A DNA stretch of 64,000 bases, taken from Akkermansia sp. Lineage in GTDB: Bacteria > Verrucomicrobiota > Verrucomicrobiia > Verrucomicrobiales > Akkermansiaceae. Location: positions 1-64,000 of the forward strand of contig JAFSEZ010000029.1 of NCBI GenBank assembly GCA_017435505.1. The letters are read 5' to 3'. Shown here one piece after another: positions 1 through 64,000 of this stretch. The translations under genes were made by a program, and so were the position numbers. The notes beneath the pieces were generated by a model, which did no database searches, had not been told where the DNA came from, and saw nothing but the letters and a program-made list of their open reading frames with translations. How positions within the stretch are numbered: position 1 is the first letter of the stretch; each line of letters begins with the position of its first letter.

Positions 1-2
1 CC

Positions 3-479
3 CCATACTATCCCCATGCCCTCAATATCAAACTGGCAAATATAAGCAATGATACGGATATCATTGTGACTGACCAACCGTGGGCGGTTGCATGGTACGC
101 CGACCGCAAAGCGTTGTGGATGCCACTTCATATTGATGACTACGTTAATTCACTGACTCCCATTTTCAATACCTCCAAGATAAGCGTACAGGGTTTTCTG
201 GTGACGCCCAGTTCACATTCCCCCTTAGACACTCCGCAAGGCAAGAGCGGCGGGGTGACCGGCATATCTGAGCGCATGGGAGACTTTGCACCGCTGGCTA
301 TGGAAGGCAAGTTGCTGCTCATGGTTCCCAAGCACAACATGGCATTCACCGATTTCTTTGCAGAGCACACAAGCAACAGTAAAAATGCCATCCCCATGGG
401 GCACATCGTCTCTTCCCGCGGGCAATTTCCCAACAGACATTTCCTCTTAGGCACAGAAATTGTGTACTACAGCAAATAA
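3..479 (+). CDS. C-terminal part of a membrane glycosyltransferase-like protein (truncated by window edge)
   Basis: The reading frame is open to the left edge, so this is the last 158 residues of a larger protein; the GTG at 66 is internal and not the start. The segment D-I-I-V-T-D-Q-P-W-A-V-A-W-Y-A-D-R followed by LWMPL resembles the C-terminal soluble region of PMT/ArnT-like (GT39) membrane glycosyltransferases, where a sequence of this kind follows the membrane helices. No membrane segment remains in the visible part. It ends 21 bp before xseB and may belong to the same transcript. The family assignment rests on this local resemblance only. Confidence 0.5.
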   Translation, partial: PYYPHALNIKLANISNDTDIIVTDQPWAVAWYADRKALWMPLHIDDYVNSLTPIFNTSKISVQGFLVTPSSHSPLDTPQGKSGGVTGISERMGDFAPLAMEGKLLLMVPKHNMAFTDFFAEHTSNSKNAIPMGHIVSSRGQFPNRHFLLGTEIVYYSK

Positions 480-500
480 TCTCAGTCCAAGATTCCCAAC

Positions 501-776
501 ATGTCATCACCTCAAAAAAGTAAAAAGGAAGCTCTCACGTTCGAGCAATCCATGGAGCGCTTGGACAGCATTGTCAAACGCATTGATTCCCCGGATACTG
601 CCCTGGAGGAGATGATATCACTCGTTGAAGAAGGCTTACAACTCATACGCAGCAGCCGAGAAACACTCCGGAAGGCAGAATTGCGCATCAACATGTTAGA
701 AAACGACGCAGCCCCGCAACAAAGCGAGAACCGCGTAGAAACCGACCCAAGAGACAATGGATTCACCCTCTTCTAA
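501..776 (+). CDS. xseB: Exodeoxyribonuclease VII small subunit
   Basis: This 91-residue protein has the typical XseB core: an FEQSMERLDSIVKRID segment, then the acidic L-E-E-M-I-S-L-V-E-E-G helix and a basic second helix (two-helix fold). XseB binds the large subunit XseA to form exonuclease VII, which degrades single-stranded DNA in both directions in the cytoplasm. XseA is not in the window. The last 20 bp overlap the start of dxs in another frame, so the two are probably translationally coupled; xseB next to isoprenoid genes is a common arrangement. No Shine-Dalgarno sequence precedes the ATG. Confidence 0.93.
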   Translation: MSSPQKSKKEALTFEQSMERLDSIVKRIDSPDTALEEMISLVEEGLQLIRSSRETLRKAELRINMLENDAAPQQSENRVETDPRDNGFTLF

Positions 777-2652
777 ATTACCGCCCCTATTGGCAAGCAT
801 TCACTCTCCCGCCGATGTTAAAGCATTGGCACCGGAGACCTTACCGGAGCTTGCTCAAGAAATCAGAACAACGCTGATTGACAGCCTCGCAAAGACGGGT
901 GGTCACTTGGCTCCGAACTTGGGTGTGGTTGAACTGAGCATTGCCCTGCACCGTGTATTTAGCACACCGAGGGATAAAATTATCTTCGATGTATCCCACC
1001 AGAGCTATGTACACAAAATGCTTACCGGGCGAGCCGACAAACTCAATACAATACGCCAATATCAAGGCATTTCCGGTTTTGCCAAATGCAGCGAATCCCC
1101 TCACGATGCTTATGGTGCCGGCCATGCCGGAACCGCTCTTTCTGCCGGTATAGGCATGGCGGCAGCGCGTGATTTGTTAGGAGATGATTATCATGTTGTC
1201 TCCGTAGTAGGCGATGGGGCTTTCACATGTGGCACCACTTTAGAAGCCCTCAACAACCTGTCCTCTACCACCCGTAAGTTTATCTTGATTCTCAACGACA
1301 ACAAGTGGAGTATCGACCGCAATGTCGGGGCGCTCTCCCGCTACTTTTCCTCACTGCAAGAGACAGATACATACACCCTCCTGAGAGATCGCGCCAAATC
1401 ATTTGTGGAAGGGATAGGCAGTAAATTGATTCAGGAACAAGCAGCCAAGCTTGTACAAGCTGCACGTTCTTTCATCTCCCCGCTGAGTTTTTTCCGCCAA
1501 ATGGGCTTGAGCTACTATGGCCCTATTGATGGGCACGATGTACACCGCATTGAGCGCGTACTGCGTCTGGCCAGTCGCCGCAACGAGCCGGTTGTCATTC
1601 ACATCATTACAACGAAGGGAAAAGGATACGCCCCTGCTGCCGACAACCCGCCGAGCTATCACGGCATAGGGCAGTATAATGTCAAGAACGGGGTACCCGT
1701 GCGCAAGGGGGGGCTCACCTATTCGGAAGTATTCGGGCAATGTGTCACCGACATGGCGGCAGAAGACCCCTTGATTACAGCCATCACGGCAGCTATGCCC
1801 GGAGGTACCAAGCTGGATCTTTTCCGCGAAAAGCACCCAAAGCGTTATTTTGACGTAGGTATAGCAGAAGAACATGCTGCGCTGTTTGCATGTGGCATGG
1901 CAACGCAGGGGTTCAAGCCCTATTTGGCCGTATACTCAACATTCATGCAGCGATGTGTGGATATGATTGAGCATGACGCTGCCCTGCAAAATCTGCCTGT
2001 CAAATTCTGCATGGATCGCGCCGGTCTTTCGCCGGATGATGGGCCTACACACCATGGGCTTTTCGACATCAGCATGCTGCGGGTCATCCCCAACTTGGTA
2101 ATGATGCAACCCAAAGACGAAGCGGAGCTATGCCACATGCTCAATACGATGAATGGCATCATGAACCACCCCTCGGCCATACGCTATCCGCGCGGGGCAG
2201 GAGAAGGAGTCGATATACCGGAGGAACTGCAAGTGCTCCCCATCGGCAAAGCAGAATTGCTGAAAGACGGCGGCGATATTGCCCTGCTGGCATTGGGCAA
2301 CATGAACAGCCTCGCGGCCGGCGTTTGCGAGAAGCTGGAAAACGGAGGCATAAGCTGTGCGCACCTGAATGCCCGGTTTATCAAACCGCTTGATGAAGCA
2401 GCTCTCGCAGAGTACGCAACGCGTTGCAAGCTGATTGTCACCTTGGAAGACCATTCCATCTGCGGCGGATTCGGGGCGGCTGTCATGGAAAAAATCAGCG
2501 AGCTGGGCAAGACAACACCGGTCTTACGCATCGGATGGCCGGATACATTTGTGGAACACGGTAGTCTGGCGCAACTGCGGGCGAAATACCGCCTCACCAT
2601 CGAAGACATCACCGCTGACATTCTCGCAGCATACTCGGAACAAGACCAATGA
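757..2652 (+). CDS. dxs: 1-deoxy-D-xylulose-5-phosphate synthase
   Basis: A 631-residue thiamine-diphosphate enzyme that condenses pyruvate and glyceraldehyde 3-phosphate, the first step of the MEP isoprenoid pathway. Visible features are the N-terminal G-G-H-L-A-P-N-L-G-V-V-E-L motif, the ThDP-binding GDG...N motif (GDGAFT at about residue 150, NDNKW at about 182), the transketolase-like middle domain with DVGIAEEHA, the DRAGLSPDDGPTHHG segment, and a C-terminal domain with the TLEDHS and GGFG motifs. Length matches the family (about 620-640). It starts inside xseB and overlaps the next gene by 4 bp (ATGA), indicating an operon. Confidence 0.97.
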   Translation: MDSPSSKLPPLLASIHSPADVKALAPETLPELAQEIRTTLIDSLAKTGGHLAPNLGVVELSIALHRVFSTPRDKIIFDVSHQSYVHKMLTGRADKLNTIRQYQGISGFAKCSESPHDAYGAGHAGTALSAGIGMAAARDLLGDDYHVVSVVGDGAFTCGTTLEALNNLSSTTRKFILILNDNKWSIDRNVGALSRYFSSLQETDTYTLLRDRAKSFVEGIGSKLIQEQAAKLVQAARSFISPLSFFRQMGLSYYGPIDGHDVHRIERVLRLASRRNEPVVIHIITTKGKGYAPAADNPPSYHGIGQYNVKNGVPVRKGGLTYSEVFGQCVTDMAAEDPLITAITAAMPGGTKLDLFREKHPKRYFDVGIAEEHAALFACGMATQGFKPYLAVYSTFMQRCVDMIEHDAALQNLPVKFCMDRAGLSPDDGPTHHGLFDISMLRVIPNLVMMQPKDEAELCHMLNTMNGIMNHPSAIRYPRGAGEGVDIPEELQVLPIGKAELLKDGGDIALLALGNMNSLAAGVCEKLENGGISCAHLNARFIKPLDEAALAEYATRCKLIVTLEDHSICGGFGAAVMEKISELGKTTPVLRIGWPDTFVEHGSLAQLRAKYRLTIEDITADILAAYSEQDQ

Positions 2653-3446
2653 AGCACGCATTTGTGGTATTAGCGGCTTTGCTCAGTCTCAACGCAACCA
2701 GTCAGGGGCAAAGTTTGTTGCCAACAGTTGGGCAAGACCCACTACCGGTGGAAGAAGAAAAGGCTTCTCGGCGGCATAGTGTCCCCCAATGGGTCATTGA
2801 GCTTTCCAACATGTCGGAATCTGACCGAGCCGCCTACCTGCAAGCATTTCAGGCAGCGAAAGTGGCGTATGCAAACAACCGCTTGGCTGTCTGCGAATCC
2901 CATCTCAACACCTGCGAACTTTATTTCACGCGCAATCCCAACGTATGGCTGCTACGCTCCAGCGTTTGTATTCAGCGTGGGCAATACGACAAGGCTGAAA
3001 CATACATCCGCCAAGCACAGCAGGCAGATATAGACAGCCATGTCGTTCTGCTCAACCTCTCTCTGCTGCACATGGCGCAAGGCGAATATGAGGCAGCATT
3101 GGAAAACACAGACGAGCTGTTGCAAACACTAGCGGCAAACGCAGAGGCATTCGGCACACGGCGGAGCCTTACATACCGAAAATTTCTGTGTCTCATCATG
3201 CTTGAGCGCACGGAGGAAGCCAAAGAATTGGTAGCCGACATATCCCCCATAGATGACTCCCCGCTCTACTACTACTGCCAAGCAGCCCTTTTCATGCTCC
3301 AAGGGAATCCATCTGCCGCCACACGCGATCTGAATACTGCTGATGCCATCTTTGCACACGATGGCCACCTCCCCGGCTACAAACAAAACCTCTCCCTCTG
3401 CGGCTTGCGCGAAAGGATGAGACAAAAGAAAAGCCAAGGCAAATGA
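2649..3446 (+). CDS. Exported TPR protein
   Basis: A 265-residue protein with a short N-terminal hydrophobic stretch (residues 4-20) that looks like a signal peptide. It is followed by several tetratricopeptide-like helical repeats, for example WLLRSSVCIQRGQYDKAETY and LSLLHMAQGEYEAALEN, between about residues 60 and 220. TPR arrays are protein-binding scaffolds; no enzymatic motif is visible. The ATG overlaps the dxs stop (ATGA) and its own stop overlaps the recO start by 4 bp, so it is translated within the xseB-dxs-recO run. Its specific function cannot be inferred. Confidence 0.7.
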   Translation: MKHAFVVLAALLSLNATSQGQSLLPTVGQDPLPVEEEKASRRHSVPQWVIELSNMSESDRAAYLQAFQAAKVAYANNRLAVCESHLNTCELYFTRNPNVWLLRSSVCIQRGQYDKAETYIRQAQQADIDSHVVLLNLSLLHMAQGEYEAALENTDELLQTLAANAEAFGTRRSLTYRKFLCLIMLERTEEAKELVADISPIDDSPLYYYCQAALFMLQGNPSAATRDLNTADAIFAHDGHLPGYKQNLSLCGLRERMRQKKSQGK

Positions 3447-3982
3447 AATGGCGGGATGAGGGTTGCATCCTACGGCTCATGCCCTTGGGTGAATATGGAC
3501 TAATCATCACTTGGAGCACAGCCCAACACGGTATCGTGCGCACAGCAGCGCGCAACGCGCGCAAACCCGGAAGCGATTTTACGGGGCGTATTGATTTGTT
3601 TCACAGTTGTGAGCTCATCGTCTCCGATGCGAAGAAAGGAGATTTGAGCACACTACATGCCGCCGAGTTGCAGCACGCGCGCTTACCCCTCCGCAGCAAC
3701 CTTCTCAAATTGAGGCTCGCCAGTTATTGCGCACGCCTTCTGCTTGCTACGGTAGAAACGGGGGATTCCACCCAAGCTTGGCACCAACTCATCTGCGGAG
3801 CACTGGATTATATAGCAGAGTCTCATCCCAGAGCCAACATTCTGCACCATTTTGAAAAGCGCTTGGCACAGCTTCACGGGCTTTACAGCGATATAGTACC
3901 GGCGCACAACGCGTTGGCGCAGCACTTTCAGCATCTGCCGGCAGGAAGACAAGAGCTATTGGAGGAATTACAGCACCAATGA
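3443..3982 (+). CDS. recO: DNA repair protein RecO-like, short form
   Basis: The N-terminus (W-R-D-E-G-C-I-L-R-L-M-P-L-G-E-Y) and the following beta-rich segment with a G-R-I-D-L-F-H motif match the OB-fold of RecO, which helps load RecA onto SSB-coated single-stranded DNA. A helical region follows at about residues 85-175. At 179 residues it is clearly shorter than the usual 230-250, and the C-terminal zinc-binding cysteines of classical RecO are absent. Short zinc-less RecO forms exist, but truncation is possible. It overlaps the upstream TPR gene and ends only 9 bp from the convergent gene at 3992. Confidence 0.75.
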   Translation: MKWRDEGCILRLMPLGEYGLIITWSTAQHGIVRTAARNARKPGSDFTGRIDLFHSCELIVSDAKKGDLSTLHAAELQHARLPLRSNLLKLRLASYCARLLLATVETGDSTQAWHQLICGALDYIAESHPRANILHHFEKRLAQLHGLYSDIVPAHNALAQHFQHLPAGRQELLEELQHQ

Positions 3983-3991
3983 GAGCAGTAA

Positions 3992-4717
3992 TCACAATAT
4001 AAACTCATCCTCATGCTGCAATACGGGCACACGAGCCAATTCGCACAGCATCTCCGCAGCAACAATCCCACAGCTGTCCGGCATATCGGCAATGCGCTGC
4101 ATCATTCGGCGCACAGCCACTACATCCTCTCCCTGCCCGTTTTCCAGCAATGGTAACAATGCCTTGGCCGCCGCAATGACATAGCGGTTGCTTTCAAGCG
4201 GTGAGCGTTGCCCCGAACATGCCGGGTTGTCCATCAGATAATGCGTTCCGTGGCGGTACAAACCGGACAAACGGAATGGGCGGGAATTGATGCTTTCTGC
4301 ATCCAAATGCAAACACAATTTTCCGATTTTTTGCAGCAAGCCCACCATATCCGCACACGTGATGCTTTGCTTGGCCGCCGCAGCAAAATCCAACGAATCC
4401 GTACCATTCCCTTCTAAGACCAAATGCCATGTTTCATCAGCCGGCAGCAGCTCTATCACCGCGGACACAAAGGGCATCTGCACGCGCGAGCAGGCTCTCG
4501 CATCTTCGATAAACGTGTTGCAGAGCGAGGTGTCAAGCGCCAAGCCGGCATGCAAAGAATGCACCAACACCTCCCGCTGCGTATCTTTCTGAGTCGCTTC
4601 ATAGAGGACACCCACCGGGGTATCGCAGCGGATGGAAGTCAGCACGTATTGCCCGGCCAGCAAGTGGGGCAGCATATAGGTATTGCCGGAGAATTCCTGC
4701 ATATGCTTAATTGGCAT
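3992..4717 (-). CDS. Kinase-N-lobe-like protein of unknown function
   Basis: I chose the ATG at 4717, which overlaps the last 11 bp of the upstream fucosidase; an ATG at 4702, just past the fucosidase stop, is the alternative. The protein has about 241 residues. Its start (A-G-Q-Y-V-L, then V-G-V-L-Y-E-A-T with Q-R-E-V-L-V) resembles the glycine-rich loop region of a Ser/Thr protein kinase N-lobe. However, the glycine-rich loop is degenerate and I see no HRD or DFG motif, so catalysis is unlikely. The rest is helical. It may be a pseudokinase-like regulator or unrelated. Overlap with the fucosidase suggests co-transcription. Confidence 0.55.
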   Translation of the reverse strand: MPIKHMQEFSGNTYMLPHLLAGQYVLTSIRCDTPVGVLYEATQKDTQREVLVHSLHAGLALDTSLCNTFIEDARACSRVQMPFVSAVIELLPADETWHLVLEGNGTDSLDFAAAAKQSITCADMVGLLQKIGKLCLHLDAESINSRPFRLSGLYRHGTHYLMDNPACSGQRSPLESNRYVIAAAKALLPLLENGQGEDVVAVRRMMQRIADMPDSCGIVAAEMLCELARVPVLQHEDEFIL

Positions 4718-6155
4718 TGGAGAATTTGAATACCGGCATGCCCTCCACGGCATCCGTCCAAGCCGATGCCGGTATGGTAAACTGCATGTAGGCCTTGGGC
4801 TCATCCTCACCGGGTTCCTCTACTCGCTCCATCTCAATGTAGCAATCCGGTTGCCCCAAGACGCATGGGTCTACGGTATCAATTTCATGGGCACGTATGC
4901 GAATGACAACATCTTCCGCAGGCTGCATCTTGGGCGGGAATATGTACGTATCTTCGTATACGATGCTGGCCATCCACCCTTCCGGCAGGTGCACGGAAGG
5001 TACAGGACGGCTTTCATAGATGGATTCACCATTTACCTCCATCCATTTCCCGACGCGGCGAAACACATTTTCCACGCCTTCAGGTACGGAGCCATCTGCC
5101 TTGGGGCCGATATTGAGCAGCAGATTGCCCCCGCGGGCGGCACATTGCTGCAGTTGGCGAATGATATCTGCCGGTTCCTTCAATTTGACATCATAGCGAT
5201 TATAGCCCCATTTGTCCCCCACAGTCATGCAGGACTCCCAGTCAATACCGGGGTAGCCCTGCTCAGGAATTCGCTTTTCGGGCGTGGTATAATCTCCGCA
5301 TCGCAAATCCAGCTGTACACCATCTCGGCTCTTATCAAATCCTGAGAAAGAATACAGGCGGTTATTCATGATAATGGCGGGATTGATGGAGCGGCACATC
5401 TCAATGAGAGCCGGTGCTTTCCACGCGCGTTCACCCTCAGCAGCCCCTTGGGAATAATCCCACCAGATAATGTCCAACGTGCCGTATTGAGTCAACAGCT
5501 CCCGCACTTGAGCATGCAGGTATTTGCAGTATTCTTCCTGATTGCGCGGGATTCCCTTTTGCTTGAGCATCTCTGCCTGATTAACAGGATAGCACAAATC
5601 AGGGCAAATGGTATTATCGTAGGAAGGGTGGTGCCAATCAATCACACTGTGATACAAGCCCACGCGCATGCCATGAGCTCGTGCCGCATCGGCAAATTCC
5701 TTGACAATATCCCGCCCCAGCAAAGCTTGGGAGCTATAATCCGTTGTCTTCGTATTGAAGAGAGCAAAACCATCATGGTGCTTCGAAGTGAGCACCATGT
5801 AGCGGCATCCGGCAGCTTCTGCCAGCTCTGCCCACTTTTCAGCACACCCGGGAGCGGGCACAAAAAGAGGCTTTGCCTCTGCCGCATACGTATCTGTGTC
5901 CAAGCCCAAATTGGTCTGAATCCACTCCGTTCCACCGGGTTGGCCTTTAAATTCGCCGGCCAAGCCGGAATACAGGCCATAGTGAATAAACATACCAAAC
6001 TTCGCCTTGCGCCACCAATCCATGCGCAAGTCTCGCTCCTCGGTTGTCTCTGTTACGGGTGCATGATTTGCATCTCCCGCAGCGGGCAACTCCTGCTGAG
6101 CCACGGTATAACCGGTCAACAGTGCCAACATGGTCATCATTACAGGCCATTTCAT
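4707..6155 (-). CDS. Alpha-L-fucosidase, GH29
   Basis: A 482-residue secreted glycosidase that hydrolyses alpha-linked L-fucose, probably from mucin or milk-type glycans. A signal peptide covers about residues 1-19 (MKWPVMMTMLALLTGYTVA). The catalytic domain shows the GH29 hallmarks K-F-G-M-F-I-H-Y-G (about 52-60), SKHHDGF (124-130) and L-D-I-I-W-W-D (228-234), where D233 fits the nucleophile position. A beta-sandwich-like tail follows. The start at ATG 6155 is favoured over an in-frame GTG at 6161 because a promoter -10 box ends at 6164, too close for the GTG. Exact linkage specificity cannot be read from the sequence. Confidence 0.93.
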   Translation of the reverse strand: MKWPVMMTMLALLTGYTVAQQELPAAGDANHAPVTETTEERDLRMDWWRKAKFGMFIHYGLYSGLAGEFKGQPGGTEWIQTNLGLDTDTYAAEAKPLFVPAPGCAEKWAELAEAAGCRYMVLTSKHHDGFALFNTKTTDYSSQALLGRDIVKEFADAARAHGMRVGLYHSVIDWHHPSYDNTICPDLCYPVNQAEMLKQKGIPRNQEEYCKYLHAQVRELLTQYGTLDIIWWDYSQGAAEGERAWKAPALIEMCRSINPAIIMNNRLYSFSGFDKSRDGVQLDLRCGDYTTPEKRIPEQGYPGIDWESCMTVGDKWGYNRYDVKLKEPADIIRQLQQCAARGGNLLLNIGPKADGSVPEGVENVFRRVGKWMEVNGESIYESRPVPSVHLPEGWMASIVYEDTYIFPPKMQPAEDVVIRIRAHEIDTVDPCVLGQPDCYIEMERVEEPGEDEPKAYMQFTIPASAWTDAVEGMPVFKFSNAN

Positions 6156-6163
6156 AGGCACCT

Positions 6164-6192
6164 ATGCTAACAAAGTGTACGGCTCATGTCAA
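6164..6192 (-). promoter_or_regulatory. Sigma70-type promoter of the fucosidase gene (predicted leaderless)
   Basis: On the minus strand TTGACA (6192-6187) is followed by a 17-nt spacer and TAGCAT (6169-6164). Only 8 nt separate the -10 box from the ATG at 6155, so transcription should begin at or within a base or two of the start codon. The start codon also lies in a perfect palindrome, CATAGG-CA-CCTATG (6153-6166), which could be a regulatory site. Confidence 0.7.
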
Positions 6193-6200
6193 ACACCAAT

Positions 6201-6728
6201 TCAGCTAGGACAAAGTCCATTTTTCAGGCGGGTCTGAATAAAATAAATTCCTGTAAAAATGCGGGGATCTATTGATACGCCCGCAGCATCTTTCTCCATC
6301 AGCCACGGTTCAATCTCGGCTAGTGGCACCTCGTGCACCACAATATTTTCATTCTCCACACCACCCCCAACGCCTACTTTTTGCACCCCCTTGGCTAAGA
6401 AAAAAGAAAGAGATTCCGATGTCAACCCCGGAGAAGACGGCCCCGTAAACAAATACTGCATTTCATCTGCGGCATAGCCCGTTTCTTCCAACAATTCCCG
6501 ATGAGCAGCTGCAGCCTCGGATTCCGGCCCTTCATCTCCACTCAAGCCGGCGGGAAAGCAAAGGCTCTGCTTGCCGATGGGAGGCCGGAACTCCTCTACC
6601 AAGATGACTTTATCATCCGGCGTGAGTGCAAAAATCATCACGGCACCCGTTTGATTCACGCGTTCACAATATTCCCACCTGCCCTCGCGCACCATATTCA
6701 AAAAGCGTCCACTATACAGCGTTTCCAT
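6201..6728 (-). CDS. Nudix hydrolase (ADP-ribose pyrophosphatase-like)
   Basis: A 175-residue Nudix protein. The Nudix box lies at about residues 61-85 with the core R-E-L-L-E-E-T-G-Y, preceded by the V-E-E-F-R-P-P segment common in ADP-ribose pyrophosphatases of the NudF type. Such enzymes hydrolyse nucleoside diphosphates linked to another moiety, using Mg2+ bound by the glutamates of the box. The substrate is inferred, not shown. It lies between the ilvE terminator and the fucosidase promoter, so it may be a single-gene unit; I see no convincing promoter in the short gap upstream. Confidence 0.85.
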
Positions 6729-6734
6729 ATCATG

Positions 6735-6772
6735 TCAAAAAGAGAGTGGGTGGAAACACGCTCCACCCACTC
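6735..6772 (-). terminator. Rho-independent terminator after ilvE
   Basis: A perfect 11-bp stem (6744-6754 with 6762-6772, GAGTGGGTGGA/TCCACCCACTC) and a 7-nt loop are followed on the minus strand by a T-rich run just below 6743. It lies 34 bp after the ilvE stop. Confidence 0.85.
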
Positions 6773-6805
6773 GGTAAGAGTTCAAAACACCGGCAAATCG
6801 GGGGC

Positions 6806-7657
6806 TTATTCGCGAACCAACTGCTGATAACGAGCCAAAATGCGCTTGGTGATAGGCCCTGCCTGCCCGGTGCCGATAGTGCGACCATCCAGCGAAGTTG
6901 CGGCTATCACCTCTGCGGCCGTACCGGTCAGGAAGCATTCATCTGCACTAAGCACATCGAAACGGTTGAGAACCTTCTCCACACAGGGGATACCCAGTTC
7001 GGTGCAGATATCCATCACCGCATGGCGGGTGATACCGCCCAAAGCACATTCCGTGAGAGGGGGCGTAGCCACCACCCCATTGGTAATGATGAAGATGTTG
7101 TCACCGGTGCATTCGGCCACATTACCGCGCTGGTTGAGCATAAGCGCCTCGCCGGCTCCCTGCTGCACCGCTTCAATCTTGGCAGAAATGCCGTTAAGAT
7201 AGTTCAGGCTTTTCACCTGCTGGCAAAGAACATCAGGATTGGGGCGGCGGTAGGAGCTGGTAATCATGCTCAGGCCGTTTTCGTACATTTCCTTGGGGTA
7301 CAAGGCGATATTCTGCACAATGATAAACATGCTGGCCTTGGGGCAGTTGCGGGGGTTGAGTCCCAAATCGCCCTTACCACGGGTCACCACCAAGCGAATG
7401 TAGCCATCCTCCATGCCGCTGGCAGCCACCGTTTCTTCCGTAGCCTTGCACACCTCCTCGAAGCTCCAGGGAAGATCCAACATCAAATAGCGCATGGAGT
7501 TGAACAAACGTACGATGTGCTCCTCCAAGCGAAAAATCTTGCCGGAATAAAAACGGATACCTTCAAAGCAACCATCACCATACAAAACACCATGGTCAAA
7601 GACGGAAACCTTGGCTTCCTCCTGATCTACCAACTTGCCATCAAACCAAATCTTCAT
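6806..7657 (-). CDS. ilvE: Branched-chain amino acid aminotransferase (class IV)
   Basis: A 283-residue fold-type IV PLP enzyme that interconverts leucine, isoleucine or valine with their 2-oxo acids. The N-terminus with FDGKLV and V-F-D-H-G-V-L-Y-G-D-G-C-F-E-G-I-R is typical of IlvE. The PLP lysine is probably K149 in V-K-S-L-N-Y-L-N, and the conserved glutamate lies in N-V-A-E-C-T-G-D-N-I-F. ATG 7657 is preferred to the TTG at 7663. D-amino acid aminotransferase is an alternative, but the motifs fit IlvE better. It has its own promoter and a strong terminator. Confidence 0.9.
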   Translation of the reverse strand: MKIWFDGKLVDQEEAKVSVFDHGVLYGDGCFEGIRFYSGKIFRLEEHIVRLFNSMRYLMLDLPWSFEEVCKATEETVAASGMEDGYIRLVVTRGKGDLGLNPRNCPKASMFIIVQNIALYPKEMYENGLSMITSSYRRPNPDVLCQQVKSLNYLNGISAKIEAVQQGAGEALMLNQRGNVAECTGDNIFIITNGVVATPPLTECALGGITRHAVMDICTELGIPCVEKVLNRFDVLSADECFLTGTAAEVIAATSLDGRTIGTGQAGPITKRILARYQQLVRE

Positions 7658-7683
7658 AAGCAAAAAAGTTGTTGAACACGCCC

Positions 7684-7711
7684 ATTATAGTCAGATTTGC
7701 CTGCATGTGAA
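7684..7711 (-). promoter_or_regulatory. Promoter of ilvE
   Basis: Minus strand TTCACA (7711-7706), 16-nt spacer, perfect TATAAT (7689-7684). The predicted start point leaves a leader of about 19 nt before the ATG at 7657. The -35 box is weak. Confidence 0.55.
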
Positions 7712-7732
7712 GCAGAAAAAACGCAGCATGCC

Positions 7733-8422
7733 TTATTTTTTCACTTTCCAGAGCGTTTTTTGCAAGGCATCTGCCGCAGCTGCCATTTCGGCCTTGTGCT
7801 TACTGGGGCCTTCGCCCTCTCCCACTTCCATCTCATGCCAAAATGCGTATGCGCGGAAAGGGCCGGCCGGCTTTGCCTCATCCACCAAGCAAACTTTGTA
7901 CGTAGGGCCACATCCGTCCTCTGCTTGCAAACGTTCCAGCAAAGCGCCTTTGGAATTCACCTGTACAAAGCTTTCTGCTTTTTCGAGGCTGGTCTTCAGC
8001 AGGTGAAGTGAGACTTTGCGCGCAGCATTGTAGTTGGAATCCATCATCACCGCTCCTATCACGCTTTCAAAAGTATTGGCCTGCACGGAAAGAGTCTGGC
8101 GGCCACCGTTTTTCTCAAGCTGGGGGCTCATCTCCAGGTGCTCAATCCAGCCCAATTCCACACAAAGCTGTGCCAGATTTTGGCGGCTCACAATACCGGC
8201 ACGCATCTTGGTGAGCAGCCCCTCATCCGCCTTGGGATATTGCGTAAAAAGCTCTCGGCTTACAACGAGTTCCAGCACGGCATCCCCCAAAAACTCCAAC
8301 CGTTCATACGCCAGATTGGTGCTGCGCTTCTGATCCACACTCGGATGGGTCAGTGCCTGTCTCAGCCATGCGTCATCCGTAAATACATAACCAAGACTTT
8401 TTTCCAAAAACTCTCTCTGCAT
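7733..8422 (-). CDS. rnc: Ribonuclease III
   Basis: A 229-residue double-strand-specific endoribonuclease that processes rRNA precursors and structured mRNAs. The RNase III signature E-R-L-E-F-L-G-D-A-V-L is at residues 40-50, with a second catalytic carboxylate region around V-I-G-A-V-M-M-D. A C-terminal double-stranded RNA-binding domain spans about residues 155-229 (GALLERLQAEDG, then the basic-helix segment SKHKAEMAAAADAL). ATG 8422 was chosen over an in-frame TTG at 8440. It is divergent from glnS. Confidence 0.95.
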   Translation of the reverse strand: MQREFLEKSLGYVFTDDAWLRQALTHPSVDQKRSTNLAYERLEFLGDAVLELVVSRELFTQYPKADEGLLTKMRAGIVSRQNLAQLCVELGWIEHLEMSPQLEKNGGRQTLSVQANTFESVIGAVMMDSNYNAARKVSLHLLKTSLEKAESFVQVNSKGALLERLQAEDGCGPTYKVCLVDEAKPAGPFRAYAFWHEMEVGEGEGPSKHKAEMAAAADALQKTLWKVKK

Positions 8423-8508
8423 GAGCCAAGCATAGCACAAGCCTCCCCATGTGGCTAGAGCAAAAGCGCTTTGCCCGTTTTTTCATTCTGTCATTTGCCG
8501 GAAAATGC

Positions 8509-8537
8509 TTGATTCCGGGCGGGAATAAGAGTAGACT
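8509..8537 (+). promoter_or_regulatory. Promoter of glnS-ribBA (predicted leaderless)
   Basis: TTGATT (8509-8514), 17-nt spacer, TAGACT (8532-8537), then 7 nt (CTCGCGC) to the ATG at 8545. Transcription should start at or next to the start codon. This spacing also decides the glnS start against the longer open frame beginning at 8449. Confidence 0.7.
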
Positions 8538-8544
8538 CTCGCGC

Positions 8545-10221
8545 ATGATGACAGAGGAAAAACGAGATTTCATCCGTGATTGGGTCGCAAAGGAAGTGGC
8601 AGAGGGGTACTGCAAAGCCCCCATTACGCGATTCCCTCCGGAACCGAACGGATATTTGCACATTGGGCACGCCAAGGCCATCTGTTTGGATTTTGGCATC
8701 GCCAAAGAATATGCACATTTGGGAGCCGTGTGCCATTTGCGTTTTGACGACACAAACCCCTGCAAAGAAGACGTAGAGTTTGTCAACTCCATCCAAGAGG
8801 ACATTCACTGGCTTGGTTTTGACTGGGGTGAGCACCTGTATTGGGCCTCCAACATCTTTGATTTTTACTACGACTGCGCCGTACATCTCATCAAAAACGG
8901 CCTGGCATACGTGGATTTGCAGGATCGCGAAACCATGCGCCAACAGCGCGGGAACCTCGTCACCCCCGGCATCGAATCTCCTTACCGCAACACCTCCGTT
9001 GAGGAAAACTTAGCACTCTTCGAAGCGATGAAGCGCGGGGACTATGCGGAAGGTGCCGCCGTACTCCGCGCCAAGATTGACATGGCCAGCAGCAATATGA
9101 ACATGCGCGACCCCGTCATTTACCGCATCTCCTACGACCACCACCACAACACGGGCGACAAATGGTGTATCTACCCCATGTACGACTTTGCGCACCCTCT
9201 GGAAGATGCATACGAGCACATCACCCATTCTCTCTGCACGCTGGAGTTTGAAAACCACCGCCCGCTCTATGACTGGGTGATAGATAACTGCCCCGTACCC
9301 TCTCGCCCCCGCCAGCGCGAATTTTCACGCCTCAATATCACCTACACCGTGATGAGCAAGCGCAAACTGCGCCAAATGGTGGAAGAAAACTACGTTTCCG
9401 GGTGGGATGACCCCCGCATGCCCACGATTTGCGGCATGCGCCGCCGTGGCTATCCTGCCAAAGCCATTGTGGATTTCTGTGAAGGCGTAGGCATCACCAA
9501 ATTCAACGGCAACACCGATGTTGCTCGCCTGGAAAATGCCGTGCGCTCCGAGCTCAACGCCAACGCAGAGCGCCGCATGGCAGTTTTGCGCCCCCTCAAG
9601 CTGGTGCTCACCAACGTACCGGACGATTTTGAAGAAGAAGTAGAGGTGGTGATTAACCCCGAAAAGCCGGAATTAGGCAACCGAAAAATCACCCTCACCA
9701 AAGAAGTTTGGATTGAGCAAGAGGACTTCATGGCAGAGCCGCCCAAGAAATACAAGCGCCTCTCCCCCGGAGCCTGCGTGCGACTGCGCGGCGGCTACTG
9801 CATGATTTGCACTGGCTACACCGCCGATGCAGATGGCAAAGTGACAGAAGTACAGGCAGAGATTCTACCCGGCACGGTGGGAGCCAACCCGCCGGAGGGC
9901 ATCAAATGCAAAGGTGCCATTCACTGGGTATCTGCCAAATACGGCATCCCCGCAGAGATACGCCTGTACGATCGTCTCTTCAAGGACGAGGCTCCCGATG
10001 CGAACGAAGCCGGCTTCTTGGCCTCGCTGAACGAATCCTCCCTTACAACGCTGACAGACGCGGTGGTAGAACCCGCCTTGGCTGCTGCTCCGGCAGAGTT
10101 CCTCTGCCAGTTTGAGCGCACCGGTTATTTCGTAGCAGACCGCTATGATCACAGCGCAGAGCACCCGGTTTTCAACCGCTCTGTCGGCCTGCGCGATTCT
10201 TGGGCAAAAATCAGCAAGTAA
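8545..10221 (+). CDS. glnS: Glutaminyl-tRNA synthetase
   Basis: A 558-residue class I aminoacyl-tRNA synthetase that charges tRNA-Gln with glutamine in the cytoplasm. The PPEPNGYLHIGHAK segment carries the HIGH motif at residues 39-42, and VMSKRKL (about 268-274) is the KMSKS-type loop. A C-terminal two-barrel anticodon-binding domain follows. Length is close to E. coli GlnS (554). The open frame continues upstream to 8449, but the promoter position and homology support ATG 8545; an ATG at 8548 follows directly. ribBA begins 3 bp after its stop, so the two form an operon. Confidence 0.97.
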   Translation: MMTEEKRDFIRDWVAKEVAEGYCKAPITRFPPEPNGYLHIGHAKAICLDFGIAKEYAHLGAVCHLRFDDTNPCKEDVEFVNSIQEDIHWLGFDWGEHLYWASNIFDFYYDCAVHLIKNGLAYVDLQDRETMRQQRGNLVTPGIESPYRNTSVEENLALFEAMKRGDYAEGAAVLRAKIDMASSNMNMRDPVIYRISYDHHHNTGDKWCIYPMYDFAHPLEDAYEHITHSLCTLEFENHRPLYDWVIDNCPVPSRPRQREFSRLNITYTVMSKRKLRQMVEENYVSGWDDPRMPTICGMRRRGYPAKAIVDFCEGVGITKFNGNTDVARLENAVRSELNANAERRMAVLRPLKLVLTNVPDDFEEEVEVVINPEKPELGNRKITLTKEVWIEQEDFMAEPPKKYKRLSPGACVRLRGGYCMICTGYTADADGKVTEVQAEILPGTVGANPPEGIKCKGAIHWVSAKYGIPAEIRLYDRLFKDEAPDANEAGFLASLNESSLTTLTDAVVEPALAAAPAEFLCQFERTGYFVADRYDHSAEHPVFNRSVGLRDSWAKISK

Positions 10222-10224
10222 GCT

Positions 10225-11634
10225 ATGAAGCACGTTGAATTTACTGCGAACAACGGCGTGTTCGACATCAACGCGTTCATCACCCAATGTGATGCAGCGA
10301 CCATGGAGAATGACCCCGCAAACGAAGTTCAGGCACCGGATCCCCCCTGCCCATGCTGCTGCGAAAAAAATGAGGATACAACGCCGCAGGGAGATGCTGC
10401 GAATCCCGTTGCCAACGTACCGGTGGCAGATGGGGTGGATCCCATCATCTACTCTCCGCTGGAAGAAGTGCTGGCCGATTTGCGCATGGGCAAACTCATC
10501 CTCATGACGGATGACCCCCACCGCGAAAATGAAGCGGATTTGGTATGCGCAGGGCAATTCGCCACGCCTCAAAACATCAACTTCATGGCCACGCATGCAC
10601 GCGGGCTCATCTGCGTGCCCATGGCACCGGAAAAAGTGGATTCCCTCGGCCTGCCCATGCAAGCCCAACACAACACGGAAAAACACCATACCGCTTTCAC
10701 TGTAAGTGTGGATGCAAAGGAAGGAACCACCACCGGCATCAGCGCTTTTGAGCGCTCCATCACCACCATGAAACTGGCAGATGCCAAAGCCAGCTTGGAT
10801 GACTTTGTGCAGCCGGGGCACTGCTTCCCGCTGCGCGCGGTAGAAGGTGGTGTCATCCGCCGCGCCGGGCACACAGAAGGTACGGTAGACCTGTTGCGCA
10901 TCGCCGGCATGGAGCCCGTGGGCGTGTGCTGCGAAATCATGAAGGAAGACGGCACGATGGCTCGCCTCGGTGAGTTGGGCAGCTTCCAAAAACAATATGG
11001 TCTCAAGGCTTGTTCCTTGGCTCAAATCATTGAGCATCGGCAGCATACGGAAACGCTCATCGTGCGAGAAGAATGCGTCAAGCTTCCCACCGACTTCGGA
11101 GATTTCGATTGCTATTCCTACCACTCCAAAGTGGATGGCAAGACTCATCTGGCACTTGTGCACGGAGAAATAGACCCGGAGAAACCAATTCTGTGTCGCG
11201 TGCACAGCGAATGCCTGACGGGAGATGTATTCGGCAGCCGCCGTTGCGACTGCGGTAGCCAGTTGCACACGGCCATGCGCCGCGTAGCACAGGAAGGCGG
11301 TATCATCCTCTACCTGCGCCAAGAGGGGCGCGGCATCGGCCTCTCTGCCAAGCTGCATGCATACAAGCTCCAGGAGCAAGGGCTCGACACCGTAGACGCA
11401 AACATACAGCTGGGCTTTGCCCCGGACTTGAGAGATTACGGCGTGGGTGCTCAGATTTTGAGAGACCTGGGGGTGCGCCACCTGCGTCTCCTTACCAACA
11501 ATCCGCGAAAGATTGTGGGGCTATCCGGCCACGGACTTGATGTAGTGGAGCAGCTTCCCATCAGCATCCCGGCCAACGAGGACAACAAACACTACCTCGA
11601 CACCAAGCGAGACCGCATGGGGCACCTCATCTAA
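10225..11634 (+). CDS. ribBA: Bifunctional 3,4-dihydroxy-2-butanone 4-phosphate synthase / GTP cyclohydrolase II
   Basis: A 469-residue two-domain riboflavin enzyme. The RibB domain (about residues 75-275) shows D-D-P-H-R-E-N-E-A-D-L and G-H-T-E-G-T-V-D-L. The RibA domain (about 285-469) carries the zinc motif in SECLTGDVFGSRRCDC and the REEGRGIG-type loop (here R-Q-E-G-R-G-I-G). The first step from ribulose 5-phosphate and the first step from GTP are therefore on one chain. An N-terminal extension of about 70 residues precedes RibB and holds a cysteine cluster, C42 and C44-C46, not part of the usual fold. No FMN riboswitch is seen; it is transcribed after glnS. Confidence 0.96.
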   Translation: MKHVEFTANNGVFDINAFITQCDAATMENDPANEVQAPDPPCPCCCEKNEDTTPQGDAANPVANVPVADGVDPIIYSPLEEVLADLRMGKLILMTDDPHRENEADLVCAGQFATPQNINFMATHARGLICVPMAPEKVDSLGLPMQAQHNTEKHHTAFTVSVDAKEGTTTGISAFERSITTMKLADAKASLDDFVQPGHCFPLRAVEGGVIRRAGHTEGTVDLLRIAGMEPVGVCCEIMKEDGTMARLGELGSFQKQYGLKACSLAQIIEHRQHTETLIVREECVKLPTDFGDFDCYSYHSKVDGKTHLALVHGEIDPEKPILCRVHSECLTGDVFGSRRCDCGSQLHTAMRRVAQEGGIILYLRQEGRGIGLSAKLHAYKLQEQGLDTVDANIQLGFAPDLRDYGVGAQILRDLGVRHLRLLTNNPRKIVGLSGHGLDVVEQLPISIPANEDNKHYLDTKRDRMGHLI

Positions 11635-11663
11635 GCATATTCCCTGTCAACTTTTGATTACAC

Positions 11664-11697
11664 AAGCTCCGTGTCAACGGAGCTTTTTCTCTTTTAC
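11664..11697 (+). terminator. Rho-independent terminator after ribBA
   Basis: A 9-bp perfect stem AAGCTCCGT/ACGGAGCTT (11664-11672 with 11677-11685) and a GTCA loop are followed by a T-rich tract to 11697. Confidence 0.85.
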
Positions 11698-11702
11698 CCA
11701 TA

Positions 11703-11758
11703 CTCACAAAGAAACGCCCTATCCGGCAACCAGCTCGGATAGGGCGTTTCTTTGTGAG
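11703..11758. terminator. Long perfect inverted repeat, probable bidirectional terminator
   Basis: Two 23-bp arms (11703-11725 and 11736-11758) are perfect reverse complements with a 10-nt loop. Each arm has A/T-rich ends, so either strand yields a GC-rich stem followed by U-rich sequence. It sits between convergent ribBA and the kinase gene. Confidence 0.85.
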
Positions 11759-11772
11759 ATTTGCCGCAAGGA

Positions 11773-12864
11773 TTAGTACTTCTCAATGACCTTCATCATG
11801 TCATCCATCTGCTTTTCGATGGATTCAACCAAGGCCATTTGGGTACGCGTGCGGTCGAGGTTGTGCTCGGGACGCTTAATCTTGAAGTAGGTATCACCCT
11901 CCAGATAGTCTGTGAGGAAGCGCATGCCGCACTCCATCGTAAGGAGCTTGCCGGAGAACGGCAGCAATTCCTTCTCAAGCGGAGTCAGGAAGGTTGCGGC
12001 CTCGCAGTAGCCCTTAGCCAAAGCCTCGAAATACTCCATACGCATCGTCACGAGAGAAGTGTCCTTCTCGTCCTCAGCCGCCGGAGAGGTGGAGGTGCGA
12101 ATCATATCGCCGAAGTCATAGAGAGCAGAACCCGGCATGGTGGTGTCCAAGTCAATCACGCAGATACCCTCACCCGTCACGTCATCAAGCATCACGTTGT
12201 TGAGTTTGGTGTCGTTGTGAGTCACGCGGAGGGGCAGCTCACCGGATGCAAGGTAATTCACCACCTTGTGGCAGTCTGCCTCGCGGGAGAGATACCAATC
12301 AATTTCCTTCTGCACACTCTTGGCTCGGCCCAAGGGGTCTGTCGCAATAGCATTCTGGAATGTCTTGAAACGCTTGGTGGTGTTGTGGAAATCAGGAATG
12401 GTCTCAAAAAGCGGCTCTCCGGGGAGGTTGGCACCCAGCTTCTGGAAATTTCCGAAAGCACGAGCCACCTCAATGCACTGGCCGGGATTCTCAATCATGT
12501 CGTAAGTGCGAGCACGATCAATGAAGGGATACACACGCCATACATTGCCCTCGGAATCCTGAGCATAAGGCTTACCATCCTTGGAGGGGATGATGGTAAG
12601 CGTGCGGCGGTAGGCTTCCTTGCAACCTTCTTCCAAGAGCACGCGCAGAGCTTCATCTGTCACGCGCTTCACATTCTCCATGAGGGGAATGGGCTGCTTG
12701 AAGACATTGCTGTTGATGCGCTGCAAGATGTAGCTCACTCGCAGACCTGCCTGGTCCACCTCTATGCGATAGGTATCATTGATGTGCCCGGAACCATAGG
12801 AGGCACCATATACAAAATCCGCGCGCAGGTCGAAAAGACCGGCAATTGCTTTGATATCGTACAT
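11773..12864 (-). CDS. N-acetylhexosamine 1-kinase-like phosphotransferase
   Basis: A 363-residue protein of the aminoglycoside phosphotransferase/choline kinase fold. V-T-H-N-D-T-K-L-N-N-V-M-L-D (about 215-228) is the catalytic Asp and Asn motif, and C-V-I-D-L-D-T-T (about 236-243) is the metal-binding DxD. Length and the start Y-G-S-G-H-I-N-D-T-Y-R-I resemble NahK of bifidobacteria, which phosphorylates GlcNAc or GalNAc at C1. Upstream in the same operon is a sugar-1-phosphate uridylyltransferase-like gene, which fits anomeric HexNAc kinase activity. A different sugar or small-molecule substrate cannot be excluded. Confidence 0.8.
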   Translation of the reverse strand: MYDIKAIAGLFDLRADFVYGASYGSGHINDTYRIEVDQAGLRVSYILQRINSNVFKQPIPLMENVKRVTDEALRVLLEEGCKEAYRRTLTIIPSKDGKPYAQDSEGNVWRVYPFIDRARTYDMIENPGQCIEVARAFGNFQKLGANLPGEPLFETIPDFHNTTKRFKTFQNAIATDPLGRAKSVQKEIDWYLSREADCHKVVNYLASGELPLRVTHNDTKLNNVMLDDVTGEGICVIDLDTTMPGSALYDFGDMIRTSTSPAAEDEKDTSLVTMRMEYFEALAKGYCEAATFLTPLEKELLPFSGKLLTMECGMRFLTDYLEGDTYFKIKRPEHNLDRTRTQMALVESIEKQMDDMMKVIEKY

Positions 12865-12881
12865 AGCAACAGAGAAATAGT

Positions 12882-13790
12882 TTAGCCGAGTTTGGCGGGA
12901 TATACACCTGTTTCCACCAGCTTGGCAATACTCTCAACCACAGCGGGTTTGTCGCTGGGGTAAGTTACGCCGAGCCAGTTGGCAGTAGTCTTGATAACGC
13001 TGCAATCCGCCTTACCGTTGTGAATAAGCTCGTCCACCACGGTGGGGATGTAACATTCACTCTTCAGCTCAGCGCCATGAGCAGCCATAAAGCGGGTGAA
13101 GTGATCTTCAATCTGGTCGATGAAGCTGGCGGGGAACACCCAGAAGTTCATGGAAACAAGCTCCTCAGGATCCACGGGCTTGCGCTCGCCGGAGAGACTA
13201 TCGCCACGGCACACGCCGTCCTCTTCCATCATAATCTTGGTATATTCCTCCACGCTGTCAAGGTAGCCGTCTTTGATACCACAGATGCCGCGGTTAACAT
13301 CGCCGTGGTCGCTGAGGGTGTTCTTAAGGGGGTAGCCAATCATGCCGTAGTGTTCCTTACCATCTTCCGTCTTGGGAGCAGTCAGGAATTGAGCGGCCTT
13401 GGCAAAGGCATCTGCGCCATAGAAGTCATCTGCATTTACTACACCAAAGGGTTCCTTGACCACATCGCGAGCTGCACGCAGTGCATGGGCGGTACCCCAA
13501 GGTTTCACGCGGCCATCGGGCACGCTATAGCCTTCAGGCAAATCATCCAAACACTGGAATGCGTAGTCAACTTCAATCTTATCGGCAAAGCGAGCCCCTA
13601 CTTGGCTCTTGAATGCTTCTTCAAAATCCTTGCGGATGATGAACACAACCTTGCCGAAACCGGCGCGGATGGCATCATACACAGAGTAATCAAGAATCAC
13701 TTCACCATTGGGGCCCATAGGGTCCAACTGCTTGAGGCCACCATAACGGCTGCCCATACCTGCTGCGAGAACGAGGAGTGTCGGTTTCAT
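12882..13790 (-). CDS. Sugar-1-phosphate nucleotidyltransferase (UTP-hexose/HexNAc-1-P type)
   Basis: A 302-residue NTP-transferase. The N-terminal L-A-A-G-M-G-S-R-Y-G-G-L-K-Q signature binds the nucleotide; A-D-D-F-Y-G (about 125-130) supplies a metal-binding aspartate. The enzyme should join a sugar 1-phosphate and NTP to make an NDP-sugar and pyrophosphate. ATG 13790 starts the MKPTLLVLAAG sequence; the open frame extends further but the promoter lies at 13838-13865. The gene ends 17 bp before the NahK-like kinase, so together they probably convert free HexNAc to UDP-HexNAc. The exact sugar is inferred from context. Confidence 0.82.
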   Translation of the reverse strand: MKPTLLVLAAGMGSRYGGLKQLDPMGPNGEVILDYSVYDAIRAGFGKVVFIIRKDFEEAFKSQVGARFADKIEVDYAFQCLDDLPEGYSVPDGRVKPWGTAHALRAARDVVKEPFGVVNADDFYGADAFAKAAQFLTAPKTEDGKEHYGMIGYPLKNTLSDHGDVNRGICGIKDGYLDSVEEYTKIMMEEDGVCRGDSLSGERKPVDPEELVSMNFWVFPASFIDQIEDHFTRFMAAHGAELKSECYIPTVVDELIHNGKADCSVIKTTANWLGVTYPSDKPAVVESIAKLVETGVYPAKLG

Positions 13791-13837
13791 GGTATAAAAA
13801 GAGTTTATCAGATACAAAATCCGATTCTACGCAGGTC

Positions 13838-13865
13838 ATTTTAGCGTTTTCTACGGAATTTGCAA
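13838..13865 (-). promoter_or_regulatory. Promoter of the HexNAc kinase/nucleotidyltransferase operon
   Basis: Minus strand TTGCAA (13865-13860), 16-nt spacer, TAAAAT (13843-13838). The leader would be about 41 nt, longer than for most genes here. A separate palindrome lies just upstream at 13883-13896. Confidence 0.6.
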
Positions 13866-13882
13866 GAGTTAAAAACGCAAGC

Positions 13883-13896
13883 ACAACATTTGTTGT
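13883..13896. promoter_or_regulatory. Palindrome upstream of the HexNAc operon promoter, candidate operator
   Basis: ACAACA-TT-TGTTGT is a perfect 14-bp palindrome located 18 bp upstream of the -35 box. Position and symmetry fit a regulator site, but no regulator is known. Confidence 0.3.
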
Positions 13897-13909
13897 TCGA
13901 GCCGCAGTC

Positions 13910-14467
13910 TCAATGATGCTCCGGGCAAGGCAGCAAAAACTCAGCCCAACACAATACGATGTCCTTTTCAGGAGCCAGCACTTCTACCCTCACCGCGCAA
14001 AAACCACCGGGAGCCGGACAAAGTCTGCCCAACTTCTGAGCAGGTTGCAAAGGGAGTTTCCCATCCGCCCTCCGAGGAGATGGCACAGGCAGGTTGCGTT
14101 GTGATTCCGGCTCCCCCTCCGGCGACAACAGAACCGAATTTCCGCTCATGATATTGAGCACGCGGTACATGTAGCGAGGACGCACCGGGTTTCCCCAGTA
14201 TAAAAGCTCAAATTCACCGGGCGCATACTCGCGCAACTGCACAATCGGCACTGAGGAATCTTTACACGGAGCCGGGGTATACCACGCACCCGGCGGCACT
14301 TGCAATACACGCTCATTGGGCAAATCGCACACGCGCAGCTCCATCCCCGGCTCTACTGCCCAAGGGTGGCCGCAGCCGGACCATATCAACACAGCCACCA
14401 GCACACCAACCCACGCCAAAGCCATGCATAGCAGCGAGCGTACCCACCATAGGTTCAGCCAACGCAT
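13910..14467 (-). CDS. Hypothetical membrane-anchored protein
   Basis: A 185-residue protein with a hydrophobic segment at about residues 9-29 (signal anchor or signal peptide ending in S-G-C-G, a possible lipobox at C32). The remainder is a soluble, Pro-rich domain with four further cysteines. No known domain is recognised. It starts 2 bp after the ruvA stop, so it is translated from the ruvA transcript; this probably reflects transcription rather than a role in recombination. Confidence 0.6.
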   Translation of the reverse strand: MRWLNLWWVRSLLCMALAWVGVLVAVLIWSGCGHPWAVEPGMELRVCDLPNERVLQVPPGAWYTPAPCKDSSVPIVQLREYAPGEFELLYWGNPVRPRYMYRVLNIMSGNSVLLSPEGEPESQRNLPVPSPRRADGKLPLQPAQKLGRLCPAPGGFCAVRVEVLAPEKDIVLCWAEFLLPCPEHH

Positions 14468-14469
14468 AC

Positions 14470-15063
14470 TCAGCTCATGTGGCGCAAGGCCCCGCGAATC
14501 AATTCATCCGTACCGGCCTGCGGATTTTCCTTGAGCAAAGCCTTGATAGCCTTACGGGATTCCGTCTGCTTGAAGCCAAGCGCAATCAGAGCCAGCTCGG
14601 CATCTGCCGCAGCCTGCGTGGTTGTACCCTCCTGCTGGGCTTCCCAGGTGGAAGCAAGACCTATCTTATCTTTCAGCTCCAGCACGATGCGCTCTGCCGT
14701 TTTCTTACCTACCCCTTTAGCGCGGGCAATAGATTGCACATCGCCGCTCACGACGGCGCTTTTGAACGATGTCACATTCATACCGCTCAGAATGGCAATG
14801 GCTGTTGCCGGGCCGATGCCGCTCACTCGTTCAATCAACAAGCGAAAAATATCTCGTTCTTCATCGGTAGCAAATCCATAGAGCACCTGCATGTTTTCGC
14901 GAATGTGCAGGTGTGTTTTCAGTGTTGCCTGTTGCCCTACCACAGGATTGATTCGATCGTAAGTAGATAAAGGCACGAGCACTTCGTAGCCTACACCACT
15001 CACATCCATCACGATGCTCTGCGGCAAAGCCTCTGCAATAGTTCCTCTCAGAAAAGCTATCAT
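14470..15063 (-). CDS. ruvA: Holliday junction branch migration protein RuvA
   Basis: A 197-residue protein with the RuvA layout: an OB-fold (1-63, starting M-I-A-F-L-R-G-T-I), tandem helix-hairpin-helix motifs (I-S-G-I-G-P-A-T-A-I-A-I-L and A-K-G-V-G-K-K-T-A-E-R-I-V), and a C-terminal domain (about 150-197) that contacts RuvB. RuvA tetramers bind Holliday junctions and recruit the RuvB motor. ruvB and ruvC are not in the window. It has a promoter directly abutting the start codon. Confidence 0.96.
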   Translation of the reverse strand: MIAFLRGTIAEALPQSIVMDVSGVGYEVLVPLSTYDRINPVVGQQATLKTHLHIRENMQVLYGFATDEERDIFRLLIERVSGIGPATAIAILSGMNVTSFKSAVVSGDVQSIARAKGVGKKTAERIVLELKDKIGLASTWEAQQEGTTTQAAADAELALIALGFKQTESRKAIKALLKENPQAGTDELIRGALRHMS

Positions 15064-15069
15064 GCAGGC

Positions 15070-15098
15070 ATCCTACACCATGGGAGCGGGGATAGCAA
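15070..15098 (-). promoter_or_regulatory. Promoter of ruvA (predicted leaderless)
   Basis: Minus strand TTGCTA (15098-15093), 17-nt spacer, TAGGAT (15075-15070), then 6 nt (GCCTGC) to the ATG at 15063. Confidence 0.65.
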
Positions 15099-15127
15099 GC
15101 TACGATTTTGTCAATCCACCCCCGTCT

Positions 15128-15427
15128 TCAATCAACTTTGGGGAGATGCTGCACATGTTCTTCATTTTCAACCGCGCTGCGGCGTAAAAACGGACACCCA
15201 AGGCATTTATTGGCAGCCTCTATGCGCAGTTTGCGTTCTTGGTCGTATAGTTGTTCATAGCGTTCGGCTCGTTTCATTTCACGCCAAAGGAACATACCCA
15301 TGACAGCCGCCACAGAAGCGCCATTTTGCACGTATTCCAAAAAGGGATTGAGCTCAGTGGTCGCCATACTGACTACGGCCAAGGCATTCGCTACCACGAT
15401 TGTGCTTGTCACCATTGAATTTGTCAT
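15128..15427 (-). CDS. Small membrane protein, possibly phage holin-like
   Basis: A 99-residue protein. Residues 5-20 and about 33-47 are hydrophobic; a charged, heptad-like helix follows (about 48-72, M-K-R-A-E-R-Y-E-Q-L-Y-D-Q-E-R), then a C-L-G-C motif. The layout of one or two membrane helices plus a charged coil is like small phage holin or spanin-type proteins, but no family is certain. It lies 91 bp after the capsid-like gene in the same orientation, which supports a phage origin. ATG 15427 is preferred to GTG 15430. Confidence 0.5.
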   Translation of the reverse strand: MTNSMVTSTIVVANALAVVSMATTELNPFLEYVQNGASVAAVMGMFLWREMKRAERYEQLYDQERKLRIEAANKCLGCPFLRRSAVENEEHVQHLPKVD

Positions 15428-15441
15428 CACTACGCATGAAG

Positions 15442-15484
15442 AAGCGGCACCCCGGAGTGGGAAATGCAGGCCGGGATGCCGCTT
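15442..15484 (-). terminator. Strong hairpin between capsid-like gene and small membrane gene
   Basis: A 14-bp stem with a single mismatch (15442-15455 with 15471-15484, AAGCGGCA-C-CCCGG against CCGGG-A-TGCCGCTT) and a 15-nt loop. No T-run follows on either strand, so it may be an mRNA processing or stability element rather than a terminator. Confidence 0.5.
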
Positions 15485-15518
15485 GGGTTATTTATGCTAA
15501 TCCGGGTTACAATGATAA

Positions 15519-16433
15519 TCAGCTCTCAGTACACTGAATTTTCACAAACGCCTCTTCCTGCAAACGCGTGGCACCGCAAGCAAACTTGGCGCGAATCTGC
15601 AAGGCTTCATCCAAGTCATCTCGCACAGAGATTTTAACCTTGAAATCATCCCAAATGCCAAATTGCGCCTTGCTCTTAACCCAAGCCAAGCAGGAGCGCT
15701 CGCCCGTCTCGGCATCGAGCGGCAGCAATTCGGTGCGAATGATGCGGAATCCGAGGAACGTATCCACTTTCCCCTCTGCCAGAGCGCGAACGGTGTTGTA
15801 GTCGTAGCTGGACACCTGGGGCTCACGCAGCAGGGAATCAATCTGGCTACTGGTGCAAGCCAGCACCAATTCATCGCCATAAGCACGGCGTTCCTCGTTC
15901 CAAGCCTCCGCTTTATGCAGCATGGCCAAAGCCTTGCGCAACTTGGCCACGGTAAGATTGCTATCAACGGCGCTACCGGAATCCACATAATCACTCTCCA
16001 CGATTTGGTTCTCGCTAAAAGCAACAGGCATGGTTCCGTTTTCTCCGATATAGTTTTCGCCCAAGAAAGCATCCAGCATCACCTTGTCCATGCAGCGACC
16101 GGCTGCGGCACGCAACCCTTCTATGGTCTTGCTGACCGGCACATCGATGTTGGCCAATTTCTTGGCGTCAAACTCATCAAAGCCGACGGCCTTGGTGTAA
16201 ATGTGCGGATACATGACGCGGCGAAGCGTGGGCGCCTCCATCAGCACCGTCTGCCCCATGCGGGAGACTTTCTCCTCGAAGGCGAGCAGACCATACTGGT
16301 CAAAAGTGACCATCTTGCCGGTCAGCCCGTTTTCAACGGTCACGTACTTATCCAAGCGGGATGCCTCCTGCTGCAGGTACGAGCCCCATTTTTCCGTATA
16401 CTTAATTTGGTAGTTCTGTTCAATGTCAGCCAT
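15519..16433 (-). CDS. Phage major capsid-like protein
   Basis: A 304-residue protein starting MADIEQNYQIKYTEKWG. The pattern resembles phage major capsid proteins of the tailed-phage HK97-fold superfamily: an N-terminal helical arm (K-W-G-S-Y-L-Q-Q-E-A-S-R-L-D), a region with repeated V-G-F-D-E-F-D and I-D-V-P-V-S-K-T-I-E-G-L, a spine helix around L-R-K-A-L-A-M-L-H-K-A, and the W-D-D-F-K-V...D-D-L-D-E-A-L-Q-I-R-A-K-F-A-C-G-A-T tail. No portal, terminase or tail gene is adjacent, so it is an orphan. I cannot tell a prophage remnant from a domesticated capsid. The start at 16433 fits better than the in-frame upstream codons. Confidence 0.65.
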   Translation of the reverse strand: MADIEQNYQIKYTEKWGSYLQQEASRLDKYVTVENGLTGKMVTFDQYGLLAFEEKVSRMGQTVLMEAPTLRRVMYPHIYTKAVGFDEFDAKKLANIDVPVSKTIEGLRAAAGRCMDKVMLDAFLGENYIGENGTMPVAFSENQIVESDYVDSGSAVDSNLTVAKLRKALAMLHKAEAWNEERRAYGDELVLACTSSQIDSLLREPQVSSYDYNTVRALAEGKVDTFLGFRIIRTELLPLDAETGERSCLAWVKSKAQFGIWDDFKVKISVRDDLDEALQIRAKFACGATRLQEEAFVKIQCTES

Positions 16434-16813
16434 TGTCTGTTTTCTTTCTATGTTTGAATGTTGGTAAAGAAGCAGCAAATCGGCAGTAGATGATTACCCC
16501 ATGCGGGATCAGGCCGCTTGGCCCACGGTCGGGAAGTTGCCCTCTCACTTCTCTATTAAAAAGCAAGTGGGTAATTATTTTCCTCCGGGGCTCTTGCCGA
16601 TATGAACATAATCACAGATGCGCCATCTTGTCATCCTTTCTTCACTCGGCGCACGTGCTGCACCTACCTACCACCCCACCTAAAAAAACTGCGTAGCAGG
16701 CCGACCACTGTCGCATTTTAATCTTGACAAAAAGAATCCATTTCGGGCATCTATAGAGACAAGCGGAGCGCCCCGAAGCGCGATTCCGGGAAAATTTTCA
16801 TTTCATTTTACCC
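16434..16813. other. Intergenic region without a supported gene (380 bp)
   Basis: This divergent gap lies between the capsid-like gene and the topoisomerase gene. Open frames here are short and lack protein-like features. TTGACA occurs at 16724-16729, but the nearest -10-like sequence (TATAGA at 16752) is 22 nt away, so I do not call a promoter. No tRNA, repeat or attachment site is visible. It may contain leftover phage sequence. Confidence 0.6.
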
Positions 16814-19681
16814 ATGCCCAAGACCCTCATCATCGCAGAAAAGCCCAGCGTAGCAAGCGACCTTGCTCGCGTCCTTGGAAAGAAACTTGGTAAATTTAAG
16901 AAAGACTCATCTACAGGGAGTTACGAAAACGAAACAGCAATCATCACATCTGCCGTAGGTCATTTAGTAGAGCAGAAAAAGCCCCAAACAGAAGATGGCA
17001 AAAGCCTGCCTTGGAAGATGGAATATCTGCCGGTCATGCCCGGCACCATGGAGCTGGAACCCATCGCCAAATCTGCTGATCGGCTGCGCAAGGTATTGAA
17101 ACTGGCTCGCAGCAAAGAGGTAAAAGACTTAGTCAATGCCTGCGATGCCGGGCGAGAAGGCGAGCTGATTTTCCGCAACATCATCCGCTATGGCAAGATT
17201 CGCAAACCTTTGCGCCGCTTGTGGATGCAGAGCATGACGGATGATGCTATTTTGGAAGCATGGGATAAGCTCAAGAGCGATGCCTCCATGGCCAATTTGG
17301 CGGATGCAGCCGTGTGCCGCTCAGAATCCGACTGGTTGGTTGGGCTCAACAGCACACGCGCCCTCACTGTCCTGCAATCGGCAGGTGGCGGATTCAACAT
17401 CACCCCGACCGGGCGCGTACAAACTCCCACACTGGCTCTGCTTGCCGCCAGGCAAAAAGAGATTTTGGCTTTCGAGCCGGAAACCTATTACGAAGTACAC
17501 GCCAACTTTGCCACCGCTGCCGGTAGCTACGAAGCACGTTGGTTCGACCCGAAGTGGAAGAAGAATGAACAAGCACCCCAACGCACCAAGGAACGCATCT
17601 GGGATGCCTCAACCGCTGAAATGATTGCAGCTCGATGCAAGGGGCAACCCGCAGAGGTAAAAGAGGTACGCAAGCCTGTATCCATGCCGCCCCCCTTGTT
17701 GTTTGATTTAACCTCCCTGCAAAAGGAAGCCAGCAACCGCTTTGGGTTCTCTGCCAGCCGCACTCTTCACTTGGCCCAAGAGTGCTATGAAAAGCACAAA
17801 GTGCTCACCTACCCCCGCACAGACTCCAAGTTCCTGCCCAATGATTATCTGAAAGTTGCCACCCGCACCGTGGCTGATTTGAAGGCAGCCCTGCCGGAAT
17901 ATGCCGCCTTTGCAGAGGAGATTCTGAGCAGTGGTGGGATTCGCCCCAGTAAGCGCGTGTTCGACAGCAGCAAAGTAAGTGATCACTTCGCCATCATCCC
18001 CACCGGCAAAGTGACCAATCTGAGCGGAGATGCTGCAAAAATCTTTACCTTGGTTGTACAGCGCTTCTTGGGCGTCTTCATGCCTAATGCAGAATTTGAA
18101 GATACAGAGCGTACGACCATCATCAAAACAGCCAAGGCCACCGATTCATTCTACACCCATGGGCGCATTCAACTCAAAGCAGGCTGGCGTGCCCTCTACA
18201 GCAACCTCTCCCGTAAAAAGGACGAACTTTGCAAGGTAAACAAAGGTGAAAAAGTGACAAACACGGCGGCCGAAGCCATCACCGATCGTACCAAAGCCCC
18301 CTCTGCCTACTCGGAAGCCACTTTGCTGACAGCCATGGAAACAGCCGGCAAGTTGGTAGAGGATGAAGAACTCTCCTACGCTATGAAGGAGAGAGGATTG
18401 GGAACTCCCGCCACGAGAGCCTCCATCATCGAGGGGCTTATCACCCAAGAATATATTGCTCGTGATGGAAAAGACCTCGTAGCCACACGCCGAGGCATGG
18501 ATTTGATTGATTTGTTGAGCAAGATTGGTCTGAGCACACTTTCCAGCCCCGAACTTACGGGTGAGTGGGAGTATCGGCTCAAGCAAATGGAAGCCGGGAA
18601 ACTGGATAGAGAATCCTTCATGAAAGATATCCGCACCTATACTGCCGAGATTGTGGAATCTGTGCAAGATTACATGAAAAACGGCAAGAATCCGGATTTG
18701 GCGGAAACTTGCCCGGCCTGCGGAGAACAGGGACTCACCAGCCGACTGGATGCCGTTGCATGCCCGCATTGCCGCTTCCGCATTCGCCGCGTGCATGCCG
18801 GATTAAGCCTCACGGATGACCAAATACGAGAACTCATCAGCAACAAAGAATTGCCGGTCATGGAAGGATTCCGCTCCAAGTTCGGCAAGCCTTTCAAAGC
18901 AGGTTTGCGTCTCGTATCACCCACAACAGAAAAAGGCAACTGGAAAACGGATTTCTTCTTTGAAGACGAGAAGAAAGATTCCACCGCAACGGAGTCAGAC
19001 ACCGCTACTATCATAGGCCATGCAGCGGTTGCTAACCAAGGAGAGTTGGAAGTCCAAGAAAACAGCAAACAGTGGATGGTGCCGGATTTTACCCGTAAAA
19101 ACGGCAAAAAAGGATTCACTATGGCCAAGGTTATCCTGGGCAGAATTCTGGAGGTCAATCACCTGCACCAAGTATTGCAACAGGGAAAAACGGAACTCAT
19201 TTCCGGATTTATTTCTCAGCGCACACACAAAAAGTTCGATGCCTATCTGGTGGTGGATGAAGCTAAGGGCAATGTGGCCTTTGAATTCCCCCCCAGAGAA
19301 CCACGAAAAAAAGATGACGCAGCAAAAGCTGCGGAACGCAAGTTTACCGCAGCCGATGCCACACAGGAAGATTTGAGCAATGCCCGCCGCCATGGCATCA
19401 TCAAAGTCAAAGGCAAGGGTGAGCATGAGCTGCTTGAAACAGACAACGCATGGCATGTGGAAGGCATCGTCTACGGCAAGAGCCGCCGCCCGCTCGTTAT
19501 CCCCCACATCATGTGCGGAGTCAACCTGGAAGCTCCCATCGTAGCGCAGCTCCTCACCAAAGGAAAAACGGAACTCATCAAAAACTTCACCAGTCACAAG
19601 ACCGGTAAGAACTTTGAAGCCTACCTCACTTTTACCCCAGGCAGCGGCAAGGTGGGCTATGAATTCCCCCCCCGCAAATAA
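16814..19681 (+). CDS. topB: DNA topoisomerase III-like type IA topoisomerase
   Basis: A 955-residue type IA topoisomerase. The Toprim domain begins K-T-L-I-I-A-E-K-P-S-V-A and includes N-A-C-D-A-G-R-E-G-E-L-I (about 109-120). The active-site tyrosine is Y333 in L-T-Y-P-R-T-D-S. These motifs resemble TopB rather than TopA. A single four-cysteine zinc ribbon (C-P-A-C...C-P-H-C, about residues 636-657) follows, then two related C-terminal repeats (about 749-830 and 878-954) that share G-K-T-E-L-I and end in E-F-P-P-R. It relaxes or decatenates DNA by single-strand passage. The next gene starts directly after its stop. Confidence 0.92.
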   Translation: MPKTLIIAEKPSVASDLARVLGKKLGKFKKDSSTGSYENETAIITSAVGHLVEQKKPQTEDGKSLPWKMEYLPVMPGTMELEPIAKSADRLRKVLKLARSKEVKDLVNACDAGREGELIFRNIIRYGKIRKPLRRLWMQSMTDDAILEAWDKLKSDASMANLADAAVCRSESDWLVGLNSTRALTVLQSAGGGFNITPTGRVQTPTLALLAARQKEILAFEPETYYEVHANFATAAGSYEARWFDPKWKKNEQAPQRTKERIWDASTAEMIAARCKGQPAEVKEVRKPVSMPPPLLFDLTSLQKEASNRFGFSASRTLHLAQECYEKHKVLTYPRTDSKFLPNDYLKVATRTVADLKAALPEYAAFAEEILSSGGIRPSKRVFDSSKVSDHFAIIPTGKVTNLSGDAAKIFTLVVQRFLGVFMPNAEFEDTERTTIIKTAKATDSFYTHGRIQLKAGWRALYSNLSRKKDELCKVNKGEKVTNTAAEAITDRTKAPSAYSEATLLTAMETAGKLVEDEELSYAMKERGLGTPATRASIIEGLITQEYIARDGKDLVATRRGMDLIDLLSKIGLSTLSSPELTGEWEYRLKQMEAGKLDRESFMKDIRTYTAEIVESVQDYMKNGKNPDLAETCPACGEQGLTSRLDAVACPHCRFRIRRVHAGLSLTDDQIRELISNKELPVMEGFRSKFGKPFKAGLRLVSPTTEKGNWKTDFFFEDEKKDSTATESDTATIIGHAAVANQGELEVQENSKQWMVPDFTRKNGKKGFTMAKVILGRILEVNHLHQVLQQGKTELISGFISQRTHKKFDAYLVVDEAKGNVAFEFPPREPRKKDDAAKAAERKFTAADATQEDLSNARRHGIIKVKGKGEHELLETDNAWHVEGIVYGKSRRPLVIPHIMCGVNLEAPIVAQLLTKGKTELIKNFTSHKTGKNFEAYLTFTPGSGKVGYEFPPRK

Positions 19682-20668
19682 ATGGGACTCCTGCACCACA
19701 GCCGATTCTTGCCGGACCGCTTCACCACGGGCATCGTTCTGAGCGTTGTATTGGGATTAGTGCTTCCCTGCACCGGGCAGGTTGCCGGCGTATTCGGAGG
19801 GATAACAAACTGTGCCATCTTTCTGCTTTTCTTTCTGTATGGAGCAAAGCTCTCCCGCGCCTCAGTGCTGGAGGGCATACTCAACTGGCGGTTGCAAAGC
19901 ATGGTGTTCTTTTTCACCTTTATTTTTTTCCCGCTGATTATACCGCTGTTTCGGCCTGCATTTGAACCACTGGTGGGAGCATCCCTATACATGGGGCTAC
20001 TCTATGTAGCATGCCTTCCATCCACCGTACAAAGCAGCATAGCTTTTACATCTGTGGCCGCAGGCAATGTACCGGCAGCCGTTTGCTCAGCTTCTGTATC
20101 TAGCTTACTGGGAGTATTCCTTACCCCCATGTTAGTGAGTATACTGTTCAGCACAGATGCAACAGCGCATGCCGACATCGGGTTGGACACCATCGCCAAA
20201 ATCAGCTATCAGATTTTGCTGCCTTTCTTCATGGGACAATTCAGCCAACGGTGGCTGCGCCACTGGGTACACAAGCGCAAGGAACTTATCCGTTGGAACG
20301 ACCAAGGAACCATCTGGCTGGTCGTTTATACCTCCTTCTCCGGCGCTACCGCCCAAGGATATTGGACAGAGTTGGATGCCACACACCTGGGAGGGTTGAT
20401 ATTTGTCTGCCTGGTGTTATTGAGCATCACACATGCCTGCACCTATTTCAGCAGCAAATGGCTGGGGTTCTCGCGGGAAGATTGTATCACCATCGTTTTC
20501 TGTGGTTCCAAAAAGAGCTTGGCCGTTGGCGCACCCATGATGCTGGCGATCTTCGGCGCGGAATCAAACAATCTCCTGCTCCCGCTCATGATTTTTCACC
20601 AAGTGCAGCTCATGACTTGCGCCCACTTGGCCAAGATGTGGCAACCACGCACCGGCAAAGGCCATTGA
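19682..20668 (+). CDS. Bile acid:sodium symporter (SBF)-like membrane protein
   Basis: A 328-residue integral membrane protein with about nine to ten hydrophobic helices. It shows features of the SBF-like family (YfeH type): L-P-S-T-V-Q-S-S-I-A-F-T-S-V-A-A-G-N-V-P-A-A near residues 115-135 and C-G-S-K-K-S-L-A-V-G-A-P-M near 277-289. These are the crossing helices that bind sodium and substrate in ASBT-like transporters. Substrate is unknown; the name does not imply bile acid transport. The ATG abuts the topoisomerase stop without a gap and no Shine-Dalgarno is present. A terminator follows. Confidence 0.85.
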   Translation: MGLLHHSRFLPDRFTTGIVLSVVLGLVLPCTGQVAGVFGGITNCAIFLLFFLYGAKLSRASVLEGILNWRLQSMVFFFTFIFFPLIIPLFRPAFEPLVGASLYMGLLYVACLPSTVQSSIAFTSVAAGNVPAAVCSASVSSLLGVFLTPMLVSILFSTDATAHADIGLDTIAKISYQILLPFFMGQFSQRWLRHWVHKRKELIRWNDQGTIWLVVYTSFSGATAQGYWTELDATHLGGLIFVCLVLLSITHACTYFSSKWLGFSREDCITIVFCGSKKSLAVGAPMMLAIFGAESNNLLLPLMIFHQVQLMTCAHLAKMWQPRTGKGH

Positions 20669-20690
20669 CTCCCCCCTCCACACACACATC

Positions 20691-20724
20691 AAAAAAGGCA
20701 TACCGTAACGGCATGCCTTTTTTT
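20691..20724. terminator. Bidirectional terminator between convergent genes
   Basis: AAAAAAGGCAT (20691-20701) pairs with ATGCCTTTTTT (20713-20723), with CCG/CGG inside the loop. A-run on one side and T-run on the other allow termination on both strands. Confidence 0.85.
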
Positions 20725-20744
20725 CAAGTCTTTCTGAGCGGAAA

Positions 20745-20936
20745 TCAGGCTTCAGCCTTAGGAGCTGCCTTTTTCTTGGCAGGAGCCTTCTTGGCCGGCT
20801 CAGCTTCAGCCTTGACGACCTTGGTTGCAAGCTGCACGGGAACAGCATTGAGGCTGTTCTTGGCGATTTCCTTCTGACGCTTGATATAAGCGCTGCGGCG
20901 GCGGCGCTTCGTTTCCTTACGATGTTGTTGACCCAT
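20745..20936 (-). CDS. Small Lys/Arg/Ala-rich basic protein
   Basis: A 63-residue protein beginning M-G-Q-Q-H-R-K-E-T-K-R-R-R-R-S-A-Y-I-K-R-Q-K with a C-terminal A-K-K-A-P-A-K-K-K-A-A-P-K tail. The arginine-rich first half and AKKAPAKKK-type tail recall histone H1-like or ribosome-associated small proteins. I do not recognise a named family. ATG 20936 was chosen because the basic motif starts there; the frame stays open to 20966. It is a stand-alone gene with a strong shared terminator, which suggests real and perhaps high expression. Confidence 0.7.
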   Translation of the reverse strand: MGQQHRKETKRRRRSAYIKRQKEIAKNSLNAVPVQLATKVVKAEAEPAKKAPAKKKAAPKAEA

Positions 20937-21057
20937 CTTGGTGCTTATGATTTGTAGAGCAGGCAAGCCGGCCCGCCCGAAATTAAGTGAAGTGCTTACT
21001 TAATAATGCTTTCTGCCACATATATCAAGGCTAAAGTGTGTGCGTTTCCGTTTTTTA

Positions 21058-21086
21058 TTGCAAAAAAGCTCATTTTGCGATAAAGT
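21058..21086 (+). promoter_or_regulatory. Promoter of panE (predicted leaderless)
   Basis: TTGCAA (21058-21063), 17-nt spacer, TAAAGT (21081-21086), then 7 nt (CGGGCGC) to the ATG at 21094. This excludes the longer open frame that begins at 21040. Confidence 0.65.
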
Positions 21087-21093
21087 CGGGCGC

Positions 21094-22026
21094 ATGAGAA
21101 TAGCTATTTTGGGAGCCGGCGCTTTGGGATGCTACTATGGCGCCAAGCTTGCAAGTGCGGGAGAAGACGTGGCATTCATCTTGCGCTCCGCATACGAACC
21201 GGTGCAGGAAAAAGGATTGATTGTAGAGAGTGTGGGGGGGGATCTTCACTTGAAGCAACCAAAGATATACCGCAACACCCGCGAATGCGGACCCGTTGAT
21301 TTGGTCATTGTGAGCTGGAAAGCCATCTCCAATCATCTCTTGGCAGAAAACCTGCCCCCGCTTTTGCATGAGGGCACACGTATCATCACCCTGCAAAACG
21401 GCATGGGCAATGCAGAAGCATTGTCTGCATTTGTGGCACCGGAGCGCATCCACATCGGCCTTTGCTTTGTGTGCTGCATGATGGATACCCCCGGATTCAT
21501 CCGGCATTTGGAAGGAGGGGACATTCAATTTGCCCCCTTTGCGAACACCCCATCGGGGCTCGCACAAGCCGAGCAATACGCCGCCATGTTTGCCAACGCC
21601 GGCATCAAAACCATGGCCTTTTCTGAAGCAGAAAAAATCCTGTGGTGCAAACTCTCGTGGAACATCCCTTTCAATGGCCTTTGTTTGGCACACGGCGGCA
21701 TCAGCGTACGCCGGCTTTTCCAAATGCCCGGTGAGGCAGAACGAGCCCGCCACATCATGAATGAGGTGTGCGCTGTAGCCCAAGCTCGTGGCTACCCCCT
21801 TCCCCTCGATATTGTCAACTCTCAAATGGAGCGCACCAGTCTCATGGGAGATTTCATTCCCAGCAGCGCCGTGGATTACCTGCGGGGACGCCCTGTGGAA
21901 TATGATGCCATTTGGGGGATTCCCTTGCAGCGAGCCCACGAAGCAGGGGTGGATGTCCCCTACTGGGAGCAGCTGAGCCATGACATCAGGATGCGACTTC
22001 AGAATACCGATAAGAACCGCTCATGA
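21094..22026 (+). CDS. panE: 2-dehydropantoate 2-reductase (ketopantoate reductase)-like
   Basis: A 310-residue NADPH-dependent dehydrogenase. The N-terminal Rossmann fold starts R-I-A-I-L-G-A-G-A-L-G (GxGxxG). A helical C-terminal domain contains W-C-K-L-S-W-N-I-P-F-N, where the lysine corresponds to the catalytic lysine of the family, and a conserved S-S-A-V-D-Y-L-R-G-R-P-V-E-Y-D segment. PanE reduces ketopantoate to pantoate for coenzyme A synthesis; related proteins act on other 2-oxo acids. It overlaps the next gene by 4 bp. Confidence 0.9.
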   Translation: MRIAILGAGALGCYYGAKLASAGEDVAFILRSAYEPVQEKGLIVESVGGDLHLKQPKIYRNTRECGPVDLVIVSWKAISNHLLAENLPPLLHEGTRIITLQNGMGNAEALSAFVAPERIHIGLCFVCCMMDTPGFIRHLEGGDIQFAPFANTPSGLAQAEQYAAMFANAGIKTMAFSEAEKILWCKLSWNIPFNGLCLAHGGISVRRLFQMPGEAERARHIMNEVCAVAQARGYPLPLDIVNSQMERTSLMGDFIPSSAVDYLRGRPVEYDAIWGIPLQRAHEAGVDVPYWEQLSHDIRMRLQNTDKNRS

Positions 22027-22898
22027 TTGGTCGTTGGCAAGTGAGTTTGCGCTATGCCGGAGCACTGCTTGCTTTGGCAGCCGGAGGCTTACTGTTGCAA
22101 CTGCCAAGTAGAGCTCTCAAGAATGTTGAATTGAATACCGGGCTCTTGCGGCCGCCGGCAAAACTCAATCGCAAAGATGCACTCACACAGCAGTTGGCAT
22201 TCTTTTCCTTGGGGGGCCTACGCTCGCTGGCAGCAGAGGTGTTGACTCTGGATGCTACATCTGCATGGATTGATCGAGATTGGCCCCGCCTCCAAAAGCG
22301 CTGGGAAGCCATCACCACCCTCAACCCGCATCGCATCAACTATTGGATTTCAGCTTCGCGGGATCTGGCCATCAACGCCGCATCAGATGTCTCCAATGAC
22401 AAGCGATTGGGCATTCACGAGCGTGCCACCCTCACTCGGCACTACATTGACCGTGGCGTGCAATTCCTGAACGATGCTTTACAACACAACCCGGATAATG
22501 CCCTGCTCTACGCGCATTTGGGCGATTTGCACAGCGATTTATATCGCAGGCCACGCTTTGCCTTGGCTGCCAATGCATACAAAAAAGCCACAGAACTGGG
22601 GGCACCGCAAATATACCATCGCCAATACTTTTACAATCTGTGCCGCATACGCGGCCGGGAAAAAGAAGCTTGGGAAGTTGGCAAAACACTCTATACGAAT
22701 CCCCGCAACCGCTTACCGTCTGTACGCTGTCTTATGTTCGTCTTGCAGAAAAAGTTGAACATTCCCGCAGCAGAAGCACTGAGCATTGAAGAATTATTCG
22801 GGAGCGAGGAAAAAGCCCTGCGAGACCTCCGCAACTTTGAGCGCAATAGTCTGCTTTTCCCCATATACGGTATCAGGGAGTATCTGCAGCAGCACTGA
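22023..22898 (+). CDS. Membrane-anchored TPR-like protein
   Basis: A 291-residue protein with one N-terminal membrane helix (about residues 10-27, Y-A-G-A-L-L-A-L-A-A-G-G-L-L-L). A helical repeat region follows, with TPR-like pairs around residues 150-235 (DALQHNPDNALLYAHLGDL; FALAANAYKKATELG). It probably faces the periplasm as a scaffold. Its start overlaps panE (ATGA) and its 3' end overlaps the convergent recombinase gene by 26 bp. Function unknown. Confidence 0.65.
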   Translation: MIGRWQVSLRYAGALLALAAGGLLLQLPSRALKNVELNTGLLRPPAKLNRKDALTQQLAFFSLGGLRSLAAEVLTLDATSAWIDRDWPRLQKRWEAITTLNPHRINYWISASRDLAINAASDVSNDKRLGIHERATLTRHYIDRGVQFLNDALQHNPDNALLYAHLGDLHSDLYRRPRFALAANAYKKATELGAPQIYHRQYFYNLCRIRGREKEAWEVGKTLYTNPRNRLPSVRCLMFVLQKKLNIPAAEALSIEELFGSEEKALRDLRNFERNSLLFPIYGIREYLQQH

Positions 22899-23814
22899 TA
22901 TCTCCGGCACGGGGATGTGCTTGCATGTATGCCGACTTCATGCGACTTTTCGTCACATGTGTGTAGATTTGCGTGGTGGAGAGAGAACTATGCCCCAGCA
23001 ACTCCTGCACGGCGCGCAAATCCGCACCGGCATCTAACAAATGGGTTGCGAAAGTGTGCCGCAGCTTGTGGGGGGAAATGTGAAATGGTATATCCGACAA
23101 GCGCAAGTATTTATCCAACATGAGTTGCACGCTCCGCCCGGTCATGCGGCTTCCCAATCGGCTGATGAACAAGGGAGCTCCGGGTTCGGGACAGGTCAGC
23201 TCCAGATAGCGGGCCAACGCCTCCTTGGCGTAATCTCCTATCGGCACCAGACGCACCTTGCGGCCTTTACCCAGCACCCGCACACAATCCGCACCCAGCA
23301 CAGCATCTGCATTCAGGCTAACGAGTTCGCTGAGTCGCATGCCGCTGGAATAAAACAACTCCAGAATAGCAGCATCCCGAAAAGGCAACCAAGCCGGACT
23401 TTTCTTATCTACCGGCGTGCGCAGGGGCAGAGAAAGTAATTCCTCCATCTGCCGCAGACTCAAATGCACCGGCAAACTGTGTCTCGCCTTAGGCAACACA
23501 ACTTCTGCCAGAGGGTTTGTTCTCAGCCCCTCTCGCTGCAACATGTAAGTATAGAGCGAGCGCAACGCAGCAAACCGCAGGCGAATGGAGGCAGGTTTGA
23601 GCTCCTGCTCTAACGCCTCGTACAGCCACGCCCGAAAATCGGATTCCGCACAATCAAACCAGCTGCAAAAGCGCTTGCTCATCCACCCGCGAAACTGCCG
23701 CAGCGAGCGTTCGTATGCCTCCAGCGTGCGAGGGGAGGCATTGCGCTCCCCTTCCATGTACTCCAAAAAGCGGAGCACAAGCGCATCTGCAGCATCTTCG
23801 GAATGAGCGGGCAT
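22873..23814 (-). CDS. Tyrosine recombinase, XerC/XerD type
   Basis: A 313-residue site-specific recombinase. The N-terminal SAM-like DNA-binding domain covers about 10-100. The catalytic set is complete: R160 (S-S-G-M-R-L-S-E-L), the G-K-G-R-K beta-hairpin lysine near 183-186, H249 and R252 (H-K-L-R-H-T-F), H275 (L-G-H-S-S-L) and Y284 (T-Q-I-Y-T-H-V). Length and motifs fit XerC/XerD, which resolve chromosome dimers at dif; an integrase role is less likely since no element borders it. Which of XerC or XerD it represents cannot be decided. It follows the acyltransferase-GT9 gene by 36 bp. Confidence 0.9.
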   Translation of the reverse strand: MPAHSEDAADALVLRFLEYMEGERNASPRTLEAYERSLRQFRGWMSKRFCSWFDCAESDFRAWLYEALEQELKPASIRLRFAALRSLYTYMLQREGLRTNPLAEVVLPKARHSLPVHLSLRQMEELLSLPLRTPVDKKSPAWLPFRDAAILELFYSSGMRLSELVSLNADAVLGADCVRVLGKGRKVRLVPIGDYAKEALARYLELTCPEPGAPLFISRLGSRMTGRSVQLMLDKYLRLSDIPFHISPHKLRHTFATHLLDAGADLRAVQELLGHSSLSTTQIYTHVTKSRMKSAYMQAHPRAGDISAAADTP

Positions 23815-23850
23815 ATAGTCTGAGACTCTCTGCGCCCTATCAGCGTTGCA

Positions 23851-25770
23851 TTATGCCTGTTGCTCGCCCAGCAATTCTTCCACACTGACCCCTTGTGCGC
23901 AACTGCCGCTCGCAGCATCACACGATGCGCGATAACAGGGATGGCAAGCCACATGGTTGGTCAACATGCGGTGTCCTTCGCCCAAGGGAGCGTAGCGTTC
24001 AGCCTGGCGGCTGGCCATCAAAACAGCACACTTACAATTGACTTGCGCCGCCAGCTGAGGCAGCAGACCATCCACCGCATAGAGCTTGCTCTTAGCACCC
24101 ATGAGAACAGGCACACCTTCGGGAGTTACAGCGCATGTCTCCACCCCCAAAGTCTCTGCCATAGTTCGGGCAGCGGCGGCATCCTGCGGCAGGTGCAACA
24201 ACTTCACCTTTTCACCACGAGTCTGCAAGCGCTGTACCAAAGCAGCCCAATTTTCCTGAGGCCATGCATCGGCTGTACCCAATGTCGAGAACGGCGAGAT
24301 GAACGTATCCGCACATGTATCATTCCCCTGCATTGGTGCAGTAAACTCAGGATTCTCCCATGCGATTTGATGATTCCACCCAACGCGCTTCAGGTATTCG
24401 ACAGCGCGGGGATGAGCCTCTTTGTCCACCGGGCGTTTCATACGCAATGTGAAGCGGAACTTCTTGGAGAGCGGATTCTCCTCAAACCCGGAAATATAAA
24501 TGGGACTCAGAGTTGCCAACTTGCGCAGCACCTTCTTATTCTCACTGAACATGAACAGATAGTCGAAGGGGCCATCCTTGTATAGCTCATCTGCATCCAG
24601 CTGCTCCATTAAATCCACCTTTTCATCCGTGGTGGCAACGTAGGTCACGCAATCTTTCATGTTGCGCCAATAGGCTGCTTGTGCACCGGGGCACACCACC
24701 GTCAACTGCGCATCAAAGCGAGCCGCCTTTATCGCACGAAGCACGGGCAACATCAACACAGCCTCATCAAACGATTCCGGCACGCACACAATGATGCGGA
24801 AAGGCAATTTCATGTACTTGCCGGCAAGCTCCAACACTTCCGGGCTCACTTCGGGCGCAAAGCGTCTGCGGGCCTTCCAGCGGTGGTGCATCCAGAATCC
24901 ATCCATGATGTTTTGATTCTGGCTCTTTTCCAAGGCTAAATTAACCTGCATCGTCACCGCCAGCATGGAATCGCAATCTGCGGGCAGCTCAATAGGTTGC
25001 CCCAGCTCGACCTCCCACCTACCCAAGGCCACATTGCGGGTAAAAACCGCCAGCAACGTGCCTTTGCCCTTGCATCGCTTGTGCAAAAGCGCAGGCAGAG
25101 GGGTCACGTTGGTCATCTTTCCGAAGTAGGGTAGAAAAAGGCCCTCCTGCGTGTATTGGTCGCAAAGCACCCCCAAGCACCCACCGGTCTTTGCAAATTG
25201 CAACACAGGTTTCAGGCCGCTCTCCTTGCTGTACATCTCACACCCATACCCCGTACGGGAATTGTATACGAATTGCTCCAGCAAAGGATTGCTCATCTGG
25301 CGGTACATGGAGCCGAAGCGCTCCACCTTATCGCAGCACGGGCGAATACGTGCAAGCAGCTCCCAGTTGCCGGCATGGGGAATGCAGCAGATACCTGTGC
25401 GTCCTTCCGTGCCGCTATGCTCGAATATGTCTTTACCCTTCAGCACAATGGCGCGGTCTAATTCCTTAGCCGTCATCAAACCGGTTTTGAGCGAGCATGC
25501 CAAATTCATGCTGGTGCGCACCATGTTACGCCGCACCATAGTCGCCAGCTTTGCGGGTCGCAAGGTGGGGTCGGTGATAATGCGGAAGTTGCGCGCCACG
25601 ATGGCACGTCGAGAGGGAAAAAGAGCCCACGCCACATAACCGAAGCAGCGTCCCAGCGCAGCCACAACGCGTATGTCAGTTACGCGCAGAACAGCGCACA
25701 ACACCTTGTACGACAAAAGCCCAAATCTTTGCCCTAATGTTGCGCTTTGTTTTTTCTCCTCTGCAGGCAT
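23851..25770 (-). CDS. Fusion: lipid A acyltransferase-like domain plus GT9 heptosyltransferase-like domain
   Basis: A 639-residue fusion. Residues about 15-310 match the LpxL/HtrB lysophospholipid acyltransferase family: the H-A-G-N-W-E motif gives H132 and E137 (HX4E), with L-C-D-Q-Y-T-Q-E-G-L-F-L-P-Y-F-G near 202-217 and W-M-H-H-R-W near 293-298. Residues about 322-639 resemble GT9 (heptosyltransferase-like): V-P-E-S-F-D-E-A-V-L-M-L-P-V-L-R-A-I-K at its start, I-S-P-F-S in the second lobe. One chain may thus add an acyl chain to lipid A and a sugar to the core. A lone start and no internal stop argue against an assembly error. Cytoplasmic face of the inner membrane is expected. Confidence 0.88.
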   Translation of the reverse strand: MPAEEKKQSATLGQRFGLLSYKVLCAVLRVTDIRVVAALGRCFGYVAWALFPSRRAIVARNFRIITDPTLRPAKLATMVRRNMVRTSMNLACSLKTGLMTAKELDRAIVLKGKDIFEHSGTEGRTGICCIPHAGNWELLARIRPCCDKVERFGSMYRQMSNPLLEQFVYNSRTGYGCEMYSKESGLKPVLQFAKTGGCLGVLCDQYTQEGLFLPYFGKMTNVTPLPALLHKRCKGKGTLLAVFTRNVALGRWEVELGQPIELPADCDSMLAVTMQVNLALEKSQNQNIMDGFWMHHRWKARRRFAPEVSPEVLELAGKYMKLPFRIIVCVPESFDEAVLMLPVLRAIKAARFDAQLTVVCPGAQAAYWRNMKDCVTYVATTDEKVDLMEQLDADELYKDGPFDYLFMFSENKKVLRKLATLSPIYISGFEENPLSKKFRFTLRMKRPVDKEAHPRAVEYLKRVGWNHQIAWENPEFTAPMQGNDTCADTFISPFSTLGTADAWPQENWAALVQRLQTRGEKVKLLHLPQDAAAARTMAETLGVETCAVTPEGVPVLMGAKSKLYAVDGLLPQLAAQVNCKCAVLMASRQAERYAPLGEGHRMLTNHVACHPCYRASCDAASGSCAQGVSVEELLGEQQA

Positions 25771-25778
25771 AGCGTTCT

Positions 25779-26177
25779 TTAGTTAAAGGTGAATGCGCGG
25801 GGAATATAGAAAGGCTTCTTGGTGTAGGGATCCCACACCTTCGCGCCAACCTTTACACCTGTATAGTCCAACTGATTATACGGGTGATACGGAGAGACAA
25901 CCACATTACTGAACTCCGATGTCAACCCATAGGGGATGCCATCATCCGCTTTGCGAATGCGCCCTTCAATATGCCCCGAAGGCGGCAACATCGTGGGGTC
26001 GATTTTAAGCCACTTTTGGCTCGCCGGCTTTCCATCCACATCGGCAATGACCATGGGGGGGCGAGCACCGGGATATTCATCGCGAATGAACATACCAACT
26101 GTTTGCTGTATAATGCAGGAACTAAGGCTCAATGTTCCCAACAATCCTGCGGCTATCAATACTGTACGCATTTTCAT
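25779..26177 (-). CDS. Hypothetical lipoprotein
   Basis: A 132-residue protein with a lipoprotein signal peptide; the lipobox L-S-S-C places the lipidated cysteine at residue 21. The mature part has a V-I-A-D-V-D-G-K-P segment and a C-terminal V-W-D-P-Y-T-K-K-P-F-Y-I-P-R motif. No known domain is recognised. It lies 15 bp after the membrane-protein gene and 8 bp before the acyltransferase-GT9 fusion, so it is likely part of an envelope operon. Confidence 0.65.
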   Translation of the reverse strand: MKMRTVLIAAGLLGTLSLSSCIIQQTVGMFIRDEYPGARPPMVIADVDGKPASQKWLKIDPTMLPPSGHIEGRIRKADDGIPYGLTSEFSNVVVSPYHPYNQLDYTGVKVGAKVWDPYTKKPFYIPRAFTFN

Positions 26178-26192
26178 GTTTTGATATAATAA

Positions 26193-27029
26193 TTAAATCT
26201 CCGGAGAATACGGCAGGAGAAGCACTCGCCCCTCTGCTCCGTTGCTACCCTCCACAAAATGAGGGCAATACCCATATTCCTCTATAATACTCACAATTTC
26301 CGGGTAACAATCCAGCAGGGTTTCCAATGCCGGCTTCAGCATTTCCACCGGACGTTGGGGTACAGCCACTCTGCCGATTTTTCCCCCACGGGGAATTGAT
26401 CCATAAAGTGGTTTGCCCCCGTGAAAATCCACTTTCAATTCGGGACGCCCCAAATGCGTTTCCTGGCGGAAAGAAAGGTTGACAGAAGTCGTCTGATGAA
26501 TATTTGCACCAATGATGCGATCAACGACCAACTCCACATAGCCATCGTGCACACGAACAGCCAGTCCCTGCACATGCGCAATCAAAGAGAACAAACCGGT
26601 CTGGCGCATGCGACACGTCTCGCGCAAGTAGCGATTCAGCTCGCCCTCGGAAAAAGATACCTCCCCCCCATTGGCCTTTTTGAGCATCACCAACAAATCG
26701 CGGGAACTTCCCTGGTCTTGGTACCCCGCCACATCATTCAGGCTCTGCGGGCTCCACATGCGCCATACAGTCGATATCAACCACCCGGTGAAAATAAGAA
26801 AAACGAGAGCCGCCACACAAGTCAGCACGTTGACTCGCGCCAATATCTCGCGCAGAAAACCCCGCGTTTGTCCTTCATCTTCATCCGCAGATTCTTCCTC
26901 ATCTGCATAAAACGATCTGGTCAGGAAGTTGGGATTCTGCGCATCTTTGCGAAACAGAAAGCCCCACAAGGAACGGTCATCCGCACCGCCCTTCTTCCGC
27001 TTTCTGCGCCTGTTCTGAGCCTCCGCCAT
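26193..27029 (-). CDS. Hypothetical single-pass membrane protein
   Basis: A 278-residue protein. A basic N-terminus (R-R-R-K-R-K-K) and an acidic cytoplasmic stretch (D-E-E-E-S-A-D-E-D-E) precede one membrane helix at about 72-94 (V-L-T-C-V-A-A-L-V-F-L-I-F-T-G-W-L). The periplasmic part contains F-S-E-G-E-L-N-R-Y-L, a motif type found in some small envelope proteins such as YceB, but the resemblance is weak. It is the first gene of the operon that continues with the lipoprotein and acyltransferase-GT9 genes. Function unknown. Confidence 0.6.
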   Translation of the reverse strand: MAEAQNRRRKRKKGGADDRSLWGFLFRKDAQNPNFLTRSFYADEEESADEDEGQTRGFLREILARVNVLTCVAALVFLIFTGWLISTVWRMWSPQSLNDVAGYQDQGSSRDLLVMLKKANGGEVSFSEGELNRYLRETCRMRQTGLFSLIAHVQGLAVRVHDGYVELVVDRIIGANIHQTTSVNLSFRQETHLGRPELKVDFHGGKPLYGSIPRGGKIGRVAVPQRPVEMLKPALETLLDCYPEIVSIIEEYGYCPHFVEGSNGAEGRVLLLPYSPEI

Positions 27030-27043
27030 ATACGTTCCCGTTC

Positions 27044-27071
27044 ATTATAGCCACTTTGCACCTGATGGAAA
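27044..27071 (-). promoter_or_regulatory. Promoter of the envelope operon
   Basis: Minus strand TTTCCA (27071-27066), 16-nt spacer, perfect TATAAT (27049-27044); the predicted leader is about 7 nt before ATG 27029. The -35 box is weak. Confidence 0.5.
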
Positions 27072-27144
27072 GAAAAAAAAGCGTCAAATCGCCCAATGGC
27101 GGTACATTTCAGCGATTCCGGAAACATTTTACTTCTGTTTACTA

Positions 27145-27173
27145 TTGAGCAAAAGGGGGATTTGTGCTAGCAT
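27145..27173 (+). promoter_or_regulatory. Promoter of the MBL hydrolase gene (predicted leaderless)
   Basis: TTGAGC (27145-27150), 17-nt spacer, TAGCAT (27168-27173), then 9 nt to the ATG at 27183. A leader of only a few nucleotides, or none, is expected. Confidence 0.6.
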
Positions 27174-27182
27174 GCCCCCCAC

Positions 27183-27953
27183 ATGATACGAATCTCCACA
27201 CTCGCCAGCAGCAGCAAAGGAAACGCCTCCGTCATATCTTCCGGCAGCACCCACCTGCTCGTTGATACTGGCATCAGCGCGCTGCGCATTCGCAAGGGGC
27301 TGGAAGAATGCGGATTGAGCATCAATCAAATAGATGGCATTTTTTACACCCATGAGCACAGCGACCACCTGTGCGGGCTGGGGGTATTAGCCAAGAAGAA
27401 TGTGTTGAGTCTATACTGTAGCCGCTACCTTTCACGAGATTTGCGCGGCATCGCCCCCTCTGCCAAGCTCACCTATATTGAGCCGGGATGCTCCTTCGAA
27501 GTGGGGAATATCACCATCACCCCCATTGAAGTGAGCCACGATGCGGCAGACCCGCTTGGTTACATCTTTCAACACGGGGATGCCAAGCTGGGCTACATTA
27601 CTGATACGGGGCGAATCACCCGCAGCATGCGCAATCTTCTCACAGGAGTCCATGCTCTCTACCTGGAATCCAACTATGACCCGCAAATGTTGCAGGATTC
27701 CGGGCGCCCATACGATATTATAGAGCGCATATCAGGTGATTGGGGGCATCTTTCCAACGAGCAAGCAGCAGAGGTCGTAGCCATGGTGGCACACGATGAA
27801 CTACGCCACATTATTCTAGGGCACATCAGTCCGGAATGCAACACCCCGGAAATAGCACTGCAATCTATGCAAACTGCGGTTCAACAATTAGGCTTGGCGA
27901 CCCAGGTATGCGTTGCACCCCAAAGTTGCCGCTTGAATTGGGTGGAAATTTAA
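27183..27953 (+). CDS. Metallo-beta-lactamase-fold hydrolase (WalJ/YycJ-like)
   Basis: A 256-residue MBL-fold protein. The metal motif T-H-E-H-S-D-H (about 56-62), a later histidine in V-S-H-D-A (about 118-122), D in Y-I-T-D-T-G and the C-terminal G-H-I-S-P-E-C-N are all in place. The start S-T-L-A-S-S-S-K-G-N-A-S matches the YycJ/WalJ group (S-S-S-x-G-N), which are nuclease-like MBL enzymes linked to DNA repair or cell-wall control in Firmicutes. The role here is inferred from family only. It is divergent from the envelope operon. Confidence 0.88.
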   Translation: MIRISTLASSSKGNASVISSGSTHLLVDTGISALRIRKGLEECGLSINQIDGIFYTHEHSDHLCGLGVLAKKNVLSLYCSRYLSRDLRGIAPSAKLTYIEPGCSFEVGNITITPIEVSHDAADPLGYIFQHGDAKLGYITDTGRITRSMRNLLTGVHALYLESNYDPQMLQDSGRPYDIIERISGDWGHLSNEQAAEVVAMVAHDELRHIILGHISPECNTPEIALQSMQTAVQQLGLATQVCVAPQSCRLNWVEI

Positions 27954-27982
27954 TTTTTTTGAAACAAACAGCTTTCTCTCAT

Positions 27983-28016
27983 CGTAGTATTATGGTAGAC
28001 TACGAATGAAACCATA
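27983..28016. promoter_or_regulatory. Overlapping inverted repeats upstream of the GH20 gene
   Basis: CGTAGT (27983-27988) pairs with ACTACG (27999-28004), and TATGGT (27991-27996) pairs with ACCATA (28011-28016). The two dyads interlock, 33-66 bp before the ATG. They could be an operator or alternative RNA hairpins. I found no convincing promoter for this gene. Confidence 0.3.
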
Positions 28017-28048
28017 GTTTCGAGTCAGAACGTACATACCTACCACGC

Positions 28049-30334
28049 ATGAAAGCCTCCTCACTATTGATGATAGCAGCCATGACCGCAGCACCGCTCT
28101 TAGGCTCTGATTTACAACAAGCAGCAGACTCAATGACTCTCCCCGAACTGCGCCCGGGTGCAACTCGGCTGAACATCCCCAAAATTCCGGGTGCAAAAGT
28201 GGAAATTTTGGGTGCAGATTATGAGCAGCTTATCGACACCAAGGGCAATATCAAGCCGGTACTGGCAAACACCCCTGTACTGGTAAGCTTCAAGGTAAGC
28301 AAAGGTGATGAGCAAGTGATCAGCAAGGATTATGAGCTGATGCTCAAGCCGGGAAATCAGCCGGCAGGGGTCAATCCCAAGCCAACCGTCATCCCTGAGA
28401 TACTGCAATGGGTAGGCAGCACCGGTGAATTCAAATTAGGAGAAACCATTTCCCTCTATTGCAAAAACGCATCCTTGGCAGCCATTATCACAGCTGATTT
28501 GCACGAGGTAACAGGGAAAAACGTGAAGCTGGTTGATAACCAAGATGAGGCCGACATTGTGCTCCGTACTGTTGCCAAACAAGACAGCCATGATGCAGAC
28601 AAAGAAGGCTACCGCATGCAAGTGGGTGAAAAGAAGCTCCAAATCACGGCAGATTGCTGGAAAGGCGCATACTGGGGCACCCGCACCCTTCTGCAAATCC
28701 TGCGGCAAACAGGTGGCAGCGTGCCCTGCGGCAAAGCGGTGGACTTCCCCCGCTACGAGCTGCGTGGCTTCATGCTTGATATAGCCCGTACGCCTGTGCC
28801 GCTCAGCTATCTCAGAGATGTGATTCGCGCCATGTCTTGGTTCAAGATGAATGATCTGCACTTGGTCATCAACAACAACTATATCTTCCACGAACACTAT
28901 GTGGATGCCGGGCGTGATCCCTTCAAGGAAAGCTACTCCGCTTTCCGTTTGGAATCCAAGGTAAAAGGTGCCGATGGCACACCGCTGACAGCTCAGGATT
29001 TGTTCTACACCAAAAAAGAGTTCATGGAGCTGGTGAAATACGCCAAAGAGCGCAATGTGAACATCATCCCTGAGTTCGACACCCCCGGTCATGCGCTTTC
29101 GTTTACCCGCATACGCCCTGACCTCATCTACAAAGGCCCCATGAACCATGCCAAGCGCCGTTGCGAAATGCTGGATGCCGCCAACCCGGAGACCGTGAGT
29201 TTTGTAGGTGACGTATTTGATGAATACCTGCAAAAAGACGAGAACCTGGGCGCTGCCGTATTTGAAAATTGCCCGGTTGTACATGTAGGCGCAGATGAAT
29301 TCTTCGGCGAGAAAGAAGACTACCGCAAGTTTGCCGATGGGCTTCTGCGCCATGTGCTGAGCCGTGGATATACCCCCCGCATCTGGGGTAGCCTGAGCAG
29401 CAAACCCGGCAAGACTCCGGTAGTAGCCGAGGGGGTGCAAATGAACCTTTGGAGTAGCGACTGGATGAAAGCCTGGGAGGCAATCAACTTAGGATACGAT
29501 GTCATCAACACCAACGACGGTGCGCTCTACATCGTTCCCTTTGCCAACTACTACCGCATGGATAAGTGCCACAAGTGGCTCTATGCCAACTGGAAGCCCA
29601 ATATCGTAGGCAAAGAGGTTTTGCCCGCCGGCCACCCACAGCTGCTGGGTGCTACCTTTGCGGTGTGGAACGACATGACCGATGCCAAGCACAGTGGCTA
29701 CGCTCCCTACGATGTATGGCCGGCCATTACAGAATCCATTGAGATTCTGAGCCAGAAGATGTGGGGCAAAGAGGCCATGCCGCTTGATTTCGATGCGCAC
29801 AAGCAGCTCGTATCCCGCATTGGCGCAGCTCCCTTCTGCAACCCGCTCTACAAGTGGAAGAACAATGAGCCCGTGAGCCTCACTCCGGCCCTCCTGCCCC
29901 AGAAGTTGGCTCTGCCCGCGCTCGGTCCGAACTACCACCTCACCATGGAGTTGGAATTGGCCTCTGCTCCCGAAGGCCAGGAGCAGGTGCTGCTCTCCGC
30001 ACCGGAAGGTAAGCTCATTGCCGTGATGAAGGACGGCACCATCGGCTTCCGCCGCGATGACACGCTGGAGTTCTCCTTTGGCTCCAAGCTTCCCGTGGGT
30101 AAGAAAGTCAAAATAGAGCTCATAGGCCACCCGGAAAAGACCCAACTGTTGATTGATGGGCAACCTGCGGGCGAGATGGTGCTCAACTCCTATCTGGATT
30201 CCGAAAACGGCTTCAGCAAAAAGACCAAGGGCGTGCGCTCCACCTTTGTGTTGCCGCTGGAAGTGCTGGGCGAAAGCCTGTTGGGCAAGGTGTATAGCTT
30301 CAATCTCATCCCCTCTGCACCTGATCAGAAGTGA
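28049..30334 (+). CDS. Beta-N-acetylhexosaminidase, GH20
   Basis: A 761-residue secreted enzyme that releases terminal beta-linked GlcNAc or GalNAc. A signal peptide is at about 1-18. An N-terminal beta domain (to about 240) precedes the TIM barrel, which opens [14 protein letters not shown] and carries H-V-G-A-D-E with the catalytic pair D416-E417. W-x-N-D and Y-K-W segments shape the substrate pocket. The last about 140 residues form a beta-rich domain resembling a concanavalin-type lectin fold, which might bind glycan. Position next to a small Sel1-like gene suggests one transcript. Mucin O-glycans are the likely substrate, by analogy. Confidence 0.93.
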
Positions 30335-30669
30335 TGGACGCACACCAAGAATATGAGGCCGGAGCAGCGGCTTTCCGTGCAGGAGATGCCGCTGCCGGGG
30401 CTACGCATCTTCGCAATGCCGCCTTTGCAGGGCATGCCGAGGCACAAAACCAACTGGCTCGCATCTACTTTGCCCGGCTCAAGAACCGCAGCGATTTGGC
30501 AGATTTGGAATCTGCGGCGCAAGGGGGCGACCACGTGGCACTTTTCGTGCTGGCTATGAGCTTCATTGATGGCAAATTGGTAGAAAAAGACACCGAAAAA
30601 GCTCTGGCTGCGCTCCGTCTGACCGCCAGCCAAGGCAATACGATGGCTCGCAGCATGCTGGAGAGCTAA
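30334..30669 (+). CDS. Small Sel1/TPR-like repeat protein
   Basis: A 111-residue helical protein without signal peptide. It shows Sel1-like repeat pieces: A-G-H-A-E-A-Q-N-Q-L-A-R-I-Y, G-G-D-H-V-A-L-F-V-L-A-M-S-F and D-T-E-K-A-L-A-A-L-R-L-T-A-S-Q-G-N. The ATG shares one base with the GH20 stop codon (TGATG), so translation is coupled. Such repeats mediate protein contacts. Function unknown. Confidence 0.65.
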   Translation: MDAHQEYEAGAAAFRAGDAAAGATHLRNAAFAGHAEAQNQLARIYFARLKNRSDLADLESAAQGGDHVALFVLAMSFIDGKLVEKDTEKALAALRLTASQGNTMARSMLES

Positions 30670-30697
30670 ACCGGCTAGCAGAAACAATACGTCTCAC

Positions 30698-30729
30698 GCC
30701 CCACACGCAGTCCGTGTGGGGCCTTTTTT
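30698..30729 (+). terminator. Rho-independent terminator after the GH20 unit
   Basis: GCCCCACACG (30698-30707) pairs perfectly with CGTGTGGGGC (30713-30722), loop CAGTC, followed by a T-run to 30729. Confidence 0.9.
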
Positions 30730-30730
30730 A

Positions 30731-32737
30731 TCATGACAAAACCCCCGGGAACTCTTCTGCCAACGCTGTGGTAGCACGCTCTAATTCTGCCGATATGTCC
30801 TCCCACACAGTGAAAAGAGCATCTGTCTCACGCTCAAGCGTTTGGTATTCCTGCGTCAAGTCCATCAAACGCTGGTTATCGCTCATATTTTCCGGTTTTT
30901 CCAGCTCGGCAGAAATGGCTGCCTTGCGATCATCTTTGCGAGCAATCTCGGCCTCAACCTCCTCCAAACGCCGTTCCAGAGGGCGAATAAGCGTATTGCG
31001 GCGTTCCTGAGCCATGGCGCGCAGCCGCCGACTTTCCTTGCGGTTGTTGGGCAAATTGCTCGGTGTACTACCGATAGCAGCGGCAGAATCCTGCGAGCGT
31101 AGAGCAAGTTCTTTTTGGCGGCGTTCCTCTGCTTCCACCGTCTCCAGATACTGGGACACATTGCCGTGGAACAATCGCGGGGGCAAGCCAGTGCGGAACT
31201 CCAGCACCTTGTTGACGATGGGGTCAAGAAATTGGCGATTATGAGATACAATGCAATACGACCCCGGATAATCTGCCAAGGCACGCTGCAACACATCCTG
31301 GCTCTGGAAATCCAGGTGGTTGGTTGGTTCATCCATGATCAGAAAATTGGCGGGGTGCAACAACATGCACACCAGGGCCACACGCGAACGCTCGCCTCCG
31401 GATAGCACCCCTATTTTCTTGAACACATCATCCCCGCGGAAAAGGAAGCACCCCAATATATTGCGCACCAACGGGCGTGTCTCGAGAGAGGCTGCCGCTT
31501 CCACACACTCCAGCACGGTTTGATTATCATCCAACACATCGGCATGCGTCTGGGAGAAGAACGCAACCTGCGTGTGGTGCCCAAAGCTGAACGCACCGGC
31601 ATCCGGAGCCTCTGTGCCGGAAATCAAACGTGTAAAGGTCGATTTACCCGAACCATTCACCCCGACAATGGCGATGCGGTCGCCCTTGTCCATGGTAAAA
31701 TCATACCGATGCAACAGGCTTATATCGCCGTACGCCTTGCACACGCCTTCCAGCTTCACCACGGTGTTGCCGCCGGGCGGTGGCGGGGGGAAGCGGAAAC
31801 TCATCACAGCATCATCTTCTTCCACCTCAATCAGCTCGACCTTCTCCAGTTGTTTGATGCGGCTCTGCACCTGCGATGCCTTGGTGGCTTTGGCGCGAAA
31901 GCGGTCAATAAACTCCTGCGTTTTGGCAATTTCGCGTTGCTGCGCTTTCGCTTGGCGCAGCAAGATTTCCTTACGGGCCTTGCTTTCCTTCAGATAAAAT
32001 GAAAAATTACCCGCGTATTCCTCTGCTCGGCCATGATGAAAAGCAATGGTGCGGGTCACCAAGCTATCCAGCAATGCCACATCGTGACTGATGATGCAGA
32101 TAGCCCCGCGATAATGGCGCAGGCTTTGCTCCAACCAGCGCTGGCTTTGCAAATCCAAGTGATTGGTCGGTTCGTCCAGCAGCAAAACTTCCGGCTCTTG
32201 CAACAAAAGCTTAGCCAACGCAATGCGCATTTGCCAACCGCCGGAGAACTCCCCGCAATCGCGGGAGAAATCAGCCTCACTGAATCCCAAGCCACGCAAG
32301 ATTGATTCTGTGCGGGGGCGCAGACGCGCAGCATCACGATCGTGCAAAATCAGCTCCAAACGGCCTATTTCTTCCAAGGTATCGTGGTATTCCTTTGCCG
32401 CAGAATCCAGCTGCAAAAGCGAGGCAGACATCTCTTCCACCGTCTGCTGCAATTCCACGATATTGCCTACGGAACCCAGTACTTCATCCAATAATGGAGT
32501 ACCGGCAATGTGAATACCATCTTGTGGCAAATAGCCTACATGAGTATGGCGCGGTAAGAGCACCTTGCCGCAATCCGGCTCCATCACCCCCACGATGCAC
32601 TTCATCAGGGTGGATTTACCGGCTCCGTTCTGCCCCGCAAATGCGATACGCTCCCCCTGCTCCACGACAAAGGAGAGCGAATCGAAAAGTACCCGGGGAC
32701 CAAACTCAATGTGTAGGTCCTGGACGGCGAAGACCAT
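30731..32737 (-). CDS. ABC-F family ATPase
   Basis: A 668-residue protein with two ATP-binding cassettes and no membrane segments. Walker A motifs are GQNGAGKST (about 34-42) and GVNGSGKST (about 358-366); signatures are FSGGW and LSGGE; Walker B motifs are LLDEPTNHLD and IMDEPTNHLD. The linker between the cassettes is charged, as in ABC-F, and a coiled-coil tail (about 560-640) resembles Uup. ABC-F proteins act on the ribosome in translation control or antibiotic protection. The subgroup is uncertain. Its start overlaps the cyclophilin stop by one base, so the two are coupled. Confidence 0.93.
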   Translation of the reverse strand: MVFAVQDLHIEFGPRVLFDSLSFVVEQGERIAFAGQNGAGKSTLMKCIVGVMEPDCGKVLLPRHTHVGYLPQDGIHIAGTPLLDEVLGSVGNIVELQQTVEEMSASLLQLDSAAKEYHDTLEEIGRLELILHDRDAARLRPRTESILRGLGFSEADFSRDCGEFSGGWQMRIALAKLLLQEPEVLLLDEPTNHLDLQSQRWLEQSLRHYRGAICIISHDVALLDSLVTRTIAFHHGRAEEYAGNFSFYLKESKARKEILLRQAKAQQREIAKTQEFIDRFRAKATKASQVQSRIKQLEKVELIEVEEDDAVMSFRFPPPPPGGNTVVKLEGVCKAYGDISLLHRYDFTMDKGDRIAIVGVNGSGKSTFTRLISGTEAPDAGAFSFGHHTQVAFFSQTHADVLDDNQTVLECVEAAASLETRPLVRNILGCFLFRGDDVFKKIGVLSGGERSRVALVCMLLHPANFLIMDEPTNHLDFQSQDVLQRALADYPGSYCIVSHNRQFLDPIVNKVLEFRTGLPPRLFHGNVSQYLETVEAEERRQKELALRSQDSAAAIGSTPSNLPNNRKESRRLRAMAQERRNTLIRPLERRLEEVEAEIARKDDRKAAISAELEKPENMSDNQRLMDLTQEYQTLERETDALFTVWEDISAELERATTALAEEFPGVLS

Positions 32738-33261
32738 TACTTCTTCAACTTGCTATTCCAACGAGTGATGTTGGCAGCTTGTTCCTCGAAGATATCGGCG
32801 CAATCATCGTGCACCTCGATAGCCACAATCTTATCACCCTGGCAGATGCTGTTCACCACGTCCTGATCGGTTGCATCCTGCACCTCCCCGAAAATGGTGT
32901 GCTTGCCGTTCAGCCAATCGGTGGGAACGTGCGTGATAAAGAATTGAGAACCATTGGTGCCCTGCCCGGTCCAAGTGCGACCGGCATTGGCCATAGCCAA
33001 CAAACCGGGGCGATCAAACTTGAGGTCAGGGCGGCATTCATCATCAAACTGATAACCGGGACCACCGCAACCGGTGCCCTGGGGGTCGCCACCCTGAATC
33101 ATGAAATCTGCAATCACGCGGTGAAAGCTCAGCCCATTATAGAATCCCTTGCTCGCAAGATTCAGGAAGCTGGCGGCTGTCACCGGGGTCTTGGAGGCGA
33201 ACACCGTCAACCTGATGTCGCCCTTGCTCGTCTTCATCGTGATTTTTTTGTCAGTTGCCAT
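32737..33261 (-). CDS. Peptidyl-prolyl cis-trans isomerase, cyclophilin type
   Basis: A 174-residue cytoplasmic cyclophilin without signal peptide. The active-site segment [15 protein letters not shown] (about 50-64), then G-T-G-C-G-G-P-G-Y, and N-G-S-Q-F-F-I-T (about 101-108) are typical. It catalyses proline isomerisation during folding. Insertion loops are short, matching bacterial PpiB-type enzymes. Its promoter abuts the start codon, and ABC-F follows directly. Confidence 0.94.
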
Positions 33262-33267
33262 GCAGGT

Positions 33268-33296
33268 ACACTAACAATGACTTACCTTAAATGCAA
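33268..33296 (-). promoter_or_regulatory. Promoter of the cyclophilin-ABC-F operon (predicted leaderless)
   Basis: Minus strand TTGCAT (33296-33291), 17-nt spacer, TAGTGT (33273-33268), then 6 nt (ACCTGC) to the ATG at 33261. Confidence 0.65.
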
Positions 33297-33326
33297 GCCC
33301 TAAGCATGACATGAAACAAAGTCCAT

Positions 33327-33356
33327 TTGACTTCTCGCAGAACTGCGTGCTAAAAT
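33327..33356 (+). promoter_or_regulatory. Promoter of the GNAT gene
   Basis: TTGACT (33327-33332), 18-nt spacer, TAAAAT (33351-33356). The predicted leader before ATG 33377 is about 14 nt. It places the -10 box inside the longer open frame from 33311 and so argues for the later start. Confidence 0.55.
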
Positions 33357-33376
33357 CCGTGTGTTTTAAGCCCCCT

Positions 33377-33862
33377 ATGATAAGAAAAGCAACCTTGGAC
33401 GATGCTGCAGCCATAGCAGAAATTTACAATCACTACATTGAGCATACCTCTGTTTCATTCGAGGTTGAGCCGCTCTCGCCTATGGCCATGCGTGAGCGCA
33501 TGGTTTCACTGCTGCCTCATTTCCCTTACTTGCTGTACGAAAAGGACAACAAAGTATTAGGCTACTGCTATGCACACGCATGGAAAGAACGCGCAGCCTA
33601 CAAATCAACGTGGGAGCTTACCATCTACTTGCACCATCAATTTACGGGAGCCGGTATTGGAACGCAGCTCATGCGCGAGCTTATTGCCGCATGCAGGGCT
33701 CAAGGGTGCCGAGTCCTCATCGCATGCATTACGGGAAATAACGTTGCCAGCAAGATGTTTCACCAACAATTCGGCTTCCACCAGGTTTCGCATTTCGAAA
33801 AAGTAGGGGAAAAGCGCGGAGAAGTGCTGGATGTGGATGACTTTGAACTGATTTTAGCCTAA
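33377..33862 (+). CDS. GNAT N-acetyltransferase (phosphinothricin acetyltransferase-like)
   Basis: A 161-residue protein of the GNAT fold. It starts M-I-R-K-A-T-L-D-D-A-A-A-I-A-E-I-Y-N-H-Y-I as in Pat/YncA-type acetyltransferases, with T-S-V-S-F-E-V-E-P next. The acetyl-CoA loop is about H-Q-F-T-G-A-G-I-G-T-Q-L. Members acetylate small amines or amino acid analogues such as methionine derivatives; the substrate here is unknown. It stands between a divergent cyclophilin gene and a bidirectional terminator. Confidence 0.87.
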   Translation: MIRKATLDDAAAIAEIYNHYIEHTSVSFEVEPLSPMAMRERMVSLLPHFPYLLYEKDNKVLGYCYAHAWKERAAYKSTWELTIYLHHQFTGAGIGTQLMRELIAACRAQGCRVLIACITGNNVASKMFHQQFGFHQVSHFEKVGEKRGEVLDVDDFELILA

Positions 33863-33891
33863 GCGGCAACACCGCACGCGAGGAAGAAATT

Positions 33892-33931
33892 TCATTCCCC
33901 CTTGACCTTCACATTGGCCAAGGGGGAATGA
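33892..33931. terminator. Bidirectional terminator between GNAT and GGGtGRT genes
   Basis: A 13-bp stem TCATTCCCCCTTG (33892-33904) with CAAGGGGGAATGA (33919-33931); A/T-rich flanks on both sides. It lies between convergent genes. Confidence 0.8.
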
Positions 33932-33960
33932 TTATTGCAAAAAGATAAGCTGTAGAAGCT

Positions 33961-34962
33961 TTACTTGTTCATGGCTTCCTCAATGGCCACGGCCACGGAA
34001 ACGGTAGCACCTACCATGGGGTTGTTGCCCATGCCGATGAGACCCATCATTTCCACGTGAGCAGGCACGGAGGAGGAGCCGGCAAACTGAGCATCGCTGT
34101 GCATGCGACCCAGAGTGTCGGTCATACCATAAGAAGCAGGACCTGCAGCCATGTTATCCGGGTGCAAGGTACGACCCGTACCACCACCGGAGGCCACGGA
34201 GAAGTACTTCTTACCGGCAATCACGCATTCCTTCTTGTAGGTACCGGCAACGGGGTGCTGGAAGCGGGTGGGGTTGGTGGAGTTGCCGGTGATGGATACG
34301 TCCACACCTTCCAGCCACATGATAGCCACGCCTTCGCGCACATCGTCAGCACCGTAGCAGTTCACCTTGGCGCGCTCGCCATCGGAGAATGCCTTCTTGC
34401 TCACCACTTCCACCTTGCCGGTGGCGTAGTCGAACTTGGTCTGGCAGTAGGTGAAGCCATTGATACGGGAGATGATGTAGGCAGCATCCTTACCCAAGCC
34501 GTTAAGGATAACGCGCAGAGGCTTCTGGCGCACCTTGTTGGCGGAGCGGGCAATGCCGATGGCGCCTTCGGCGGCGGCAAAGGATTCGTGACCGGCAAGG
34601 AAGCAGAAGCATTCCGTCTCCTCGCGCAGAAGCATGGCGGCAAGGTCACCATGACCCTGACCCACCTTGCGATCATCGGCTACGGAGCCGGGAATGCAGA
34701 AAGCCTGCAGACCTTCACCGATAGCCTCGGCTGCATCAGCAGCCTTGGTGCAACCCTTCTTGATAGCGATGGCAGCACCCACAGTGTAGGCCCAACCGGC
34801 GTTTTCGAAGGCGATGTTCTGGATACCGCGCACGATTTCGCGCACGTCGATACCCTTGGCAAGGCAGACCTGCTCGGCTTCCTCGCAGGAGTTGATACCG
34901 TACTTCTGCAGAACCGGAAGGATCTGGTCGATACGACGGGAGTAGGATTCAAAAAGAGGCAT
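33961..34962 (-). CDS. GGGtGRT family protein
   Basis: A 333-residue protein that carries the family-naming motif G-G-G-T-G-R-T at residues 259-265 (A-S-G-G-G-T-G-R-T-L-H-P-D-N-M). It has several glycine-rich segments (G-M-G-N-N-P-M-V-G-A-T near the C-terminus) and cysteines in E-C-F-C-F-L-A-G-H-E. No signal peptide or membrane helix is seen. The biochemical role of this family is not known to me. The NifU-like gene lies 26 bp upstream in the same operon, an arrangement I recall from other anaerobes, which suggests a link to iron-sulfur or metal chemistry. Confidence 0.85.
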   Translation of the reverse strand: MPLFESYSRRIDQILPVLQKYGINSCEEAEQVCLAKGIDVREIVRGIQNIAFENAGWAYTVGAAIAIKKGCTKAADAAEAIGEGLQAFCIPGSVADDRKVGQGHGDLAAMLLREETECFCFLAGHESFAAAEGAIGIARSANKVRQKPLRVILNGLGKDAAYIISRINGFTYCQTKFDYATGKVEVVSKKAFSDGERAKVNCYGADDVREGVAIMWLEGVDVSITGNSTNPTRFQHPVAGTYKKECVIAGKKYFSVASGGGTGRTLHPDNMAAGPASYGMTDTLGRMHSDAQFAGSSSVPAHVEMMGLIGMGNNPMVGATVSVAVAIEEAMNK

Positions 34963-34988
34963 AATCTTGTTCTTGTGTTAAGGGTTCT

Positions 34989-35681
34989 TTACTCGTGGCG
35001 GGGGTCAATGTACTTGGCGGCATCAGCAAAGCGGCCATAGGAACCGGTGTGCTTCTTGAGAGCCTCGTTGGCATCCATGCCCTTCTTGATGTCTTCCATC
35101 ATCGGGCCCATCTTCACATACTGGTAACCGGTGATTTCACCGTCTGCATCCAAGGCAAGCTTGGTGATGTAGCCTTCTGCGAGCTCCAGGTAGCGAGCGC
35201 CTTTGGCGAGGGTGCCATAGAGCGTACCGGTCTGGGAGCGGAGACCCTTGCCCAGGTCTTCCAAGCCGGCGCCAATGGGCAGACCACCTTCAGAGTATGC
35301 GCTCTGGGTGCGGCCGTATACAATCTGGAGGAAGAGTTCGCGCATGGCGGTGTTGATAGCATCGCACACAAGGTCGGTGTTGAGAGCCTCCAGCACGGTC
35401 TTGCCGGGAAGAATCTCAGAGGCCATAGCGGCGGAGTGGGTCATGCCGGAGCAGCCGATGGTCTCGACCAGAGCTTCCTGAATGATACCCTTCTTCACAT
35501 TGAGGGTGAGCTTGCAAGCACCCTGCTGAGGAGCACACCAACCCACACCGTGGGTCAGGCCGGAAATGTCCTCAATCTTGGTGGATTGCGTCCATGCACC
35601 CTCCTGAGGGATGGGAGCGGGGCCGTGATTGCAGCCCTTCTTGACGCAACACATCTGTTCGACTTCGTGTGTGTACTGCAT
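34989..35681 (-). CDS. NifU/IscU-like iron-sulfur scaffold-type protein
   Basis: A 230-residue protein related to the IscU/NifU N-terminal fold: V-E-T-I-G-C-S-G-M-T-H-S-A-A-M-A-S-E-I-L-P-G-K-T (72-95) resembles the central motif of IscU. Six cysteines lie at residues 11, 12, 17, 49, 56 and 77, more than the three of IscU; the N-terminal C-C-V-K-K-G-C cluster is extra. A helical C-terminal part of about 100 residues is not in IscU. It precedes the GGGtGRT gene by 26 bp. No IscS, SufBC or other assembly gene is near. Confidence 0.78.
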   Translation of the reverse strand: MQYTHEVEQMCCVKKGCNHGPAPIPQEGAWTQSTKIEDISGLTHGVGWCAPQQGACKLTLNVKKGIIQEALVETIGCSGMTHSAAMASEILPGKTVLEALNTDLVCDAINTAMRELFLQIVYGRTQSAYSEGGLPIGAGLEDLGKGLRSQTGTLYGTLAKGARYLELAEGYITKLALDADGEITGYQYVKMGPMMEDIKKGMDANEALKKHTGSYGRFADAAKYIDPRHE

Positions 35682-35722
35682 AATGTATGATTATGTTATG
35701 ATGAGAAATGCTCAGCTGTGGC

Positions 35723-35737
35723 AACACGCTTCGTGTT
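35723..35737 (-). promoter_or_regulatory. Small dyad upstream of the NifU-like gene
   Basis: AACACG-CTT-CGTGTT is a perfect 6-bp inverted repeat 42-56 bp before the ATG at 35681. A TATAAT on the minus strand (35757-35752) lies just upstream without a clear -35 box, so the dyad would fall near the transcript start. Confidence 0.3.
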
Positions 35738-35818
35738 CCCTTGCTGGCATCATTATACCTGTTTCCGATACAAATGCGAGCACAAAATCAAGCAGAATAC
35801 ACAAAAACGCGACACCGT

Positions 35819-35842
35819 CTCCGGGGATTTTCTTCCCCGGAG
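35819..35842. terminator. Hairpin after enolase gene, probable terminator
   Basis: CTCCGGGGA (35819-35827) pairs with TCCCCGGAG (35834-35842). On the minus strand a T5 tract follows about 12 nt later, so termination efficiency is uncertain. Confidence 0.5.
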
Positions 35843-35874
35843 AGGTGGCATAGCACTTTGGCAGAAGGCGCGCC

Positions 35875-37204
<1,330 letters not shown>

Positions 37205-37283
37205 ATTTGTGAGTTTTTGCTAACTTTTCTTGAATCGTTCTTCTTTTTTTGTTTTTTCAACCCTTTCATGGCTAACATAAAGA

Positions 37284-37312
37284 TTGACTAGTGAATCGAA
37301 AGGGACTATACT
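37284..37312 (+). promoter_or_regulatory. Promoter of the beta-eliminating lyase gene
   Basis: TTGACT (37284-37289), 17-nt spacer, TATACT (37307-37312), close to consensus. The leader would be about 83 nt. No Trp-containing leader peptide like TnaC is encoded in it. Confidence 0.75.
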
Positions 37313-37401
37313 GGCGCGGACTTTTTATTCACACGGCTGAATTTTCATCATTCGGCAGTGGTCGAATGCAAGCGAGAACTCACCATCAAACAACAAAAGA
37401 T

Positions 37402-38853
37402 ATGTCAGTCGTCAAGTTCTACAAAGAAGAACACCAAGTACCGCTGGAAATGCACAAGGTTCGCGTTGTGCAAAAGCTGTTTTTGCCCACGGTAGAAGAA
37501 CGCGTGGCCAAGCTGCGCGAAGCCGGCAACAATACTTTCCTGCTGCAAAACAAAGATGTATTCATGGACATGCTCACCGACTCCGGCGTGAACGCCATGA
37601 GCGACAATCAGGTAGCAGCATCCATGCAGGCAGACGACTCTTACGCCGGGTCCGAGACCTTCAACCGCCTTTCCCGCGTCATCGAACATGTATTTGGCAC
37701 CAAGTACTTCCTGCCTGCCCACCAAGGCCGCGCATGCGAGAACATCTTGGCAGAAACCTTCGTGAAAGAGGGCGATGTGGTGCCCATGAACTTCCACTTC
37801 ACCACCACCAAGGCACACATCACCCGCAAGGGCGGCCGCGTGGAAGAGCTCATCATCCAAGAAGGGCTCGACCCCAATTTGGAATACCCCTTCAAAGGCA
37901 ACTTCGACACCGCACGCCTGCGCGCGCTGATTGAGGAAGTAGGTGCAGACCACGTTCCTTTCGTGCGTATCGAAGCCGGCACCAACCTCATCGGCGGGCA
38001 GCCCCTTTCCATGGAAAACATGCTGGAAGTGGCCGCCATTTGTAAGGAATACGGCATCATGTCCGTGTTGGATGCCTCCCTGCTGCAGGACAACCTGTAC
38101 TTCATCAAGACACGCGAAGCAGCTGCCAAGGATATGACTATTGCGGAAATCATCCGCAAGATTGCCGACCAGATGGATCTCATCTACTTCTCCAGCCGCA
38201 AGCTGGGCTTTGCCCGCGGTGGTGCAATCGTCTCCAACAACGAGAGTCTCATCCTCAAGATGAAGGCATTCATCCCGCTCTACGAAGGCTTCCTCACCTA
38301 TGGTGGTATGGAGGTACGCGCCATGGAAGCTATGGCTGTGGGGCTGATGGAGACGTTGGATGAAGAAATCATCAATCAGGGTCCCATCTTCATTGAATAC
38401 CTGGTGAAGGAACTTTCTGAATACGGTGTACCCATGGTGAAACCCGCCGGTGGTCTGGGCGCCCACATCAACGCCACTGAGTTCCTGCCCAACATCCCGC
38501 ACGAACAGTACCCCGCCGGTGCGCTCGCTACGGCTCTCTACATTGCCGGTGGCATCCGCGGTATGGAGCGTGGCTCCCTCTCCGAGCAGCGCAACCCTGA
38601 CGGCTCTGAAAACTACGCCGAGCTGGAGCTCGTGCGCTTGGCCTGCCCCCGCCGCGTGTTCACCCTCTCCCAGGTGAAGTACTGCGCCGACCGCGTAAAA
38701 TGGTTGTACGACAACCGCGAACTCATCGGTGGTCTTAAGTGGGTGGAAGAACCGGAGGTGCTCCGCTTCTTCTTCGGCCGCTTGCAACCGCTCAGCGATT
38801 GGCAGGAGAAATTGGCAGCCAAGTTCCGCGAGGACTTCGGCGATAGCCTGTAA
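37402..38853 (+). CDS. tnaA: Beta-eliminating lyase (tryptophanase-like)
   Basis: A 483-residue fold-type I PLP enzyme of the tryptophanase/tyrosine phenol-lyase family. L-T-D-S-G-V-N-A-M-S-D and P-A-H-Q-G-R-A-C-E-N are family hallmarks; the PLP lysine is K267 in S-S-R-K-L-G. Tryptophanase would split tryptophan into indole, pyruvate and ammonia. Compared with remembered E. coli TnaA, the D-A-R/S-R PLP-phenol arginine position reads D-A-S-L (D224-L227) and the KK pair reads RK, so the protein belongs to a divergent clade and the substrate is not certain. ATG 37402 was chosen; an in-frame ATG at 37366 is possible. Confidence 0.82.
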   Translation: MSVVKFYKEEHQVPLEMHKVRVVQKLFLPTVEERVAKLREAGNNTFLLQNKDVFMDMLTDSGVNAMSDNQVAASMQADDSYAGSETFNRLSRVIEHVFGTKYFLPAHQGRACENILAETFVKEGDVVPMNFHFTTTKAHITRKGGRVEELIIQEGLDPNLEYPFKGNFDTARLRALIEEVGADHVPFVRIEAGTNLIGGQPLSMENMLEVAAICKEYGIMSVLDASLLQDNLYFIKTREAAAKDMTIAEIIRKIADQMDLIYFSSRKLGFARGGAIVSNNESLILKMKAFIPLYEGFLTYGGMEVRAMEAMAVGLMETLDEEIINQGPIFIEYLVKELSEYGVPMVKPAGGLGAHINATEFLPNIPHEQYPAGALATALYIAGGIRGMERGSLSEQRNPDGSENYAELELVRLACPRRVFTLSQVKYCADRVKWLYDNRELIGGLKWVEEPEVLRFFFGRLQPLSDWQEKLAAKFREDFGDSL

Positions 38854-38876
38854 AAAAACTCACCATTTCATTTGTG

Positions 38877-38909
38877 GCGTGCTACCCAATCAGGTAGCAC
38901 GCTTTTTTT
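38877..38909 (+). terminator. Rho-independent terminator after the lyase gene
   Basis: GCGTGCTACC (38877-38886) pairs perfectly with GGTAGCACGC (38893-38902), loop CAATCA, followed by T7. Confidence 0.92.
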
Positions 38910-38969
38910 GTGTGACAAACAAAGCACACACAGACACAGCAACGCTGTAACAGCCGCACGCGGCACCTG

Positions 38970-39914
38970 TCAATCCTTGGCAGACTTGGGGTCAATAGCA
39001 TCACGCAGGCCATCACCCAAGAAATTGAGAGCCAAGAGGGTGAGGCAGAAGAAAAGAGAGGGGAAAAGCAACAGTTCCGGTGATACCTCCATGCGGTCGG
39101 CCCCCTCTTTGATGAGCGTTCCCCAAGAGGAATTGGGCGCTTTCACCCCAAGACCGATGAAGGAAAGAGTGGATTCCGTGAGCATGATACCCGGCACCGC
39201 CAGCGTGGTATACACCACTACCGTACCCAGCAGATTGGGAGCAATATGCCGGAAAAGGATACGCATGTGCCCCAATCCCAGCGAGCGAGCAGCCATCACA
39301 TACTCCTGGGCCTTCATTTCCAGAGTCTGCGTGCGCACAATACGCGCCAGGGTGAGCCATCCCAGCGCCCCGATAGCGATAAAGAGCGGCACCAATCCCA
39401 GAATCGGCGCTACGCTTTCGCGGCTCCACCCCGTTGTATTCACCAGCCAAGTAGTCAGCGCCTTCACCGGCTCCTCAATGCTCAGCGAAAACACAATCAC
39501 CAGCACGATGAAAGGCAAGGCAAAGAGCACATCCACCGCACGCATCATCAATGCATCGGTGCGCCCACCCACATAGCCCGACACAAGGCCATACACCAAT
39601 CCCACCAGCAGAGATACCCCGGTAGCCACCGCCCCCACCAGCAGGGAAATGCGCCCACCATAGAGCACACGAGCCAGCAAATCGCGCCCCAGCTGGTCGG
39701 TGCCAAAAGGATGCTCCCAGCAGCATGGCCCGGCGATGTTGTCTAAATTGGTATCATTCGGGTTGGCGATGAAAGGAAAGAGCGGTAAGAGGAAACAAGC
39801 CGCCGTCACCAACAGCAAAAACACCAGCGAAGCTACAGCTGCACGGTTGTTGCGCAGGCGCCGCATGGCGTCTTGCCAAAGGGAGTTACCCTGTGTGTAT
39901 GCCGGAGTGCTCAT
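38970..39914 (-). CDS. oppC: Peptide ABC transporter permease, OppC/DppC type
   Basis: A 314-residue inner-membrane permease with an N-terminal helix (about 27-48) and the BPD transporter domain with five further helices. The EAA-type loop reads A-A-R-S-L-G-L-G-H-M-R-I-L-F-R-H-I-A-P-N-L (about 208-228), and G-T-D-Q-L-G-R-D-L-L-A-R-V-L-Y-G-G-R-I-S-L is the OppC signature. It pairs with the OppB-type permease encoded 10 bp upstream. Substrate is probably oligopeptides. The ATPase subunits are not in the window. Confidence 0.92.
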   Translation of the reverse strand: MSTPAYTQGNSLWQDAMRRLRNNRAAVASLVFLLLVTAACFLLPLFPFIANPNDTNLDNIAGPCCWEHPFGTDQLGRDLLARVLYGGRISLLVGAVATGVSLLVGLVYGLVSGYVGGRTDALMMRAVDVLFALPFIVLVIVFSLSIEEPVKALTTWLVNTTGWSRESVAPILGLVPLFIAIGALGWLTLARIVRTQTLEMKAQEYVMAARSLGLGHMRILFRHIAPNLLGTVVVYTTLAVPGIMLTESTLSFIGLGVKAPNSSWGTLIKEGADRMEVSPELLLFPSLFFCLTLLALNFLGDGLRDAIDPKSAKD

Positions 39915-39924
39915 GGAAGTGATA

Positions 39925-40854
39925 TTATGCTGTACCCTGCGAGCGCAGGCGCGGATTGAGTGCTACCAACACCAAGTCAACCACCAGGTTCGCCGCAACA
40001 ATGAGCGAGCCGTAGCAGAAAACCAAGCCCTGGATGAGGAAATAATCGCGATCAGTGGTGGCATTCACAAAGTGCAACCCCATGCCCGGCACTTGGAAGC
40101 ACGTCTCCACCACAAACGAACCGGTTATGAGAGCCGCAAAAGCAGGCCCCAAGTAAGATACCGCCGGCAGCAAGCCACTGCGCATGGCATGTACATACAA
40201 CAGACGAGCAGGCCCGCAACCTTTGGCCCGCGCCGTGCGCACAAAATCCTGAGCCAGCACCTCTACCATGCCACCGCGTGTCAGACGCGCAATATACGCC
40301 GCATTGATAAGCCCCAACGTGAGCGCCGGCAGCACCACACACAACGGATTATCCCACCCGGCCACGCTCAGCCCCGGCACATGTGTGCCCAGCACCAGAC
40401 CAAACACCGGCGCGGTGACAAAGGCCGGAATGCAAATACCCGCCATGGCAGGTAGCATGAGCAGGGCATCCGGCCAGCGGTTCCGATACCACGCAGCCAA
40501 CATGCCCGCGGGAATACCCACACACACGGCTATGAGCATGCCTACCACACCCACCTCCAGCGAGACAGGGAACGCCTGCGAAATAATGGTAGAAACCTGC
40601 ACCCCTTCCCTCACCAGCGAAGGGCCGAAATCACCATGCAGCAAAATACCCTTCCAGTAGTTCAGGTATTGCACCCAAGCCGGTTGATCCAGCCCATACA
40701 AATTGTTGAGCTGGGCCATGATGTGCTCCGGCAATTTACGATCGCCCAAGAAAGGGTTGCCCGGCAGCAAGCGCACCAGGAAAAAGGTAATCGTCTCCAA
40801 CACGAACACCACCAGCAGGCCCTGGGCCAAGCGTCTGAGCAAAAGGCGTATCAT
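39925..40854 (-). CDS. oppB: Peptide ABC transporter permease, OppB/DppB type
   Basis: A 309-residue permease with six predicted helices. It starts R-L-L-L-R-R-L-A-Q-G-L-L-V-V-F-V-L-E-T like OppB, has P-G-N-P-F in the periplasmic loop, and the EAA loop A-R-A-K-G-C-G-P-A-R-L-L-Y-V-H-A-M-R-S-G-L-L-P. It overlaps the binding-protein gene by 4 bp and precedes the OppC gene, so the three are one operon in the order binding protein, OppB, OppC. Confidence 0.92.
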   Translation of the reverse strand: MIRLLLRRLAQGLLVVFVLETITFFLVRLLPGNPFLGDRKLPEHIMAQLNNLYGLDQPAWVQYLNYWKGILLHGDFGPSLVREGVQVSTIISQAFPVSLEVGVVGMLIAVCVGIPAGMLAAWYRNRWPDALLMLPAMAGICIPAFVTAPVFGLVLGTHVPGLSVAGWDNPLCVVLPALTLGLINAAYIARLTRGGMVEVLAQDFVRTARAKGCGPARLLYVHAMRSGLLPAVSYLGPAFAALITGSFVVETCFQVPGMGLHFVNATTDRDYFLIQGLVFCYGSLIVAANLVVDLVLVALNPRLRSQGTA

Positions 40855-42488
40855 GGCTTGGCAGTCATGGGGAGTTGTACCGCATCCAGCGGGTGGTTAT
40901 CAAGCATGAGCGGGTGCCACCCCGAAATACCGGGGTGCTTCAGATACGTGCGCTCGCTCGTGTAAAGCGGGATGATGGGCTGAGCCTCCAGCATGATACT
41001 CTCAGCACGGCGCAGGTGAGCCTTGCGCTCCGCAGCATCACCACACACGCGCGCAGCCTGTATGGCGGCATCACACTCCGGGCTTCCCCAGCCGGTGCAG
41101 TTATTGCCCCCTCCGCTGCGCCACAGCTCCACAAAGGTGGATGAATCTAAATAATCGCCGCTCCAAGAGGAGGACGAAATATCATACTGCATACTCTGCT
41201 GGGCAGATTTGTAAGCCGTCCACTCGCAAGAGCGAATCTCCACATGTACCCCCAGCACATCTTTCCACATGGCCTGAATCGTCTCGGCCATCACACGCTG
41301 CACATCGCGAGAGGTAGTCATCAACTCCAGCACGGGGAAGCCCATTCCCCCGGCATAGCCGGCCTCTGCCAGCAAACGGCGCGCAGCCTCCTCTCGCTCT
41401 GCTTGGTTAGCGCACTGCATAAATGCCGGTGGCTCTGCGGCGTACCCTGCACCGGGCGGCGTAAACACCCCCGTTGGCTTGCCTGCACCGCGCACCACCT
41501 TGCCCACCAGAGTCTCGCGATCAATCGCCATCGAAAGGGCTTGGCGCACACGAGCATCATTCAGCGGCGGGCGTGTAGTGTTCAAGCGGTAAAAAATTGT
41601 ACAGTAATACGGGTCTTGGCAAAAATGCTGCGGCACCACCGTGCAGGCACGAGCCAGCATCTCCGGCGGCACATTATTAGTAATATGCAGCTTGCCTCCC
41701 ATATACATACGCGTTTCCGTATAGCCATTCACAATCGGCAAAAAGCGTATGCCACGGTTGCGCACCTCACCGGCCCGCCAGTAGCGTGCATTCGGACTCA
41801 CGCTCAAATAATCATTGAAACGATGCCCGCTGTACACATAGGCTCCATTGCCCACCCAGTTTCCCAGATGAGTCCAGCGGCTGCTGCGATCCAGCATACC
41901 GCCGTGGGCCTCTACGTGGTGTTCCGGCAGCGGGCTCCACGTATAATGCAGCACCAGCTGCAGCAAATGCGGAGTCGGGCCATTGAGCGTGAGCCTCAGC
42001 GTGCGAGCATCCGGTGCATGCACGCCCACTTCCTCCCAGCCGGCGCGTCCCTTGTTGTATGCCTCGGCCCCTTTCAGCGGGTAAAGCATCTCCGCATAGC
42101 GTCCCGCAAACTCCGGGTGCAACAAACGCTTGTATGCATACACAAAATCCTGCGCCCGCACCGGCTTGCCATCGCTCCACACAGCATCCCGCAGGTGGAA
42201 AGTCCACTCACTTGCATCGGCATTGTGCTCCCAACTCTCAGCCATGCCGGGGTGTACACGCCCCTCTTCCTGCGCATCTGGCCGCACCAAGCCCTCCAGC
42301 ATGGTGGAGATGATTTTTCCGTCTGCCACAGCCGTTGCCTTGTGCGGATCCAGACTCTGCGGCTCTGCATTGTTGCCAATGACGAGAATCCCCGCCTCTG
42401 CAAACTTCTCCGCAGAGCTTCTTCCATCGCCGCAGGCGCTCAGCATCATCGCCCCCAGCAGCGCTACCGTGATTCCCAAGCCACGCAC
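40851..42488 (-). CDS. oppA: Peptide ABC transporter substrate-binding lipoprotein, OppA-like
   Basis: A 545-residue SBP family 5 protein. The lipobox L-S-A-C places the lipidated cysteine at residue 19. The mature part shows N-A-E-P-Q-S-L-D-P-H-K-A (about 40-51), E-G-L-V-R and A-E-S-W-E...W-T-F-H-L-R-D-A-V-W-S-D-G-K-P, standard for OppA. It captures peptides in the periplasm for the two permeases encoded downstream. The start is GTG at 42488; a promoter -10 box ends 6 nt before it, supporting this codon. Confidence 0.93.
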   Translation of the reverse strand: MRGLGITVALLGAMMLSACGDGRSSAEKFAEAGILVIGNNAEPQSLDPHKATAVADGKIISTMLEGLVRPDAQEEGRVHPGMAESWEHNADASEWTFHLRDAVWSDGKPVRAQDFVYAYKRLLHPEFAGRYAEMLYPLKGAEAYNKGRAGWEEVGVHAPDARTLRLTLNGPTPHLLQLVLHYTWSPLPEHHVEAHGGMLDRSSRWTHLGNWVGNGAYVYSGHRFNDYLSVSPNARYWRAGEVRNRGIRFLPIVNGYTETRMYMGGKLHITNNVPPEMLARACTVVPQHFCQDPYYCTIFYRLNTTRPPLNDARVRQALSMAIDRETLVGKVVRGAGKPTGVFTPPGAGYAAEPPAFMQCANQAEREEAARRLLAEAGYAGGMGFPVLELMTTSRDVQRVMAETIQAMWKDVLGVHVEIRSCEWTAYKSAQQSMQYDISSSSWSGDYLDSSTFVELWRSGGGNNCTGWGSPECDAAIQAARVCGDAAERKAHLRRAESIMLEAQPIIPLYTSERTYLKHPGISGWHPLMLDNHPLDAVQLPMTAKP

Positions 42489-42494
42489 GCGCGC

Positions 42495-42523
42495 AGTATA
42501 CCAGACCCCAACTGTTTCCGCAA
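42495..42523 (-). promoter_or_regulatory. Promoter of the Opp operon (predicted leaderless, GTG start)
   Basis: Minus strand TTGCGG (42523-42518), 17-nt spacer, TATACT (42500-42495), then 6 nt (GCGCGC) to GTG 42488. Confidence 0.7.
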
Positions 42524-42635
42524 GTTTTTAGGCTCCCCTCCCAGCTTCCCGCGCCATGTCTCCGTGTCATGATGCTCACAGCCCCGCACACCAACCTTTT
42601 CACAAAACCTCTTGTTTTCCAAAAATCCCCCAATA

Positions 42636-42666
42636 CAAAACAACCCGCAGAGGAACTCTCTGCGGG
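42636..42666 (-). terminator. Rho-independent terminator after the GH109-like gene
   Basis: CCCGCAGAG (42644-42652) pairs with CTCTGCGGG (42658-42666), loop GAACT; on the minus strand the stem is followed by TTGTTTTG. Confidence 0.85.
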
Positions 42667-42697
42667 TGGTGAAATGTCTCTGTATAAGCGGGAGAGC

Positions 42698-44515
42698 TTA
42701 TACTTCCTCAGGTGTATCGTCGTTCACGAAAGGAGTAGCCGGAGCGGCGGGAGCGGGCTCTGCGGCAGGGGCTGGCTCTGCAGCAGGAGCAGGTGCCGGG
42801 GCGGGAGCCGGTGTGGCTTCAGCCTCTGCCTTGGCGTATGCATCTGCATAGGCCTTTTCAGCAGCAGCAGATGCAGCAGCGGCAGCCTTTTCAGCAATTT
42901 CCGTTTCAACATCGAGCTTAGCGGCAGCATCGGTGTATGCCTTCACAGCAGCTTCATCGCCGGACTGGGCAGCATCGTAGAGAGACCAGAGGTCGAGCTT
43001 CTTAACGGCGGCCTTGTGAGCAGCGCTGAATGCAGCGGCGGCAGCTTCCGTGGCGGCTTCATCCTCGGCAGAAGCATAGGCATGCTTGTAGCCCTTCACG
43101 TCGTTCCAGTGGCCGCGGGTGAAGTCGGGGAAAGTGACGGAGCAGTTGTTGTTATCCATGGAGAGAGAGCCAAGCTCAGCCAAGCAGCACCATTCTGCAA
43201 GGTCGTACACGTCCATATCCAGGGGGAGACCATTCTGCAAGCAGTAGACGAGACGGGCATCCATGAAGAAGTCCATACCGCCGTGACCGCCCACTTTTTC
43301 TGCCACTTCACCATACTTCTTGATGATGGGGTGGCGATAGGCCTTGCGAAGCTTCTTCATGTTTTCCTCGGACATGAAGGAGTGGGAATCAAGGTCCTCA
43401 AGGTCAGGGGCACCTTCAGACTGCTTCATGTGACCGCTCTCCAGCACAAAGCCTTCGATGGGGTACTTGTTGGCAAAGCCGCGTGTACCGGTGAGCTGGA
43501 AGAGGCGGTTGTAGGGCTGGGGATTCATCACGTTGTGCTGAATCTCAACCACCTTGCCGTTGGCGGTGCGCATAAGGGTGGTGGTGTGGTCGCCGTTGCG
43601 GAATTCCGGGCAAGGCTTACCGGTCTTCTTTTCCACATATTCGCGGCCATGCACAGACTTGGTGTCCATGGCTACGAGGGTGGTGAAGCGGTCGCCACGG
43701 TGAATATCCATGACCTGAGCCACGGGGCCGAGGCCGTGCGTGGCGTACACGTCGCCGCGATTCTCCTTGTTGTACTTCATGCGCCAGCCGAGCTTGTCGG
43801 GGTCGTTGGTGGGGTTGACCCAGTAATCACCCCAGAAGGGGTCGAGGTTGTGGATATAGGCACCCTTGGCGTAGAGCACTTCACCGAGCACGCCCTGCTG
43901 AGCCATGTTGAGAGCATCCAGCTCGAACCAGTCGTAGCAGCAGTTCTCCAGAATCATGCAGTGCTTGCGGGTCTTTTCGGAGAGGTTGATGAGCTCCCAG
44001 CACTGCTCCAGATTCATGGCGCTGGGCACCTCAATGGCAGTGTGCTTGCCATTCTCCATAGCGAACTTAGCCACGGGGAAGTGGTGATCCCAGTCGGTGG
44101 CAATGTATACAAGGTCGATATCGGGGCGTTTGCAGAGTTCCTCATAACCGGTAGCGCCATAGTAGATATCAGCGGGTGCCATGCCGGCCTTGCGCAGAGC
44201 TTTCTGGCACTTTTCCGCGCGTGCTTTTTCGTAGTCGCACAGAGCCACAATCTCCACGCCGGGGATGTGGGTAAAACGTGACACAGCACCGGGGCCACGC
44301 ATACCGAGGCCGACAAATGCCACACGGACCGTCTTCATCTTGGGAGCTGCCAAGCCGACAACGTGCTGCTGCCCCTCGGGACGCGCAGGAGTTTCGACTA
44401 CAAGAGTGCCCTTATCCCAATGAGTCTTGGTAGAGGGCGACAGCGACTGGGCGTTGAGGGTGCTCACGGACATGAGCAGAGCCACCGCCAATGTAATCAC
44501 TTTATTCAGTTTCAT
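42698..44515 (-). CDS. Gfo/Idh/MocA-fold protein, GH109-like (putative alpha-N-acetylgalactosaminidase), with Ala/Pro-rich tail
   Basis: A 605-residue exported protein. A signal peptide covers about 1-22. The Rossmann domain begins V-R-V-A-F-V-G-L-G-M-R-G (GxGxxG at 69-74) to bind NAD. V-G-G-H-G-G-M-D-F (408-416, H411) is characteristic of GH109, whose members use an NAD-dependent mechanism to release alpha-GalNAc from blood-group A or mucin glycans. From about residue 475 an Ala-rich helical stretch and then a Pro-Ala repeat region (about 567-597) extend the chain far beyond the usual 450-480. ATG 44515 is chosen for the signal peptide; the frame opens further upstream. The activity is inferred. 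Confidence 0.82.
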   Translation of the reverse strand: MKLNKVITLAVALLMSVSTLNAQSLSPSTKTHWDKGTLVVETPARPEGQQHVVGLAAPKMKTVRVAFVGLGMRGPGAVSRFTHIPGVEIVALCDYEKARAEKCQKALRKAGMAPADIYYGATGYEELCKRPDIDLVYIATDWDHHFPVAKFAMENGKHTAIEVPSAMNLEQCWELINLSEKTRKHCMILENCCYDWFELDALNMAQQGVLGEVLYAKGAYIHNLDPFWGDYWVNPTNDPDKLGWRMKYNKENRGDVYATHGLGPVAQVMDIHRGDRFTTLVAMDTKSVHGREYVEKKTGKPCPEFRNGDHTTTLMRTANGKVVEIQHNVMNPQPYNRLFQLTGTRGFANKYPIEGFVLESGHMKQSEGAPDLEDLDSHSFMSEENMKKLRKAYRHPIIKKYGEVAEKVGGHGGMDFFMDARLVYCLQNGLPLDMDVYDLAEWCCLAELGSLSMDNNNCSVTFPDFTRGHWNDVKGYKHAYASAEDEAATEAAAAAFSAAHKAAVKKLDLWSLYDAAQSGDEAAVKAYTDAAAKLDVETEIAEKAAAAASAAAEKAYADAYAKAEAEATPAPAPAPAPAAEPAPAAEPAPAAPATPFVNDDTPEEV

Positions 44516-44592
44516 ATTAAATCGAAGTGTCCTGTTGGTGTTCTTTGCATCCGCGCCGAACAGGTACACTGCCCGGGGGATACGCTCGCTTA

Positions 44593-44620
44593 AGTATATA
44601 CAACGCCTACGCAGAGTCAA
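44593..44620 (-). promoter_or_regulatory. Promoter of the GH109-like gene
   Basis: Minus strand TTGACT (44620-44615), 16-nt spacer, TATACT (44598-44593). The leader would be about 70 nt, unusually long for this window, leaving room for post-transcriptional control. Confidence 0.65.
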
Positions 44621-44887
44621 GCTCATTTGTCGGATAAGACAGACGAAGCTTGTGAATCAATTGCAAATCATTGCCATCCCATAAAGCGGCACTGCCGCGC
44701 AAGAAAACGGGCGGCGCCCATCCGCGCGTGCCGCCACCGCCTTGAAGGCGGAGCAAGCCCAAAGTACAGTTATCGCTTCGCTTTCCATCCGGCGCAAGTC
44801 ATCCAGCTCCAATAAATGATCAATTTGAAATCGTACGAACATGTCATCATCCTCAAGCGTTTACCCTGTGCTCCAAATGATAAGAAG
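44621..44887. other. Intergenic stretch between divergent GH109-like and thioredoxin-like genes
   Basis: No supported gene. A 61-codon open frame on the minus strand (44842-44657) begins with a segment, D-H-L-L-E-L-D-D-L-R-R-M-E-S-E-A-I, that recalls the N-terminus of CysD sulfate adenylyltransferase, then turns into unrelated sequence. It may be a gene remnant or chance. With the promoters on both sides the gene-free gap is 408 bp (44516-44923). Confidence 0.5.
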
Positions 44888-44916
44888 TTGACAAGGCTGT
44901 TCTTCTCTGCTAGATA
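44888..44916 (+). promoter_or_regulatory. Promoter of the thioredoxin-like gene (predicted leaderless)
   Basis: TTGACA (44888-44893), 17-nt spacer, TAGATA (44911-44916), then 7 nt (AGAAGAC) to the ATG at 44924. Confidence 0.7.
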
Positions 44917-44923
44917 AGAAGAC

Positions 44924-45538
44924 ATGAATCATTTTTGTAAAGTTTTTTCCTTTCTCGCAGTACTGGGGCTGATGCCATGCCCCCTCATCGCACAAGATGA
45001 GGCTCCTGCCGCGCAAAGCTCTATCGCGACAAAAGTGACAGAGAATAAGAAAAAGAGCAAAAAAAACACAAAACCCCGTACCACGGTGGGACGGGCAATT
45101 GAGAACTTGGAGTATGTAACGGAATCCCGCCCCAACCCCAAGGCCAAGAACTTCATTTACCTATTCTCCGCAAGCTGGTGTAATTCCTGCAAATTATACA
45201 TGCCGAAATTTGTGGATGAATATCCGAAAATGGCCAAAAAGAACCAAGTGGAGATTATTCTCATGAGCCCGGATTCAGAGGAAAACATCAAGAAATACGT
45301 GGAACAGTACAAAATAGATTTCCCGGCTCTGGCATTCAGCTCACAAAACACGAAACTCAAGAGCCTCCCCGGCATGCAAAGCTACGAAAACATCCCCTAT
45401 GCCATCATGGTCAACGGCAGGGGTGACACGCTGTATGCAGGACACGCCACCGGCATCATGAATTGGGAAAGCCTCATTTCAAAAACCCCCGTCAAAAAAA
45501 GGATAAGAAAAAGCGCAAGTAAAAGTGAAACACCTTAA
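44924..45538 (+). CDS. Exported thioredoxin-like protein
   Basis: A 204-residue protein with a signal peptide (about 1-23, cleavage after L-I-A). A lysine-rich linker (about 37-55) precedes a thioredoxin-like domain. The redox motif W-C-N-S-C-K has C86 and C89, and the cis-proline region is I-P-Y-A-I. The C-terminus is again Lys/Arg-rich. It is probably a periplasmic disulfide reductase or oxidase; the partner is unknown. It is a single gene with its own promoter. Confidence 0.82.
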   Translation: MNHFCKVFSFLAVLGLMPCPLIAQDEAPAAQSSIATKVTENKKKSKKNTKPRTTVGRAIENLEYVTESRPNPKAKNFIYLFSASWCNSCKLYMPKFVDEYPKMAKKNQVEIILMSPDSEENIKKYVEQYKIDFPALAFSSQNTKLKSLPGMQSYENIPYAIMVNGRGDTLYAGHATGIMNWESLISKTPVKKRIRKSASKSETP

Positions 45539-45684
45539 TCTTCCATAGGGAGGATGGGGCGAATGCCCCGCAGCGGCAAAAAATTCTCGCAACAATTTCT
45601 GCCGATGAAAGAATCTCCTTTCCTTATATCCTGCTTTACAAACGTCTTTTCTCTTATCTACCTTCATTATTTTCTTCTTTTGAC

Positions 45685-45713
45685 TTGCAAAGCACGAACT
45701 TTGGGGTTAGAAT
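45685..45713 (+). promoter_or_regulatory. Promoter of the aldolase gene
   Basis: TTGCAA (45685-45690), 17-nt spacer, TAGAAT (45708-45713). The leader to ATG 45768 is about 48 nt, but an in-frame ATG at 45726 lies only 12 nt after the -10 box. Confidence 0.65.
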
Positions 45714-45767
45714 ACGCCCCGTAAGATGCGTGCCCTGCACGCTGTAACGATAAACCCATTCAGTACC

Positions 45768-46793
<1,026 letters not shown>

Positions 46794-46824
46794 TTCCCGG
46801 CTACAGAGCAAACTCAATTTCACG

Positions 46825-46856
46825 GAAGCTGCGGCATATGCCGCAGCTTCTTTTTT
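46825..46856 (+). terminator. Rho-independent terminator after the aldolase gene
   Basis: A 26-bp perfect palindrome (arms 46825-46837 and 46838-46850, GAAGCTGCGGCAT and its complement) with T6 following. Confidence 0.92.
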
Positions 46857-46904
46857 ACATTTTGCATTTCACTTTATCAGAATGCCTTATCTGCACCAAT
46901 TTCC

Positions 46905-46933
46905 TTGACAACAGGTTAGTTTGCATGTAAGCT
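46905..46933 (+). promoter_or_regulatory. Promoter of the NSS transporter array
   Basis: TTGACA (46905-46910), 17-nt spacer, TAAGCT (46928-46933). The predicted leader before GTG 46953 is about 12 nt. Confidence 0.6.
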
Positions 46934-46952
46934 TTGTGCGTTATTTTTGGCC

Positions 46953-48683
46953 GTGAGTAAGAAAGAAAAAAACGAAAATTGGAGCTCGAATCTGGGCGTA
47001 GTGTTGGCCGTGGCAGGTAGTGCCATTGGCTTTGGCAATTTTTTGCGTTTTCCCGGGCTAGCCGCCCAGTATGGTGGCGGAGCCTTTATGATAGCGTACT
47101 TTTGTGCATTTTTCCTGATGGGAATACCGCTGAGCTGGGTTGAATGGGCTATCGGCCGCAAAGGTGGAGCCCTCGGCGGGCACAGCTCGGCCTCCGTGTT
47201 CTACCTGATAGCCCAGCACCGCACATGGAAGTACTTAGGGCTCACAGCCGTCATCGTTCCTTTGTCCATCAGCATGTATTACATGGCATTGGAAGGGTGG
47301 ACGCTGGGCTATGCCTGGCACACCGCCATAGGTGATTTGAATCTGGCAGGCAGCGCTGAGTATGGTGATTTTTTCACTAAGTTTACCGGAGCTGGGAGTG
47401 ATGGCTCCGTCTTTTTGGGTGGAGAAAGCACGTTGCTCATCTTCTTTTTACTGGCAGTACTGGCCAATTTTTGGTTACTGTACCGCGGAGTGAGCAAGGG
47501 CATTGAGTGGTTCAGCAAAATCAGCATGCCCATTCTGTTGATTACGGCCATTATCATCCTTGTACGCGTGCTCACCATGGGCACACCGGATGCCACACAC
47601 CCGGAGCGCAATGTCAACCAAGGGCTGGGCTACATGTGGAACCCCGATAAGGTGATGCTGGTGAACCAAGACAACAAGGTACTGGACATGGTGCCTGCCG
47701 GTGCCACGGAGGAAGAAAAAGCTGTCCAGTTACAGCGTTTACAAACGTCCAATCCCGGCACAACCATCCGCGAGGAGCACATCACCCTGTTCAAGGGGCT
47801 CTGCAACCCGGATTTGTGGATTACAGCAGCAGGGCAGATTTTCTACTCTCTTTCCATCGGATTTGGCATTGTCTGTTCGTATGCCAGCTACGTACGCAGA
47901 CGCAAAGATATTGCGCTGGGCTCCATCACCGCCAACGCAGCCAATGAAGTAGCGGAAGTGGGCTTGGCCGGCATGATGATTATTCCCTCCGCAGTCTCTC
48001 TGCTGGGTGTGGCAGCCGCTGCAGGCACCAGCACCTTCGGTTTGGGCTTCAACGTGCTACCTCAAGTCTTTGCCAGCATGCCGGGCGGGCAATTTTTCGG
48101 CACTCTTTTCTTTGTACTGTTGGCCATTGGTGCTATCACCAGTGCAATTTCCATCTTGCAGCCCGCAGTAGCCTTTGTGGAAGAATTCTGGAATCTGCGG
48201 CGCGTGCAGAGCGTGAGCATAATAGCGTTTCTTCTGGTGGTAGGCTCCCTGCTCGTGGTGTGGTTCACGGGGGATGGGCTCATCGCGCTGGACACGCTTG
48301 ATTTCTGGTTAGGCACCATGAGTCTCTACTTCAGCTCCGCGCTATTCCTCATTATGTTCCGCTTTGTATGGGGTACACCCAAGGGGCTGGCCGAGCTACG
48401 CAGCGGAGCGGCCATGCGCATAGGTCGAGGCGTGGCATTCCTCATCAACTGGGTAACACCGGTCATCATGCTCACCATTTTTGTGGCATGGTTGTATCAG
48501 AACCTGTTTGTGAAGCAGAGCTACCACATCACCAACATACTGGAAGGCAAGCCCGGTGCTATCTTCCCGCTGGCGTGGGTACTGCTGGTCACCCTATTCT
48601 TCTGCTTCGTAGCCCACACATCCCATCGCTTCAAGAAAAAAGCCGAGTTGGAAACAAAGTACGAACGCGAACCTTTCATGTAA
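46953..48683 (+). CDS. NSS (neurotransmitter:sodium symporter) family transporter 1
   Basis: A 576-residue membrane protein with about 12 helices. The N-terminal W-S-S-N-L-G-V-V-L-A-V-A-G-S-A-I-G-F-G-N-F matches the sodium- and substrate-binding TM1 of LeuT-type symporters, which import amino acids with Na+. Between TM5/6 and the next helices lies an unusual hydrophilic insert of about 60 residues (M-V-P-A-G-A-T-E-E-E-K...I-R-E-E-H-I-T-L-F). GTG 46953 is taken as start; TTG 46947 is an alternative. Two close paralogues follow at once, so this is the first gene of a tandem array. Confidence 0.9.
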   Translation: MSKKEKNENWSSNLGVVLAVAGSAIGFGNFLRFPGLAAQYGGGAFMIAYFCAFFLMGIPLSWVEWAIGRKGGALGGHSSASVFYLIAQHRTWKYLGLTAVIVPLSISMYYMALEGWTLGYAWHTAIGDLNLAGSAEYGDFFTKFTGAGSDGSVFLGGESTLLIFFLLAVLANFWLLYRGVSKGIEWFSKISMPILLITAIIILVRVLTMGTPDATHPERNVNQGLGYMWNPDKVMLVNQDNKVLDMVPAGATEEEKAVQLQRLQTSNPGTTIREEHITLFKGLCNPDLWITAAGQIFYSLSIGFGIVCSYASYVRRRKDIALGSITANAANEVAEVGLAGMMIIPSAVSLLGVAAAAGTSTFGLGFNVLPQVFASMPGGQFFGTLFFVLLAIGAITSAISILQPAVAFVEEFWNLRRVQSVSIIAFLLVVGSLLVVWFTGDGLIALDTLDFWLGTMSLYFSSALFLIMFRFVWGTPKGLAELRSGAAMRIGRGVAFLINWVTPVIMLTIFVAWLYQNLFVKQSYHITNILEGKPGAIFPLAWVLLVTLFFCFVAHTSHRFKKKAELETKYEREPFM

Positions 48684-48693
48684 AACCATCGTT

Positions 48694-50385
48694 ATGGGCG
48701 CAAATCCCCTTGAATCCGACCATTGGAAGAGCAATCTGGGCGTTATGCTGGCGGTGGCCGGTAGTGCCATTGGCTTTGGTAACTTTCTGCGCTTCCCCGG
48801 CTTGGCCGCACAGTATGGCGGTGGAGCTTTCATGGTGGCCTATTTCTGCTGTTTCCTGCTGTTGGGATTACCGCTTTGCTGGGTAGAGTGGAGCATTGGT
48901 CGCTGCGGCGGCGTACTGGGTGGGCATAGTCCGGCTTCTGTCTTCCAGCTGATTGCTCAAAAACCCCTCTGGAAATATGTGGGCATCTTGGGCATTCTGG
49001 CCGGACTCAGCATCAACGTGTACTACATCTACATGGAAGGCTGGACCCTGGGCTACGCCTGGCACACCATCGTGGGCGATTTAAATCTGGACTCCCCCGC
49101 GGCCTACCAAGCATACTTTGCCAACTTTGTGGGATCCGGGGCAGACGGCCACTTCTTCAGCGGTAACACCACAGCCCCTATCTTCTTTGTACTGGCGCTG
49201 GTGGCCAATTTCTGGCTCATATACCGCGGTGTAAGCAAGGGCATTGAGTGGTTCTGCAAATGGAGCATGCCTGTGCTTTTCATCGTAGCTATCATCATCT
49301 TAGTGCGAGCTCTCACCATGGGAACACCCGATGCCGCCCATCCGGAACGCAGTGTAAGCGAGGGCTTAGGCTACATGTGGAACCCCAACAAACTCGTGCT
49401 GGTAGATACCGCCACAGATAAAACCATCGGCATGGTACCGGCTTCTGCCACCACAGAGGAAAAAACAGCCCTGCTCTCCCGGCTGCAAACAGAATACCCT
49501 CATACCACCATCGGAGAGAAAAAAATCACCTTCTGGCAAAGCCTCTTTAACCCTGAAATGTGGCTACGCGCCGCCGGGCAGGTTTTCTTCTCGTTATCTG
49601 TAGGTTCCGGATCCATATGCTGCTATGCCAGCTTTGTGCGCCGCCGCAAGGATATCGCCCTGAGCGCATTGAGTGCGGGAGCCGCCAATTCGGTGACGGA
49701 AGTGGGGCTTGCCGGCCTTACCATCATCCCGGCCACGGTGGCCTTGTTGGGTGTTGCGGCTGCGGCCACCACCAGCAGCTTCGGGCTGGGCTTCAATGTG
49801 CTACCCCAAGTCTTTGCAGCCATGCCGGGTGGTTGCTTTTTCGGTCTTCTTTTCTTCCTGCTACTCTTTATCGCCGCCGTTACCAGTGCGCTCTCGCAAG
49901 TGCAGCCTGCCGTAGCCTTTGTTGAGGAGTATTGGAATCTACGCCGGGGGCAGAGCATCGCCCTCGTGGCATGCCTGTTGTTGGTTGGGGCTATTGCCAT
50001 CATCTGGTACACAGAAGGCCTGCTCGCTCTGGATAGCATCGACTTCTGGGTTGGCAGCCTGATTCTCTACATCACAACAGGCATCAACCTCATCTTCTTC
50101 AACCACATCTGGGGTACAGAAAACGGCATGGCGGAGCTGAAGTACGGTGCACGCATCCGCATACCGCGCTGCGCAGCATTCATCATCCGCCGGGTGACCC
50201 CACTTATCATGCCTACCATCTTTACAGCCTGGGTCTACCAAGAACTTTTCGTCACCCGAAGCAGCTATGTTGCTAACATCGCAGAAGGAAAAATCGGTGC
50301 TATTCTTCCCCTCGTATGGGCCATTGGTATCACGGTATTCTTCTGCATTGTAGCGGCCACCTCCCGCCGCTTCAACAAACAATAA
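48694..50385 (+). CDS. NSS family transporter 2
   Basis: A 563-residue paralogue of the gene 10 bp upstream. TM1 reads W-K-S-N-L-G-V-M-L-A-V-A-G-S-A-I-G-F-G-N-F. The same insert is present (M-V-P-A-S-A-T-T-E-E-K-T-A-L-L-S-R-L). It has T-S-S-F-G-L-G-F-N-V-L-P-Q-V-F-A near TM8. Substrate is presumably an amino acid. It differs from its neighbours in TM3 and loop sequences, so the three copies may have different substrates. Confidence 0.9.
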   Translation: MGANPLESDHWKSNLGVMLAVAGSAIGFGNFLRFPGLAAQYGGGAFMVAYFCCFLLLGLPLCWVEWSIGRCGGVLGGHSPASVFQLIAQKPLWKYVGILGILAGLSINVYYIYMEGWTLGYAWHTIVGDLNLDSPAAYQAYFANFVGSGADGHFFSGNTTAPIFFVLALVANFWLIYRGVSKGIEWFCKWSMPVLFIVAIIILVRALTMGTPDAAHPERSVSEGLGYMWNPNKLVLVDTATDKTIGMVPASATTEEKTALLSRLQTEYPHTTIGEKKITFWQSLFNPEMWLRAAGQVFFSLSVGSGSICCYASFVRRRKDIALSALSAGAANSVTEVGLAGLTIIPATVALLGVAAAATTSSFGLGFNVLPQVFAAMPGGCFFGLLFFLLLFIAAVTSALSQVQPAVAFVEEYWNLRRGQSIALVACLLLVGAIAIIWYTEGLLALDSIDFWVGSLILYITTGINLIFFNHIWGTENGMAELKYGARIRIPRCAAFIIRRVTPLIMPTIFTAWVYQELFVTRSSYVANIAEGKIGAILPLVWAIGITVFFCIVAATSRRFNKQ

Positions 50386-50406
50386 ATCTTCACCCTCCAT
50401 CTCAAC

Positions 50407-52113
50407 GTGAACACAACAAAAAAAACAGAAACATGGAACTCGAATCTTGGCGTAGTGCTGGCCGTAGCCGGCAGTGCCATCGGGTTCGGTAACTTCCTGC
50501 GCTTCCCCGGACTGGCAGCTCAGTACGGCGGTGGCGCATTCATGATAGCATACTTCACAGCCTTTCTCCTGCTGGGTATTCCGCTTAGCTGGGTGGAATG
50601 GACTATCGGCCGCAAAGGCGGCAGTTTGGGTGGACACAGTACCGTGAGCATTTTCTACCTGCTCAGCGGAAAGACGCGCTGGAAATACCTGGGCATTGCC
50701 GGTGTGGTGGCCACTATCGGCATTGCCATGTACTACATACCCCTGGAAAGCTGGACCATCGGCTACGCCTGGCACACCGCCATGGGCGATTTGCAGCTGC
50801 AATCCGCAGAAGAATACGGCAATTTCTTTGCGCAATATGTGGGGCTCACCGGCGATGGTGATATCTTCTTCGGTACCGGCGGGCAACTCATCTTCTTCGC
50901 CGTGGCCATCCTCGCCAACATGTATGTGATTTTCCGTGGTGTAAGCAAGGGTATCGAGACATTCTGCAAGTGGAGCATGCCTGTGCTGCTCATTACCGGT
51001 CTCATCATCATGGTGAGAGTCCTCACTCTGGGGACTCCTGATGCAGCCTACCCCGAACGCAATGTCAACCAAGGTCTTGGGTACATGTGGAATCCCACCA
51101 AGAACATGCTCGTGGTCGAAGGCAAGGAAGTCAACATGATTCCCGCCCAAGCCACGGCCGAGGAAAAGGCTGCCCTGGTGCAGAAAGTACAAGCAGCCAA
51201 TCCCGGCAAAGCAGTTGAAGTAAAACAAATCACCCTCACCCAAGGCTTACTCAACCCCGAAATGTGGATTGCTGCTGCCGGGCAGGTTTTCTTCTCCCTC
51301 TCCATTGGTTTCGGCACGGTATGTTCCTACGCCAGTTATGTGCGCCGCCGCAAAGATATTGCCCTGAGCTCACTTACTGCGAACTCTGCCAACGAAGCCA
51401 TTGAGGTGGGCATGGCCGGCATGATGATTATCCCCGCAGCCGTGGCCTTCTTAGGCGTGGTGGCGGCGGCAGGTTGCGGCACCTTCGGACTGGGCTTCAA
51501 CGTGCTGCCCCAAGTGTTTGCAGCCATGCCCGGCGGCATCATCTTCGGCACCATGTTCTTTTTTCTGCTCTTCATCGGTGCTATTACCAGCGCCATTTCC
51601 ATGTTGCAGCCATCCATCGCTTTCTTGGAGGAATTCTGGGAACTGCGCCGTGTACAAAGCGTGGCCCTGGTGGCCTTCCTCGTCACCATCGGCACCCTCT
51701 TGGTGGGCTGGTTTACGGAAGGGCTCATGGCGCTGGACACCATGGACTTCTGGTTTGGCACCATGTTCCTCTACCTTACATCCTGCTTATTCTTCACCAT
51801 CTTCAACTATGCGTGGGGCACCAAGAAAGGTCTGGAGGAACTGCGCCAAGGTGCGGCCATTCCCCTGCCTCCGGGCTTGGGCTTCATTCTTCGTTGGGTC
51901 ACCCCCAGCATTCTGCTGATTATCTTCGGCTCATGGCTTTATAAGAACATCTTTATCCAGCTGAGCCCGCAGGTGCTCAATCTCATTAACTGCGAACCCG
52001 GTGCTCTCTTCCCCATCGTGTGGGTGATGATGGTGGCCATCTTCTTCGCCTTTGTCATCTACACTTCCCGCAAGTTCCACAAACACACCAACCCCGACGA
52101 CCTTAACGACTAA
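50407..52113 (+). CDS. NSS family transporter 3
   Basis: A 568-residue paralogue of the two upstream genes, with a GTG start 21 bp after the previous stop. TM1 is W-N-S-N-L-G-V-V-L-A-V-A-G-S-A-I-G-F-G-N-F and the insert reads M-I-P-A-Q-A-T-A-E-E-K-A-A-L-V-Q-K-V. It is closer to copy 1 than to copy 2 by eye. It is followed 16 bp later by a MetS-like small subunit gene, a partner typical of MetP-type NSS importers. Confidence 0.9.
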   Translation: MNTTKKTETWNSNLGVVLAVAGSAIGFGNFLRFPGLAAQYGGGAFMIAYFTAFLLLGIPLSWVEWTIGRKGGSLGGHSTVSIFYLLSGKTRWKYLGIAGVVATIGIAMYYIPLESWTIGYAWHTAMGDLQLQSAEEYGNFFAQYVGLTGDGDIFFGTGGQLIFFAVAILANMYVIFRGVSKGIETFCKWSMPVLLITGLIIMVRVLTLGTPDAAYPERNVNQGLGYMWNPTKNMLVVEGKEVNMIPAQATAEEKAALVQKVQAANPGKAVEVKQITLTQGLLNPEMWIAAAGQVFFSLSIGFGTVCSYASYVRRRKDIALSSLTANSANEAIEVGMAGMMIIPAAVAFLGVVAAAGCGTFGLGFNVLPQVFAAMPGGIIFGTMFFFLLFIGAITSAISMLQPSIAFLEEFWELRRVQSVALVAFLVTIGTLLVGWFTEGLMALDTMDFWFGTMFLYLTSCLFFTIFNYAWGTKKGLEELRQGAAIPLPPGLGFILRWVTPSILLIIFGSWLYKNIFIQLSPQVLNLINCEPGALFPIVWVMMVAIFFAFVIYTSRKFHKHTNPDDLND

Positions 52114-52129
52114 CCTCACTTTAAACATC

Positions 52130-52246
52130 ATGACTATTGCTGGTATCATCACCATGTTGCTCTCCATCGGCATTGTATGGGGGCTCTTCATCGTATGCTG
52201 CACCAAGCTCGTCAAGAGCGACAAGGAAAGCAACGAAGAATCCTAA
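52130..52246 (+). CDS. MetS-like small subunit of an NSS amino-acid importer (38 residues)
   Basis: A 38-residue single-helix protein: M-T-I-A-G-I-I-T-M-L-L-S-I-G-I-V-W-G-L-F then I-V-C-C-T-K-L-V-K-S-D-K. The pattern (short N-terminus, one helix with an I-V-W-G-G/L segment, basic end) matches the methionine/alanine importer small subunit of MetPS in Corynebacterium, which is needed for activity of its NSS partner. It follows NSS copy 3 by 16 bp and ends before a terminator, so it closes the operon. The open frame upstream of the ATG is not needed. Confidence 0.75.
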   Translation: MTIAGIITMLLSIGIVWGLFIVCCTKLVKSDKESNEES

Positions 52247-52276
52247 GTCCCCTACAACCGGCAACTATACTCCTTC

Positions 52277-52310
52277 TCGGCTGCGCCACTAACCGGGTGC
52301 AGCCGATTTT
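52277..52310 (+). terminator. Terminator after the NSS operon
   Basis: TCGGCTGC (52277-52284) pairs with GCAGCCGA (52299-52306); a short T4 run follows, ending 12 bp before the MATE start. Confidence 0.7.
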
Positions 52311-52321
52311 CCTGCATACCC

Positions 52322-53656
52322 ATGAAAAAGCTGAGCCGACACGACCGCCGTGAGCTGTGGAGCTACCTCATGCCCTCCATCATCGGAATGACAGTGGCAG
52401 GTTCTTTCAGCATTGTGGATACCATCTTCATTGGCCGAGCCACGGGAGAAACCGGGCTGGCAGCGGTAGCCGTCACCTGGCCTTTGCTGATGATGGTCAT
52501 GGCCGTGGGGTCTCTTTGCGGCGGCGGCGGCGCGGTGTTGGTATCTCAAGCGCGGGGGGCAAAGGAAGAACAAGCTGCACAAACAGCCTTTCGCATGACA
52601 TGGGGGCTAAGCCTGATCTTCTCCCTCGTACTCACACTGGCCCTTCTCCCCTTCCTCCCGCCTATGCTACGAGCAATGGGCGCGGATGAACAGTTAATGC
52701 CCCAATCGCTGGCATACGCCCGCATCATGCTGGGCGGCTTGGTGCTGAGTGTACTCATGAGCATGTTTATTGAGGTGATTCGCAACGATGGCAGCCCCAA
52801 GCTTGCCATGTGGATGGTGGTGCTGGGGCTGCTCGTGAACACCACGCTGGACTGGTACTTCATCATGCAGCTGGGCTGGGGAGTGAGCGGTGCTGCGTGG
52901 GCCTCCATCATAGGCGAAGCCACATCTGCCATAGTGGGCATTTATTACTTTTGCACACGCCATACCACGCTGCGTTTCCCACTGCGATTGCGGCGGGAAG
53001 ATTGGCTGCGCACAGCAGAAATACTGCGCACCGGTACACCGATTTTCGGCGGCAGTATCGCTATCATCGCCATGCTGTATCTGCACAATTTTCAAAGCTT
53101 GCGCTACGGGCAGGTGGATGGACTTGCCGCCTACACCATGGTGGCTGCAGTGGAAAGCCTGGGCTCACTTCTGCTCAGCGGGCTGGCCGGTGGTATGCAA
53201 CCCCTTACCGCTCGCATGTACGGTGCCAAGGAATACGCCCGCCAAAACTCCATCGGGAATTATAGCTATGCCCTGGCATTTGGCTTGGGAGTGGTGCTGA
53301 TGCTGTTCAGCTTTGCCACCTGCACAGTCATGCCGGCGTGGATGGGGTTGAGCGGGCACGCCGGCCAACTCGCGAGCCGAGGGCTGGTGCTGAGTGCCCC
53401 GGCGTTCCTCCTGCTGGGGGTCATCCGCGTAGCAGCTTATTACTACCAATCTACCGGCAAAACCTTGGATTCCTCTCTGCTCATTTATGGTGATTCCTTT
53501 GTGGTGTTGCCACTGTGCCTATTCACCCTACCGCTGCTGTGGGGTATGGATGGGGTATGGCTTTCCATGCCCATCTCGCGCGTGCTCTTATTTGGAGTTC
53601 TGCTGTATCTGTGGTACGGCAAAAAAAAGCCCGGCAAAGCCGGGCGGAAGAATTGA
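52322..53656 (+). CDS. MATE family efflux transporter
   Basis: A 444-residue membrane protein with 12 predicted helices in two similar halves, as in MATE drug/cation antiporters. It shows I-V-D-T-I-F-I-G-R-A-T-G in helix 1-2, G-S-L-C-G-G-G-G-A-V-L-V-S, and A-Y-T-M-V-A-A-V-E-S-L-G-S-L-L-L-S-G-L-A-G-G-M-Q-P-L in the second half. MATE pumps export cationic drugs or metabolites with Na+ or H+. Its last codons (K-K-K-P-G-K-A-G) double as the terminator of the convergent sulfatase gene. Confidence 0.9.
   Translation: MKKLSRHDRRELWSYLMPSIIGMTVAGSFSIVDTIFIGRATGETGLAAVAVTWPLLMMVMAVGSLCGGGGAVLVSQARGAKEEQAAQTAFRMTWGLSLIFSLVLTLALLPFLPPMLRAMGADEQLMPQSLAYARIMLGGLVLSVLMSMFIEVIRNDGSPKLAMWMVVLGLLVNTTLDWYFIMQLGWGVSGAAWASIIGEATSAIVGIYYFCTRHTTLRFPLRLRREDWLRTAEILRTGTPIFGGSIAIIAMLYLHNFQSLRYGQVDGLAAYTMVAAVESLGSLLLSGLAGGMQPLTARMYGAKEYARQNSIGNYSYALAFGLGVVLMLFSFATCTVMPAWMGLSGHAGQLASRGLVLSAPAFLLLGVIRVAAYYYQSTGKTLDSSLLIYGDSFVVLPLCLFTLPLLWGMDGVWLSMPISRVLLFGVLLYLWYGKKKPGKAGRKN
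53621..53645 (-). terminator. Terminator of the sulfatase gene, inside the MATE coding end
   Basis: On the minus strand GCCCGGC-TTT-GCCGGGC (53645-53629) is followed by T8 (53628-53621). It lies in the last 12 codons of the MATE gene on the other strand. Confidence 0.8.
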
Positions 53657-53668
53657 TATTCGTTTATT

Positions 53669-55924
53669 TTAGTGCACGAAAGCCTCTGCCGGGATGGGCA
53701 CGCGCGGCGTAATGGTGCCACCCAGCGGCCCACGATTCCATTCCATACGGAGCTTGCCGGGTGCTGCGCTCCCCTGCACCACCGTGATGGTGATTTCGTG
53801 CAATCCGGCCTTCAACGGGATACCCTTCTTGCCGGTCTTCGCAGCATCCAACTCCACGGTATTGGCCGCAGCAGACTCCGTGGCGGTAGCACCGGGTTCG
53901 TAGTTGCAGTCTGCATCAATGAGGTGGAAATTGTGCAGTTTTGCAAAAGCCTTGCTGCCCGGTACCTGATCCAGCGTCAAGTAGAAATGCCAGTGATTTC
54001 CATCCTGCGGTACATTCAGGTAGCCACGGAATTCGGTAATGGTACCGGCAGGCAGCTCAGTCTCGCAGGGTTGAGCCACAGTAGGTGCCGCAGATGTCAA
54101 TTCCGCTGGCAGCGTGTCGTATGCCGGCACCCAATCAGCCACCATGCGGCAACGACGCATCAGCAAACCGGGAGCCGTTGCACCTACTCCGGCATTGGCT
54201 GGTACAAGCGCCATATCATAGCTGCGGAACCCTCCGCAGCTATTGTTGCGCCGTGGTGCCTGGGGGTCGCGGTAGTAATCATACGCACGGCGGTTATAGA
54301 GCGCAAGGCGCTTCATCCAATCCTGAGAGGGCACACCGACCTTACCTGCCAAATTGCAGGTTTCATGCGGATCTGCGTTCGTGTCATACACCTCGAAATC
54401 CTCCTGAGCTGTTTTGATGCCGGTACGAATAGCCTTGAGCCACCCCTGCTCCCCGGCGCGGAACATGAGTACTTGCTGCTCACCACGAGCGCGCCCCTTC
54501 TTGTTGGCCGCATAGTCGCCGTACTGCGCCATACCGCCCGGGTAGAAATATTCTGAATAAAGCACGCGGTCGCGCATATTCTCCTCTGCGCGTACTTGCC
54601 CCTGCAACAGAGGCAGCAGAGATACGCCATCGCAGCGCATAGGCTTGGGTACATTGGCTAAATCTGCCACCGTGGCCATCCAGTCCTGGAACTGCGTGGG
54701 AGTATCCTCTACCAAGCCATTCTTCACAATGCCGGGAGCATACACTACGCAAGGCACGCGCAAGCCGCCATCCCAAACATCGCGCTTGATGCCATCGTGG
54801 TCGCCATAGCTGCGGAAGAAGGAGGGGTCCTGCGCCGGTGCAGGGTGCCCCGCAAATCCGCCCACAGCACCGGGTTCATCGTGGGCTCCGTTGTCGCTGG
54901 TAAAGATGATAACGGTGTTCTTGTCAATGTCCAAATCCTTGCAAAGCTGCACAAGGTCACCCATGGCTTCATCCACGCGAGTAATCATGGAAGCGTGGCG
55001 CCGCGCCGTCATGAGCTTGTGGGGCGCAGCTGCGCCATAGCGTTGTTCTGCGTATTCCTTCCAAGCTTCACGGTACTGCGGGTGGATGTAGGAATCCCAC
55101 GTGTCGGCGTTGGCCGTGTTGATCATTTTGCCGGGAGTCCCCAGCCACTGCACACCACCCTTCAAACCGCCACCGGCTGGATATGCCACTCCGGGGATAC
55201 CCAAGCGCGCATGCGGTGCCACGTAAGTAAGCGCCAAGAAAAAGGGCTTGCTCTTATCTGCCGTCTGCTGCTCCACAATCCATTTCTTGGCGCGAGCCGT
55301 GAACAAATCCGTGCAGTAACAGCCATCCAACTTATCCGTAATCATCTCGTTGCCATCCCAGATAGCGTTGCGGTGTGTTTCGGGGTCGGCATTACTCTCC
55401 TCTTTGGGATAATGGCGGTGCCCGGCCAAGTGGTTGTTATAGCCAAAGAAATAATCAAACCCGCGCTTTGTGGGCCACGCGGGGCAAGTATCGGGCGTAC
55501 CGCCGCTTTCGCGCCCGCCGCCAATCCCCCATTTGCCGATAAGGGCTGTGCTGTACCCGGCAGACTTGAGGACGGAAGCAAGCGTGTGACTATCTTCCAA
55601 CGCAGCATCAAAGCTATTGTTTCGAATGACCTCCGCATGGCCTTGGTGCACCCCCGTAAACAAACTGGCACGCGCCGGGGCGCACACCGGAGCACTTGTA
55701 TAGTGGCGCAGCAGGCGCACACCATTGTTTGCCAGGTGATTCAGGTTCGGTGTATCAATCTGCGGTGTCCCTGCGTGTGCCGCAGGTTGATTGAGGGCCA
55801 AATCTCCCCACCCCATGTCATCCACCAACACCAAAATAATGTTGGGCTTGGCAACAGGCTCTGCCCCCATGGACATAGCGCAGCACATGGCGGCTCCCAG
55901 TATACATCTTACAAAAGCTTTCAT
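53669..55924 (-). CDS. S1-family sulfatase (arylsulfatase-type)
   Basis: A 751-residue secreted sulfatase. Signal peptide about 1-21. The N-terminal alkaline phosphatase-like domain binds metal through V-D-D-M-G-W-G-D (34-41), and C81-A-P-A-R85 is the C-x-P-x-R motif whose cysteine becomes formylglycine. G-K-W-G near 133 and D-N-G-A-H-D near 380 are further conserved parts. A beta-rich C-terminal region (about 560-751) contains a putative binding domain. It removes sulfate esters, probably from mucin sugars. It needs an anaerobic sulfatase-maturating enzyme or FGE, not encoded here. The start was set by the signal peptide and promoter. Confidence 0.93.
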   Translation of the reverse strand: MKAFVRCILGAAMCCAMSMGAEPVAKPNIILVLVDDMGWGDLALNQPAAHAGTPQIDTPNLNHLANNGVRLLRHYTSAPVCAPARASLFTGVHQGHAEVIRNNSFDAALEDSHTLASVLKSAGYSTALIGKWGIGGGRESGGTPDTCPAWPTKRGFDYFFGYNNHLAGHRHYPKEESNADPETHRNAIWDGNEMITDKLDGCYCTDLFTARAKKWIVEQQTADKSKPFFLALTYVAPHARLGIPGVAYPAGGGLKGGVQWLGTPGKMINTANADTWDSYIHPQYREAWKEYAEQRYGAAAPHKLMTARRHASMITRVDEAMGDLVQLCKDLDIDKNTVIIFTSDNGAHDEPGAVGGFAGHPAPAQDPSFFRSYGDHDGIKRDVWDGGLRVPCVVYAPGIVKNGLVEDTPTQFQDWMATVADLANVPKPMRCDGVSLLPLLQGQVRAEENMRDRVLYSEYFYPGGMAQYGDYAANKKGRARGEQQVLMFRAGEQGWLKAIRTGIKTAQEDFEVYDTNADPHETCNLAGKVGVPSQDWMKRLALYNRRAYDYYRDPQAPRRNNSCGGFRSYDMALVPANAGVGATAPGLLMRRCRMVADWVPAYDTLPAELTSAAPTVAQPCETELPAGTITEFRGYLNVPQDGNHWHFYLTLDQVPGSKAFAKLHNFHLIDADCNYEPGATATESAAANTVELDAAKTGKKGIPLKAGLHEITITVVQGSAAPGKLRMEWNRGPLGGTITPRVPIPAEAFVH

Positions 55925-55936
55925 CCCGCGTAATCT

Positions 55937-55964
55937 AGCATATTCTGTCCATTTTCTCAAGCAA
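55937..55964 (-). promoter_or_regulatory. Promoter of the sulfatase gene
   Basis: Minus strand TTGCTT (55964-55959), 16-nt spacer, TATGCT (55942-55937), then 12 nt to ATG 55924; a leader of about 5 nt is expected. Confidence 0.6.
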
Positions 55965-56041
55965 AAAACACTCAGAAGCCACACTATGCAAAGTCCGCAG
56001 AACATGCGATATACGTATTCCTCAAGCGTGCCGACAGGGTC

Positions 56042-57304
56042 TCACGCGTTTTTCATGTTGCGAATGATAAACCATGCCACCAACGCACTACTCACCGCGA
56101 GGGCAGCACATTGCATCTGCGGAGACATCCCAAGCAAGCGCATCCCCCCCTGCACCACTACGGACATGATACCAAGGAAACAGTCCACCAAATTACCGGC
56201 AGCAATCACATCGCCGCGTTTATCATCATCCGCCCGATCTTGGAGCAACGCATTGAGCGGCACCAAGTAACCGGCTGCCACAGCTCCTGTCAACGCCAAT
56301 GTCGCGTAGAAAAGCGGGCAACCGTAGGGCACCAAAGCCAGCATAGCACAGCCGATGGTCATGCCAATTCCCCCCACAGTGGCCACCCATGTGCGAATTT
56401 TACCCGCACAAATGACAGAAGCCACCACACCACCCAAAATCGAACCGCCGCTGATCCACGCCATGAGTAATGCAGAGTCCTTTTGCTGCCCCAACACAGC
56501 CATGAAATCTCCGTCCGGCTTCACCGGGTGAGCATCTGCCGCCATCTGCAGAGCTATCAGCATCATGGTACCCGCTATAAACCAGAAGTACCCTATACCC
56601 ACCTCACTATTACGCAAAACCTTGTTACTCCACAGCATGCGAAGCTGGGAAAAATGCTCCCACAATAAACTCCAGGCAAAGGGACGACAACTCTGCGGCT
56701 TGAAACGCGGAATGGTCAGGCTAAGCAGAAACACCAATACTGCGCCTACGATGCAGCACACGCATGGCCACCCGGCGGCTTCCCACCCCGCGCTGCTTCC
56801 CCATTGACTCAACAACCGGTACACTATGTACAAAGCGCCTATCTGCCCCACCAGAAGAGCCAGCATTGAGCTTATTTCCAAAATACCGCTGGCAAAGCCA
56901 ATGTTGCGAGTTCCGACGATATCTTTTACCAATCCCTTCTTAGCGGGGCTGAAAAACATGGCCTGCACGCAAAAGACTGTAAAAAAGCCTATGGAAATCC
57001 ACAAGCTGTGCATAAATAAGCCTATCGACATACCAATCAGCACCACTACCTGCAACAGTACCATCGCCTGCAACAGGCGAGTCTTGCAATATCGATCAGA
57101 AAGCCACCCCGCCAAGGGTGAAAAGACCACAAAAGGCAGCACAATGAGGATAGAAAGCGGATATTGCAGCATCTGCCCCATCCATATCCCCAGCGCTATC
57201 AGTAAAAATTGAACCCCCTTTTCATTGAGGGAATTCATCGATTGAATAATCACCAAACTCCAGAAGGAGCCCCAAGGCGTACTATTCTGCTCTGACTTAT
57301 TCAT
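56042..57304 (-). CDS. MFS transporter (LplT-like by general layout)
   Basis: A 420-residue membrane protein with about 12 helices. The first loop motif between TM2 and TM3 reads G-W-L-S-D-R-Y (G-x-L-x-D-R/K), typical of the major facilitator superfamily. The early F-x-x-K-G segment (N-E-K-G-V-Q-F-L) and overall shape recall lysophospholipid transporter LplT, but this is weak. Substrate unknown. ATG 57304 is chosen; the frame extends to 57343 through the upstream gene's terminator, which makes the longer form unlikely. Confidence 0.8.
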   Translation of the reverse strand: MNKSEQNSTPWGSFWSLVIIQSMNSLNEKGVQFLLIALGIWMGQMLQYPLSILIVLPFVVFSPLAGWLSDRYCKTRLLQAMVLLQVVVLIGMSIGLFMHSLWISIGFFTVFCVQAMFFSPAKKGLVKDIVGTRNIGFASGILEISSMLALLVGQIGALYIVYRLLSQWGSSAGWEAAGWPCVCCIVGAVLVFLLSLTIPRFKPQSCRPFAWSLLWEHFSQLRMLWSNKVLRNSEVGIGYFWFIAGTMMLIALQMAADAHPVKPDGDFMAVLGQQKDSALLMAWISGGSILGGVVASVICAGKIRTWVATVGGIGMTIGCAMLALVPYGCPLFYATLALTGAVAAGYLVPLNALLQDRADDDKRGDVIAAGNLVDCFLGIMSVVVQGGMRLLGMSPQMQCAALAVSSALVAWFIIRNMKNA

Positions 57305-57306
57305 CG

Positions 57307-57336
57307 AAAAAAAATCGGGCTCGCCAAAGCGAGCCC
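57307..57336 (-). terminator. Terminator after the Sel1 lipoprotein gene
   Basis: GGGCTCGC (57317-57324) pairs with GCGAGCCC (57329-57336), loop CAAA; the minus strand then has T-rich sequence to 57307. It directly abuts the MFS start codon. Confidence 0.85.
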
Positions 57337-57355
57337 AATGCAAACATGTTATATC

Positions 57356-57985
57356 TTATTTCCAGCCGTTATCTTCCATGAAAGCAGCGGCATTTTTGTG
57401 ACCATTGCGAGCAGCCATGGATACCCAGTAGCGAGCCTGCAACTCATCTTGGGGCACCCCCAAACCGTGGTAATAACAGCGGCCAAGGTTATACTGTCCG
57501 TTGGAGTTTCCTTTCTCAGCGGCTTGGCGGAAACAGGCTGCCGAGCGTGCATCATCCTTTTCCACCCCCTCGCCATTACGGAAACAAAGGCCGAGGTTGT
57601 TGAGGGCAGATGCATCCCCCTGAGAAGCGGCTTCCGAGTACCAACGATACGCTGCGTCAAAATCCTGCTTCACACCGGAGCCGGTGGCGTAGCAGGTGCC
57701 GAGGTTATCCTGGGCATTGGCATTGCCGCCCTGTGCAGCCAGCGTGTACCAGCGCACGGCTTCGGCCATATTTTGCTTCACACCCTTGCCGAAATCATAG
57801 CACTTGGCAATCATCAACTGGGCGTCGGCATTCCCCTGCGCAGCAGCTGCGCGGAAGTGGGTCAAAGCTTGCTCGTACTGCTCAGTTTCATAGAAACGAG
57901 CGCCCGTGGCATATTGTTCCGCAGGAGTGGTGCAGGATGCCAGCAACGCAGCACCTAACAAAACGCAAAAGAGAGTCTTTTTCAT
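57356..57985 (-). CDS. Sel1-repeat lipoprotein
   Basis: A 209-residue protein with lipobox L-A-S-C (lipidated C18). Four to five Sel1 repeats follow, e.g. A-D-A-Q-L-M-I-A-K-C-Y-D-F-G-K-G-V-K-Q-N and A-N-A-Q-D-N-L-G-T-C-Y-A-T-G-S-G-V-K-Q-D. Sel1 repeats are protein-interaction modules. It lies 21 bp after trxB in the same direction, so it may share its transcript, followed by its own terminator. Specific role unknown. Confidence 0.85.
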   Translation of the reverse strand: MKKTLFCVLLGAALLASCTTPAEQYATGARFYETEQYEQALTHFRAAAAQGNADAQLMIAKCYDFGKGVKQNMAEAVRWYTLAAQGGNANAQDNLGTCYATGSGVKQDFDAAYRWYSEAASQGDASALNNLGLCFRNGEGVEKDDARSAACFRQAAEKGNSNGQYNLGRCYYHGLGVPQDELQARYWVSMAARNGHKNAAAFMEDNGWK

Positions 57986-58006
57986 AGTGTTTCTTTTAGG
58001 GGTGTA

Positions 58007-58939
58007 TCATTCGAGAGAAAGAAGATAGCGCTCAGCCTCCATGGCGGCCCAGCAGCCCATCCCCGCTGCGGAGATGGCTTGACGGTACACGGGATCTGCC
58101 ACATCACCGGCGGCAAAGAGCCCGGGCGTTTTGGTAGCCGTGCCACCATTGGTGCGCACGATGAAACCGGCTCCATCCACATCCACCAAATCGCCTAAGA
58201 AAGCGCTATTGGGAGAGTGGCCGATGGCCATGAAGACACACTTGACATCCAACGGGCGCTGCTCGTCCGTAAGGGTATCCTGAAGCGTGACGCTGCAGAG
58301 CTCCCCGCTCTCATCCGTCTGATAGGCGGCAATAGTGCTGTTCCAAACAGGCTCAATCTTGGGGTCATTGAGCACGCGCTGCTGCATAGCCTTGCTGGCG
58401 CGCAGCATATCGCGGCGGTGAATCAGATAAACCTTGCTGGCAAAGCGAGTCAGGAAAGAGGCTTCTTCGCAGGCGCTGTCTCCACCGCCTACCACACACA
58501 CGGGCACATCGCGGTAGAATGCACCATCGCATGTGGCGCATGCTGTCAGGCCATGCCCAATGAGTTCCTTCTCCCCCGGCAGCCCCAGATAACGAGCCTT
58601 AGCCCCCGTTGCCACAATCACCGCTTGTGCTTTGTATGCACCGCCGGAGGTAGTCACCACGAACAATCCGCTGCATTCCTCGCGGTAGACGGAAAGCACA
58701 TCTTCATACGCATAGCGTGCGCCGAACTTCTCTGCCTGCTGGCTCATGTTGAACATGAGCTCCGGCCCCATAATTCCCTCCGGGAATCCGGGGAAGTTCT
58801 CAATCTCCGTTGTCGTGGTCAGCTGCCCGCCGATTTGATTACCGGTAAACACCAGCGGTGCCAAATCAGCGCGTGCTGCATAAATCGCCGCAGTATATCC
58901 TGCAGGCCCTGTACCGATGATAATCAATTTCTCATTCAT
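58007..58939 (-). CDS. trxB: Thioredoxin-disulfide reductase
   Basis: A 310-residue FAD/NADPH flavoenzyme. The FAD motif I-I-I-G-T-G-P-A-G-Y-T-A-A, the redox C-A-T-C (C134, C137), the NADPH motif V-V-G-G-G-D-S-A-C-E-E and the C-terminal F-A-A-G-D-V-A-D match TrxB. It reduces thioredoxin with NADPH in the cytoplasm. ATG 58939 is fixed by the promoter, whose -10 box ends 7 nt before it, ruling out the codons at 58948 and 58963. Confidence 0.96.
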   Translation of the reverse strand: MNEKLIIIGTGPAGYTAAIYAARADLAPLVFTGNQIGGQLTTTTEIENFPGFPEGIMGPELMFNMSQQAEKFGARYAYEDVLSVYREECSGLFVVTTSGGAYKAQAVIVATGAKARYLGLPGEKELIGHGLTACATCDGAFYRDVPVCVVGGGDSACEEASFLTRFASKVYLIHRRDMLRASKAMQQRVLNDPKIEPVWNSTIAAYQTDESGELCSVTLQDTLTDEQRPLDVKCVFMAIGHSPNSAFLGDLVDVDGAGFIVRTNGGTATKTPGLFAAGDVADPVYRQAISAAGMGCWAAMEAERYLLSLE

Positions 58940-58946
58940 TGCTCTC

Positions 58947-58975
58947 ATCCTACACGTACGCACTCACGCGCGCAA
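58947..58975 (-). promoter_or_regulatory. Promoter of trxB (predicted leaderless)
   Basis: Minus strand TTGCGC (58975-58970), 17-nt spacer, TAGGAT (58952-58947), then 7 nt (GAGAGCA) to ATG 58939. Confidence 0.7.
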
Positions 58976-59130
58976 GCTCATTTTTCGTCAGTCCTGCTTT
59001 TCTTCCGGCCAAAGACTTTCTCTTTTTGCTGTCGTGGAAAACACCTCTGCCGCCATCCTTGGTTCTCACTACGACAAGAGCTTGCTCCACAAAGAAGCAA
59101 GCCCTTGGAAAACTTATTGTACGAACCGGG

Positions 59131-62100
59131 TTAAATATCCCAGGCATCCAGCCACTTGAAAGAGACGATGCGGAACTTGCGTCCCATCACTTGGTTGGCA
59201 CGGGAAAGCCCCTTACCCTTGCTGCCATCCGGTTCATACTCGCGATCAGCCGGAGCATTGGTGGGGTCTACATAATCCATCGTACGCTGCACCACGGCCT
59301 CACACCAGGCCTGAGCCAAGATGGCATTGCGGGCATTGCGCACGCAGCCATACGCTCTCACGGTGAAAGTATCATCTCGCACGGTGAGGATATTGCCGAG
59401 TGAGGCCAGCACATCACTCTGAATCAAGTATCCGGGGGCGGCCGTGTAGATGGAGCCCTCCTCTGCTTTCGGGAAGGCAAACAAATCTCCGCTACCGGGC
59501 TTAGGAGCTTCTACCTCGTTGAAAAGGTTGTTGATATCCGTTTCATCAATGGCAGCCTGCAAAGCTCCTTTCAGCGCTGTTTCAGAGCCGGCTTTATCCA
59601 AACGGCGATTGATGAAATCCGACATATTGAGGAAGGGTCCGCGCTTACGCACCTGCTTCACAATCTGCCTGGCCAATTCACGTATGGATTCCGGCTCCAG
59701 CATACGAACCTCGCCCCAAGCAGCAGCTTCACCGCTACCTTGGCGCAGAGAATTAGACCCCTGCATCATGCTGTAGCCACCCAAGGAATCAATACTCTTA
59801 TCGGTGGTGGAGACCATGAAACGAGAGAACAGCACCTGGCTTTCAGATTTATTGGCCTCCACCAGAGACAACTTCTTACCGTTCACATTGGTTGCAAGTT
59901 TACGCTTAGCCAGACCTTGCAACACAGATGCCCACGCCTCCTCCGAGATGGAGTTCACGTTGAAGCCACCATCTATCATAAGATACTGGGCAATGTACTT
60001 CCAGCCTTCCTTATCCATGATACGCTTGATGATTTCCTCATCCTTATAAGAGGTAGCAGACTTCTTATAGCGCGATACGGGGAGAGCTTCCTTACCACTC
60101 AGAAAATCTTCCATCACCTCCTGAGCCTTGCGAGTGGATTTACCACCATCCGGCATATCCGACACGGAAGAGCAGAACCAGCGATCCCACAAAGCATCGT
60201 TGATAAGCAAACCATGGTCAAAGAAATCGCTGAACACTTGACCATTGGTACCTACTTCCGTCGAAATCTCATTTTTGTGGAATACGTAAATGTCTCCGGG
60301 AGGCAAACAAGGATCGGCAAAAGAATTGCCTATACCCACCCCAGGCACACCGCTCTGGTATTCAGCGCGACGCATGATTGATGCATTCATAAAATCATTG
60401 CTACCGGACGAATTAGCCTTGTACCAACCGGGCTGCAAGCGCATACCGGCAAAACCGGCCAGAGAGAACGGCGGATGCACAGGCAACTCCAAGACGGAAA
60501 CGAATGATACTTGCTCACCATCGCTGGTAATACCCAAGATACCATTGCGGCCCACGTTATCCATGGGAGCTGCGCTCAAGCCGGCACCCACATTAAGCGC
60601 AGCAAGCTGATAAGGGTGATACTGGCGCTGCTGGTCGCTTGGTCGGGTGAGCATCCCCCCCCAGAAAGCAGGGCTGGAGTGCTGCCACGTTTTGGTACGG
60701 TAGTCCTTGCCTTCAAAAATCCGGCTATCCAAATTGGGGTTGGCTGATTTGGGCACCACGCCGACTGCGGCGATGAAGAAAGGAACCGTGGGATCACTCT
60801 GGGAGCCATCTTCCGTCCATACCGAGTCATTTCGATTCACATCACAGAACACCGTACTTGTATCGGTATCGTCAGGGTCGTACCACCCCAAGAGGAAGCG
60901 GTGAGGTGACATACCACGCTTACCATCGCCACCGTTATCGGTAACACCGGTGCTCATGCCATTCAAACCGTTAAAAATGGTAATACATTCGCGGCGTCTG
61001 GGTGCAAACCACCAGCCATCGGGGTATGCCCCTGCAACACTATCATCCCAAGTGCCGGATTTCACGGTAAGACGCAAATTAACGTACCAATCACCGGCAG
61101 TCACTTCAGAGGTAGGTTTATTGGTGTAGAAGCGAGCTTTATATCCGGACACGCTGCTGGGGTGATACCCCTCAATCCAAGGATTAGACTGAGCCTTGCT
61201 GTAATCAGATGTCACGCGAGCCTTGCCGGGGGAGAAGTAAAGGATTTCACCCGGAGCAAACACGATATCTGCCGTATCCGAAGAATTATCACGCTGGAAG
61301 AACTCACCGAAGTCTGAGCCGAAGCCGTATTGTGCCCCACTAAAGTTGCGCCCCACTGCATAGCGTTGCCAGATATAGTTGTGTTTTTGCGTGCTGGAGT
61401 TTGCGTAAGACTGCAGCCACATAGTCTTGTAAGGCACCGAGTGTGACCAGAGCTGTTTACCTCTAATCTTCATGGGAACGTTGTAGGGATTCCACCACAA
61501 AACGGTAGGGGCATAACATAAATCCAAGTTGTACTTAGGCTCCTCCTGCTTAGAACCGCTGCCGGAGGACTCCACTTTTTCCGTCACCAACCCGAAATTG
61601 CTCATGTAGGCAAGCATGACAGGAGTACGCGCATACCCTGCCGCCTTGCTTCCCTGCTCTATCATGGTGCGTGTATCATACACAGTAGAAGGGCTGGAGT
61701 TGTTGGGATCCAACTCGTACTTATCCGTACCATCTTTCACCATACAACCGCTCATGCGGGTATGGGCATCGTCCACCTTGCCTATGAGACGTGCGGTAAA
61801 GTTATCCGCATCATTAGCATCACCATTGGGCCAGCAGTTGTAGTATGCATGCAAGACTTGCCACGAACCTATCGGCATATTCTTTTCCGTACCCACTGGC
61901 ACATCCTTACCTTCGGCAAGGGGACAATCCTGGTCGGATCGGGCAGCAAAATCAGTACCTTTCAAATCTTTCTTATTGAGCAACAAACACAAATCTTCCT
62001 TAAACCCACCGGTGCGCACATTGATGGGCAAGCTGTATGATGCGGTTGTCACATCAAAGAAATAAGGCATGCCGGCAGCCTGAGAAGATGAACCAATCAA

Positions 62101-62907
62101 CGGAATACAGTTGAGGGTAAGAAGCTTCTGCGGATTATCTATCTTCATGGGCACAAAGTCCAGAGACTCACTATCCACAAACATGGGACCGGGTGTATCC
62201 CACGTTTGGCGCAACACACGGAGCGGGTCATCCTCTACCTCGCGGTCAACAATAGAGATTTTGCTCTTCTGGTTTTCGCCACCAACCCACCAAGCAAAGC
62301 TGGCTTTATTCTTGCCGGTAGAGGGCATGTTGAGCAAATCTGCATACACGTAGTGGCGCCCGGTGAGGCGCTTGCCCAGCGTACCCTCACCCACCAAACA
62401 AATGCGCTGCCCGGGCTTACGAGTCCCCAAATCATTCACAGCCTGCATATTGCGCACATCCTGCGGATTACGGGCAGAAATAAGCCACTTGCGGAACATG
62501 GATTCACGCCCTTGGCGGTATGTTTCTTTGATATCACTACCTTTCCCTGCCACGGGTTTTCCATATATAGGCCCGGACCAACTGTCCCATACGCCCAAAA
62601 TGTGCTGCGACACGCCACCCTCCGACTCAGAAATGATACCGGAACTGGCAGAAACGCGGCGATCCGGCCCCATCTCCATCTGCAGGTTGGCAATGGCATC
62701 ATCCAAACCGATGAGCGCCTGCTGGCGTGCTTCGGCCTGCAGAACCGTCTGCATCGCAATGCGGTTTTGGGAAGAAGCCATCGCCAAGATACCCACAGCC
62801 AAGAGGGTAAGCAGCATCATGAGCGTCAGCGATGCAATAAGCGCAAAGCCATGCTTCTTTTTCTTAATCAATCTTTTATGCGGAAAATTTGCTCGTTTGA
62901 TTTTCAT
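59131..62907 (-). CDS. Giant pseudopilin-like protein (Verru_Chthon cassette A-like)
   Basis: A 1258-residue protein. A basic N-terminus (K-K-K-K-H-G) precedes F-A-L-I-A-S-L-T-L-M-M-L-L-T-L-L-A-V-G-I-L, a type IV prepilin-like cleavage site and helix; the usual Glu5 is absent, as in GspK-type minor pilins. A long extracellular part without recognised enzymatic motif follows. Near residue 1090, G-P-F-L-N-M-S-D-F-I-N-R-R-L recalls GspK-type or verrucomicrobial cassette A proteins. The large size and this N-terminus match Verru_Chthon cassette protein A from memory. No B, C or D partners lie in the window. It has its own promoter. Confidence 0.72.
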   Translation of the reverse strand: MKIKRANFPHKRLIKKKKHGFALIASLTLMMLLTLLAVGILAMASSQNRIAMQTVLQAEARQQALIGLDDAIANLQMEMGPDRRVSASSGIISESEGGVSQHILGVWDSWSGPIYGKPVAGKGSDIKETYRQGRESMFRKWLISARNPQDVRNMQAVNDLGTRKPGQRICLVGEGTLGKRLTGRHYVYADLLNMPSTGKNKASFAWWVGGENQKSKISIVDREVEDDPLRVLRQTWDTPGPMFVDSESLDFVPMKIDNPQKLLTLNCIPLIGSSSQAAGMPYFFDVTTASYSLPINVRTGGFKEDLCLLLNKKDLKGTDFAARSDQDCPLAEGKDVPVGTEKNMPIGSWQVLHAYYNCWPNGDANDADNFTARLIGKVDDAHTRMSGCMVKDGTDKYELDPNNSSPSTVYDTRTMIEQGSKAAGYARTPVMLAYMSNFGLVTEKVESSGSGSKQEEPKYNLDLCYAPTVLWWNPYNVPMKIRGKQLWSHSVPYKTMWLQSYANSSTQKHNYIWQRYAVGRNFSGAQYGFGSDFGEFFQRDNSSDTADIVFAPGEILYFSPGKARVTSDYSKAQSNPWIEGYHPSSVSGYKARFYTNKPTSEVTAGDWYVNLRLTVKSGTWDDSVAGAYPDGWWFAPRRRECITIFNGLNGMSTGVTDNGGDGKRGMSPHRFLLGWYDPDDTDTSTVFCDVNRNDSVWTEDGSQSDPTVPFFIAAVGVVPKSANPNLDSRIFEGKDYRTKTWQHSSPAFWGGMLTRPSDQQRQYHPYQLAALNVGAGLSAAPMDNVGRNGILGITSDGEQVSFVSVLELPVHPPFSLAGFAGMRLQPGWYKANSSGSNDFMNASIMRRAEYQSGVPGVGIGNSFADPCLPPGDIYVFHKNEISTEVGTNGQVFSDFFDHGLLINDALWDRWFCSSVSDMPDGGKSTRKAQEVMEDFLSGKEALPVSRYKKSATSYKDEEIIKRIMDKEGWKYIAQYLMIDGGFNVNSISEEAWASVLQGLAKRKLATNVNGKKLSLVEANKSESQVLFSRFMVSTTDKSIDSLGGYSMMQGSNSLRQGSGEAAAWGEVRMLEPESIRELARQIVKQVRKRGPFLNMSDFINRRLDKAGSETALKGALQAAIDETDINNLFNEVEAPKPGSGDLFAFPKAEEGSIYTAAPGYLIQSDVLASLGNILTVRDDTFTVRAYGCVRNARNAILAQAWCEAVVQRTMDYVDPTNAPADREYEPDGSKGKGLSRANQVMGRKFRIVSFKWLDAWDI

Positions 62908-62930
62908 ACACTATTCAACAGTACCCTACC

Positions 62931-62958
62931 ACTATACACCCCTAGGGTCGCACGTCAA
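62931..62958 (-). promoter_or_regulatory. Promoter of the giant pseudopilin-like gene
   Basis: Minus strand TTGACG (62958-62953), 16-nt spacer, TATAGT (62936-62931); leader about 16 nt before ATG 62907. Confidence 0.6.
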
Positions 62959-63003
62959 GCAAATTCGGGGTTTCCTCCTCCCAAAATCGGCGATTTCTCA
63001 ATG

Positions 63004-63041
63004 AACGAAAGAACCCACCGGGAATAAGTTCCGATGGGTTC
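63004..63041 (-). terminator. Terminator after tRNA-Val
   Basis: GAACCCACCGG (63011-63021) pairs with CCGATGGGTTC (63031-63041) through 11 positions including one G-U; the minus strand then reads TTCTTTCG. Confidence 0.6.
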
Positions 63042-63048
63042 CTTGTGC

Positions 63049-63120
63049 TACGAAGTATAAGATTCGAACTTATGACCCCATCCGTGTGAAGGATGTGCTC
63101 TACCACTGAGCTAACTTCGC
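63049..63120 (-). tRNA. tRNA-Val (anticodon CAC)
   Basis: The minus strand folds as a 72-nt cloverleaf. The acceptor stem GCGAAGT pairs with ACTTCGT (first pair G-U). The D arm has AGCTCAGTGGTAGAGC; the anticodon stem ACATCC/GGATGG... gives loop TTCACAC with anticodon CAC; the T arm contains GTTCGAATC. The discriminator is A at 63049. CCA is not encoded; the next bases are GCA. It reads GUG codons. Confidence 0.93.
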
Positions 63121-63151
63121 CTTGTTGCATCCCATAACCGGGTGCGGGCGC

Positions 63152-63180
63152 ATTCTACCAATCATTTTACTTCTTGGCAA
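63152..63180 (-). promoter_or_regulatory. Promoter of tRNA-Val
   Basis: Minus strand TTGCCA (63180-63175), 17-nt spacer, TAGAAT (63157-63152). The start point should be about 24 nt before the mature 5' end. The -35 box lies in the last codons of the lipocalin gene. Confidence 0.65.
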
Positions 63181-63758
63181 GCTTTTTCTGCAAAAAATGT
63201 CATTTTATTCCTCTCTCCAAGTGTCATTTCGCACAGAGTTCCCCGGTTTTGCCGGGTCGGGCGCAGTTGGCTGATGTCAAATCCACGCTGTGACGCATCT
63301 TGCAAAAGTGGGAGCAAGTGAGACAAAGGAGCGTGCGCAAGGCGACTGAGAATCCACAGGCAGGATCCTGTTTCATTAGAGACCAAGGCGTTTTGGTAGT
63401 TCTCATCCACACGCAGCACGTGGTAGGGGGTGGAAATAAAGCGAAGAAACGGCACAAATGAAATCTGCAACACCCCTTCTGCAACCGGTCGAGCCTTAGC
63501 TTTCGCTTTGTACACCCTGCCATCGGCATCCGTGCCGTAATTGGTGACATCCACCTGCCCATCCGGCAGCATGGTATACTCTGTCCACACCTCATCCAAG
63601 CCGTATTCAAAGGGTGTTTCTATGCGTGCAAGCTCGTACCAGCAGCCCATGTAACGTTGCCAATCAAGCCCGGGTACAGGAATTGTTTCGGGTTGTTCTT
63701 CCCCCGGCACAGGCATTTTTCTCTCACTCAAATAGTATCGCAGCGCACGCAGAATCAT
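63162..63758 (-). CDS. Lipocalin family protein (Blc-like)
   Basis: A 198-residue protein. The lipocalin start motif L-D-W-Q-R-Y-M-G-C-W-Y-E-L-A-R-I (residues 30-45; G-x-W) is clear, and V-D-V-T-N-Y-G-T-D, Y-H-V-L-R-V-D-E-N-Y and L-W-I-L-S-R follow as beta strands of the barrel. Bacterial lipocalins like Blc bind lipids at the outer membrane, but here there is no lipobox or clear signal peptide, so it may be cytosolic. The start could be ATG 63758 or the later ATG near 63716. It follows the histidine kinase gene by 51 bp. Confidence 0.85.
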   Translation of the reverse strand: MILRALRYYLSERKMPVPGEEQPETIPVPGLDWQRYMGCWYELARIETPFEYGLDEVWTEYTMLPDGQVDVTNYGTDADGRVYKAKAKARPVAEGVLQISFVPFLRFISTPYHVLRVDENYQNALVSNETGSCLWILSRLAHAPLSHLLPLLQDASQRGFDISQLRPTRQNRGTLCEMTLGERNKMTFFAEKACQEVK

Positions 63759-63809
63759 ACAGTATGCGACTTAGGCGCATGCTGATTTTCCCCAAAAACA
63801 GGCGGAAAT

Positions 63810-64000
63810 TCAGGCAGGGAGAAGGCGTACAACGCGGTCCGCTCTCGGCAGGGTAATGGTGATACTGGTGCCCGTACCTTCTTTGGATGCAATCCCCAGC
63901 GTACCACCATGGTCTTTGATAATGCGGCGCACGATGAGTAAGCCCAGGCCATTGCCTTTCTTTTTGGTGGAGCGGAATGCCTCGTACATACTACCCATGA
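63810..64000 (-). CDS. Sensor histidine kinase, C-terminal ATPase part (truncated by window edge)
   Basis: Only the last 63 residues are inside the window; the start lies beyond 64000. The G2-box of a HATPase_c domain is visible: K-K-K-G-N-G-L-G-L-L-I-V-R-R-I-I, then D-H-G-G-T-L-G-I-A-S and G-T-G-T-S-I-T-I-T-L-P. These ATP-lid residues define the C-terminal catalytic domain of a two-component histidine kinase. The sensor domain and stimulus cannot be seen. The response regulator is not identified. Confidence 0.85.
   Translation of the reverse strand, partial: MGSMYEAFRSTKKKGNGLGLLIVRRIIKDHGGTLGIASKEGTGTSITITLPRADRVVRLLPA

Follow-up and report, generated by a model that had tools for sequence, protein, structure and literature searches.

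How does a gene for a phage-type major capsid protein come to stand alone among housekeeping genes of Akkermansia? The gene lies in a window of 64,000 nucleotides, the whole stretch of DNA that was analysed, where it and one small open reading frame (ORF) are flanked by ruvA (14470-15063, minus strand) and topB (16814-19681, plus strand). An earlier interpretation of the same DNA, made without database searches and called here the sequence-only reading, had described an orphan capsid-like gene among housekeeping genes. This description holds for the locus: no terminase, portal or tail genes were seen near the capsid gene of the window. TerL and tail genes are encoded elsewhere in the window genome. 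The features of the locus are listed in Table 1.

Table 1. Features of the solo capsid locus in the window
Feature	Position	Strand	Remarks
Small membrane protein, lineage-restricted, holin-like at best	15128-15430	minus	100 aa if initiated at GTG, 99 aa at the following ATG
Terminator-like hairpin after the capsid gene	15444-15479	minus	just past the capsid stop codon; TTCTTC follows
Solo major capsid protein, predicted HK97 fold	15519-16433	minus	304 aa from ATG to stop codon
Structured RNA leader of the capsid transcript	16470-16600	minus	covariation (alignment A1); model R1
Capsid promoter	16606-16633	minus	-35 TGACAA (16628-16633), -10-like TTATGT (16606-16611)
Box of the probable regulon, GGTGCAGCACGTGCGCCG	16647-16664	minus	upstream of the capsid gene; matched before the tail-tubular B (TTB) gene and the core-TerL operon of the same genome

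The proposal of a 304-residue capsid-like protein was borne out by family searches. The Pfam family PF19821 (Phage_capsid_2) matches the protein over its full length (E-value 1.3e-82), and PHROG 3437, annotated as 'major head protein', matches it at 1.7e-50. The encapsulin family was absent: Phage_capsid_2 was the sole Pfam match above the cut-off, and NCBIfam gave none. Structure prediction, which had been proposed as a check, gave an AlphaFold model with a pLDDT of 79 and a pTM of 0.75, for which an HK97-type fold is predicted. According to the Foldseek comparison, podophage capsids are the top matches of this model (LME-1, 1e-13; P-SCSP1u, 2.4e-13), and encapsulins rank lower.

As for the small ORF, its hydropathy profile has a clear hydrophobic stretch and a second, weaker one, and searches of Pfam, PHROG and NCBIfam gave no family match at the cut-off. 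The sequence-only reading had described a 99-residue holin-like protein beside the capsid; the ORF does exist on the minus strand and is holin-like at best, but it adjoins the capsid gene and ruvA in three species only (that of the window and two near relatives), and it was therefore rejected as a constant partner of the capsid. A strong imperfect hairpin claimed between the two genes, at 15442-15484, is indeed present within nearly the same bounds. Since it is located just after the capsid stop codon, and similar G+C-rich hairpins, read by eye, follow this codon in most relatives, it is terminator-like.

The sample comprised 76 Akkermansia species genomes, mostly drafts, and many relatives of the window genome were MAGs from the guts of ruminants and herbivores. 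Real prophages with related genes are present in several of the Akkermansia genomes as well; the solo and prophage classes were told apart manually, using the tabulated scores and the position. The solo capsid was found in 56 of the 76 genomes, and the reading frame was intact in every capsid copy read. The median dN/dS of the capsid was 0.17 overall, 0.14 in the window's clade and 0.033 in the A. muciniphila clade; the medians for TerL, portal, TTB and topB were 0.16, 0.20, 0.38 and 0.21, respectively. The capsid, TerL, portal and TTB genes are under purifying selection. The examination of conservation and dN/dS suggested by the sequence-only reading thus found a capsid gene that is intact and widely kept, rather than absent or pseudogenised in most strains. 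In a quick tree, the solo capsid copies of the two clades formed two supported groups, and prophage and other copies were placed outside both. Capsids of isolated phages showed an identity of about 35% or less, and viral contigs contained distant capsids only (27-30% identity).

No integrase was noted beside the solo capsid copies whose neighbours were read. The second capsid copy of genome G062 (L166) has a tyrosine integrase directly before it and the start of a decoration-like gene after it; this copy is possibly a small mobile capsid cassette. In G015 (L025/L175), the capsid gene is directly followed by a 149-aa phage-like gene with a weak PHROG match to a virion structural protein.

The other particle genes were searched for with the head-tail connector family PF12236 (portal) and with the TerL of a real Akkermansia prophage as a query. 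The PF12236 search revealed a high-scoring class that, with few exceptions, has one copy per genome, is unlinked to the capsid and is absent where the solo capsid is absent; in the window's own draft genome, this search found no portal. The portal locus is a small conserved operon encoding the portal, a protein of ~90 aa and a scaffold-like protein; it contains no capsid gene, and in most species a divergent tail-tubular A (TTA) gene is located there. TerL constitutes a third locus with the same distribution, being the last gene of a core1-core2-TerL operon in which core protein 2 is a giant. TTB is the fourth locus and a solo gene in most genomes read. In G022 (L227), the TTB gene adjoins TerL, unlike in the other species read.

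In closed genomes, the particle loci are unlinked and lie hundreds of kb apart; for example, in G059 they are found at 463,021 (TerL), 1,787,053 (capsid), 2,207,869 (TTB) and 2,504,268 (portal). The motifs GIST, ESTHEGG, WDLG, PHD and SHxADAxR do not vary among 15 TerL proteins and that of the prophage, and the catalytic motifs of the putative ATPase and nuclease are intact. PHROG matches were obtained for TTB (1.7e-114), TTA (1.1e-35) and an endolysin (1.6e-46), and also for TerL and an internal virion protein. As read from their matches, the capsid, portal-scaffold, core-TerL and TTB genes are of the same podovirus type.

These four solo loci are kept or lost together. All four were found in 50 of the 76 genomes, exactly three in 10 and none in 16, and there was no genome with one or two (Fisher p-values for co-occurrence from 6e-11 to 2e-12). 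The ten genomes with three loci are consistent with the draft state of the assemblies. The genomes with none of the four are G008, G013, G014, G016, G020, G025, G026, G028, G090-G096 and G097; several of these 16 still carry prophages of the same podovirus type.

Vertical inheritance was judged from gene distances, with topB as the main host marker; on this scale, correlation with topB was 0.944 for the capsid (N 47), 0.924 for TerL, 0.939 for TTB and 0.951 for the portal. Distances of the four particle genes also correlate with one another (r 0.92-0.97). The capsid gene co-diverges with its host, which argues against the satellite element that had been among the options of the sequence-only reading.

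Upstream of the capsid gene, the promoter sequence TGACAA and the -10-like element are kept at the same place across species, and a structured leader of ~110-130 nt starts directly after this promoter. Covariation in alignment A1 backs the structure proposed for this leader: 47 cells were doubly changed versus 17 in shuffles, and 89% of cells were paired versus at most 55% when the pairing was slid. Model R1 matches the window at 16469-16608 (E-value 5e-15) and finds the leader in 42 genomes, every match being located just upstream of a solo capsid. Scans of the leader against Rfam gave nothing near a gathering score. The sole genome with two R1 matches is G071, which also has two capsid copies; this MAG contains two different capsid-plus-leader copies (L180, L181), one near-identical to that of G018, and is probably a mixed bin. 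A capsid leader of similar layout is found in the A. muciniphila clade (alignment A4), where model R1 does not detect it. The best non-training matches of model R2, which represents the leader of the A. muciniphila clade, were three leaders of the other clade (E-values 0.02-1.4), and these matches suggest that the leaders of the two clades are homologous.

The separate units also have an upstream box in common. In the window genome, the capsid box agrees with the TTB box at 16 of 18 positions and the core box with the TTB box at 15 of 18. The box is positioned at about -65 to -73 at the core operon and TTB, and at about -200 to -231 at the capsid, where it lies farther upstream because of the leader. 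Its sequence is alike within a genome and differs between species (within versus between genomes, p = 1.3e-9). The box is clear in G001, G002, G023, G030 and G033; in G000, direct comparison shows it clearly for two of three locus pairs and the pattern for all three loci. A partial box is seen in G022 and G079, and the match is close to background level in G019, G072, G074, G082 and the A. muciniphila clade.

Exact copies of the 16-mer number 10 in G002, 11 in G070 and 9 in G030, and the control gave no matches. Exact copies in these three genomes also precede genes for tail-tubular A, an internal virion protein (phrog_418), an endolysin (phrog_17001) and small membrane proteins, and a ClpP gene follows the box in G070 (L276) and G002 (L292). 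In addition, exact copies stand before large ORFs that are RHS-like, a label given by sequence inspection, or related to these (L277, L279, L281, L283, L288, L290 and L291; L294/L295 in G000), some of them cut at contig ends. With the three-box pattern, exact copies in the window genome were found at the capsid, TTB and core-TerL loci and before two contig-end ORFs. When one mismatch was allowed, a copy was found before the internal virion protein gene, which makes a fourth virion gene; at two mismatches the matches were mostly due to chance, according to the control. Since the box-bearing loci carry a common upstream element, they probably form one regulon in the window's clade.

The lone capsid thus appears to be one part of a scattered, complete-looking particle; an activator, a small terminase and receptor-binding parts are not among the parts recognised. 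We consider it likely that the unlinked units together encode a dispersed, domesticated gene transfer agent (GTA) of the podovirus type in Akkermansia, for which the set is a strong candidate. An activator acting at the box would switch on the regulon in some cells. The shell would be assembled with the help of the scaffold-like protein, and TerL would pack host DNA into it via the portal; the packaged DNA would be that of the host because such widely separated genes cannot be taken up into a head as a single phage genome. The core and tail proteins would then serve for ejection, the endolysin and membrane proteins would lyse the producer cell, and the particles set free would bring DNA to relatives. 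Through autoregulation, antitermination or ligand sensing, the leader probably adjusts the amount of capsid to that of the other parts. A broader version of this reading is put forward only tentatively, and we doubt it more than we believe it: a genus-wide GTA without a core cluster, in which the separate units are tied by a fast-evolving box, the leader meters the capsid, and RHS-like proteins and ClpP are co-regulated, with the effect that one switch would turn on DNA transfer and lysis as well as contact or toxin functions.

By definition, GTAs consist of Caudoviricete-derived proteins encoded by fully endogenised genes, often at multiple loci, with mostly vertical inheritance and host co-diversification; in addition, mostly random host DNA is encapsidated, their own genes are not fully packaged (head size), and the DNA is delivered to other cells (PMC9662315). 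In Akkermansia, Caudoviricete-derived proteins are indicated by sequence and predicted structure, and the endogenised genes occupy at least four unlinked loci in closed genomes. Vertical inheritance is indicated by correlations of 0.92-0.95 with topB, as one host marker, and by the all-or-none distribution. Incomplete packaging of the system's own genes would be expected because the loci are hundreds of kb apart. The Akkermansia system is accordingly named here a GTA candidate and is not filed as a proven member.

A domesticated particle that transfers no genes would be PBSX-like or a toxin-carrying killer, perhaps armed with the RHS-like proteins, with DNA packaging kept for assembly only. 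The RHS-like ORFs, as recognised by sequence inspection, behind several copies of the same box and the lysis genes within the regulon would suit such a particle, but TerL is constrained like a host gene and keeps its motifs, and the core proteins and TerL belong to one operon. We regard this reading as unlikely.

Very improbable, in our estimation, is a solo capsid that serves as an encapsulin-like compartment or a dominant-negative phage defence and is unrelated to the other phage genes. The capsid is indeed alone at its locus and encapsulins are among its structural matches, but portal, TerL and TTB are co-retained with it and the box is common to the loci. The check for a cargo gene that had been proposed saw none beside the capsid, and the settings compared across species have no common neighbour. 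Like encapsulins, the protein has an HK97 fold in a cellular setting; unlike them, it belongs to a different sequence family and is accompanied by packaging and tail genes. From the domesticated shell protein comparable to encapsulins that the sequence-only reading had offered, the word 'domesticated' can be retained as the best of its options, and the comparison with encapsulins cannot, on account of the family, the lack of a cargo gene and the co-retained terminase, portal and tail genes.

The idea that several prophages have decayed and left these remnants, or that recent rearrangement has split an intact one, deserves about as little credit. Related prophages with capsids 56-62% identical to that of the window do exist in the genus, but the frames are intact, selection is purifying, the loci are retained all or none and they diverge along with the host, all of which speaks against remnants; a decayed prophage, as offered earlier, would not account for an intact capsid that is solo in 56 of 76 species genomes with a dN/dS well below 1. 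Our first idea, a small mobile element of leader and capsid jumping between loci, is scarcely credible and was dropped: the ruvA/topB setting is limited to the window and two close relatives and capsid neighbours vary elsewhere by species, but the neighbours of ruvA likewise change between Akkermansia species, capsid settings are common to clusters of species, and capsid divergence tracks topB (r 0.75 in the window's clade alone, 0.94 overall). With the ruvA setting equally unstable and divergence tracking topB, chromosome rearrangement with vertical inheritance is enough to explain the changes of setting.

Among known systems, the GTA of Rhodobacter capsulatus (RcGTA) has one main structural cluster and is siphovirus-like. 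Like RcGTA and other Rhodogtaviriformidae, the candidate GTA of Akkermansia has phage-derived structural genes at several chromosomal loci and vertical inheritance. Unlike in RcGTA, its capsid, portal, TerL and TTB genes are all apart, its type is podovirus-like and its host belongs to a different phylum. The genes of RcGTA are spread over five loci (PMC9662315). In habitat and type, the described system that comes nearest is FpGTA of Faecalibacterium prausnitzii, a GTA-like element of a gut bacterium that is most likely podovirus-like, occupies more than one locus and includes holin and endolysin (PMC12946183). FpGTA consists of two operons in a Firmicute host, whereas the Akkermansia set consists of many single units; host-DNA packaging has been observed for FpGTA (PMC12946183), and the Akkermansia system is known from genes.

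Homologous capsids are also found in HTVC010P-type Pelagibacter podophages and in Akkermansia prophages of the same type. For the G060 prophage, homology extends to the TerL, portal, scaffold and tail genes, which form one cluster. Unlike the solo set, the Akkermansia prophage is a cluster surrounded by other genes, and its distribution is patchy. In the prophages of G060 (L162/L200-L201) and G061 (L164), the TerL, portal, scaffold-like, capsid, TTA, TTB and giant core genes are located in one cluster; with capsids 56-62% identical to that of the window, these prophages are useful as a clustered counterpart of the scattered genes.

The open-licence papers searched contained no description of a GTA from Akkermansia or Verrucomicrobiota, and we know of no earlier GTA in Verrucomicrobiota. 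Known GTAs come from few lineages. The Faecalibacterium element has been described as the first GTA of the human gut microbiome and as one of the very few that do not come from Alphaproteobacteria (PMC12946183). With the box and closed genomes at hand, the production of particles by Akkermansia can be tested directly. A fully split layout would escape finders that are based on clusters of phage genes, and similar systems may hide elsewhere. If the GTA reading is true, Akkermansia, a much-studied gut symbiont, would have its own route for the exchange of chromosomal DNA.
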